This document shows, in pieces, positions 1-36,775 of a DNA stretch of 36,775 bases (position 1 is the first letter of the stretch; each line of letters begins with the position of its first letter). This stretch comes from Leptolyngbyaceae cyanobacterium MAG.088 (GTDB lineage: Bacteria > Cyanobacteriota > Cyanobacteriia > Phormidesmidales > Phormidesmidaceae): assembly GCA_019634055.1 (NCBI GenBank), contig JAHQVZ010000210.1, positions 1-36,775 of the forward strand, in the 5' to 3' direction. A model generated the notes under the pieces. That model was not told the origin of the DNA. It did not search any database and saw only the letters and a list, made by a program, of their open reading frames with translations. The translations under genes were made by a program, and so were the position numbers.

Positions 1-992
1 AAAATGTGTTTGGGGTCTAAGCTACTGTGAATTGCGTGAGTGATGGTGTTGATTAATACTTCGCGTTGAGCTAACGCTTGCACCCGTTCGTAAGTCCAGG
101 TTTGGTCCAGCGCTATGGCAGCTTGATCCACCACATTTCTGAGGGTTTTTAGTTCCTCTGGTTGCCAGGTTTTAGTTGCTTGGCAGTGATGTAGGGCCAA
201 AATAGCTAAAGGTTCATGCTTACTAGTGAGCGGTATAAGCAGGCTAGAGTAAGGAGCCAGAATGCGATAAGCGTTATTTTTAGGGAGATCTGGCGCTGTC
301 ATTACCTGTAAGGTGTCGATGTCAATGGCCGTTTCTGTAAGGATTTGACCATCCACGATCGCGGCTAATTCAGCCTGATAGGTCCAAAAATGTTGCCGTT
401 GCCCCGAGGCATTATGCAAAGGACGCAGCACGCAGTAATCAGCCTCAAATGCTTCACCCAGTATATTGGTAATGACTTGCAGCATCTCGTCAGATGTTGC
501 AGCTTCCCTAATGGTTTTAGTGCTTTCATTGAGCAGAGTCTCTTGTTCTAGGATGCGATCAAACTCTTGAGTTCTTGTGGTTAACACCAAGTGAGTTTCA
601 ATCGCCTGTTGAACAATACTTCGAAGTTCTTGTTCGTCCCAGGGCTTAGTGATGTACTTAAAAACTTTGCCGGTATTGATAGCCTCCACCAGATCCGCCA
701 CATCGGTATAGCCTGTCAACATTATCCGGATAGTATTGGGATAGTGTTGTGCCACCTTAAGCAGTAACTCTGTGCCGCTCATATAGGGCATACGCTGATC
801 TGAAATAATAGCCGCAGTATCAGGGTTTTGGGCCAAGCTAGCTAATGCAGCTTGGCCGCTATCAGCCCGTAGCACCTGAAAGTCTCTATAGAAAGTGCGA
901 TAGAAAAGGTCTAAATTGTCAGGCTCATCGTCGACGACTAGAATCTTGGGTTTGCCAGTGTGGGCTTGTCGATGACTGATTGAACTGGACAT
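1..992 (-). CDS. Response regulator receiver-GAF signalling protein (C-terminus beyond the window)
   Basis: Reading leftward from the ATG at 992, the frame stays open to the window edge (about 330 residues), so the C-terminus is missing. Residues 15-125 form a CheY-like receiver: acidic pair D21/D22 in VVDDEPDN, phosphoacceptor D65 in ISDQRMP, T93 in MLTGYTD and K116 in YITKPWDE. A linker then leads to a GAF domain at about 165-300, and the segment REVLINTITHAIHSSLD near the edge looks like the start of a second GAF domain. Such proteins are cytoplasmic two-component regulators. The output domain (histidine kinase, cyclase or phosphatase) is not visible, so the exact class is open. It is divergent from the acetyltransferase gene at 1160, with about 167 bases between them. 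Confidence 0.88.
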   Translation of the reverse strand, partial: MSSSISHRQAHTGKPKILVVDDEPDNLDLFYRTFYRDFQVLRADSGQAALASLAQNPDTAAIISDQRMPYMSGTELLLKVAQHYPNTIRIMLTGYTDVADLVEAINTGKVFKYITKPWDEQELRSIVQQAIETHLVLTTRTQEFDRILEQETLLNESTKTIREAATSDEMLQVITNILGEAFEADYCVLRPLHNASGQRQHFWTYQAELAAIVDGQILTETAIDIDTLQVMTAPDLPKNNAYRILAPYSSLLIPLTSKHEPLAILALHHCQATKTWQPEELKTLRNVVDQAAIALDQTWTYERVQALAQREVLINTITHAIHSSLDPKHI

Positions 993-1159
993 GCACCCTG
1001 TTGATTATCTAGATCGACTGGAAGACGGAATGGACTGCAGAATGTGTAGTGCGTCTCTTGGATAAAGATGTTTTCAACCATTGATTACGATGTGGACATT
1101 ACCTGGTTGAATGGTCCTTATCATCAATCAAGAGTTCCCCAGCTGGTAAGCCACTCACC

Positions 1160-1711
1160 ATGTCAAGACTTAACTGGGATAGAGCCTATACTCTGCCCCA
1201 AGGTTATCGGCTACGACCGGCCTCCTCTGCAGATTTATTTCAGTTAGTTGAGTTACTACTGGCTAGTTTTTATCCTGAAGAGCGCTTCAAACGTTGGCTG
1301 TATCCTTTGATGCGTCTTGGTATTCAAGAGGATATTAAGCGTCGCTTAAAGAACTCAACTCAGCAGTATAGTTGCCTGGTCGTTGTGGATAAGTCTGCTG
1401 GTTCCAAAATTGTAGGAACGATAGAAATTTCGTTGCGATCTCAATTTTGGCAGCCGTTGCACCCGCGTCGCCCTTACATAGCCAATGTTGCTGTTGCCCA
1501 ATCCTATCGCCGCCTTGGCTTGGCTCAACAAATGCTCTTGGCCTGTGAATACATTGGTCGAACCTGGGGCTGCCAGCAGCTTTATTTGCATGTGGCAACC
1601 AATAACCCTCCTGCCATTGCCCTATATCAAAAGATTGGATACACCACCTGTGGTCAGATGCATCCTTGGCGACGGCGGCAAATGATGGTTAAAGAGCTGT
1701 TTTCTACATAA
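1160..1711 (+). CDS. GNAT-family N-acetyltransferase
   Basis: A 183-residue protein with one GNAT fold. The acetyl-CoA-binding motif A is visible at about 107-135: IANVAVAQSYRRLGLAQQML, with the R/Q-x-x-G/A-like turn RRLGLA. Motif B follows, with YLHVATNNPPAIALYQKIGY near 150-170, the usual GNAT C-terminal signature. It probably transfers an acetyl group to an amine or N-terminus, as RimI-like enzymes do; the substrate cannot be read from sequence. The ATG start gives a normal N-terminus ahead of the first beta strand (GYRLRPASSAD). It stands alone, divergent from the receiver-GAF gene and followed by a 309-base non-coding stretch. Confidence 0.85.
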   Translation: MSRLNWDRAYTLPQGYRLRPASSADLFQLVELLLASFYPEERFKRWLYPLMRLGIQEDIKRRLKNSTQQYSCLVVVDKSAGSKIVGTIEISLRSQFWQPLHPRRPYIANVAVAQSYRRLGLAQQMLLACEYIGRTWGCQQLYLHVATNNPPAIALYQKIGYTTCGQMHPWRRRQMMVKELFST

Positions 1712-2020
1712 ATAGAGTTATTTCCCTAAATATTTAATTACTTCGATGGTGAATTTCCTGGAAGATATTAATGTTGATGGTATTTACGTAGTCATAGGGA
1801 TTTTACGTATTTTCGATACAGTGTTTATCACCCCCCATACCGTGAAAATATCCATATCCTCCTGATAAATATTATTTTTTATGTAGTGAGTATGAGGAGG
1901 GACTAGTAACTATCAAAGACTGGATAAAACTCGGCTAATTTAGTGCACGAAAGTCACGTTGGTCGTATCAAATGAGAGTAGTTAGTCTGGATTGCCCTAG
2001 CCCTCGGTAGACACTCTAAA
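1712..2020 (+). promoter_or_regulatory. AT-rich intergenic stretch with twin TTTACGTA sites
   Basis: No coding region is apparent. The octamer TTTACGTA (palindromic core TACGTA) occurs at 1783-1790 and again at 1802-1809, exactly 19 bases apart. CCTCCT at 1858-1863 is complementary to AGGAGG at 1895-1900; the latter looks like a ribosome-binding site but has no start codon at a usable distance. The stretch probably holds the promoter of the gene at 2021. No clear -35/-10 pair could be assigned. Confidence 0.35.
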
Positions 2021-2653
2021 ATGATGGATGCTCAATCCAAGCCACCTTCACTCTACTCAACTTCGGTCAAGCAAACTGGCCGAAAACGCTCCCATATATT
2101 TACCGTGCAAGCCAAACCATATCCTGGTAAAGCTATGCACCTAGATGATAGTACGGTAAAGTGGTGGGCTGAGCGAGCTAAGCAGCCTCTCGGTTCAAGT
2201 TCTAATGTGCCTGTGAATGAAACGCTAGCTGTTGACAGTCTGCTTAAGAAAATTAATCGTGGCGATTTACTAGTCGTCAATAGTCGTCGTCGCAATGGCT
2301 TGATTATTTTTCGAGAGTTTTATGCTGAATTTGCAGGCCCTGGTGCAGCCGTGGGCGGTGATTTTGATCAAGGATGTCATAAGATTATTCCCTTGGGAAA
2401 TTTGTCCTTGATTGAGCCTGACGATCATGAAGAACATCAAAACGCTTTGAAAATTCGCCTCCAGTGGATTCGTCTCACTCAAAACTTTACTGATCAGCCC
2501 CGTTCCGCAGATCGGGCTCAAATGATTTTGGATCAGTTTAAGACTTACTTTGATAAAAGCACGATCGATAATGTGCCGAATGAAGCTTTTGCCTTGATGG
2601 TAGGGGTTTTACCTCAAACCGTTCGACGGGTTCGTTTGGGGCTAGGGCGCTAG
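2021..2653 (+). CDS. Conserved-looking hypothetical protein with HTH-like C-terminus
   Basis: A 210-residue soluble protein that I do not recognise. The first 60 residues are polar and low in predicted structure. The middle (about 70-150) has hydrophobic strands such as GDLLVVNSRRRNGLIIFREFYAEF and a Gly/Pro-rich turn. The last 45 residues include PNEAFALMVGVLPQTVRRVRLGLGR, resembling the helix-turn-helix pattern of Crp- or MarR-like regulators (alanine near the first helix, glycine in the turn, basic second helix). No signal peptide or membrane segment is seen. The start ATGATG has no clear ribosome-binding site. It converges on hisC, 33 bases between stops. A DNA-binding role is only suggested by the C-terminal pattern. 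Confidence 0.7.
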   Translation: MMDAQSKPPSLYSTSVKQTGRKRSHIFTVQAKPYPGKAMHLDDSTVKWWAERAKQPLGSSSNVPVNETLAVDSLLKKINRGDLLVVNSRRRNGLIIFREFYAEFAGPGAAVGGDFDQGCHKIIPLGNLSLIEPDDHEEHQNALKIRLQWIRLTQNFTDQPRSADRAQMILDQFKTYFDKSTIDNVPNEAFALMVGVLPQTVRRVRLGLGR

Positions 2654-2686
2654 ATATTTTTAAAGGGGTATGGCATGTCCCTATCA

Positions 2687-3793
2687 TTATTTGATCATAG
2701 TTTGCCGCAAATGAGTTCTTGTGCGCTGGTTTTCTTCAGCGGTGCCCAAACTAATGCGCAGCCCACCGCCTGTGTAGCGAATTAGGGTGCCTTGCTGGCG
2801 TAGACTGCTAAAAATATGATTCAGCCCCTCAGGTTGGGGCATGCCTAACTTTGATAAGCCTAAATCACTTAACCTACAGTAGATAAAATTAGCTGCACTG
2901 GGCCACTGGGACAGCATGGTCTGTTCGTTAAGCCATGCGCTCATTGTGTGCCGTTCTGTAATGGTGACGTCTACATTAGCCAAAAGTGAAGCTCGATGAG
3001 TTAAGGCTGTTAGGGCTGCTGCCTGAGAAAAGCTAGGTAAATTGTAGGGCAGCCTTACTTTGTCTAGGGCATTGATCAGTTCAGGTTGGGCAATGGCATA
3101 GCCAACGCGATGGGCAGCCAGACGAAAGGCTTTGGAAAACGTTCGCAAAACCACCCAGTTAGGACGACTTAGGCTATCGGCTGCAAGGGTATGCCCGCTA
3201 AATTCAAAGTAAGCTTCATCGATGACCACTAATACATCGTTGGGCAGTTGTCGGAGCCAGTCAATTTCGGCTGTGGTTAATGGATTGGCCGTAGGGGAGT
3301 TAGGATGCACCATGAATACAGCCCGAATAGTCTGTTGGTCAATAACCGTTTGAGCTTTCTCTAAGTTGATACAAAAGTCATCTTGGCGACCGACATCGAC
3401 CACTGGAATGCCCAGGGTTTGAGCCAAGATAGCGTACATCGAAAATGTGGGACTTGCTACCAAAATAGACCCGTTGCCAATGGCTGTAGCGATTAGTAGG
3501 GAACGGATAAGCTCATCAGAACCATTTCCTATGGATATATTTTCAGCAGTTGCTGCGATCGCTGATTCCGAGACATAGTCAGCAATTGCCTTTTTTAAGG
3601 CTGTATGGCCTCCATCGGGATAACGGTTAGCCGCAAGGGCCTGTTGGTAGTGATTGGCGAGCGATGCCTTAATCTCTGCTGGCAGGTCAATGGGACTTTC
3701 ATTCGTATCGAGCTGATCGTAGGGCTCTGGAATAGCGGGGTGGGGTTGATATGCTTTGAGATTAGCTAGATCAGCACGCAAAAAGGGCAGCAT
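2687..3793 (-). CDS. hisC: Histidinol-phosphate aminotransferase
   Basis: PLP-dependent fold-type I enzyme that transaminates imidazole-acetol phosphate with glutamate in histidine biosynthesis. It shows ISIGNGSDELI (about 86-96) for cofactor phosphate binding, HPNSPTANP (163-171), the aspartate of VVIDEAYFEF (192) that contacts the pyridine nitrogen, and the Schiff-base lysine K221 in RTFSKAFRLAAHRVGY. An in-frame ATG lies upstream at 3811, but the ATG at 3793 is preceded by AGGA at a 6-base spacing and begins with MLPFLRADLANL, a typical cyanobacterial HisC N-terminus, so I use it (368 residues). A distinction from related aromatic aminotransferases rests on overall pattern only. It is isolated from other his genes, as usual in cyanobacteria. 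Confidence 0.92.
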   Translation of the reverse strand: MLPFLRADLANLKAYQPHPAIPEPYDQLDTNESPIDLPAEIKASLANHYQQALAANRYPDGGHTALKKAIADYVSESAIAATAENISIGNGSDELIRSLLIATAIGNGSILVASPTFSMYAILAQTLGIPVVDVGRQDDFCINLEKAQTVIDQQTIRAVFMVHPNSPTANPLTTAEIDWLRQLPNDVLVVIDEAYFEFSGHTLAADSLSRPNWVVLRTFSKAFRLAAHRVGYAIAQPELINALDKVRLPYNLPSFSQAAALTALTHRASLLANVDVTITERHTMSAWLNEQTMLSQWPSAANFIYCRLSDLGLSKLGMPQPEGLNHIFSSLRQQGTLIRYTGGGLRISLGTAEENQRTRTHLRQTMIK

Positions 3794-3875
3794 GAAAAAT
3801 CCTATGGGCATGGGCTATTTATTGTGCCATTTTGTCACGCCTGATCTGCGTCATGTTAGCCTCTGGCTGATCATG

Positions 3876-4511
3876 TCAGCACGGCGATAGCTGACAGAAA
3901 TCTTGAATGTGTTGCCAAATGTCTTCCATGGCATCGGCCATGCCATGGTCAGTATCGAGCGGATACAGCGTGACCCACGGGCGATGTTGAGTATAAAGAC
4001 GGCTGGCATTGAGGCTAATAACTTCATCCCTTTGACCATGGAGGATCAAGGTGGGAGTCGACTTGTTTAACTGACTGTCTGGGTAGCGTTGAGCATCTGT
4101 CAAAAAGTCATAGTGCAACTGCTGTTGGGCTTGCAAACCATAGTGATATACCGATAACCAGCCTGTGGTTTGCCAGTTTTTCATCTGCTCTGGGCCTAGA
4201 TGTGCTAGCCATTGAGTTAAAAAATCAAAGGCTGGGGCTAATAGAATGAGTCGTTCAACGTGATCTGATTGCTGAGTGGCCCAAGCCGCCACAAGGCCGC
4301 CGAGACTTGAGCCTATCAAGGTGGTGGGTCCCTGGATTTGCTGTGTGACCTGTTGAATCTGCCGTGTCAGGGTGAGATGGGTAAAGTTTTCCTGGTTGAG
4401 GTCTAGCCGCAGTAGGTCAATGCCATGGGTTTGCAAACGAGATTGCAACCAGGTGCCCTTGTAGGATTGGGGGCCAGATGCAAATCCATGAAGATAAATG
4501 TAGTCGCCCAT
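3876..4511 (-). CDS. YqiA/YcfP-type alpha/beta hydrolase (putative esterase)
   Basis: A 211-residue cytoplasmic alpha/beta hydrolase of the small YqiA/UPF0227-like group. It starts with the first strand YIYLHGFASGPQSYKG (oxyanion HGF motif). The nucleophile elbow is GSSLGG with S69, the acid is probably D162 in LHGQRDEVI, and the catalytic histidine is H189 in DTDHGM. The substrate is unknown; the family hydrolyses short acyl esters in vitro. A start 45 bases upstream (4556) would add a 15-residue tail unrelated to the fold, so the ATG at 4511 is preferred, although its ribosome-binding site is weak. It is divergent from leuB with about 68 bases between starts, so the two promoters must lie almost on top of each other. 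Confidence 0.82.
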   Translation of the reverse strand: MGDYIYLHGFASGPQSYKGTWLQSRLQTHGIDLLRLDLNQENFTHLTLTRQIQQVTQQIQGPTTLIGSSLGGLVAAWATQQSDHVERLILLAPAFDFLTQWLAHLGPEQMKNWQTTGWLSVYHYGLQAQQQLHYDFLTDAQRYPDSQLNKSTPTLILHGQRDEVISLNASRLYTQHRPWVTLYPLDTDHGMADAMEDIWQHIQDFCQLSPC

Positions 4512-4579
4512 CGCTTCGAGTACTTCACCATGCTTACAATATGATGTTCCGATCATCCAAGATCTTGAAATAAGCCTCC

Positions 4580-5659
4580 ATGACCCAGCAGTTTCGTATT
4601 ACTCTTCTTCCCGGCGATGGCATTGGTCCTGAAATCACAGCAGTCGCTATTGATGTCCTCAAATCGGTCGGTGCCAAGTTAGATCTTCAGTTTGACTTTA
4701 CCGAGGCTCTCATTGGTGGCTGTGCCATTGATGCCACGGGTCAGCCGTTGCCAGCCGCCACCCTGGAAACCTGTCGACAAAGTGATGCGGTGATGTTGGC
4801 AGCTATTGGTGGCTATAAGTGGGACTCGCTGCCTCGCGCCCAGCGTCCAGAAACCGGGCTTTTAGGACTACGGGCTGGCTTGAAATTATTTGCTAATTTG
4901 CGGCCAGCTACGATTTTGCCTCAATTAATAGACGCCTCTTCTCTCAAACGCGAGGTGGTTGAAGGGGTAGACATCATGGTGGTGCGGGAGTTGACGGGGG
5001 GTATTTATTTTGGCCAACCCCGTGGAGTGTTTGCTGCTGATGGCGATCAGCGGGGGGTGAATACGATGGCCTATACCGGTACTGAAATTGATCGCATTGG
5101 TCGGGTAGCGTTTGAGGCTGCTCAAAAACGACAGGGGCGTCTTTGTTCGGTAGATAAGGCAAATGTTTTGGAAGTCTCTCAGCTGTGGCGAGATCGCATT
5201 ACTGCCCTCAGTCAAGATTACACAGATGTGGAATTGACTCATCTGTATGTAGACAATGCCGCTATGCAGCTGCTGCGTTGGCCGAAACAGTTTGACACCA
5301 TCGTGACGGGGAATTTGTTTGGGGATATTCTGTCTGATGCGGCGGCGATGCTCACGGGCAGTATTGGCATGCTACCCTCAGCTAGCTTAGGAGCGTCAGG
5401 ACCTGGTGTCTTTGAACCGGTTCATGGGTCAGCCCCTGATATTGCTGGCCAAGACAAAGCGAACCCTTTGGCCCAGGTCCTCAGTGCTGCCATGATGCTG
5501 CGGTATGGTTTGAATCAACCTGGGGCCGCTGACATGATTGAAACAGCTGTGGATACTGTCCTCAATCAGGGTTATCGCACTGGCGACATTATGGCTGAAG
5601 GACTGACCGCCGTTGGCTGTAAGGCCATGGGAGAAGCTCTTTTGAAAGCCTTGGTTTAA
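4580..5659 (+). CDS. leuB: 3-isopropylmalate dehydrogenase
   Basis: Oxidatively decarboxylates (2R,3S)-3-isopropylmalate to 2-oxoisocaproate with NAD+ in leucine biosynthesis; cytoplasmic homodimer. The 359 residues match the family length. Visible landmarks are [13 protein letters not shown] at the N-terminus, the substrate-loop arginines in [14 protein letters not shown] and [12 protein letters not shown], the catalytic lysine in VDKANVLE, the metal-binding aspartates in [14 protein letters not shown], and the NAD-binding [17 protein letters not shown], whose H-G-S-A-P-D-I pattern favours NAD over NADP. The ATG start directly precedes the first beta strand. Monocistronic in appearance; no leuA/C/D genes are nearby. 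Confidence 0.96.
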
Positions 5660-5777
5660 GCATAATGACTCAACCTGAGGTATGGGGCTAGAAAAGCCTG
5701 GCACAATCTATGGATGCTAGCTAGTATTGGTGTACTGAATGGTGGCAGGGCTGTTTCTATTAGCAGACATAGGGTAT

Positions 5778-5810
5778 CTTCAGCAAGTGGATTGCTGAGT
5801 TCGCTAGCAA
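5778..5810 (+). promoter_or_regulatory. Two mutually exclusive hairpins before the small protein gene
   Basis: TCAGCAA (5780-5786) can pair with TTGCTGA (5792-5798) across a 5-base loop. Alternatively TTGCT (5792-5796) can pair with AGCAA (5806-5810). The two helices share the same TTGCT arm, so they cannot form together. The site is about 55-80 bases upstream of the GTG start at 5863. There is no T-tract, so this is not an ordinary terminator. A regulatory role is inference. Confidence 0.25.
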
Positions 5811-5862
5811 TTCAGGTTAGTTCCATTCAAATGTACTATTGAGCTAGAGGGAGTATTCAGTC

Positions 5863-6180
5863 GTGTCATCTTTACAGCGGCCAGAGTACGGTAATCCTGG
5901 TGAGGCGGCTGTGCATCCCAGTGTGTCAGCAGCGGGAATGCAGCGTAGTCCACTCAACCTGCGATCGCCATCGTCCATGTTAGATCCAGCTTTGCTACGA
6001 GCCGCCCGTCACATTTATCGCACTTATTACGAGGTGCATCCAGACGTTGTCGAACGACCTATTGGCGTGGCCATTGGTCGTACTACCCGTCGTGGCAAAC
6101 TTATTTTTGGCCCTAAGCCAGTGTTGCTGCCCCATGAGAGTTTTATTCCGTTAACTCAGCTAGAACCAGGCTTGCACTAG
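5863..6180 (+). CDS. Small conserved-looking cyanobacterial protein upstream of pilD
   Basis: A 105-residue protein I cannot assign. It starts with GTG, supported by a purine-rich GAGGGAG ribosome-binding site about 10 bases upstream. Residues 1-40 are polar and Pro/Ser-rich. The C-terminal half looks like a compact domain: LDPALLRAARHIYRTYYEVHP followed by VGVAIGRTTRRGKLIFGPKPV-like strands and a short acidic end. No signal peptide, membrane helix or cysteine is seen. Its stop is only 9 bases before the GTG of the prepilin peptidase gene, so the two are probably co-transcribed and perhaps translationally coupled. Any link to pilus assembly is inferred from position alone. Confidence 0.72.
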   Translation: MSSLQRPEYGNPGEAAVHPSVSAAGMQRSPLNLRSPSSMLDPALLRAARHIYRTYYEVHPDVVERPIGVAIGRTTRRGKLIFGPKPVLLPHESFIPLTQLEPGLH

Positions 6181-6189
6181 ATTGACCCA

Positions 6190-6978
6190 GTGCCGTATCT
6201 GTTTGTTTTCGTTTTAGGGGCTTCCGTTGGCAGTTTTTTAAACGTTGTTATCTATCGTTTACCCGCTGGGCTGTCATTACTGTCGCCTCCGTCCCACTGT
6301 CCTCAGTGCTCTACCCAATTAAAACCCTATGACAATGTGCCAATTTTTGGTTGGCTATGGTTGCGTGGGCGCTGTCGCTACTGTCGAACCACTATTTCGC
6401 CACGCTATCCGCTGGTGGAATTCCTGAGTGGGCTTTTGTATGTAGCCGTATTTTTACGTTTTGGCTGGCAGCTTGAGACGCCTTTTTATTGGGGCTTAAT
6501 CAGTTGGCTCGTAGCCCTCACTCTGATTGATATTGATACCTTAACCCTGCCAAATGCGTTAACGATGTCAGGGGTGGGTTTAGGTTGGTTGGCGCAAGCG
6601 GTTTTATCAAGTGGCCCAACGAGGTTATCGATGCTGGTGGCTAGTATTGCTGCCAGTATTTTGGGAATCTGGCTATTTGACGGCATTGGTATATTGGGGT
6701 CCGCTATGACGGGTAAGACAGCCATGGGCGGTGGTGATGGTAAGTTGGCCGCTATGCTAGGCGCATGGTTAGGTTGGCAGGGGTTGTTGCTCAGCATCTT
6801 GCTAGCGTCATGTCTAGGCGCATTTGTCGGTGGCTTTGGTATCGTGCTAGGACGGTTAGAGCGTCGTCAACCCATTCCGTTTGGCCCATTTTTAGCCTTC
6901 GGTGCAGGAATTAGTTTGTTTTTTGGTAATGCCTTGATACAGGCTTATTTGCGACTCTTTTTCAAAGACGTGTTGTAA
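6190..6978 (+). CDS. pilD: Type IV prepilin peptidase / N-methyltransferase
   Basis: An integral membrane aspartic protease that cleaves the leader of type IV prepilins and methylates the new N-terminal Phe. The 262 residues show GASVGSFLNVVIYRLP (10-25), the cytoplasmic tetracysteine zinc loop C37-x2-C40 and C62-x2-C65 typical of bifunctional PilD, the first catalytic aspartate in LTLIDIDTLTLPN (about 114), and the second in the GxGD-type motif GGGDGKL (D183). Several hydrophobic helices cover the rest. The start is GTG, 9 bases after the preceding stop. In cyanobacteria this enzyme serves motility and natural transformation; no pilin genes are in the window. Confidence 0.94.
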   Translation: MPYLFVFVLGASVGSFLNVVIYRLPAGLSLLSPPSHCPQCSTQLKPYDNVPIFGWLWLRGRCRYCRTTISPRYPLVEFLSGLLYVAVFLRFGWQLETPFYWGLISWLVALTLIDIDTLTLPNALTMSGVGLGWLAQAVLSSGPTRLSMLVASIAASILGIWLFDGIGILGSAMTGKTAMGGGDGKLAAMLGAWLGWQGLLLSILLASCLGAFVGGFGIVLGRLERRQPIPFGPFLAFGAGISLFFGNALIQAYLRLFFKDVL

Positions 6979-7052
6979 TCTGTGACTGCGATAAAATCCC
7001 GCTGACTATTCCCGGTAGGTGGGCAAGCCGGTAGGATTAAAGGGAGCATGTA

Positions 7053-8006
7053 TTGAGCCCACAGTCTATGTCCCTTTTTGACTGGTTTGCAAATCGTAAG
7101 AAAGAAAGCCCCATTAGTCAGGATCGTCAAGAGCGTGAAATTGCCGACGGTCTTTGGACGAAGTGTAGCGAATGTGGAGTCCTAACCTATACCAAAGATC
7201 TGCGGGCTAACCAAATGGTTTGTCCAGAATGTGATCATCACTATCGTGTGTTTAGTGATGAGCGAATTTCTCAGTTGGTCGATGCGGATACTTGGCAGCC
7301 TTTAAATGAGCAACTTGCCCCTAAGGATCCTTTACGGTTTCGCGATCGCAAGGCCTATAGTGATCGTCTGCGAGATATGCAGCATAAAACTAATCTCAAA
7401 GACGGGGTGCAAACTGGTATTGGCCAAATTCATGGCGAAGGCATTGCCTTAGGTGTAATGGACTTTCGCTTTATGGGCGGCAGTATGGGGTCGGTTGTTG
7501 GCGAAAAGATTACGCGATTGATTGAGCATGCGACTGCAGCCCAATTACCAGTGGTCATTGTCTGTGCTTCGGGCGGTGCCCGTATGCAGGAAGGTATGCT
7601 GAGCCTGATGCAAATGGCCAAAATCTCGGCGGCGCTGGAGCGGCATCGCGATAGCCGGTTGCTTTATATGCCAATTTTGAGCCATCCCACCACGGGGGGG
7701 GTCACCGCAAGCTTTGCTATGTTGGGCGATATTATTTTGGCAGAACCTGATGCCACCATTGGTTTTGCCGGTCGCCGAGTCGTTGAACAAACACTTCGAG
7801 AAAAGTTGCCAGATGACTTTCAGACGGCAGAATATCTTCTCAAGCATGGCTTTATCGATAAAATTGTGCCTCGTACTCAGCTCAAAGACACCGTCGTACA
7901 ATTGATTCGTCTACATCAAATACCGACACAGTCTCCCTCTCTCAATCATGTCTCACTAGAGAGCGCGGCTAATGGTCAGTCGGTGCAGATCAAACCGGTG
8001 ATATAG
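7053..8006 (+). CDS. accD: Acetyl-CoA carboxylase carboxyltransferase beta subunit
   Basis: Together with AccA it moves the carboxyl group from biotin-BCCP to acetyl-CoA, making malonyl-CoA for fatty-acid synthesis. An N-terminal zinc ribbon carries C38-x2-C41 and C57-x2-C60. The carboxyltransferase core follows, with [21 protein letters not shown], the oxyanion-hole glycines of [11 protein letters not shown] and the second [17 protein letters not shown] motif. Start choice is ambiguous. TTG at 7053 has a strong AAGGGAG ribosome-binding site at a 6-base spacing, while the ATG at 7068 gives the classical [11 protein letters not shown]-terminus but lies 21 bases from that site. I report the TTG. 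A three-codon ATG-TAT-TGA lies at 7048 directly after the ribosome-binding site. Confidence 0.95.
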
Positions 8007-8246
8007 TCAACCCTTTAACCGTCTTGGGAATTGACCCTATCGGTGGCATGATAGGTATTAACTATTGGTTAGCTGAAATAACTCTTATCCAGGTCTGGAA
8101 CTTCAGTTTTTCTATAAAGAATCTCCAAATTTCAACTTGGATATGGTTTATCAGGTAGCTGCAAATTGCAAGCATTACCTAATTTTTGGGATGAATGTTT
8201 TTTGCTGTGTTGCGTATTTTATGGGCGATCCATTTCGAGGAGAATC

Positions 8247-8762
8247 ATGTTAAAAAAGTGCATTTGGCTGGTGGTCGCGGCTGTGTTTCTTGTCGGTAAT
8301 CTGTTTGTAGGTGGCAATGCAATAGCGGCTGAGCTAGATGAAGCAACCCGCACCATTCCCCTGAATGAGCAGGGTGACACAGTAGTGCTTTCCCTAGAGC
8401 AGGTTTCCCTAGGCCGTAAAAATTTTAATTACGCCTGTGCTACTTGCCATGTGCAGGGGATTACCAAAACTAACCCTAATGTTGGTTTAGAGCCAGAGGC
8501 GCTAGAGGGGGCTTATCCAAACCGCAATAATCTAGAGGCTCTGGTTGATTACTTGAACAATCCAACTACTTATGATGGGTTGACTGAGATTTCAGAGCTT
8601 CATCCCAGTACTCAAAGTACTGATATTTTTCCCAAGATGCGTAGTCTAACTGATGATGACTTAGCTGCTATCTCTGGTTACATTCTATTGCAACCCAAGG
8701 TTATGGGTGAAATGTGGGGTGCTGGTAAAACTCGCTTCTCTGCTCCTGCTAGCTTTGACTAA
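8247..8762 (+). CDS. psbV: Photosystem II extrinsic cytochrome c-550 (PsbV) with unusual C-terminus
   Basis: A lumenal c-type cytochrome that caps the oxygen-evolving complex and stabilises the manganese cluster. The ATG at 8247 has GAGGAGA directly upstream and gives a clean signal peptide (two lysines, a long hydrophobic core, and AIAA before ELDEATRTIPL), leaving about 143 mature residues. Heme is bound by CATCH (C64, C67, H68); the second axial ligand is H119 in SELHP, as expected for the bis-His, low-potential family. GYILLQPKVMGEMWG matches the conserved end, but the protein continues as AGKTRFSAPASFD instead of the short aromatic terminus I know from other PsbV proteins. It is transcribed alone and followed by a strong terminator. 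Confidence 0.92.
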   Translation: MLKKCIWLVVAAVFLVGNLFVGGNAIAAELDEATRTIPLNEQGDTVVLSLEQVSLGRKNFNYACATCHVQGITKTNPNVGLEPEALEGAYPNRNNLEALVDYLNNPTTYDGLTEISELHPSTQSTDIFPKMRSLTDDDLAAISGYILLQPKVMGEMWGAGKTRFSAPASFD

Positions 8763-8796
8763 TGGCTTCTTTGTTGCCAACCTAATTGTTTTGATT

Positions 8797-8832
8797 AAAA
8801 AAAGGAAAGCTGGCAAAGCTTTCCTTTTTTTT
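8797..8832 (+). terminator. Rho-independent terminator of psbV
   Basis: A 15-base arm (seven A, then GGAAAGCT) at 8797-8811 pairs with AGCTTTCC plus a run of eight T at 8817-8832 across a 5-base loop. The hairpin ends in an uninterrupted T-tract, 34 bases after the psbV stop. The A-run on the other side would also make it work in the reverse direction. Confidence 0.9.
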
Positions 8833-9087
8833 ATAGGTGAAGTGAACATTGAGGCAGGACTAGCGCCAGAGTTGCTAGATTATGGGGCAGGGGTATGGCG
8901 TTAGCTTGTGCTCAGCAACAATATCCGTGGGCCAGTTATCCATATAGTGGAGCAGTTACCCATATAGTGGAACAGTTAACTTGTGCTATTGCGCTTGTTT
9001 TAACTAACCTGCCAGATGGTATGGCGTTCTGACTGGAAAGCATTTTACCTATGGCGCTACATTCAATAGGTAATATAGTCGAAAAAC
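8833..9087 (+). promoter_or_regulatory. Repeat-rich promoter region before the solute-binding protein
   Basis: No gene is seen between the psbV terminator and 9088. The 20-mer CCATATAGTGGAGCAGTTAC at 8940-8959 is followed without a gap by a near copy at 8960-8980 (CCATATAGTGGAACAGTTAAC), and a degraded third unit (CCGTGGGCCAGTTAT) lies just before. GTTAGCTTGTGCT at 8900-8912 recurs with one change at 8975-8987, and GGTATGGCGTT occurs at 8892-8902 and 9018-9028. TAATAT at 9071-9076, 11 bases from the ATG, could be a -10 element, which would leave almost no leader. Confidence 0.5.
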
Positions 9088-10224
9088 ATGATCAAGCGGC
9101 GCACACTATTGTGGGGATTATTGGGGGCTGCTGTTGCCAGTTGTCGCCCTCGTGTGTCTGATACCTTGAATGTCAAATTGCTGGCTCGTTCGATTCCGTC
9201 TCAAGTATTAAAGGAATTTGGGAGAGAATACTCAGCTACGTTTCAAGCCGAGGTTAGTCTTCTAGAGATTTATCAACAGCTCCAACGGTGGCATGCTCAA
9301 ACACCTCTGAGTCCACCCCTATGGCGACGGTTACTGTCGTTTGGTAGTCCCCCTGCAGACGAAGCTGCTTCATCGATTGTAGATACTCATCTAGTTACAC
9401 TTAGTGATCCCTGGTTAGAGTATGCGATTCGTCAAAAGCTCATTCAGCCCATACCAGAATTTGATTTAGTAAAAACATTGCCTGACCCTTGGCAGCAGTT
9501 ATTGCGCCGGGATAGTCAGGGCCAATCATCTTCTACAGGAAAGCTTTGGGCGGTGCCTTATCGTACTCAAGGGTTAATGATTGCTTCTCAAAGGCACATC
9601 TTCAAGCCGAATAGTAATAATAAGCCCATTAAGAAGTGGGCAGACCTATGGCGACCCGAATTAGAGGGACGAATTGCGATGCCCAATCAGCCTCGCTTGG
9701 CAGCGGCCATCGTTCTCAAAGCTTTGAACTATTCTGTGAATGATGAAGCTGCTTTAGCGCGGGATGATGTTCAACAACAGCTGTTAGCGCTATATCGTCA
9801 AGTTAAGGTTTTTGATTCTCAAGATTATTTGAAAGCGCTAGTAAATGAAGATGTTTGGTTAGCGGTAGGCTGGAGTGGAGATATTTTAGCGACATTAGTT
9901 CGCTATCGACGCCTGGGGGCTATTCATCCTCAAGAAGGCACGGTCTTGACCAGTGACGTATGGGTATCGCCAGCGGATGCAGAACTGACTGAGGTAGCCA
10001 AATCATGGATGGAGTTTTGTTGGCAGCCGTCGATAGCCACTCAGATTTCGGTCACAAGTTATGGGGTATCTCCCGCGTTTTTCTTACCTAATGTTCAGTT
10101 GCCAGCTCAGTTATATCAAGAGACATTACTGGTACCAGGGCATGGAGAAGTCCTGTTGCCATTGTCTGACCGTGGCCAGGCTAATTTGGCTAATTTGTTA
10201 AGGGCTGACGCCCACCGCGAATAG
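9088..10224 (+). CDS. Extracellular solute-binding lipoprotein, spermidine/putrescine-binding-like
   Basis: A 378-residue protein with a basic N-terminus (MIKRRTLLWGLL) and lipobox VASC at about 16-19, so it is probably exported and lipid-anchored. The body resembles periplasmic binding proteins of the PotD/iron type: SQVLKEFGREYSATFQAEV at the first domain, then KLWAVPYRTQGLMI, the KKWADLWRPELEGRIAMPNQPR hinge segment, and DVWLAVGWSGDILA. The family binds polyamines, polyols or ferric ions for an ABC importer. No permease or ATPase gene is adjacent, so the partner lies elsewhere and the ligand is unknown. Its 3' end overlaps the opposite-strand gene by 35 bases. A repeat-rich region precedes it. 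Confidence 0.83.
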   Translation: MIKRRTLLWGLLGAAVASCRPRVSDTLNVKLLARSIPSQVLKEFGREYSATFQAEVSLLEIYQQLQRWHAQTPLSPPLWRRLLSFGSPPADEAASSIVDTHLVTLSDPWLEYAIRQKLIQPIPEFDLVKTLPDPWQQLLRRDSQGQSSSTGKLWAVPYRTQGLMIASQRHIFKPNSNNKPIKKWADLWRPELEGRIAMPNQPRLAAAIVLKALNYSVNDEAALARDDVQQQLLALYRQVKVFDSQDYLKALVNEDVWLAVGWSGDILATLVRYRRLGAIHPQEGTVLTSDVWVSPADAELTEVAKSWMEFCWQPSIATQISVTSYGVSPAFFLPNVQLPAQLYQETLLVPGHGEVLLPLSDRGQANLANLLRADAHRE

Positions 10225-10882
10225 CCCCCTGACCAAAGTAATTTAACTCTACAACGCAGGTATGTGGTGATGGGTCACTGGCATTGTCTAGATCAGTGTC
10301 GTTATTATTGTGCTGATTGTGAGTATTTGCAGCAAAATCGCAAACCTGTAACCCCACTAGGCGGTTCCCAGTAAACAGTCGCAACTGGTATTCGTAGTAT
10401 TTAGCAGTTTCGCCAAATTGGGTAATCAAGGAATACCGTTCTAAATAGTTGAGTAATGGCCAAAGTTGGCTATTGATGACCACATCGACATGGGAAATGG
10501 GGGCATCAGTATGGGGACTGTTGGTGTCGTGATATGCTCGCCAACTATCGATGAGGCGGCTGTTGATGGCTTCTCCTACTTGCTGCTCTTGCCACCATAG
10601 GCTTGGAACGGTGAAATCTTCAGGTGATGGAGTCTCTGCTGTTGCGATCGCACCATCATCTGTTCGTGGTTGTTGACCATTGAGTTGGCATACAGTTTCT
10701 ACCACGTTGGCTAATCTCACCTGAGTCGATGATAGAGCCTCGTTTGTTTCATCTGTTCGTGGTTGCTGAGCCCGTAGCTGGCATTGCAGCTGCGGCTCAT
10801 CTGTCTGGGCTTGTGCCGAAACATCGTGCGTCAATAACATCAGACAGACGCTAGAAATAGCTAACCTTAGTATGAATTTCAT
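10190..10882 (-). CDS. Exported hypothetical protein with a short internal duplication
   Basis: 230 residues. The ATG at 10882 gives a signal peptide (MKFILRLAISSVCLMLL, cleavage near VSAQA); an upstream ATG at 10915 would only add an unlikely leader. A polar, low-complexity region follows, in which QQPRTDE and QQPRTDD recur 31 residues apart. The conserved-looking domain is at about 90-190: PSLWWQEQQVGEAINSRLIDSW, VDVVINSQLWPLLNYLERYSLI and YYEYQLRLFTGNRLVGLQVCDF. I recognise no function; probably periplasmic. The gene lies 53 bases downstream of the radical SAM gene on the same strand and may share its transcript. Its stop lies inside the 3' end of the convergent solute-binding gene. Confidence 0.75.
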   Translation of the reverse strand: MKFILRLAISSVCLMLLTHDVSAQAQTDEPQLQCQLRAQQPRTDETNEALSSTQVRLANVVETVCQLNGQQPRTDDGAIATAETPSPEDFTVPSLWWQEQQVGEAINSRLIDSWRAYHDTNSPHTDAPISHVDVVINSQLWPLLNYLERYSLITQFGETAKYYEYQLRLFTGNRLVGLQVCDFAANTHNQHNNNDTDLDNASDPSPHTCVVELNYFGQGAIRGGRQPLTN

Positions 10883-10935
10883 GACTGTACTGTTACAAGT
10901 CAGATCGGTTAACAACTAAGTGAACTTGAGTCACT

Positions 10936-13686
10936 CTATGGCATTTCTTCGGTCAGAATTAGTCGTTGCCGATGCACATGACCCAATAGGACTGACGGTG
11001 CTGTTTCATCTGGTTGCTGTCGTTCGAGCATGCGTAACATTTGTTCTGGACGCAGCATATTGCCATCATTTCGGCAGCTCCCCACATATCGAATAACCAC
11101 ATCACCGCTGGTCGTCAGTTTATGTATTACATCCTCTGGCAAACTATCAGGTAAGGTGTTGACGATTTCCAGGCTATATAGCCTTTCCCTCAAATTAATT
11201 TGTTTAACCTTGCCAGACTTAGTCGTGTGCGTATCCAGAAGTTCATCCATAGCCAGGATTTGATCGATCCAAGTTTGCCAAGGATCGTCATGACTGGGGG
11301 CGGTGAGAGCTAGCAAATAGTCCGCCTGCTCCAGGGCTTTGGTCGCTGATTGGGCCTTGATATTGACGGCTTGAACCTCATAAATAGGCAGGGTATCCGA
11401 CAGCTGTGCCTGCAGTCGCTGCTTAAACTCATCAATGTCCATGGTTTCAGTTAACTCAAAGTCAACGACTTCTCCAGTACTCGTTGCTCCGAGAGGTAAG
11501 GCATTAGCAGGCGCTATCCGTGGGCCAGGATGATAGCCTCCGGTAAATGAAATGGGTAACGCAGCTCTGCGAACGGCACGATCTAGCATTCTGGCTAAAT
11601 CCAAATGACCAATAAGAGCCATATCCCCTAACTTGCCTAGGGTAATGCGTAACCGTTGAACCCTTTCTGAGCGAGGTTTACTATGACCTTCAAATGCAGG
11701 TATGGGCAATGGCGGAATTACGATGTTGTGGCCAAAGTCAGTACCACAGACTCCACAATGCGAGCAGCCTTCGAAGGAGCAATCGGGGACGATGGCTGCT
11801 GCTAGGGCACGACGTAGATCCTCTTGGAGCCATTGCTTATCAATTCCTGTATCGAGATGGTCCCAAGGTAAAGGAGCATCCATGACTGTCTGCCAATGGT
11901 CAAAATGGTTTGATGGATCGTCCTCTAAGTGATCGGTGCTTTGCTGCTCTAACGATTCACCCAGGTTCCATTCTCCCTGTTCTACCTGACGGTATTTCCA
12001 CGTTAGTCCTGCATCATTGATGGCTTGGGTCCAAGCACTAAAGGCTCGTTCTAGACTTTCCCACCAAGCATCCATGCCTGCGCCCAGTTCCCAAGCGCGG
12101 CGTACAACTGCGGCTAATCGTCGATCGCCTCGACCGACAAAGTCTTCCATGGCCGAAATACGGACATCTGTGAAGTTGGCTTTTACTCCGCGAATGGAAC
12201 GAAATGCCTCGCGCAGCATGTCTTGCTTCCGTTCAAACTCGCTGGTGGAAACGGAATGCCACTGGAAAGGGGTATGGGGTTTGGGGGTAAAATTCGAGAT
12301 TGTGATGTTGAAATTTAAAGACCGGCGACCTTTCATCCGACATTCTCGCCTGAGCCACTGGATAGTTTCAGCAATGCCCAAGACATCCGCATCAGTTTCT
12401 CCGGGCAGACCGATCATGAAGTAGAGTTTGACCTTGTCCCAGCCTTGCTCATGGGCCGTTTTGACACCGCGCAGAAGTTCTTCATTCGTCAATCCCTTAT
12501 TGATAATGTCCCGCATGCGTTGGGTGCCAGCCTCAGGAGCAAAGGTTAGTCCCGTTTTACGAGTCCCTCCCACGATGTGGGCAATGTTTTCATCGAAGCG
12601 GTCGACGCGCTGACTGGGCAAAGAAAGCGAAACATTATCATTTTTGAGGCGATTTTTGACTTCCACACCCACAGCAGGCAGGGCTAAATAATCTGAGCAG
12701 CTCAGGGAAAGTAGCGAAAACTCGTTATAGCCGGTGGCCCGCATGCCCCGTTCAATGGTGTTAATCACCTGGTCAGGGTCGACATCCCTGGCAGGACGAG
12801 TCAACATGCCTGGCTGACAAAATCGACAGCCACGGGTGCAACCGCGACGAATTTCAATGGTTAGACGATCGTGAACGGTCTGGACATGGGGTACGAGGCC
12901 AATAGCATAGTCAGGCATCGGTGTTGCAACCCGACGTAGAATACGTTCAGGCACATCATCCCGATTAGGGTGGACTGAGCCATCATCGGCCATGTCATAG
13001 AATTGGGGGACATAAACCCCCGGCACCTGAGCTAAATCCAACAAAATTTCCTGGCGTGTCATGCCTGATGCTTTGCCTTCTTCCAGCACTAGGCCAATTT
13101 CTGGTAAGAGCTCTTCTCCGTCTCCTAGGGCAATAAAATCAAAAAAATCAGCGTAGGGTTCCGGGTTGGATGTGGCGGTTTGACCCCCGGCAAAAATTAT
13201 GGGCCAGCTAGCTTCGTTCCATGGCCCTTCGCTATTGCGTTCCTGCCAGGTGAGAGGAATGCCTGCCAGGGTTAACATTTCTAAAATATTGGTAGCGCCC
13301 AGTTCGTAGCTGAGGCTAAAGCCTAAAATATCGAAATTAGTTAGGGCTTGTTGGGATTCGACGGCAAATAGGGGGGTAGCGCTTTCCGTTAGCTTTTGGG
13401 CTAAATCTGGACCCGGCAGATAGGCGCGATCGCAAAGTTGTCTGGGCTGCTGATTGATAATGCTGTACAGGATGATATGCCCTAGATTGGAGGCCCCGAC
13501 TTCATAAATTTCTGGATAAGTTAGCACCCAGCGAATCTTGGCTGTCTCCCATGATTTATGAACTGCGCCAAGCTCATTGCCTAAATAGCGAGCAGGACGA
13601 GCAATATCTGCAGTGATCAGTTGGTTTACAGCGATAGCCACGGCGAGGAAAAAGCAACTCAGACATAAACTATAGCTGATTCTCAT
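10936..13686 (-). CDS. Radical SAM protein fused to DUF2344 (TIGR03960/TIGR03936 type)
   Basis: A 916-residue fusion. Residues 30-265 form a B12-binding-like N-terminal domain (ARYLGNELGAVHK, YPEIYEVGASNLGH, IIFAGGQTATSNPEP). The radical SAM barrel follows, with the [4Fe-4S] cysteines C283-x3-C287-x2-C290 in RRGCTRGCRFCQPGM. A second cysteine cluster, CSFEGCSHCGVC, lies near 665, and the C-terminal DUF2344 domain begins at RLRITLGKLGDMALIGHLDLARML. The family is common in cyanobacteria and Firmicutes; its reaction is not established, though an RNA- or ribosome-modifying role has been suggested from gene neighbourhoods. The ATG at 13686 has GGGG touching it (poor spacing); GTG at 13641 would give the usual MAIAVNQLIT-type start and is a real alternative. 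Confidence 0.9.
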   Translation of the reverse strand: MRISYSLCLSCFFLAVAIAVNQLITADIARPARYLGNELGAVHKSWETAKIRWVLTYPEIYEVGASNLGHIILYSIINQQPRQLCDRAYLPGPDLAQKLTESATPLFAVESQQALTNFDILGFSLSYELGATNILEMLTLAGIPLTWQERNSEGPWNEASWPIIFAGGQTATSNPEPYADFFDFIALGDGEELLPEIGLVLEEGKASGMTRQEILLDLAQVPGVYVPQFYDMADDGSVHPNRDDVPERILRRVATPMPDYAIGLVPHVQTVHDRLTIEIRRGCTRGCRFCQPGMLTRPARDVDPDQVINTIERGMRATGYNEFSLLSLSCSDYLALPAVGVEVKNRLKNDNVSLSLPSQRVDRFDENIAHIVGGTRKTGLTFAPEAGTQRMRDIINKGLTNEELLRGVKTAHEQGWDKVKLYFMIGLPGETDADVLGIAETIQWLRRECRMKGRRSLNFNITISNFTPKPHTPFQWHSVSTSEFERKQDMLREAFRSIRGVKANFTDVRISAMEDFVGRGDRRLAAVVRRAWELGAGMDAWWESLERAFSAWTQAINDAGLTWKYRQVEQGEWNLGESLEQQSTDHLEDDPSNHFDHWQTVMDAPLPWDHLDTGIDKQWLQEDLRRALAAAIVPDCSFEGCSHCGVCGTDFGHNIVIPPLPIPAFEGHSKPRSERVQRLRITLGKLGDMALIGHLDLARMLDRAVRRAALPISFTGGYHPGPRIAPANALPLGATSTGEVVDFELTETMDIDEFKQRLQAQLSDTLPIYEVQAVNIKAQSATKALEQADYLLALTAPSHDDPWQTWIDQILAMDELLDTHTTKSGKVKQINLRERLYSLEIVNTLPDSLPEDVIHKLTTSGDVVIRYVGSCRNDGNMLRPEQMLRMLERQQPDETAPSVLLGHVHRQRLILTEEMP

Positions 13687-13747
13687 CCCCCTCGAATGCC
13701 AGTGCTAGTCTTGGGCGACGGCCATGTCGAGTTTCCTCCAAAACATA

Positions 13748-13793
13748 TAAACGAACAAAACGAGCAAGGCTGCTTAATTGACACCCTTGCTCG
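13748..13793 (-). terminator. Rho-independent terminator of the STAS gene
   Basis: CGAGCAAGG (13761-13769) and CCTTGCTCG (13785-13793) form a perfect 9-bp stem with a 15-base loop. Read on the minus strand it is followed by TTTTGTTCGTTTATATGTTT, a T-rich tail. It lies 82 bases after the STAS stop and before the radical SAM gene, so it separates the two transcripts. Confidence 0.72.
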
Positions 13794-13874
13794 CTCATAT
13801 GTTCTAAAACCCTATAAAGGGATGACCAAGGCCATAGCGTCTTGACCTTGCTGAGAAAATAACACTGCTAACAG

Positions 13875-14195
13875 CTATGCGGCCTGTAGCGTCTGACTAT
13901 CTACCATAGCGACAGCACGATCTAACTGTGCTAGTTCAAAGACGATACGTACTGGGGGGGCAACATCGCACAAACTTAGACGTTTGCGATGACGCTTAGC
14001 AGTATCACAGCCAGCCAGCAATGCAACCAAACCAGAATTATCTACACTGTCCACGGCGGCCATATCAATGGCTACTTCACTGGCATTGGCAGATGTGATT
14101 GCATCTAACATCTCTTCTTTAAAGGCATCAACATTAGCTGATGTTAGAGCGCCGACAGGTCGAACAACTTTAACTGATGTTTCAATGCTACTCAT
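13875..14195 (-). CDS. STAS-domain anti-sigma-factor antagonist-like protein
   Basis: A 106-residue single STAS domain, the size of SpoIIAA/RsbV proteins. The fold pattern is clear: strand SVKVVRPVGALTSANVDAFKEEM, strand EVAIDMAAVDSVDNSGLVALLAG with the phosphorylatable serine S54 in the DNSG motif, and a final helix LDRAVAMVD. Family members switch partners: the unphosphorylated form binds a switch-protein kinase or another regulator. No serine kinase or PP2C phosphatase gene is adjacent, so the partner is elsewhere. The start is well supported by AGGAG 7 bases upstream. It has its own terminator and a CRP-like palindrome about 230 bases upstream. Confidence 0.88.
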   Translation of the reverse strand: MSSIETSVKVVRPVGALTSANVDAFKEEMLDAITSANASEVAIDMAAVDSVDNSGLVALLAGCDTAKRHRKRLSLCDVAPPVRIVFELAQLDRAVAMVDSQTLQAA

Positions 14196-14555
14196 AATCT
14201 ATCTCCTATAAGTTTGATTAGATTGAAATGTAAGTTTCGGACCACGACCTTTCCATATGTTCTCGAAGCTAACGCGTGAATCCAAACTTGCCCAGATGCC
14301 CAAAGGCCATTTGTAGAATCTTAATGTCTGAACTAATTCTTTGAAGTTTCTAGAAAGTCGAGGCTGCAAACGGTAGCGAATACTACCCTTCACATGGAAA
14401 AAACAGTTGGCAAATACATTGAGTGATGCGGATCACTGAGGTTACTAACTTCAGCAGTTTCACTTGAAATAACCCCAGAACTGAAAGGCCTTATTCCAGA
14501 TAGAAAAATGGTCCTTTGACTTTAAATTCTGATTCAAAGCTTGCTAGTAACCGAC
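14196..14555. promoter_or_regulatory. Divergent promoter region with CRP/FNR-type palindrome
   Basis: A 360-base space between the divergent STAS gene and the small gene at 14556. A 64-codon minus-strand reading frame (14199-14393) is present but has no family-like features, so I do not call it. The notable element is AGTGATGCGGATCACT at 14422-14437. Nearer the plus-strand gene, CTTTGA (14514-14519) and TCAAAG (14534-14539) form a small inverted repeat. Confidence 0.45.
14422..14437. promoter_or_regulatory. Candidate CRP/FNR-family operator
   Basis: AGTGATGCGGATCACT is a perfect dyad: AGTGAT, a 4-base centre, then ATCACT. It fits the GTGA-N6-TCAC core recognised by CRP-family regulators such as cyanobacterial SyCRP1. 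It lies 118 bases before the ATG at 14556 and 226 bases before the STAS start, so it could serve either gene. The match is by eye only. Confidence 0.5.
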
Positions 14556-14750
14556 ATGTATTCGTTCGCTATTCGTCATCTTGTAGAAAAAGCTCTTTAT
14601 ACAAGACAGCTGACGCCTGATATTGAAGAACAAATTAATTCTGAGCTTTCTCGTTTGGGCTACATTTCAGAAGTTGACTATGAAGCCCTTGAGCTCCTCA
14701 TGAGCGAAATGGATGAAGGGCGCATTCAACTTGTACCCACCGTTCGATAA
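14556..14750 (+). CDS. Small conserved-looking cyanobacterial protein
   Basis: A 64-residue acidic, mostly helical protein: MYSFAIRHLVEKALYTRQLTP, then DIEEQINSELSRLGYISEVDYEALELLMSEMDEGRIQLVPT. The frame is open from TTG at 14541, but the ATG at 14556 gives the natural-looking N-terminus. The regular heptad-like spacing of Leu/Ile and the absence of cysteines or membrane helices suggest a small soluble, perhaps oligomeric or partner-binding protein. I have seen similar short proteins only as cyanobacterial unknowns and assign no function. It converges on the next gene (77 bases between stops). Confidence 0.7.
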   Translation: MYSFAIRHLVEKALYTRQLTPDIEEQINSELSRLGYISEVDYEALELLMSEMDEGRIQLVPTVR

Positions 14751-14827
14751 TTGACTGGCATCAAACGAGTGGATACACGCTACTTTTTTGTGTTTAAGAA
14801 TGTGCCAAATAGTCTTCTCGATCTGGA

Positions 14828-15259
14828 TTAACGTATTGACACTAATTTCGTAGATGACTGAGGAGTATCGTCATCACAGCTTCCATTTTTCCAGCATGTA
14901 TGCAAAAAGTGTTGGAAATACTGCTTCGCTAAGTCTTCATGTTCAATCTTGTCGGCAATGCGCAGATAGAAAAGCAGGGAGAAGAAATCGGTATCAAATG
15001 CAAGCTTAAATCGGTTCATCGGCCAAACCAGATCAGGCGCTGTTTGCAGGTCATAAAGCTCTAGCTCACAAGTTTCAGGAGCAGCAGCAGCTTGGGCAAT
15101 CATCATTTGCTGTTGTCTAGAGCCATAAGGAAGTTGGCATACCAGCATTAGAGGACGACACCATAAGCGTACAGAACCCGCTAACTGTATTGCTTCAGCA
15201 TAGAGGCGCTGATCTAAGCATTCAAGATAAACGATTTGCCCAGGAGTTATACTAACCAT
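14828..15259 (-). CDS. Hypothetical protein divergent from clpS
   Basis: A 143-residue soluble protein, not recognised. The N-terminal half has alternating strands (GQIVYLECLDQRLYAEAIQLAGSVRLWCRPLMLVCQLP). The middle, FKLAFDTDFFSLLFYLRIADKIEHEDLAKQYFQHFLHTCW, is probably helical. The polar C-terminus (CDDDTPQSSTK) looks disordered. No signal peptide is seen. The start codon follows a run of A/T without a good ribosome-binding site. The 393-base space before it is shared with clpS and is rich in small hairpins. Conservation with cyanobacterial unknowns seems likely, but I cannot name a family. Confidence 0.68.
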   Translation of the reverse strand: MVSITPGQIVYLECLDQRLYAEAIQLAGSVRLWCRPLMLVCQLPYGSRQQQMMIAQAAAAPETCELELYDLQTAPDLVWPMNRFKLAFDTDFFSLLFYLRIADKIEHEDLAKQYFQHFLHTCWKNGSCDDDTPQSSTKLVSIR

Positions 15260-15652
15260 TTTGAAAAAAAAGTTTCAATCAAACGAATGGATATAGACGA
15301 ATGAATTCATGTGGGTTATGCTTTCAATCCCTTAGAGACAAGGGATATGTGACTAAATCGTCACGTTTATGCATGAAATAGATGCAAAAGTTCAAATTTT
15401 GTTAAATTAGCTAATACGCTACCACTAAGTGTGTTTCAAAACGTTTACTTAAAGTATTTATTTGTTGCTTTTTAAGGTTGCTCAAATTCCTATCAATCTG
15501 CAAGCCCTTGTGTGATATCTGTTTAGAGGCTTGTGGCGAAAATTGAACATAAGTTCTGGTTAAAATTAAAAACGGTGCAGATTGCATGTGGGCTCCTCTC
15601 GATATGAGCCTTTGTTCGAAATAAACTTTGTTTGATTAACGGTGATAAGACC
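15260..15652. promoter_or_regulatory. Divergent clpS promoter region with several hairpins
   Basis: There is no gene in this 393-base stretch. ATCCCTT-N6-AAGGGAT (15327-15346) is a perfect 7-bp inverted repeat, immediately followed by GTGAC-N6-GTCAC (15349-15364). CAAGCC near 15501 can pair with GGCTTG near 15530. GGGCTC near 15591 can pair with GAGCCT near 15606, in the likely clpS leader. The rest is AT-rich, and no convincing -35/-10 pair stands out. Confidence 0.4.
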
Positions 15653-15943
15653 ATGGTGTCTACTGGAACGATCGAAAAAACAGTTACATCCAATAAGCGA
15701 CAGCATGCTCCCCGCTATCGGGTTTTATTGCATAACGATGATGTTAACCCCATGGAATATGTTGTGGAGTCTTTGGTGAAGACTGTACCCAGTCTCTCAG
15801 TGCCACAAGCGGTTGATATTATGATGCAGGCTCACAATTCAGGGGTAGGTTTGGTGATCGTATGTGAGCTAGAGCATGCTGAATTTTACAGTGAGCAGCT
15901 GCGCTCTCACGGTCTGACTAGTACCATTGAACCCGACGAGTAA
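15653..15943 (+). CDS. clpS: ATP-dependent Clp protease adaptor ClpS
   Basis: A 96-residue adaptor that binds N-degron substrates and the ClpC N-domain, feeding them to the ClpP/R protease in the cytoplasm. The core RYRVLLHNDDVNPMEYVVESL (21-41) carries the conserved N-D-D motif (28-30) that grips the substrate's free amine. Next come VDIMMQAHNSGVGLVIVCELEHAEFYSEQLRSHGL, with the family's H-x-x-G and E-x-A-E patterns. The frame extends 21 bases upstream to a TTG, but the ATG at 15653 is the likely start. Cyanobacteria often have two ClpS paralogues; which one this is cannot be settled here. The CPBP protease gene follows 53 bases later on the same strand. Confidence 0.93.
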   Translation: MVSTGTIEKTVTSNKRQHAPRYRVLLHNDDVNPMEYVVESLVKTVPSLSVPQAVDIMMQAHNSGVGLVIVCELEHAEFYSEQLRSHGLTSTIEPDE

Positions 15944-15996
15944 GACGTAATAACTGTGTTTAGGGTTTTTATATGGCTATGGTTCATTAACTCACT

Positions 15997-16863
15997 ATGA
16001 AAAGGTGGGTTAATTTATATCGTTATTTAACCAATGCTTCGCTGCTTCGGCGTCTTGTTATTTTTTTTGCAACGTTGTCAGTTTTGTGGGCCCCATTTGC
16101 CTTGGTTTTCTATAGCCTTGGTTACTGGAGCGGACAGTCCCATCTGACAAATGCGTTAGCGTTGATTGCTTTATATGGTTGTTTTATCGGTCACGCCTGG
16201 TTTTGGGGCCGTTGGGGCCACTCTTTTCAGAAACCTTTGCAGGCCTATGGCCTAGTGTTGGGCAGGCAATTTTGGTGGAGCCTCTTGGTTTCACTGGTAT
16301 TTGGCTTTAGCCTCGTGTGTGCCCTCTTTGGGATAGAGATTCTTTTGGGTTGGGCTAGCTTTCACCCAAGGCCACTTATGGTTATTGCGTTAGAAGGGTT
16401 AGCAATAGGGCTAGGCTTCGGCTTTGTAGAGGAATTGTTGTTCCGGGGATGGTTGCAAACTGAGCTGCAACTCAGTTTGAGTCGTTTTTATGCCATTGTC
16501 TGGAGTAGTTTCATTTTTGCCACTGCTCATTTTATTAAGCCGTTGCCTGACATATTAAAAACCTCTCCCCAGTTTTTGGGTTTATTTCTGCTTGGACTAA
16601 TTTTGGCTAGCAGTCGTTATATGGCCTCTCAAAGGTCGTTTCCTGCACGTCCGTGCAATCATCATTTAGGTTTGCCTATGGGTTTTCACGGCGGGTTAAT
16701 CTGGGGCTATTACATTGTTGATGTAGGGGATTTGGTTATGCCCTCAGGACTTGTGCCTGATTGGGTAACGGGTATTCATGGTAATCCCCTATCTGGAGCC
16801 TTAGGGGTAGCTATTTTAAGCGGTTTGACGTTCTTAGCCTGGATTAAACTTCGCTTAAAATAG
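15997..16863 (+). CDS. CPBP-family intramembrane glutamic endopeptidase
   Basis: A 288-residue polytopic membrane protein with about eight hydrophobic helices. The three CPBP (Abi/CAAX protease-like) motifs are present: EELLFRG with E145, E146 and R150; ATAHF with H178; and MGFHGGLIW with H231. Family members cleave membrane-anchored substrates or act as scaffolds; the substrate here is unknown. It starts at ATG 53 bases after clpS, so co-transcription and a shared role in protein turnover are plausible but inferred. Its last 20 bases overlap the 3' end of argF on the opposite strand. Confidence 0.88.
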   Translation: MKRWVNLYRYLTNASLLRRLVIFFATLSVLWAPFALVFYSLGYWSGQSHLTNALALIALYGCFIGHAWFWGRWGHSFQKPLQAYGLVLGRQFWWSLLVSLVFGFSLVCALFGIEILLGWASFHPRPLMVIALEGLAIGLGFGFVEELLFRGWLQTELQLSLSRFYAIVWSSFIFATAHFIKPLPDILKTSPQFLGLFLLGLILASSRYMASQRSFPARPCNHHLGLPMGFHGGLIWGYYIVDVGDLVMPSGLVPDWVTGIHGNPLSGALGVAILSGLTFLAWIKLRLK

Positions 16864-17767
16864 CGGCAAGTAAGGCCTTTTGAGCATGTAATCGATTTTC
16901 TGCTTGGTCCCAAATTCGGGAGTGAGCGCCTTCCATCACATCGTGGGTAATTTCTTCGCCACGATGAGCGGGTAAACAGTGGAGTACGATGGCTTGATCG
17001 TGAGCTAAATCAAGCATTGACTGATTGATTTGGTAGGGCTGAAATTGAGGAATTCGTGATTGCGCTTCAGATTCTTCGCCCATACTTGCCCAAACATCGG
17101 TATACAGAGCATGGCTTCCTTGAACAGCTGCTTTTGGGTCATCGGTAACGATAACGGCGCTACGTCCTTGGCTGAGGTCGATGGCCTGATTGACGACGGT
17201 CTGATCCGGGGCGTATCCGTTGGGGGTGGCGACTCGGATATTTACGCCTGCTAGGGCACAGCCTAGCATCAAAGAATGAGCGACGTTATTACCGTCTCCT
17301 AAGTAAGACATAGTCAAATTTTCTAGGCTGCCAAAGGTTTCTCGCAGGGTCAGGAGGTCGGCCAAAATCTGACAGGGATGCTCAAGGTCTGTCAGGGCAT
17401 TAATGACAGGAATGTTGGCATAGGCTGCAAATTCTTCAATTTCAGCTTGTTGAAAGGTGCGAATGGCAACCACATCTAGATAGCGATCGAGAACGCGGGC
17501 TGTATCTGACGTCGGTTCTCCACGGCCTACTTGAGTGACCCCAGCATTCAGGTCTAGGATCTGGCCGCCAAGCTGATACATGGCCACTGAAAAGCTGACA
17601 CGGGTACGCGTAGATGCTTTAGAAAATACTAGTCCTAGTACTTTGTTAGGGCATTTAGGCTGTTTGGTTCCGTTTTTGAGTTGTGCGGCTAGGTCTAAGA
17701 GTTCGTGTAGCTCTGTGCTGGTTAGATCTGCCATGCTGAGCAGATCGCGTCCCTTCAGTGAATCCAT
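16844..17767 (-). CDS. argF: Ornithine carbamoyltransferase
   Basis: Makes citrulline from ornithine and carbamoyl phosphate in arginine biosynthesis; cytoplasmic trimer. The carbamoyl-phosphate motif STRTR is at 52-56, HPCQ at about 130-133, and TDVWASMGEE at about 222-231 carries the ornithine-loop S-M-G. HCLPAHRGEE near 262 holds the catalytic cysteine, whose HCLP signature separates it from aspartate carbamoyltransferase. The frame is open to TTG at 17824, but the ATG at 17767 yields MDSLKGRDLLSMADL, the usual start for this family (about 307 residues). It is divergent from the methyltransferase gene and overlaps the CPBP gene at its 3' end by 20 bases. Confidence 0.95.
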   Translation of the reverse strand: MDSLKGRDLLSMADLTSTELHELLDLAAQLKNGTKQPKCPNKVLGLVFSKASTRTRVSFSVAMYQLGGQILDLNAGVTQVGRGEPTSDTARVLDRYLDVVAIRTFQQAEIEEFAAYANIPVINALTDLEHPCQILADLLTLRETFGSLENLTMSYLGDGNNVAHSLMLGCALAGVNIRVATPNGYAPDQTVVNQAIDLSQGRSAVIVTDDPKAAVQGSHALYTDVWASMGEESEAQSRIPQFQPYQINQSMLDLAHDQAIVLHCLPAHRGEEITHDVMEGAHSRIWDQAENRLHAQKALLAAILSEV

Positions 17768-17883
17768 AGAGTCTTTGGTGATAAGCGGTGGAGTCAACAA
17801 GATACTACTATTTAGGCTGGGCAATTAGCATGGATGACTTAGGGGGATGGTCGGGATATTTTGGATAGGAGCTTAGGGGAAGC

Positions 17884-18501
17884 ATGGGACTCTATTCGCG
17901 GTTGATTTTCCCACGCTTGTTGGATGTGACGATGTCGGGCCAGGAGTTGAGTGGTTACCGTCGGGCACTGTTGCAGTCTGTTCGGGGACAGGTCTTGGAG
18001 ATTGGCTTTGGTACGGGGTTGAATCTTCCGTTCTACGGTGATGGCGTGACGGCACTGACGGCCATTGATCCGAATGAGGGGATGTTTGCGATTGCCAATT
18101 CTCGGATTCAAGCTTCCGGCATCGATATCACCTTGCAAACGGGTCGGGCTGAGTCACTTCCCATGGCAGCGGCTATGTTTGACGCGGTTGTTTGTACCTG
18201 GACGCTTTGCAGTATTCCGAACGTTGATATGGCCCTCAAGGAGGTTTATCGGGTGCTCAAGCCGGAGGGCAAGTTTTTCTTTATTGAACATGGTCTCAGT
18301 TCTGACCCAGGTGTGGGTACTTGGCAGCGACGGATCACACCACTGCAGCGGCGAATTGCTGATGGTTGCCATCTAGATCGTCCTATAGCCAGTTTGATTG
18401 AGGCGGTCTTTGACGACCACGTCGAATTGCAGGAGTTTTATGCCACTGATTTGCCTAAGCTCATTGGTTATTTTTATCAGGGCATAGCGACTAAGGGGTA
18501 A
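17884..18501 (+). CDS. Class I SAM-dependent methyltransferase (METTL7/type 11-like)
   Basis: A 205-residue Rossmann-fold methyltransferase. Motif I is VLEIGFGTGLNLPFY (37-51), the acidic residue ending strand 2 is in TAIDPNEGM, motif II is FDAVVCTWTLCSIPNVDMAL, and the post-motif is VYRVLKPEGKFFFIEHG. The layout matches methyltransferase type 11 proteins related to METTL7, which act on small hydrophobic thiols, lipids or quinones; the substrate here is not evident. It has no signal peptide. It converges on the next gene with only 7 bases between stops and faces away from argF across about 116 bases. Confidence 0.85.
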   Translation: MGLYSRLIFPRLLDVTMSGQELSGYRRALLQSVRGQVLEIGFGTGLNLPFYGDGVTALTAIDPNEGMFAIANSRIQASGIDITLQTGRAESLPMAAAMFDAVVCTWTLCSIPNVDMALKEVYRVLKPEGKFFFIEHGLSSDPGVGTWQRRITPLQRRIADGCHLDRPIASLIEAVFDDHVELQEFYATDLPKLIGYFYQGIATKG

Positions 18502-18508
18502 CGCAGCG

Positions 18509-18838
18509 TTATGTCTCGCCCTTGAAGATTTGGGCAGTTGCGATCGCAATTCGCTCAATATCAGCATCTAACAGGGGTGGCCACTCTACCTTTGCCCGTT
18601 TACCTTGCTCATAAAACTGGCGACTTTCATAGGCTATTTGGTGCAAGGCATAGGCTAATGGACGATTTAGAGTATCGGCAACTTTGAGCCCTTCCATCAC
18701 TGTCTTTAAGGCCAATAAGAGTGAGGTAACTTGGCCAGGTACCGGTGGTTGATATTGCTGTAATCGTGCCAAAAATGAATCGGACACCGTCAAATCTGAT
18801 TGTTTGATTACTACCTGCTCGGCTGTCTTCAGGTCCAT
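18509..18838 (-). CDS. Conserved-looking cyanobacterial hypothetical protein
   Basis: 109 residues from the ATG at 18838; an upstream ATG at 18892 would add 18 residues of unremarkable sequence, and neither has a clear ribosome-binding site. The protein is soluble and mainly helical: SDSFLARLQQYQPPVPGQVTSLLLALK, VMEGLKVADTLNRPLAYALHQIAYESRQFYEQG, then VEWPPLLDADIERIAIATAQIF. The pattern resembles a family I know only as cyanobacterial unknowns, sometimes given unsupported enzyme names. I assign no function. Its promoter lies in the 409-base space shared with the surface-polysaccharide locus. Confidence 0.7.
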   Translation of the reverse strand: MDLKTAEQVVIKQSDLTVSDSFLARLQQYQPPVPGQVTSLLLALKTVMEGLKVADTLNRPLAYALHQIAYESRQFYEQGKRAKVEWPPLLDADIERIAIATAQIFKGET

Positions 18839-19247
18839 ATTGTGACGGGAAATAAAAGAATTACCGTATGCTCTGGCACCTAACGCATGCATATCGTCAA
18901 AGGGAACGGGGTGTCAGTTGCAAGTCAGTTTTCGCTAACCATAATGTTAGAAACGACTATCGTCAATTCTGAAGCAGAGACAAAGCGATTCTATAAGCTT
19001 CATAGAGATTTTATGAGGTGTGTATGCCCAAGATTCAAATGAACAAGACACACTAAGAGTAGGGATACTTTGGATCTATGAATGTTTTATCACCCTGTCA
19101 GCAAGTTTGACTGCAGGGCGTTGCTATTTGACCAGTGCAACTGCCCAGTACCTGGGGAATATTGGATCAATGGCAGTTGCTTGATTCAATTTCTGTTAGT
19201 CACCACAGTGGAAGCAATTGCCAACATTTCATTAGACACTGCACGCC
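18839..19247. promoter_or_regulatory. Promoter region of the surface-polysaccharide locus
   Basis: 409 bases without a credible gene. The main structure is a 9-bp inverted repeat, GCAACTGCC (19137-19145) and GGCAGTTGC (19172-19180), separated by 26 bases and ending 67 bases before the aminotransferase start. The GGGCGTTGCTAT string just before it has a faint likeness to the enterobacterial ops element but is not a match. No confident -35/-10 pair was found. Confidence 0.4.
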
Positions 19248-20405
19248 ATGGCTAGTTCACGTTTTGTTCCCTTTGTTGATTTATCCCAGCAGCATCGTCC
19301 ATTGCATTTAGATCTAATGGCGGCAATCACTTCTGTCGCTGAACGGGGCGATTACATATTAGGCAAGTCAGTTGTTGAATTTGAGCAAGCGTTTGCTAAT
19401 TACTGTGGGGTTCATTACGGCGTGGGTGTCGGCTCTGGCACCGATGCGCTGACGCTAGGTCTGCAGGCCTGTGGTGTGGGTCCTGGAGACCAGGTGATTT
19501 TGCCTGTCAATACCTTTGTGGCCACTTTAATTGGTGTCTTGCAGGTGGGTGCTACCCCCGTCTTTGTCGATTGTGATTTAGAGACAGGATTGATAGATTT
19601 GGCTGCTGCAGAGCGGGCCATAACGTCCAGAACGCGGGCGATTATTCCTGTTCATCTTTACGGTCAGATGGTGTCTCCTCAGGCTTTAACCTCACTGGCG
19701 GATACTCATAATGTCATTATTTTTGAAGATGCGGCTCAGGCCCATGGCGCTGAACGGGAAGGCGTCAAGGCCGGAAGTGTGGGTCTGGCATCTGCGTTTA
19801 GTTTCTACCCTAGTAAGAACTTAGGCGCGATGGGCGATGGCGGTATGGTAGTCACCCAGCAAGATGTGATTTCTCAAACAGTGAGGTCGCTACGTAACTA
19901 TGGGTCAACTCGTAAGTACTACCACACGGATCCTGGCGGTACCAATAGTCGTCTCGATACATTACAGGCGGCTGTCTTGCAGATTAAGCTATCGCATTTA
20001 AATGCCTGGAATTGCGATCGCAATCGTTTAGCACAACGTTACGACGAAGCCCTCAAACCCTTAGCTGGTTTTGGGCTTCTGCCTATGGTTAACCACAGTG
20101 GGAGGGGGCATGCCTATCATCTTTACGTTATCCGTTTAACCTCTGATTGCCCAATTGATCGTACGCGCCTTCAGCAAGAATTAGCTGCCTGCGATATCCA
20201 GTCCGGTATTCACTATCCAGTGCCCTGTCACCTGCAACCAGCCTTTCAAAACCTGGACTATCAGGTTGGTGACTTTCCTGTAGCTGAGCAGTTAAGTCAA
20301 GAAATTCTATCCTTGCCCATGTATCCGGGCATGACTGACGAACAACTAGAGTACGTTGTAGAGATCATCATGGCGGTGGCCGAAAATTGTCCAGTGTTGA
20401 TTTAA
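19248..20405 (+). CDS. DegT/DnrJ/EryC1/StrS-family sugar aminotransferase
   Basis: A 385-residue PLP enzyme that aminates nucleotide-linked keto-sugars for polysaccharide or glycan synthesis. Family hallmarks are VGSGTDALTLGL (62-72) for cofactor phosphate binding, FEDAAQAHGAE with D161 and Q164 stacking against PLP, and the internal aldimine lysine K190 in SFYPSKNLGAMGDGG. The C-terminal HYPVPCHLQPAF and SLPMYPGMTDEQLEYV segments are typical substrate-pocket and closing motifs. It is the first gene of a same-strand series leading to the exosortase, Wza-like and Wzc-like genes, 21 bases before the exosortase start, consistent with supplying an amino sugar for that surface polymer. The exact sugar is unknown. 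Confidence 0.9.
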   Translation: MASSRFVPFVDLSQQHRPLHLDLMAAITSVAERGDYILGKSVVEFEQAFANYCGVHYGVGVGSGTDALTLGLQACGVGPGDQVILPVNTFVATLIGVLQVGATPVFVDCDLETGLIDLAAAERAITSRTRAIIPVHLYGQMVSPQALTSLADTHNVIIFEDAAQAHGAEREGVKAGSVGLASAFSFYPSKNLGAMGDGGMVVTQQDVISQTVRSLRNYGSTRKYYHTDPGGTNSRLDTLQAAVLQIKLSHLNAWNCDRNRLAQRYDEALKPLAGFGLLPMVNHSGRGHAYHLYVIRLTSDCPIDRTRLQQELAACDIQSGIHYPVPCHLQPAFQNLDYQVGDFPVAEQLSQEILSLPMYPGMTDEQLEYVVEIIMAVAENCPVLI

Positions 20406-20426
20406 TCCAAATAATACATATCAACG

Positions 20427-21368
20427 ATGATTAGTTTTCCATATTCCAAATCGTCTAAATGGGCACTGGAGCTCGTAGTGATTAGCTGCTTAGTGATTCT
20501 CTATGGACCTTTGCTCTATCACTGGGTGTGGGATGGCTGGATCAATAAAAATATCAGTATTCAGCATGAGTATTTTAGCCACGGCATCTTAGGCATCCCT
20601 CTGGCATGCAAACTTGTTTGGGATAAACGCCCAACTTGGCAGCAATTACAAGATCGTTGCCATTGGTCAGGCATTTTATGTTTAGCGGCAGCCTTTATGT
20701 GTTACGCCAGTGGCGTTATGGATGCGGTGAATTTATCATTACCTCTGATGCTAACGGGCCTCCTTCTCTGTCTCAAAGGTCCAACAGGCTTAAGGCTAAT
20801 GCTGTTTCCGCTAATTTTGATAGTTTTTTCAACGCCTACACAGCTACCCTATCTGGTTGAGCCCCATATCCTTCCATTACAGCGATTTATTGCCACTGTG
20901 GCAGGCACAATTCTGCACGGTCTGGGCTATGAGGTAGAAGTCAATAACATCTACTTAAGTATGAATCAGCAGCTGGTAGAAGTGGCACCACACTGCGCCG
21001 GCTTAAAAATGCTGTTTACAAGCCTATATATGGGCTTAGTGCTCACCTACTGGACAGGGGTATATCGCTCCAAATTGCGGACGAGTGTCTTTTTTGTTGG
21101 CATTGTCCTGGTCAGTGTTATCGGCAATATTCTCCGCAATACAATTTTGACGTTTTTTCACGGTCATAGCATGACGTCAGCTTTTCACTGGCTGCATGAA
21201 AGCTGGGGTGGTGATGTTTATTCTGCTTTGATGTTAGGGTCTTTAGTCTTGATTGTGAATGCTATTCAAACCCATGTGCCAGCTCAGATGCCAGCCAAGT
21301 TAGCCTTCAGCAGTATCGGCACAGAGACAAACCAGTCGGGACAGCAAATGCCACCGATCGATTTTTAG
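20427..21368 (+). CDS. Cyanobacterial exosortase (cyanoexosortase B-like)
   Basis: A 313-residue membrane transpeptidase/protease with about eight hydrophobic helices. The exosortase triad is visible: the cysteine nucleophile C190 in EVAPHCAGLKML, the arginine R237 in GNILRNTIL, and a histidine in AFHWLHESWGG (H254 or H257). Family members process proteins with PEP-CTERM-type sorting tails and usually sit beside exopolysaccharide genes. The assignment to the cyanoexosortase B branch comes mainly from the next gene, which looks like that branch's partner. The polar, Gln/Thr-rich C-terminal tail is presumably cytoplasmic or disordered. No PEP-CTERM substrate is encoded in the window. Confidence 0.88.
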   Translation: MISFPYSKSSKWALELVVISCLVILYGPLLYHWVWDGWINKNISIQHEYFSHGILGIPLACKLVWDKRPTWQQLQDRCHWSGILCLAAAFMCYASGVMDAVNLSLPLMLTGLLLCLKGPTGLRLMLFPLILIVFSTPTQLPYLVEPHILPLQRFIATVAGTILHGLGYEVEVNNIYLSMNQQLVEVAPHCAGLKMLFTSLYMGLVLTYWTGVYRSKLRTSVFFVGIVLVSVIGNILRNTILTFFHGHSMTSAFHWLHESWGGDVYSALMLGSLVLIVNAIQTHVPAQMPAKLAFSSIGTETNQSGQQMPPIDF

Positions 21369-21417
21369 ATGTCATTGTGCTACATGCTGTAGTTCTTCTC
21401 TAGGGATGTTTTAACAG

Positions 21418-22113
21418 ATGGTTTGGTCATTGTTTTCTGCGGATACTAAATTTAGCTTTCGGCTGAAATGGTTAGCCGTTGTACTGTTAGCTACGATCAT
21501 TGCAGTTGTTTCTATTCCTCAGTATGTATCCGGTCAATGGCCTTGGCATTCGCCGCCAGAGGTAGCTCAAATTCGTGCCATTCGCGATTTGAAAGAAACG
21601 GGATTATCCATCGATGGATGGTCTGAAGACCTTCAACAAAAAATCTCCATAGGCGGTTCTCAGTGGTCAGTACAGCAATTGGCTCCCATCAGTGATTCAA
21701 TCCCAGAGCAAATGGTACTCTTTCTAAGACCTCAGGGGCAGTCTGACGACCAACCAGAGGTTGAGTGGATTGATTTAGAAGGCGCACAAAAATGGCAAAC
21801 TTCTGATCGTCGACGTCTCAGCATGGGTACTTTGACGATCAACACATTTAGAGCTTGGACGGCTGGCCAAACCTTTGCAGTGGCTCAATGGTATGCCCTT
21901 CCCCAAAGTGGTCATCCTGCCCCACATCATTGGTTTTGGCGCGACCAAAAATATCAGTGGGGCAGAGGAGAGCGTTTGCCTTGGGTTGCCGTTAGTATGT
22001 TGGTGCCGATGCCGCCCCTCGGAGATGTGTCCCTCTTTTACCCTGATTTGGAGCGTCTGAGCTCACTGGTGCAGGCATCCTTAGTGGAAACTGTCTTTGT
22101 TCAGGCATCTTAA
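21418..22113 (+). CDS. Cyanoexosortase B system-associated protein
   Basis: A 231-residue protein with an N-terminal membrane anchor (LKWLAVVLLATIIAVVSIP, about 18-36) followed by an exported domain. The body has KETGLSIDGWSEDLQQKISIGGSQWSVQQL, TFRAWTAGQTFAVAQWYALP and HHWFWRDQKYQWGRGERLPWVAVSM. The pattern recalls EpsI/DUF3485-type partners of exosortases and the cyanobacterial exosortase-B-associated family. It lies 49 bases after the exosortase stop on the same strand, which supports a joint function. The biochemical role of these partners is not known. The identification depends on context as well as sequence. Confidence 0.78.
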   Translation: MVWSLFSADTKFSFRLKWLAVVLLATIIAVVSIPQYVSGQWPWHSPPEVAQIRAIRDLKETGLSIDGWSEDLQQKISIGGSQWSVQQLAPISDSIPEQMVLFLRPQGQSDDQPEVEWIDLEGAQKWQTSDRRRLSMGTLTINTFRAWTAGQTFAVAQWYALPQSGHPAPHHWFWRDQKYQWGRGERLPWVAVSMLVPMPPLGDVSLFYPDLERLSSLVQASLVETVFVQAS

Positions 22114-22252
22114 TGCGAGTGTAGTTCATCCTCACGGTTTATCTGAAAACCTCTGATGGTGCAGAAGATGAGCTACAGTAGCTACATTGAACACAATATA
22201 GCGCTTACAAATTAGCTGAATTTCATATACGCTTTTTTATCTTTGAACTGGT

Positions 22253-23671
22253 ATGGTAGCGGTCAAAAATGCCCCAAAAAACCAATATTTTTTGAAAAAG
22301 CAGTTAGCTCTACTGGCTAGCCCCATTGTATTAGGTGCAACCTGTTGGAGTTTCCTGAATACGCCTACTACAGCCCAATCGCTTCCCCCGCTCTCAGAAG
22401 AATCCCTAGAGGAATCAGTACCGGTTGAGGTGCCAGTAGATCCTATCGAGCCAGATGAAACGCTGCTGGACGTAGAAACAGAGACAGACGTACCGACAGT
22501 TGAGGTGTTGCAACGTCGGCCCACTCTCGATGATTTAGAACCGAGGATTCGCAATAGCTCGACCCCTGTAGGCGTTGAGGATATCTTTGAAGAATATCGC
22601 TTAGGCCCTGGAGACGGTATCTTTGTAAGTGTTCAGCGCTTTCCTGATTTGTCATTTCAAGCAACGCTTGATCAGCAGGGTAATGTGATTCTGCCCATTG
22701 AAGGGGCAGTTCCCTTGGAAGGCCTTACCCTTAATGAAGCGGAAAATCGAATTCGTGCTGTCTACAACCAATATGTGGTACTGAATGAAGTACGCTCGAT
22801 TGGTTTAGCTAATACACCACAGGGTATCCCTTATCAGGCTGTTGAAGAAGATATTAATCGCTTTATCCGGCCTGACTATCAGACCCTGAGGGCCAATAAC
22901 CCGGGTCGCTATGGGGTTCCCGACGTGACGCTGACCCTTACGGCTCAGCGTGGTGTAGAGGTCATGATTTTTGGGGAAATTGAGCGTCCAGGTCTATACC
23001 CGCTACAGGTTCCACGGGTAACTGCTGCGCTCTTAGCCGCAGGTGGGGCTCGTAGTACAGCTGATTTACGTGAAATCCGGATTCAGCGCCGCCTACCCGA
23101 TAACCGTGTGATTGAAAAAACAGTCGATCTGTATACTCCTGTCCGTGAAGGCATCCCACTGCCGGAAGAACGTCTTGAAAATGGTGATGTCGTTATTATT
23201 GCTCGACTTGATCCAGCTCAGTCGCAGGATTACGATGTAAATTTGGTCACTCGTTCTACTTTTGCTCAGCCAGAAATTTTAGTTCGGGTATTTAATTATC
23301 CTGGTGGGGTTGTTAGGGGACAAAGGTTACCCAATGGCAGTACGTTTGTAGATGCATTAGTGGGTGATTCTGTAAGAGGGGGAGGTGGTCTGGGTTTACC
23401 ACTTAATCAGGCTAATTTAGATTCAGTAGCATTAATCAGGTTTGATCCAGAGGAAGGGAAGCCAGTGATTGCTAAGTTAGACGCTAAGGATGCAATCTAT
23501 GGCGATCCGACTCAAAACCCACCGCTTCGGGATAACGATGTCATTGTGGTTGGTCGAAGCTTTATCAATCGTATTTCGTTTGCCATCGACACCATTACCC
23601 AGCCTTTCCAGGATGTCCTCAGCTTTATCCTCTTTTTTGATGGCATTTTTAATGGAGACTTTTTTGATTAG
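22253..23671 (+). CDS. Polysaccharide export protein (Wza/OPX-like, SLBB domains)
   Basis: 472 residues. The N-terminus has a membrane-targeting segment (LALLASPIVLGATCWSFL) with likely cleavage near TTAQS. An acidic, Pro/Val-rich linker (about 45-85) follows. The polysaccharide export domain begins at EYRLGPGDGIFVSVQRFPDL (about 106-125), and SLBB-type domains carry PDVTLTLTAQRGVEVMIFGEIERPGLYPL and RVFNYPGGVVRGQRLPNGSTFVDAL. The C-terminal RISFAIDTITQPFQDVLSFILF is hydrophobic, probably membrane-inserted. OPX proteins form the outer-envelope channel for capsule or released polysaccharide, paired with a Wzc-type partner, here encoded next. The 139-base space upstream contains AGCTAC-A-GTAGCT. 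Confidence 0.9.
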   Translation: MVAVKNAPKNQYFLKKQLALLASPIVLGATCWSFLNTPTTAQSLPPLSEESLEESVPVEVPVDPIEPDETLLDVETETDVPTVEVLQRRPTLDDLEPRIRNSSTPVGVEDIFEEYRLGPGDGIFVSVQRFPDLSFQATLDQQGNVILPIEGAVPLEGLTLNEAENRIRAVYNQYVVLNEVRSIGLANTPQGIPYQAVEEDINRFIRPDYQTLRANNPGRYGVPDVTLTLTAQRGVEVMIFGEIERPGLYPLQVPRVTAALLAAGGARSTADLREIRIQRRLPDNRVIEKTVDLYTPVREGIPLPEERLENGDVVIIARLDPAQSQDYDVNLVTRSTFAQPEILVRVFNYPGGVVRGQRLPNGSTFVDALVGDSVRGGGGLGLPLNQANLDSVALIRFDPEEGKPVIAKLDAKDAIYGDPTQNPPLRDNDVIVVGRSFINRISFAIDTITQPFQDVLSFILFFDGIFNGDFFD

Positions 23672-23857
23672 GGATTGGGTGAGTTTTTTCGGTGCTATAG
23701 CATCATGAAAGATATGAAGCGAACGATTGAGCTATGATTTCTTTAGATCTGCTAAGAGATCAGTATTTGCCTTGTGGATGTTCTGCTGTTGAGCTTTCCC
23801 TGAGTCAATGATTCAGACCGCTGTTTTATACTAGTTTTTTGTATCCGAGGAGTGTCC

Positions 23858-26071
23858 ATGGTATCTCCTGCTATCAAGCGATATCTATTAGCTGTTCAGC
23901 GGTATAAGTGGGCTGGACTAACATGCTTGTTGTCGATTTTGGGCGCTTCTGGTGTCGTCGCTTTGCAGCCACCACCACCTGTTGAATATATTGCCAATGG
24001 TACGCTTGTTGACAGTGGTCCCTTGGTTTCTTTGACCAATACGGCGACTACCATTGAGCAGGCTGGTAGAGGCATTCTAGATGAAGATCAGCTGCTTTCT
24101 GAAGGACTGCTTGAAGAGGCATCTCGGCAGTTAGTTGCTGGCGGCATAGACCTGACTCCAGGTGATCTGCGTAGTAATACCATCGTCAGAATCAGTGGTG
24201 GTAAAAAAGAGCAACCGGGTATAAGAGCTGATGTTAGTTTTATTCATGCGGATGAAGACGTTGCTGTCTTTGTGTTAGATGGTCTTTTCAAGTTCATGGA
24301 GGAGGCTAGTCGTGTACGTAATAAAAGGCAGTTAGATGCTATTATTTCTGCTCTCAAGGAACGCCTTCCTCCTATTGAAAGTGCTCTTAGACAAGCTGAG
24401 CAAAATTTAGAGCAATACGATCGTCAAGAGGGACCTGCAATTCAGGCGGCATTAGATGGCAGCTTGCTGGGGCAAATTTCAGGCAGTCAACAGCAAATTC
24501 GTCAAAATCGAATCACTTTAGCCGGTATTGAAACGCAGATCCTGAGTCTCGAACGACGTTTGGGGCTGAGTGCTGACGAAGCCTATGTTTCTGCGGCACT
24601 TAGTGCGGATCCTTTAATTGCAAATCTGCGGGCTCAGAGGTATCAGCTTGAGAATGAGATCAGCTTATTGCAGGCATCAGATCATAGGCCTGATCACCCG
24701 TCTATGCTCAATGCGGTGCGTAATTTTAGAACTATACAGGCCCAGCTAGATCGACGAGCGGCTGAGGTTATTGGGGGTAATGGTCAAACAGTTGCCCTGC
24801 CAGCAGGTGTTGTTAATGTCAATCAGAATTTAGACCCGGCACGGGCCGCTTTAGCCCAACAATTAGTGAACTTGCAAACGGAACGCGAGGCATTAATTAG
24901 CCAGAGTAATATACTGAATAGGTCTGCGCTTGAACTACAGCAGATTTACTCTAACCTACCTAACAAACAGCTAGAGCGCGAGCGTTTAGCCTATCAGGTG
25001 GGTTTGAAGAAAGCACTTTATGATCAGATTCAAGCACGCATTGTCGATGCAGAGGCTGCTGAAGCTGAAACGGTGAGCAGCTTGACGGTTGCTATTCAAC
25101 CTTCGGCCTCTATCAATGAACCTGAAAAGCCTAATCCGGCTACAATCCTGCTGGCTGGAGGTCTGCTGGGTTTAGTGGCAGGGGGCGGTATTATCTTCTT
25201 GCTCGATATGCTGGATGGTACTATCCGTACACCCGAAGATTTAGAGAAGATTTTGCGCGATCAGGATATGCCTATCTTGGGTGCTGTGCCGGTCATTCGT
25301 ACGCGCCCGGCGACAGCTGCGCCCATTTTGGTACAGCCAGATTCTAAGTACCACAGTAGCTATGAACGCTGTCTTAGTAAATTAAGGCTGACTGGTTTTG
25401 AGGATAGTGTGATTGGGCCTCGGGTGGTATTGGTGACGAGTACCATCTCTAATGAGGGTAAGAGTATTACTGCGTATAATTTAGCGATTGCTGCGGCCCA
25501 GGCTGGACGACGCACCCTTGTAGTGGAAGCTGATTTGCGTTCGGGATCTAAGGCACAGTACCTTGGGTTAGCGAATGATGATCGGGTTTTGGTAGAGCCG
25601 TTACGCTATTACTCTGGCAGCATTGGCGATAATGTTCGCATGGTTCCATTTATTGAGAACTTATATGTATCGCCGAGTCCTGGACCTCAGCGTCAGGCTG
25701 CGGCAATTCTTGAATCGAGTGAGATGCGTCGTTTTCTAGATGATGCTCGCGAACGCTTTGATATGGTGATTTTAGATACGCCATCCTTGAGTCGTGTGGA
25801 TGATGCTTTGCTTTTAGAGGAGCAAACGGATGGCATGATATTGGTCGCTCGGCCTGGTATTACTGAGAGAGCTGTTTTGAATACGGCGCTTGAGGAGCTC
25901 GATCTTAATGAAGATATTCGCTTACTGGGGGTTTTAATTAACGGTGCCAGCGTTACTCTTCAGGATGATGAGATTGATGATGACGACTTTGACGATGATG
26001 ATGACTATCTATTAGATGATGATGACCAAGAAACGCTGCGAACCGTTGCTACTGCCCCAATAGATTTCTAA
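23858..26071 (+). CDS. Wzc/GumC-type polysaccharide co-polymerase with degenerate BY-kinase domain
   Basis: 737 residues from the ATG at 23858, preceded by GAGGAG at a 5-base spacing (an in-frame GTG is 6 bases earlier). A first membrane helix (WAGLTCLLSILGASGVVAL) starts the Wzz chain-length region. Coiled-coil segments cover about 155-230 and 330-400, and a second helix lies near 430-450. The C-terminal P-loop ATPase has VTSTISNEGKSIT (Walker A), VVEADLRSG (Walker A', usually with D where this has E557) and MVILDTPSL (Walker B). The tail has 16 acidic residues in 22 with a single tyrosine, in place of the usual tyrosine cluster. Kinase activity is therefore doubtful; an export-regulating ATPase role remains plausible. 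Confidence 0.9.
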   Translation: MVSPAIKRYLLAVQRYKWAGLTCLLSILGASGVVALQPPPPVEYIANGTLVDSGPLVSLTNTATTIEQAGRGILDEDQLLSEGLLEEASRQLVAGGIDLTPGDLRSNTIVRISGGKKEQPGIRADVSFIHADEDVAVFVLDGLFKFMEEASRVRNKRQLDAIISALKERLPPIESALRQAEQNLEQYDRQEGPAIQAALDGSLLGQISGSQQQIRQNRITLAGIETQILSLERRLGLSADEAYVSAALSADPLIANLRAQRYQLENEISLLQASDHRPDHPSMLNAVRNFRTIQAQLDRRAAEVIGGNGQTVALPAGVVNVNQNLDPARAALAQQLVNLQTEREALISQSNILNRSALELQQIYSNLPNKQLERERLAYQVGLKKALYDQIQARIVDAEAAEAETVSSLTVAIQPSASINEPEKPNPATILLAGGLLGLVAGGGIIFLLDMLDGTIRTPEDLEKILRDQDMPILGAVPVIRTRPATAAPILVQPDSKYHSSYERCLSKLRLTGFEDSVIGPRVVLVTSTISNEGKSITAYNLAIAAAQAGRRTLVVEADLRSGSKAQYLGLANDDRVLVEPLRYYSGSIGDNVRMVPFIENLYVSPSPGPQRQAAAILESSEMRRFLDDARERFDMVILDTPSLSRVDDALLLEEQTDGMILVARPGITERAVLNTALEELDLNEDIRLLGVLINGASVTLQDDEIDDDDFDDDDDYLLDDDDQETLRTVATAPIDF

Positions 26072-26080
26072 GAGAGTTAT

Positions 26081-26168
26081 ACAAAGTAACGATGGCTTAG
26101 CATTCCCTGTTAAAATCCTGTCTATTGGATCTGAAAACAGAGTTCGTTTAGGGACTCGTTACTTTTGT
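26081..26168 (+). promoter_or_regulatory. Nested stem structure in the ycf54 leader
   Basis: AAAGTAACGA (26083-26092) pairs perfectly with TCGTTACTTT (26156-26165). Inside it TCCCT (26104-26108) can pair with AGGGA (26150-26154), or CTGTT (26107-26111) with AACAG (26136-26140), and ATCC (26115-26118) with GGAT (26127-26130). It fills most of the 112 bases between the Wzc-like stop and ycf54. It could be a regulatory leader or, given the T-rich tail, a weak terminator. Confidence 0.4.
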
Positions 26169-26183
26169 CTCTTTTATAGGTTT

Positions 26184-26513
26184 ATGAAGACGTACTATTA
26201 CGCTATAGCTAGCCAGCGTTTTTTATTGGAAGAAGAGCCTTTGGAAGAGGTACTCAAAGAACGGCGACGTTATTATCAAGAACAAGAAAAAGAGATTGAT
26301 TTTTGGCTAATCAAACAGCCTGCTTTTTTGGAATCTCCGGATTTAGAAGCTGTTAAGGCTAGTTGTCCGCAGCCTTCAGCAGCTGTGGTGTCAACTGATA
26401 AAACGTTTATTACCTGGCTGAAGCTGCGTTTAGAATATGTCGCGACTGGAGAGTTTGTGGTGCCCTTACTGGCAGTGAATGACCCGTTGGCTTCTTTAGC
26501 AACCGTAGCTTAA
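26184..26513 (+). CDS. ycf54: Mg-protoporphyrin IX monomethyl ester cyclase factor Ycf54
   Basis: A 109-residue protein of the Ycf54 (DUF2488) family, needed for assembly or stability of the oxidative cyclase (AcsF/CycI) that makes the chlorophyll fifth ring. Nearly the whole length fits the known pattern: MKTYYYAIASQRFLLEEEPLEEVLKERRR, EKEIDFWLIKQPAFLESP, KASCPQPSAAVVSTD and FITWLKLRLEYVATGEF, then a short variable end. It is soluble, with no signal peptide. The ATG follows a short TAGG. It is co-directional with the polysaccharide locus but functionally unrelated; no other chlorophyll-synthesis gene is next to it. A stem-rich leader lies just upstream. Confidence 0.95.
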   Translation: MKTYYYAIASQRFLLEEEPLEEVLKERRRYYQEQEKEIDFWLIKQPAFLESPDLEAVKASCPQPSAAVVSTDKTFITWLKLRLEYVATGEFVVPLLAVNDPLASLATVA

Positions 26514-26617
26514 TAGAGCTATAATCCCTAGTCAAGCTAAGACTCTGGAGACTGACTTGACCAGAGGTCTAGTGTTTCGAGATGTGTATGTGATTGATTT
26601 AGCTAGGGGATAGGATT

Positions 26618-27433
26618 ATGGGCTATCGATTGCTGGGTGGAGTAACGTTACTGTTGCTGCTTAGTGGTGGGCAGGGAATAGCCCAAAGTTATCCTGATTG
26701 CCCTCCACCCGCGGGTGGAGAATATTTATTGCTGGTGCGTGGTGATGATGAAACGACTCGCGATCGCACCATATCCTTATTGCCTGTCGATAAGCCCACG
26801 TTAGTCTGCAGCTATTTGGGAGATCCAGTCGTTCGAGCTGGTGGCTTTAATTCCTTGGAGGTGGCTAACTCCTGGGCTCTCTATTTAAACGATATAGAGG
26901 GGTTGAATACGGTTGTTGTCGAGTCATCGACGTTAGCTGAGTCATCAGATCCTGTAAGCGAACCTGTGGATGTTCCTACGGAAGCCCCCCCCGCTGATGA
27001 GTCTGTAGATGTTCCTGTGGAAGCTCCTGCCGATGAGCCCGTGGACATTGCGACTCCTTTAGAGGTGGAGCCCACTATCGCACAACCAACTCCAGTCCCT
27101 GAGAATTCTCCCGATCCAGAGCCTGTAGAAGTAGCGGCTGTCGAGGCTCCTGAGATTGATACAACCGGTGACCCTCAGTATCAGCCCACACTGTTGGGGG
27201 AAGGGGTGGCCGTATTAGTGGATTATCAGCAAAATCCTGAGCTTGGACGCGATTTGGCCCAACAGGGTAACGTTGGGCTGGCTGTATATCTACAGCAACC
27301 TTATCTACTGGTCATGCATACGACCGATTCATCAGCGGCTGCAGCGAAATTGCAACAGCTAGTCGATAGAGGGCTGACTTCATTTTTAGTAGATGGCCAG
27401 CAGGTGATTCGGTTAACCGATACTATTCGCTAA
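26618..27433 (+). CDS. Secreted hypothetical protein with Pro/Glu-rich repetitive linker
   Basis: 271 residues. A signal peptide (GYRLLGGVTLLLLLSGGQG, cleavage near GIAQS) indicates export. An N-terminal domain (about 25-105) has EYLLLVRGDDETTRDRTI and SLEVANSWALYLNDIEGLNTVVV. A low-complexity linker (about 108-175) follows, with repeated DVPxEAPADE-like units rich in Pro, Glu, Asp and Val. The C-terminal domain (about 185-271, GEGVAVLVDYQQNPELGRDL, NVGLAVYLQQPYLLVM, AAAKLQQLVDRGLTSFLVDGQQVIRL) has a similar strand-helix pattern to the N-terminal one, and both recall SPOR-like folds. Function is unknown, possibly cell-wall or envelope binding. Its stop abuts the stop of the opposite-strand PAP2 gene with no base between. 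Confidence 0.75.
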   Translation: MGYRLLGGVTLLLLLSGGQGIAQSYPDCPPPAGGEYLLLVRGDDETTRDRTISLLPVDKPTLVCSYLGDPVVRAGGFNSLEVANSWALYLNDIEGLNTVVVESSTLAESSDPVSEPVDVPTEAPPADESVDVPVEAPADEPVDIATPLEVEPTIAQPTPVPENSPDPEPVEVAAVEAPEIDTTGDPQYQPTLLGEGVAVLVDYQQNPELGRDLAQQGNVGLAVYLQQPYLLVMHTTDSSAAAAKLQQLVDRGLTSFLVDGQQVIRLTDTIR

Positions 27434-27892
27434 CTAATAGGTCGGTGCAGCTAGTAACCCAATAAAAACGCCTAGGGCTGCACCTGCAACAACCTGTAAT
27501 GGAGTATGGCCCAAGAGTTCTTTGAGCCGATCTTCTTGAAATTCTTGATCATTAAAGAACTCGTCTACGATTTGATTGATGACCCGTGCCTGTTTCCCTG
27601 CGGCTTGTCTGACTCCGGCGGCATCGTACATGACAATGACGGCAAAGACGACCGTAACTGCGAACGCTGGGCTCGACCAGCCGATGGTTTGGCCAATACC
27701 ACAGGCTAAAGCAGCGACTAGAGCAGAATGGGAGCTCGGCATGCCACCTGTTTCAACTAAGACATGCAAGTTGAGTCGTTGATGGCTGACGACTTCAATG
27801 ATGAGCTTAAGCAATTGGGCACTCACGCAGGCGACGAGCGACACGACAAGAACGTGGTTCTGAAAAATCTCGTTAAAGGCTTCCATATACAT
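27434..27892 (-). CDS. Divergent PAP2-family (DUF212) membrane protein
   Basis: A 152-residue membrane protein of the divergent PAP2 family, related to acid phosphatase/vanadium peroxidase proteins. Visible features are four or five hydrophobic helices, the signature LVETGGMPSSHSALVAALACGIG (PSSHS being the PAP2 histidine motif), YDAAGVRQAAGKQARVINQIVDE, and a closing LGHTPLQVVAGAALGVFIG. It may dephosphorylate a lipid diphosphate, but the family has no firm assignment. It follows crtE on the same strand with 18 bases between, in the order folD-crtE-PAP2 that I recall from other cyanobacteria. The ATG start may be the first or the third codon. Confidence 0.88.
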   Translation of the reverse strand: MYMEAFNEIFQNHVLVVSLVACVSAQLLKLIIEVVSHQRLNLHVLVETGGMPSSHSALVAALACGIGQTIGWSSPAFAVTVVFAVIVMYDAAGVRQAAGKQARVINQIVDEFFNDQEFQEDRLKELLGHTPLQVVAGAALGVFIGLLAAPTY

Positions 27893-27910
27893 CCAGATGT
27901 TAATGAGGTA

Positions 27911-28819
27911 TTAATGCGTACGCGCGGTAATGTAATCTGCGATCGCAACCAAAGGCTGCTTTAAGTGACCAAAAGTAGCTAACTCATCCTTAGCGCCTTG
28001 AATTAAGGTGTCAGCTTGTTTTCTCGATTCATCTAGGCCCCAAATACTTGGATAGGTTGCTTTTTGAGCTTGAATATCTTTCCCAATCGATTTTCCTAGC
28101 TCTTCTTGGGTTGAAGTGATATCCAGGATATCGTCCACAATCTGAAAGGCCAGGCCAATATTCTGAGCATAGCGAGAGAGGCGTTCGACAGCCTCAGGTT
28201 CTGCCCCTGCCAATACGGCTCCCGACACTACAGAGACCTCCAGTAGAGCAGCTGTCTTATGCATGTGGATAAAATTGAGGGTTTCAATAGACGTATCGGG
28301 GTTACCCTCAGATGCCAAATCTACAATTTGTCCGCCCACTAGACCAGCTGCCCCGACTGCCTTTCCCAGGCGACGAATTACCTCTAGAACAGCCTTAGGG
28401 GGAACATCTTCCGTCCGATCAGCAATAAACTCAAACGCATATGCTAAAAGTGCGTCCCCCGCCAAGATGGCCACATCATCACCATAAACTTTATGGTTTG
28501 TGAGCTTCCCCCGACGATAGTCATCATTATCCATAGCCGGTAGATCGTCATGGATGAGCGACATCGTGTGCACCATTTCTAAGGCGCAGGCTGTGGCCAT
28601 AGCTTGCTCAACCCTGCCGCCTGCCAACTCACAGGTAGCTAAGCAGAGAATGGGGCGCAGTCGTTTCCCTCCTGCCATCAATGAGTAGCGCATTGACTCA
28701 TAGATAGTTTCGGGATAAACCACTGGTAGCGACTCTTCCAAAGCTGCTTCTACCTCGGCACACTTAGTGGAGAGGTAGGTTTTAAGGTCAAAAGCAGCCG
28801 CGACATCGGTGGTCATCAT
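27911..28819 (-). CDS. crtE: Geranylgeranyl diphosphate synthase
   Basis: A trans-prenyltransferase that builds GGPP from IPP and allylic diphosphates, the precursor of carotenoids, the chlorophyll phytyl tail and quinone side chains. The core shows GGKRLRPIL (50-58), the first aspartate-rich motif [10 protein letters not shown] (91-100) and the second DDILD near 233. [18 protein letters not shown] fits a cyanobacterial CrtE. The frame runs upstream to 28903, but that adds a non-family leader; the double ATG at 28819/28816 ([16 protein letters not shown]) is the natural start, about 303 residues. folD lies 131 bases upstream on the same strand and the PAP2-like gene follows. Confidence 0.94.
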
Positions 28820-28950
28820 GATTAAAACGAGGAATATATGAATTTGGGGGCTATGACAAATGTGCTTTGCCAAGGCAAAGACGGTGTGCAGTAGCGAAAG
28901 CACTCACTAAAAGCTCGTGCCTAAATGAAAGCGCTAGCGTCAACTATTAA

Positions 28951-29820
28951 TTAACCATTAAATCGCTTACGGTAGCTTAATACTGTATTGTGCAACAACA
29001 TGGTCACGGTCATGGGGCCAATTCCGCCCGGTACAGGTGTAATGGCTCCAGCAATGGGCTCTACATTGGCAAAATCTACATCCCCAACCAGCCGAGCTTT
29101 ACCTGACTCAGTATCCTCTATGCGATTGATGCCGACATCAATGATCGTTGCTCCAGGCTTTATCCAGTCTGGCTTTAACATGTTAGGACGCCCCACAGCC
29201 GCCACTACAATATCTGCTTGACGGCAGAGTGCCGGTAAATCTTGTGTGCGAGAGTGGGCAATAGTGACTGTGGCATTGGCCTCTAGCAGCATCAGTGCCA
29301 TGGGTTTTCCCACTAAAATGCTACGTCCTAGCACGACTGCCTTTTTGCCTGTTGGGTCGATGTTGTATTCCTTAAGCACAGTCATAATGCCAGCTGGAGT
29401 ACAACTGCGTAGTCCAGGTTCTCCGCGCATTAGGCGACCCATATTTTCTGGATGAAGACCATCGACATCTTTCGCTGGATCAATGCGATTGAGTAAAGTG
29501 ACAGCATCTAAATGATCAGGTAAAGGCAGCTGAATTAAAATGCCATCTACCCGCTCATCGTGATTCAGCTGATCAATGAGTTTGCTGACAGTAGCCTGAG
29601 GAGTATCGCCAGGTAAATGTGACCCAAACGAGGCAATCCCCATTCGATCACAGGCGCGTTCTTTATTTCTAACGTAGGCAGCACTGGCTGGATTGTCTCC
29701 AACCATGACTACGGCTAGACCAGGGGGGCGCGGCCGTTGGTTACTCTCATGGGCAATATCAACTGCGAGCTTGGACTGAATTTTTTGGGCAAGTGCTTTG
29801 CCATCTAACCGCTGGGCCAT
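28951..29820 (-). CDS. folD: Bifunctional methylene-THF dehydrogenase / methenyl-THF cyclohydrolase
   Basis: Interconverts 5,10-methylene-, 5,10-methenyl- and 10-formyl-tetrahydrofolate in one-carbon metabolism. The catalytic pair is Y49 and K53 in [14 protein letters not shown]. The folate-site segments are [13 protein letters not shown] and [16 protein letters not shown]. The NADP-binding [20 protein letters not shown] and the closing [14 protein letters not shown] are all present. The start at 29820 ([11 protein letters not shown]) gives the normal 289-residue enzyme; an ATG at 29868 would prepend 16 residues with no family support. It is the first gene of a likely folD-crtE-PAP2 transcript. 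Confidence 0.95.
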
Positions 29821-30169
29821 GAAATTTTTGCTAACTTTATCGGCGGGTATGCCGATGTAGCTAATCAATTGGGGATACTAGCGACATTGGCTGTTCTAGC
29901 GTACCAAAGGCTCTTACCCGACCCAATATCAATATATGAAATATCAACTAATCTCTTTGTTTACGCAGTGGGTTATGGCAGCGGGTGATCTTAGCTAGTG
30001 AAGTGTCAAAGCTAAAAATTTGGGTTAAGACAGTGAGTGATAGTACGCGTTAGCCCAAGACTTAGGTTTGACAGACTCCTCGCTGGCTTCCTTTGGTCAC
30101 AATTGAGCCAGTGTTTGCATCCTTGATTGAACTTGATTAAAACTTGAGCCCTTACAGCTTTCTTATGCG
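29821..30169. promoter_or_regulatory. Divergent promoter region with phased CTTGA repeats
   Basis: 349 bases between folD and the lipoprotein gene. The pentamer CTTGA occurs three times, starting at 30122, 30132 and 30143, so the copies are 10 and 11 bases apart on one helix face; the first two are CTTGATT. TTGACA at 30068-30073 could be a -35 box, but no -10 follows at the right distance. No gene or other structure is seen. Confidence 0.38.
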
Positions 30170-30586
30170 ATGTGTTTTTTCAACGACAAATTGACTGCAG
30201 TAGCTTTGGGAATGGTTTTTTTAACCCTCTTTACAGGCTGTCAGTCCCCATCGGGCATTCAAGTGCCGTCTCCCGTCCGCTTGCTACCTAAATCGACTGT
30301 CAAAATTGATGCTATTCGCCAGCCTCAGAGCGTTGAACGTTCAGTAGCATTAGCTGGCTCGGTGACTCAGCGATTAGCACTTTTAGATGGTTGGCTTTAT
30401 CAGCTGGATGATGGTACTGGAAATGTTTGGATTTTGACCCAACAGGCTGCTCCACCCAAGGTAGGTCAGCAGGTATACGTAGATGGTGTGTTACGTTACG
30501 AAGCCATTCCTATTAATGGAGCAGATGTCGGCGATTATTATCTTGAAGAAAAACAGTGGCAGCTGCAATCGCCTGAAACCCCTTAA
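30170..30586 (+). CDS. Small lipoprotein, OB-fold-like
   Basis: A 138-residue protein with a lipoprotein signal: hydrophobic LTAVALGMVFLTLF followed by lipobox LFTGC at about 20-24. The exported part has the strand pattern of a small beta-barrel of the bacterial OB-fold type: VERSVALAGSVTQRLALLDGWLYQLDDGTGNVWILT, then PPKVGQQVYVDGVLRYEAIPI. This design (strand, glycine, D-x-T-G) resembles nucleic-acid-binding or Ca-binding OB proteins, but in a lipoprotein it more likely mediates protein contact. Function is unknown. Its stop is one base from the stop of the convergent gene. The ATG has no clear ribosome-binding site. Confidence 0.74.
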   Translation: MCFFNDKLTAVALGMVFLTLFTGCQSPSGIQVPSPVRLLPKSTVKIDAIRQPQSVERSVALAGSVTQRLALLDGWLYQLDDGTGNVWILTQQAAPPKVGQQVYVDGVLRYEAIPINGADVGDYYLEEKQWQLQSPETP

Positions 30587-30587
30587 C

Positions 30588-30872
30588 TTAGCTACCAAAC
30601 GATTGGGACCCAGCTAACGTTCTCAAATGAATAGGCGTGACTGCATCATTCGATGGAATAGCATCGTACATGTCATTGGCAATCAGATAGCTATCTAGAA
30701 TAGGCTGAGCATCGTCCGCTGACTTGAGCTGATAGGTGACAAAAAAGCGATAAGATGCCTGCTCTGAACCAAATGTAGGGTTATTTTCCCAAATATCAAG
30801 ACGCACACCTTGAGAATTTGGTCGCAGGCGATAGTTCAAGATTTCCTTACCTGATGTCGGCTGTTTATTCAT
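30588..30872 (-). CDS. Small hypothetical protein
   Basis: A 94-residue soluble protein that I do not recognise. The sequence alternates short strands and polar turns: GKEILNYRLRPNSQGVRLDIWENN, SYRFFVTYQLKSADDAQPILDSYLIAND, then a Ser/Gly-ending tail. It has no signal peptide, membrane helix, cysteine or catalytic-looking motif. The ATG start is followed by polar residues (MNKQPTSG). It lies downstream of the carotenoid oxygenase gene on the same strand (148 bases away) and converges on the lipoprotein gene. Codon use looks like that of its neighbours, so I consider it real. Confidence 0.65.
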   Translation of the reverse strand: MNKQPTSGKEILNYRLRPNSQGVRLDIWENNPTFGSEQASYRFFVTYQLKSADDAQPILDSYLIANDMYDAIPSNDAVTPIHLRTLAGSQSFGS

Positions 30873-31020
30873 CTACGGTACGGGTGTAATTTATTACTTG
30901 ACTACACTAAGCATAGTGCCCGTCTGTATTCATGCTTCAACTTCTAAATGCCATAAATAGGCACTATCTCTGATTAATCAATCAGTATGAGTCGAACGCT
31001 TTCTGTAAAAATCCTGATAC

Positions 31021-32520
31021 TCAACGATCAAAAGCTAAGTCTTGCGTGAAATTGCCATGTAACCCATAGGGAATGTGATGTGGGAGTTTCAGTGTTGCTA
31101 CTGGCCCTTGAGTAATGTTTTGGGCGTCTAAAATTGCCAGGTCTGAGCAGTGTCGCTCTGCATTGTAAAACAGACACAAAATCCAGCCATCATCTTCAGC
31201 AGTTCCATGAGGCTTGGGCACAAAGACTGGCTCACCTGCAAAGCCTCGAGGGGCAAAACTCCAAATGTCTTCTTGACCGGTGATCAGGTCTCGCTTCATA
31301 ACAGCCTGCAGTGGTGCATTCCCTTGAGGCTGATGGGCAACACCGATATACACATAGCGATAGGGGCGACCAACATGATTGGGATTGAGGTCTGGAAACT
31401 CACAACCGCGCTCGATCAGGCATTGCGCCTGACCGGTGTTCGTTGCTAGATCTAATTCAAAACGCCATAACTGTCCTTCAGGAATGCGACTAAAATCCGC
31501 CTCCAGGTAATTTTTAGCTCCCTTCAGGTCTGGAAATTCTTGATAGCACACCGAATCTAGGTAAAGTTTGCTATCAGTCTCAAATGCATTGGCATGGTGG
31601 AAAACAAAACAGGGCTGGAGATCAATTGTCTGGATTGGGCTGGTGCCATCTCGCGGAATGATGATCGCCCGGGTGGGCTGTTTAGGATTGAACTGGATAC
31701 ATTCAGCAGCGCCCTTGATACCTGCTAGATAAGGTATTGGGTTAAAGCTAACTGGGTTTTGAAAAAAGATGCAGTAGTTAGGGGTGATAGCAAAGTCGTG
31801 CAGAAATGCGAACCCTGGAATATTACGATTGTGGGTGTGTACCAGCCGACCTTTAAAGTCAAATTCGTAGAGGGTAATGGTGCTAGACAGCCCTGTTTTA
31901 ACGCCAAAGTTGACTAGACGAGGTTCTTTAGTAGTGCCCACTGACGCGTCAGCCTTGGTGCAGTTAGGGTCAATGCGGGGATGGGCTGAAAATGCTTCTC
32001 CTGGCTTGAGTACACCGTCTAAATAATCCAGCCCTAAAGTTTCTAAGGTGATTGGGTCAAGCTGATGGGGTTCTGCTGCTTCCCATAGTGCTAAGAGTTT
32101 GCCGCCCCAGTAAATGACATTGGTGTTAGCAATATTTTTTAAGCGTATATCAAAGGCATTGGCTAAGGGGCCACCGGGTTTTTGAGTACCAAAGACACCC
32201 CGAAATAGGGGTTTACCTGCGGCTTGTTCTTTAAGGTAGCCTTCAGTACGTACAAATCGATTACGAAAGAATGCTTTGCCCTTAGCAATGGCAATAGACA
32301 GAATCATGCCATCGCCATCAAAGGGATGATGTACAGGATGTCCGGCAACGTCGAGTAAACCGGGCCCGTTGCGGAACAATGTGCCGGTTAACTCGGCAGG
32401 AATGGTGCCATCGATATCCTCGATTTCATAGGCATATTCATTAGGCTGCGAGCGATAGCCACTGCGCCAATCATCCATATCAAAATCGTGAGATGGTCTG
32501 GGAGAGGAGATTGTTTGCAT
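31021..32520 (-). CDS. Carotenoid (apocarotenoid) cleavage oxygenase
   Basis: A 499-residue non-heme iron dioxygenase of the RPE65/CCD family, a seven-bladed beta-propeller that splits carotenoids or apocarotenals. The four iron-binding histidines are recognisable: H180 in AFSAHPRIDPN, H241 in FAFLHDFAITPNYC, H308/H309 in FHHANAFE and one near 491 in IPYGLHGNF. LFRNGPGLLDVAGHPVHHPFDGDGM at the N-terminus is the usual opening. The closest characterised relative by pattern is the cyanobacterial apocarotenoid 15,15'-oxygenase, which yields retinal, but the substrate cannot be fixed by sequence reading. It follows the transporter gene by 66 bases on the same strand, perhaps one operon. Confidence 0.93.
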   Translation of the reverse strand: MQTISSPRPSHDFDMDDWRSGYRSQPNEYAYEIEDIDGTIPAELTGTLFRNGPGLLDVAGHPVHHPFDGDGMILSIAIAKGKAFFRNRFVRTEGYLKEQAAGKPLFRGVFGTQKPGGPLANAFDIRLKNIANTNVIYWGGKLLALWEAAEPHQLDPITLETLGLDYLDGVLKPGEAFSAHPRIDPNCTKADASVGTTKEPRLVNFGVKTGLSSTITLYEFDFKGRLVHTHNRNIPGFAFLHDFAITPNYCIFFQNPVSFNPIPYLAGIKGAAECIQFNPKQPTRAIIIPRDGTSPIQTIDLQPCFVFHHANAFETDSKLYLDSVCYQEFPDLKGAKNYLEADFSRIPEGQLWRFELDLATNTGQAQCLIERGCEFPDLNPNHVGRPYRYVYIGVAHQPQGNAPLQAVMKRDLITGQEDIWSFAPRGFAGEPVFVPKPHGTAEDDGWILCLFYNAERHCSDLAILDAQNITQGPVATLKLPHHIPYGLHGNFTQDLAFDR

Positions 32521-32586
32521 TAGTGAATGTGGGTTGTGATTGTTTCTAGGGTGGGCATTGCCCAGCGATCGCCTGTATAGAACTAC

Positions 32587-33972
32587 CTATAACAATGTTG
32601 TCAGCACTGGTTCTGGTGTTGACGAGTCTTCATCGGTTTCTCCAGGTAATTCATCTACTGTGGTGTCTGAGGAGGCCGAGGCACTGGGTAGTAAAAACAG
32701 GAGTGGTAATGGCAACAGAGTGGTCGCATTTGTAATGGTGACCAGCAACCATAGATTTTCAAAATCTGTTTCAGTGACATGCAGCCAATGGGTTAATAAA
32801 GCACCCAGCTCATGGGACAGCAGCCCTGCTAGGTTAACAATTGACATTAATAGAGCAAATAGCGTGGCTTCGACACCAGCAGGGCATAGCCGGGCTGCCA
32901 GCACCAGTACAGGCATAAATGCGATCTGGCCCATCATGGTGAGAATGGCATTGTCACCTAAGCTAAACCAGTGATCTTCAATGCCTAAACTGCGGTTGGC
33001 ATGGGTCACTAATAACAGTGTTGTCATACCCCCAAGGCAGGACAGTATTGTGGACCAGGCAAAAATCGTGCGAAATGGGACAGCTTTTAAGAAACGCTGA
33101 AAAATAGCGATACCTAGTAGGGCGGCTATGCTCGTGATTAACTTTACACGACCTAAGAATTCAGGCTCGAATCCTAAGTCGTTGGTTGTAAAAAAGAAGA
33201 AAGCTGAGTCTGCACTCGGTGTGGATTGCCACAAAAATAAAAAGATTGCAGGCATCCAAATGGCCCGTTGACTAATGGCTACCTTAAGCTGTTTTACTTG
33301 ATTCCAGACAGTGTGAAAGCCTGTTTTTTCTTGGACAGGCTCCTCTGTAATCAGCCAGGCGACACAGGAAACAATCAGGGGAAAGGTTGCTGTGACAGCA
33401 AAGACAACGCGAGTACTGGTTTGTGCGAGTAAGAGGCCGCCAAGATAGGCTGTGATCACACCACCCACTGCGGAGGCTCCCCAGGAAAGTGACTGTAATG
33501 TACCGGTTTCGCTCTGGGATTCTTCACGGGCCCTTTCGACCACTAGAGAATCAATAATGACGTCTGAGATAGCCACAGACAATGACACTAGTAAGAGCAT
33601 GATGCCGGCTAACCAAGCCGTATGTACCAGGGTTGCTAATATTAGCCAGGCAACTGTTCCTAGCAAACCCGAGAGAATGAGATAAGGCCGTCTACGATAA
33701 CCAATAATGGGTAATCCATCGGATAAGAAACCAAAGAGCGGTTTGATAGTCCAGGGTAGGGTAGCTAGACCAGTCAGTGCTGCCATCTCTGCAGGACTGA
33801 GGCCCAAATCATCTTTCAGAAAAAAACTGACCGCTAACCGTGCTAGCCCTAGAATGCCTTGTACGAAATAAACCAGCAAAATTGCGGTTAGTTCAGTAGT
33901 GAGAGGCCGACCCAGTAAAATACGTTTTTCTAGAAAATGCTTGAAACCTTTGGAGTCGGCGGTTGCGGTCAT
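32587..33972 (-). CDS. Folate/biopterin-family (BT1/FBT) transporter
   Basis: A 461-residue membrane protein with about twelve hydrophobic helices, belonging to the folate-biopterin transporter branch of the major facilitator superfamily. Typical segments are LLVYFVQGILGLARLAVSFFLKDDLGLSPAEMAALTGLATLPWTIKPLFGFLSDGLPIIGYRRRPYL at the N-terminus and DVIIDSLVVERARE (about 135-148), a signature of this family. A polar, Asp/Glu-rich tail closes the protein. Family members move folates, pterins or related compounds across the inner membrane. The ATG at 33972 is preceded by a palindrome-bearing promoter region. It is co-directional with the carotenoid oxygenase; a metabolic link is not obvious. Confidence 0.9.
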   Translation of the reverse strand: MTATADSKGFKHFLEKRILLGRPLTTELTAILLVYFVQGILGLARLAVSFFLKDDLGLSPAEMAALTGLATLPWTIKPLFGFLSDGLPIIGYRRRPYLILSGLLGTVAWLILATLVHTAWLAGIMLLLVSLSVAISDVIIDSLVVERAREESQSETGTLQSLSWGASAVGGVITAYLGGLLLAQTSTRVVFAVTATFPLIVSCVAWLITEEPVQEKTGFHTVWNQVKQLKVAISQRAIWMPAIFLFLWQSTPSADSAFFFFTTNDLGFEPEFLGRVKLITSIAALLGIAIFQRFLKAVPFRTIFAWSTILSCLGGMTTLLLVTHANRSLGIEDHWFSLGDNAILTMMGQIAFMPVLVLAARLCPAGVEATLFALLMSIVNLAGLLSHELGALLTHWLHVTETDFENLWLLVTITNATTLLPLPLLFLLPSASASSDTTVDELPGETDEDSSTPEPVLTTLL

Positions 33973-34052
33973 ATATGTGGAAAACCTTTAAGAAATGTCA
34001 ATCTTTTTTATCATAACGATTCTAATAGTATTGCTCTAGGGCTACTGGCATG

Positions 34053-34067
34053 AATCTACGGTAGATT
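34053..34067. promoter_or_regulatory. Perfect 7-1-7 palindrome upstream of the transporter gene
   Basis: AATCTAC-G-GTAGATT is an exact inverted repeat about 80 bases upstream of the transporter's ATG (minus strand). Its size and symmetry suit a dimeric repressor or activator site, but no regulator is known for it. Confidence 0.4.
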
Positions 34068-34141
34068 GCTCACAGACTTGCGGGTATAGACTGTCGGAAG
34101 CTTTAGGGCGTAGGGGCCACGGGTTATTAGCAGAAGGCTAT

Positions 34142-34169
34142 AAAAAAAGGGCCACAAATTTGTGGCCCC
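34142..34169 (-). terminator. Rho-independent terminator of the repeat-protein gene
   Basis: A perfect palindrome, GGGCCACAAATTTGTGGCCC (34149-34168), is followed on the minus strand by seven T. It lies 46 bases after the stop of the gene at 34215 and ahead of the transporter promoter. Confidence 0.88.
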
Positions 34170-34214
34170 GAATTCTGACTTATTTGAAAACAATTACCTG
34201 AGCTGGTGCTGTGA

Positions 34215-34508
34215 CTATGACTTGTCACGGGCATCTAAAGCATCAAGACGATATTGCTGAATAGTAGTGTTTGTAATTGGATCACTACTTTTAGTTCTGA
34301 CGTCTAGCTCATCTAAACGGCGTTGTTGCAATGTTGTATTAATTAGCGAATCGCTGTTCTTAGTGCGTATATCGAGGGCATCTAAGCGACGCTGTTGAAT
34401 GGTTGTGTTGACTAAAGAATCGTTATTAGGAGATTTTGCTTCAACAGCAGGTGCGATCGCAGCAGCAGCCAATAAAACAGATAAACCAGAAAGTACGAAG
34501 CGTTTCAT
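34215..34508 (-). CDS. Small exported protein made of three 23-residue repeats
   Basis: A 97-residue protein with a strong GGAGGA ribosome-binding site 6 bases before the ATG. Residues 1-24 are a signal peptide (KRFVLSGLSVLLAAAAIAP, cleavage near VEA). The remainder is three tandem 23-residue repeats at 29-51, 52-74 and 75-97, each of the form [NS]D[SP]L-[VI]NTT[IL]QQ-[RY]RLD-[AE]LD-[IVA]R-[TD]K. The repeats would each form one amphipathic helix with Leu/Ile at i, i+3/4 positions. It ends exactly at the end of the third repeat. It is probably secreted or periplasmic, and I know no family for it. It has its own terminator downstream, and a 153-base leader separates it from the DUF4330 gene. 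Confidence 0.82.
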   Translation of the reverse strand: MKRFVLSGLSVLLAAAAIAPAVEAKSPNNDSLVNTTIQQRRLDALDIRTKNSDSLINTTLQQRRLDELDVRTKSSDPITNTTIQQYRLDALDARDKS

Positions 34509-34632
34509 AGTGTGTCCTCCAAAAATTGAAGAAGGTTAAACGTTTGATTACCTTCAACGATGGAAAACAGATCTGAAACGCTTCTGATAGAAGACTGAGA
34601 GTCTCTAGAAAACTTCCTTATAGTTGGCTGAG

Positions 34633-34658
34633 AAAAATGTATTTTAAATTACATTTTT
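34633..34658 (-). terminator. AT-only hairpin after the DUF4330 gene
   Basis: AAAAATGTA (34633-34641) and TACATTTTT (34650-34658) form a 9-bp stem with an 8-base loop, 4 bases after the stop at 34662. The T-run in the arm gives a terminator-like look, but the weak A/T stem makes efficient termination uncertain. It could act in either direction. Confidence 0.42.
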
Positions 34659-34661
34659 TCC

Positions 34662-35195
34662 CTACGACTCAGGGATACGCACAGCAACAGTACTGGCTTT
34701 GAAATTGTAAATTTTCCCCTCTAGCTCAATCGGGGTACCGATTTTAACTTTGCTATTGCCAAATACAGGGCCATCATCAGTAATTTGGGCAGACCCAGCT
34801 AAGGTGATTAACATATCAGCCGTATAGCCAAGTTCTGGGCGAGGGTCATCAAATGATTTCACTGAACCATCAGGTTGCGCCACAGCAGTGCTTCGAGGTA
34901 GTGGTTTGACGTCTTTAACCGTTACCTGACCGTAGGGCTGATTACGAATAATGATGTTGGTTGTCCCTTCTGACTTCAAATCCTCTAAAAACTGTTCGGG
35001 GTTTAACACGGTTAAACCACGGGCGATCAAATCGACCTCAATTTCTTGATTCACTGCGCCTACCTGGGCAACTGAACCAGAGGTGCCAGGGTAGAAAAAG
35101 ACGGCGACTGCCACCATCAGGATGATTAACCCTGCACCAATGTCTAGCAGGCTAATTTTGCCAAATAAGCGTCCCTTAGAATCCAAAATAGCCAT
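34662..35195 (-). CDS. DUF4330 domain-containing membrane-anchored protein
   Basis: 177 residues from the ATG at 35195, which has AGGA just upstream; an ATG at 35246 would add 17 residues without family support. MAILDSKGRLFGKISLLDIGAGLIILMVAVAVFFYP is the typical DUF4330 start: a short cytoplasmic segment with one membrane helix (about 15-35). A soluble domain follows, with strands such as EIEVDLIARGLTVLNPEQF, TNIIIRNQPYGQVTVKDVKPLPR, ELGYTADMLITLAGSAQITDDGPVFGNSKVKIGTPIELEG and KASTVAVRI. DUF4330 proteins are widespread in cyanobacteria and of unknown function. It is divergent from the M48 protease gene across 434 bases. Confidence 0.88.
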   Translation of the reverse strand: MAILDSKGRLFGKISLLDIGAGLIILMVAVAVFFYPGTSGSVAQVGAVNQEIEVDLIARGLTVLNPEQFLEDLKSEGTTNIIIRNQPYGQVTVKDVKPLPRSTAVAQPDGSVKSFDDPRPELGYTADMLITLAGSAQITDDGPVFGNSKVKIGTPIELEGKIYNFKASTVAVRIPES

Positions 35196-35629
35196 AAATC
35201 CTGGCACTCCGAATATTTCCCAATAGTTGAGCACCGGTAAAAGCACTCATTATTTCAAGCGATAATGTAACAGACATGCAACATCTCCCTAGGTCCTAGG
35301 GATTGCAATCGTTAGTATTTAATCATGGGGCGGTCAGGTTCGCGGGAGACAAACCTGTAAATCGGTATTTGTCTGCCAGGCTATTAGGCAGATGACACTA
35401 TATTTGGATAAGACATCCGCTATTTATCCCATGTTGTCTTGTAGCTTGACTGTTTACACTAGGTGTAGTGATTAAAATCACAGTCAATTAACTGTCACAG
35501 CCCATGGGGAAAGCTGTTGAGGCTGTCGCTATGGTCAAACTATGGATATTGTCTTGATACTTGCTACTGGTAGCTCCAAGATTGACAGTATCCACGCTTT
35601 ATTCGCCGTTTCATTACAGTAAGCTGACC
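35196..35629. promoter_or_regulatory. Divergent promoter region with three palindromes
   Basis: No gene is seen in 434 bases. TCCCTAGG-T-CCTAGGGA (35286-35302) is a perfect 8-1-8 palindrome. TACAC-TAG-GTGTA (35455-35467) touches a CRP/FNR-type dyad, AGTGATTAAAATCACA (35467-35482). TTGACT at 35446-35451 could be a -35 box for the plus-strand protease gene, with the dyad where the -10 would fall; no clear -10 is seen. The region presumably drives both the DUF4330 and M48 genes. Confidence 0.45.
35467..35482. promoter_or_regulatory. Candidate CRP/FNR-family operator
   Basis: AGTGATTAAAATCACA contains the dyad GTGAT-N4-ATCAC and fits the GTGA-N6-TCACA half of the CRP consensus. It lies about 148 bases before the M48 gene and 272 before the DUF4330 gene. 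It shares its ten symmetric positions with the site at 14422. Confidence 0.5.
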
Positions 35630-36478
35630 ATGTCAAAGGGAATTTTCCGCAGGGGCAATCGCTGGCAACGCCGCCTAGTTTATGGCGCTATGGCATTTTT
35701 GATGACGCTCAGTTTGGGATTTGCCATGCCTAGACCAGCTAGCGCTGGTTGGCTAGATATTATTTTGCCGACTATTCAAGTATTTCAAATTCGCAATATG
35801 TCGGATGAGCAAGAAATTGACCTTGGCAGGCAGGTTAATCAGCAGCTACTGGGTCAATCATTTCGGCTACATCGAGATGCAGCACTCACAGCTTATGTCG
35901 ATCAGATTGGCCAGAGTCTGATTCCCCATAGCGATCGCCCAGACATTCCCTACATATTTCAGATCGTTGAAGACGAGGGCATTAATGCATTTGCCACCAT
36001 GGGTGGGTTTGTGTACGTTACCACTGGCTTATTGGCGGCGGCTGAGAATGAAGCAGAGGTCGCTGGTGTGCTTGGCCATGAAGTAGGACATATTGCAGAA
36101 AAACATGCCCTCGATCAGATGCGGGATGTGGCTATTGCCCAGGGTATTGCTGGTGCATTTGGTCTGAGTCGAAATCAGATGGTGGGTATTGCAGTGGATG
36201 TGGCGTTGACGTTACCGAATAGTCGTAAAGACGAACTGGTGGCTGATGATCATGGGTTTGTCACCATGGGCGAAGCTGGGTATGACCAGACAGGGATGGC
36301 TACGCTGATGGAAAAACTAGACAGTGGTAACAACCCACCGGCTCTCTTTAGTACTCACCCTAATCCAAAGGATCGAGTAGCGCGTCTAGAAGAGCTGGAT
36401 CGTAACTTAGCAATTCCATCGGCCACTGCTGGCACCGATACAGCCGCTTATAGCGCTCGGGTAGCATCGTTGCGATAA
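35630..36478 (+). CDS. M48-family zinc metallopeptidase, exported
   Basis: 282 residues from the ATG at 35630; the longer frame from 35561 would only add 23 unlikely residues. The basic N-terminus, hydrophobic helix LVYGAMAFLMTLSLGFAM and PASAG indicate a cleaved signal (after about residue 39), so the enzyme acts in the periplasm or thylakoid lumen. The zinc site is HEVGH (H150, E151, H154) in VAGVLGHEVGHIAEKH, with the third ligand in DELVADDHG (E202). DEGINAFATMGGFVYVTTGLL is the conserved M48 strand, and FSTHPNPKDRV closes the active site. It resembles BepA/LoiP-type quality-control proteases of the envelope. Its 3' end overlaps coaX by 31 bases. Confidence 0.92.
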   Translation: MSKGIFRRGNRWQRRLVYGAMAFLMTLSLGFAMPRPASAGWLDIILPTIQVFQIRNMSDEQEIDLGRQVNQQLLGQSFRLHRDAALTAYVDQIGQSLIPHSDRPDIPYIFQIVEDEGINAFATMGGFVYVTTGLLAAAENEAEVAGVLGHEVGHIAEKHALDQMRDVAIAQGIAGAFGLSRNQMVGIAVDVALTLPNSRKDELVADDHGFVTMGEAGYDQTGMATLMEKLDSGNNPPALFSTHPNPKDRVARLEELDRNLAIPSATAGTDTAAYSARVASLR

Positions 36479-36775
36479 GCGGAAATTCCCCAAAACATTA
36501 GATTTTCATCAAACCAGGTTCTGTTATTCAGAATCTGGTTTTTTGTTTGGCTATATTGCTGTTGATATAATCCATGGAGATATTGGCCATCGCCTCCGGT
36601 AAAGAGAATGGTTGTTTGGGGATATTGTTGTTGCCAGGTTTGAATAAAGTGGTGAATGCTGGCTAGCATTGTGTGGATGACGCCACTTTGAATAGCACTG
36701 CTGGTATTGTTAGCCCACTGTGGTGGTAAGTCTGATGGTGCGCTGGTGGTGGGTAATGCGGCGGTGTATTGCTCA
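36448..36775 (-). CDS. coaX: Type III pantothenate kinase, C-terminal part (N-terminus beyond the window)
   Basis: The minus-strand frame enters from the right edge and ends at TAA 36448, giving the last 108 residues. LPPQWANNTSSAIQSGVIHTMLASI is the conserved helix with WANNT and G-x-x-x-T, and TTILFTGGDGQYL is the C-terminal ATPase TGGDG motif of CoaX-type kinases. The enzyme phosphorylates pantothenate, the first step of coenzyme A synthesis, without feedback control by CoA. An ATG at 36669 lies inside this conserved helix and is not the start. The final 10 residues (AYRNDATRAL) lie inside the opposite-strand M48 gene and look unlike family ends. The M48 terminator hairpin also lies within this coding region. 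Confidence 0.85.
   Translation of the reverse strand, partial: EQYTAALPTTSAPSDLPPQWANNTSSAIQSGVIHTMLASIHHFIQTWQQQYPQTTILFTGGDGQYLHGLYQQQYSQTKNQILNNRTWFDENLMFWGISAYRNDATRAL
36511..36548 (+). terminator. Rho-independent terminator of the M48 gene, inside coaX
   Basis: AAACCAGGTTCTG (36511-36523) pairs with CAGAATCTGGTTT (36529-36541), 13 bp with one G-T wobble and a 5-base loop. TTTGTTT follows on the plus strand. It is 32 bases after the M48 stop and entirely within the antisense coaX reading frame. Confidence 0.78.

Follow-up and report, generated by a model that had tools for sequence, protein, structure and literature searches.

CpxP, Spy, and ZraP are small, exported, helical proteins that, in the known cases, stand under OmpR-type regulators and carry an LTxxQ motif. 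The gene considered here lies in a 36,775-nt stretch of DNA (the window) from Leptolyngbyaceae cyanobacterium MAG.088, and its product (the window protein) resembles them in being small and, by prediction, helical and exported. A direct-repeat array of the kind that could serve an OmpR-type regulator lies upstream; LTxxQ is absent from its 97 aa (by eye), and tandem repeats and a multigene family are found here instead. Among cyanobacterial proteins, EbfG1–4 of Synechococcus elongatus are biofilm-enabling small secreted proteins (PMC8092324). As far as the consulted sections of that report describe them, they are likewise small, multicopy, and encoded by genes that are switched on together, but they have a GG leader, depend on PteB for export, and lack a tandem repeat (PMC8092324). 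The window protein, in contrast, begins with a Sec-type N-terminus and, by eye, contains no GG. We know of no sequence relation between EbfG and the window protein. EF-hand and dockerin domains (PF13202, PF00036, and PF00404) have a 23-residue loop-plus-helix unit (loop of 12, helix of 11) to which the window repeat may correspond, and the exit-helix pattern IQE.RL..LD occurs in related small exported proteins, but the window repeats do not keep the calcium ligands and the similarity is only suggestive. For the upstream region, the closest described elements are cyanobacterial CRP sites, given as TGTGAN6TCACA in the consulted part of a study that describes an effect of SyCRP1 on pili and motility (PMC2633013), and the direct-repeat boxes of OmpR/PhoB-family regulators, namely the cyanobacterial Pho box with three tandem repeats of core TTAA (PMC11126600, in part) and the CopR box TTCATN4-5TTCAT (PMC4182526, in part).

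The gene, its product, and its conservation

The gene and its surroundings comprise the following features, given as window coordinates and strand with the basis for each.

34215..34508, −: ORF of 97 aa with an ATG start, encoding a predicted exported repeat protein of family type A (ORF calls; orthologs in 8 of 8 genus genomes)
34437..34508, −: signal-peptide-like segment, residues 1–24, with no Cys after it and therefore not that of a lipoprotein (by eye; kept in 8 of 8 orthologs)
34359..34427, −: repeat 1, residues 28–50, NNDSLVNTTIQQRRLDALDIRTK (self-comparison)
34290..34358, −: repeat 2, residues 51–73, NSDSLINTTLQQRRLDELDVRTK (self-comparison)
34221..34289, −: repeat 3, residues 74–96, SSDPITNTTIQQYRLDALDARDK (self-comparison)
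34516..34520, −: Shine-Dalgarno sequence GGAGG, 5' of the ATG (sequence reading)
34142..34169, −: intrinsic terminator, a 9-bp hairpin followed by T7 (folding against shuffles)
34535..34558, −: possible 5'-UTR hairpin (z −1.37, reached by 19 of 200 shuffles)
32587..33972, −: downstream neighbor, an MFS transporter of the folate/biopterin family (TIGR00788, 442.8 bits, cut-off 216.4; neighbor in 8 of 8 genomes)
34662..35246, −: upstream neighbor of 194 aa with one N-terminal hydrophobic segment (neighbor in 8 of 8 genomes)

An earlier note on this DNA had read the ORF at 34215–34508 on the reverse strand as a 97-aa exported protein with three 23-residue repeats, a ribosome-binding site, and a terminator of its own, and each of these elements holds. 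A shift of 23 residues is the best self-shift of the protein with 32 identities, compared with a maximum of 14 in 2,000 shuffles, and the three units are identical to one another in 18, 15, and 14 of 23 positions; GGAGG precedes the ATG, and the terminator hairpin folds at −16.8 kcal/mol (z −4.98), a value equaled by none of 200 shuffles. The N-terminal segment, read by eye, ends in APAVEA with K as the next residue, and export is accordingly a prediction from sequence. The statement that the protein is nothing but repeats apart from its signal peptide is right for the three units but leaves out a short linker (residues 25–27) and a single trailing Ser (residue 97). The DNA of the units is only 55–68% identical from unit to unit, which indicates that the repeats are old. 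The possible hairpin in the 5'-UTR was rejected as a riboregulator because it is no better than shuffled sequence, and an Rfam search of 33900–34800 gave no match up to an E value of 1.

One ortholog is present at the same locus in each of the eight genus genomes (own genome included), and these proteins are 68–86% identical to the window protein. The synteny comparison covers 13 loci, five of which are second copies from the same genomes (L038–L042). Three repeats are found in seven of the eight orthologs and four in that of L015 (Leptothoe kymatousa), so that the variation in repeat number among strains raised by the earlier note does occur. Repeats 1–3 each keep their own position-specific residues across the orthologs. 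Among six genomes compared (L014 and L015 differ in length and were left out), window pairs with computable dS have dN of 0.09–0.15, dS of 1.4–2.2, and dN/dS of 0.05–0.08, and dS is saturated in most other ortholog pairs. The ORF is a real gene under strong purifying selection. The 194-aa protein encoded upstream has no NCBIfam match. Farther along the window, the product of 31021–32520 on the reverse strand, read by eye, is presumably a carotenoid-cleavage-oxygenase-like protein, and a gene of this type sits near the same neighbors in L038, L041, and L042.

That no known family resembles this protein, as the earlier note put it, is borne out by the databases searched, since it falls within no family of Pfam, NCBIfam, or PDB: the best Pfam match (Importin_rep_2) scores 16 bits where the cut-off is 26.9, all NCBIfam matches are far under their cut-offs, and no PDB chain matches at an E value of 10 or less. 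Unit strings in the PMC literature, which leaves preprints aside, led to unrelated papers only. The repeat-protein family is thus apparently undescribed.

The same note had proposed an amphipathic helix for each unit and, as one possibility, an envelope-binding peptide. The helical part of this proposal fits an AlphaFold2 model with helices at residues 30–74 and 77–96, though its mean pLDDT is only 60 (poor). The amphipathic part does not stand: the three units have mean hydrophobic moments of 0.07–0.17, values that 76–96% of same-letter shuffles reach, and they are uniformly hydrophilic, so that an amphipathic peptide binding membrane or envelope is not suggested by the sequence. For the same low moments we rejected a repeat of the apolipoprotein/synuclein type, which has a hydrophobic face in each repeat.

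Paralogs and their distribution

The family is larger than the earlier note saw, being multigene with a common promoter architecture. In the own draft genome there are, besides fragments, at least six more members, two of which lie in tandem, and locus reading gives at least 12 members in G003, at least 10 in G004, and at least 11 in G007; raw match numbers in relatives, in which repeats are counted twice, exceed these gene counts. In marine filamentous cyanobacteria of this group, this small, predicted exported repeat protein, which has no name in the family databases, is present in at least ten copies. The genomes that bear a name are those of Leptolyngbya sp. PCC 7375, Leptolyngbya sp. Heron Island J, Leptolyngbya cf. 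ectocarpi, Adonisia turfae, and Leptothoe kymatousa. Three types are distinguished. Type A, that of the window gene, has the 23-aa unit and is single-copy and chromosomal; type B has units of 16/18 aa (e.g., AVDNIQEARLDALDARTK), of which a protein contains as many as about ten (regular-expression count); and type C has 15-aa FDELRRENLDKDAVN units (FDELRRENLDK). Units of types A and B are related (hhalign probability 97% between the 23-aa and 18-aa types), whereas the hhalign comparison of A with C units found no relation (score 9.5), and type C is tied to A and B by signal peptide and promoter only. Across paralogs the unit core (I/L)QxxRLxxLDxRxK is conserved and the linkers have 2, 4, or 9 residues. 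Because the same core recurs with linkers of such different length, no fixed solenoid phase would be kept, and we infer beads rather than a solenoid. AlphaFold2 gives a type-B paralog as one helix from residue 2 to 169 (mean pLDDT 89, pTM 0.40), a kind of model that is easily over-predicted for repetitive charged sequence, and a PDB fold search with it returned no matches.

A wide distribution was rejected after a search of 386 genomes sampled from the phylum, in which a type-B query matched one genome, its own, and a type-C query matched five, two strongly and in the same GTDB family and three weakly. Among 95 relatives searched, 50 match at an E value of 1 or less, many of them weakly and on the strength of the signal peptide, and weak class-level matches (e.g., L025) likewise look like signal-peptide similarity. 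As far as sampled, the family is restricted to one GTDB family. A phage or plasmid origin was also rejected, as a type-B paralog matches none of 50,697 phage and 72,556 plasmid records. Type B does pass the Pfam cut-off for RHH_3 (22.8 bits, cut-off 21.6), a match that we attribute to repeat composition and set aside, given that no stretch passes alone.

Thirty-six type-B loci share homology that extends about 150 bp upstream of the start and then stops; downstream, where measurable, it mostly runs about 150 bp past the stop codon, with a few loci longer or shorter. The ends of this homology coincide with a CRP-type dyad and a terminator, that is, with the limits of the transcription unit, and constraint therefore explains them; a mobile cassette was rejected on the ground that promoter and terminator account for the fixed extent. 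In G003, family copies lie on contigs of 344 and 157 kb. Five type-B copies (L043, L044, L048, L054, and L055) adjoin a gene that is UmuC-like by eye, and beside this gene the downstream homology reaches the end of the compared stretch. At L122:1501 on the reverse strand in G001, a full type-B promoter and leader are followed by a terminator with no family ORF, possibly a deleted copy, and a type-B-like copy in G003 (L053) is interrupted by stops where its relative in G004 (L061) is open.

Promoter boxes and their occurrence across genomes

Upstream of the window gene lie the following elements.

34573..34598, −: three TCAG boxes with a period of 11 bp (TCAGTCTTCTATCAGAAGCGTTTCAG), an OmpR/PhoB-type direct-repeat array (conserved upstream pattern)
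34628..34631, −: further upstream TCAG box (TCAGCCAA) (same place in paralog promoters)
34638..34653, no strand: CRP/FNR-superfamily-type dyad TGTAATTTAAAATACA (conservation and place; CRP form TGTGATTTAAATCACA in 4 of 8 orthologs)

In the family upstream regions listed, TCAG boxes step every 11 bp. An 11-bp TCAG pair is present in 53 of 82 distinct upstream regions (letter shuffles average 0.32) and a strict triple in 45, 29 lack the pair, and the array usually includes one TTAA besides the TCAG cores. A TGTGAN6TCACA dyad with at least 9 of 10 matches occurs in 42 of 81 upstream regions (shuffles 0.46), nearly always at −139 to −166, with two at −106 where a longer ORF reading shifts the start. 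These regions are partly kin by descent, so that the 53 and the 42 are not independent events, and we take the TCAG array as evidence of a kept element rather than of 53 separate inventions. The window dyad matches 7 of 10 positions of the CRP consensus and has one arm mismatch (TGTAA..ATACA), and within the window alone such a dyad is no rarer than chance, so that the evidence for it is conservation and place. Seven of the eight type-A orthologs have perfect five-base arms, of the forms TGTGA..TCACA (four), TGTAG..CTACA (two), and TGTAT..ATACA (one). This joint change of both arms points to a putative dimeric regulator of the CRP/FNR kind. The window dyad also fits the NtcA form GTAN8TAC.

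Set against the cyanobacterial CRP sites in the consulted part of PMC2633013, the type-A dyads (perfect in 4 of 8 orthologs) and the type-B form TGTGAN6TCACC are alike, whereas the window gene and three orthologs carry TGTAN8TACA-like forms. With the Pho box (PMC11126600) and the CopR box (PMC4182526), as partly consulted, the array shares the direct-repeat arrangement for OmpR/PhoB-family regulators, but its core is TCAG, its period is 11, and it usually contains a single TTAA. Membership in the Pho regulon (PhoB/SphR), with its three-repeat box of core TTAA, was rejected on account of this TCAG core; neither a TTAA nor a TCAG triple occurs at any of the eight PBP_like_2 loci searched.

The 5.1-Mb own genome contains seven strict TCAG triples, four of them before family genes, and none in the reversed control, and the eight genus genomes together have 68 against 7 in the control. 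Across all genomes of the GTDB family this excess shrinks, with control sites equaling sites in some of them, so that single triple sites outside the genus may be chance. Reading 62 non-genus sites by eye (with examples named via Pfam and NCBIfam), we found 18 before exported proteins and 44 before other or no clear genes. The 18 comprise six type-C proteins, three EF-loop peptides (L190, L226, and L227), six YHS-domain lipoproteins, two DUF547 lipoproteins, and one DPCAA-repeat lipoprotein. The shared boxes provide a list of candidate co-regulated envelope genes and a testable regulator.

Several sites deserve mention in their own right. The non-genus YHS-domain lipoproteins with an upstream triple are those of L162, L171, L174, L201, L207, and L220, some of which have NPCAA repeats. 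Arsenosugar-type arsM genes have a triple about 80 bp before them in three genus genomes (L136:2001, L137:2001, and L132:1501), and the ArsM of L136 matches NF038099 with 579.6 bits; a DEP-domain gene has one in L142, L143, and L121, also three genus genomes. At L140 and L141 a triple accompanies a 60-aa exported protein that ends in FHDLLRHNRGVRDKS or near it and looks like another sibling peptide family. In two genera a large response regulator is divergent from a family gene at a distance of 110–160 bp (L096:3423-5771 and L083:673-2751), the former with receiver, Trans_reg_C, Hpt, and GGDEF domains. We do not put this candidate forward as the regulator of the family, since no TCAG array precedes either of these two family genes and regulators like it are numerous in the genus.

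Possible roles and origin of the repeat

Beyond the gene itself, its conservation, its paralogs, and their shared promoter plan, all of which are established, we tentatively favor the reading, still short of probable, that the type-A protein, one member of a family of small, predicted exported proteins with tandem repeats that is confined to this lineage as far as sampled, acts as a soluble, multivalent, helical binder in the periplasm, on the outer surface, or in the sheath. The gene would be transcribed as a single cistron when an OmpR/PhoB-type response regulator and a factor of the CRP/FNR type are active, and its product would leave the cytoplasm through Sec, with cleavage behind residue 24. 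The remaining 73 residues of the mature protein would make up a hydrophilic and soluble string, largely helical, whose core (I/L)QxxRLxxLDxRxK would act as the bead that binds, while the linkers from one bead to the next can differ; a partner in one of the three compartments might then be bound multivalently, with repeat number and gene number tuning avidity and dose. A surface or biofilm-related role would be a first guess, prompted by the connection that the consulted part of PMC2633013 draws between cyanobacterial CRP and pili and motility, and nothing shown here favors the surface over the periplasm.

The binder reading has to be weighed against several others. An unlikely yet serious one is a periplasmic stress protein, a chaperone or a metal/metalloid buffer like CpxP, Spy, or ZraP, made on demand through an OmpR-type two-component system when the envelope or the metal balance is disturbed. 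The OmpR/PhoB-like array before family genes would suit such a protein, as would its presence before other small exported proteins and before YHS-domain, DUF547, and Cys-rich lipoproteins (18 of 62 non-genus sites, of which 9 are family or EF-type) and before arsenosugar ArsM in three genomes, but the ArsM and YHS links are motif matches only and the reversed control shows that some sites are chance. Moreover, the CRP-type dyad is more in keeping with control by carbon/cAMP than with folding stress, and the window protein has neither LTxxQ nor Cys nor His, with no sequence relation found in Pfam. It is improbable that the protein is a precursor of short repeat-derived peptides, signals or bacteriocin-like, that are cut between units at their basic RTK/RDK ends. 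Near-identical units with a basic tripeptide at the end and many paralogs, several with up to about ten copies, are what one would look for, yet unit lengths and linkers differ between types, no processing or export partner gene recurs beside the type-A and family loci compared, and the retention of individual residues by each of repeats 1–3 in orthologs is unexpected for interchangeable products. The bounded homology of the 36 type-B loci, about 150 bp upstream and, where measurable, mostly about 150 bp downstream, and the copies on the two large contigs of G003 could instead reflect a selfish cassette of promoter, gene, and terminator copied round the genome with no cell function needed. This we consider highly improbable: the bounds are those of a working transcription unit, neither end repeats nor an integrase was seen, and the window gene does not move, keeping one locus in 8 of 8 genomes.

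The remaining alternative, to which we give little credence, sees in the 23-residue unit an EF-hand loop with its exit helix, degenerate but still sensing or binding Ca2+. In some small exported relatives a single EF-hand loop runs into IQE.RL..LD, together 23 residues, and the unit of these similarity-found proteins aligns with the window unit in register, columns 8–22 to columns 8–22, with hhalign scores of 20.4 (0 of 100 column shuffles as good) and 23.1 (0 of 60, similarity-found set) against a shuffled maximum of 12.8; these relatives were picked by similarity to the window protein, which makes the score partly circular. The three promoter-found EF-loop peptides, in contrast, do not align with the window unit (score 6.0, reached by 43 of 60 shuffles), and they align with the similarity-found set through the loop. 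Pfam EF-hand matches of the EF-loop relatives are below the curated cut-off, and the window protein has none. A canonical EF-hand or dockerin loop, acidic at 1, 3, and 5 with Glu/Asp at 12, was rejected, as the window units have N/S at 1, D at 3, L/I at 5, V/I/T at 6, and Q at 12; with positions 5, 6, and 12 hydrophobic or Gln, canonical Ca2+ binding is not expected. A common origin of the window repeat and the EF-loop unit is suggestive from sequence and, if true, would offer a route from a short calcium-loop unit to a different repeat protein. A broader extension of the binder reading, which we regard as doubtful, is that a single EF-hand-type loop-helix peptide gave rise to a large, loop-less exported helical arsenal of variable repeat number, spread over the chromosome and large extra contigs under one promoter plan (CRP/FNR-type dyad plus OmpR-type array) with a TCAG consensus that none of the papers searched describes; the arsenal would be a tunable toolkit for the surface or envelope, and the window gene its fixed chromosomal member. 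On the side of calcium responsiveness also stands the arrangement in G011, where EF-loop genes flank a type-A-like gene on both sides, on the same strand and across a contig break.
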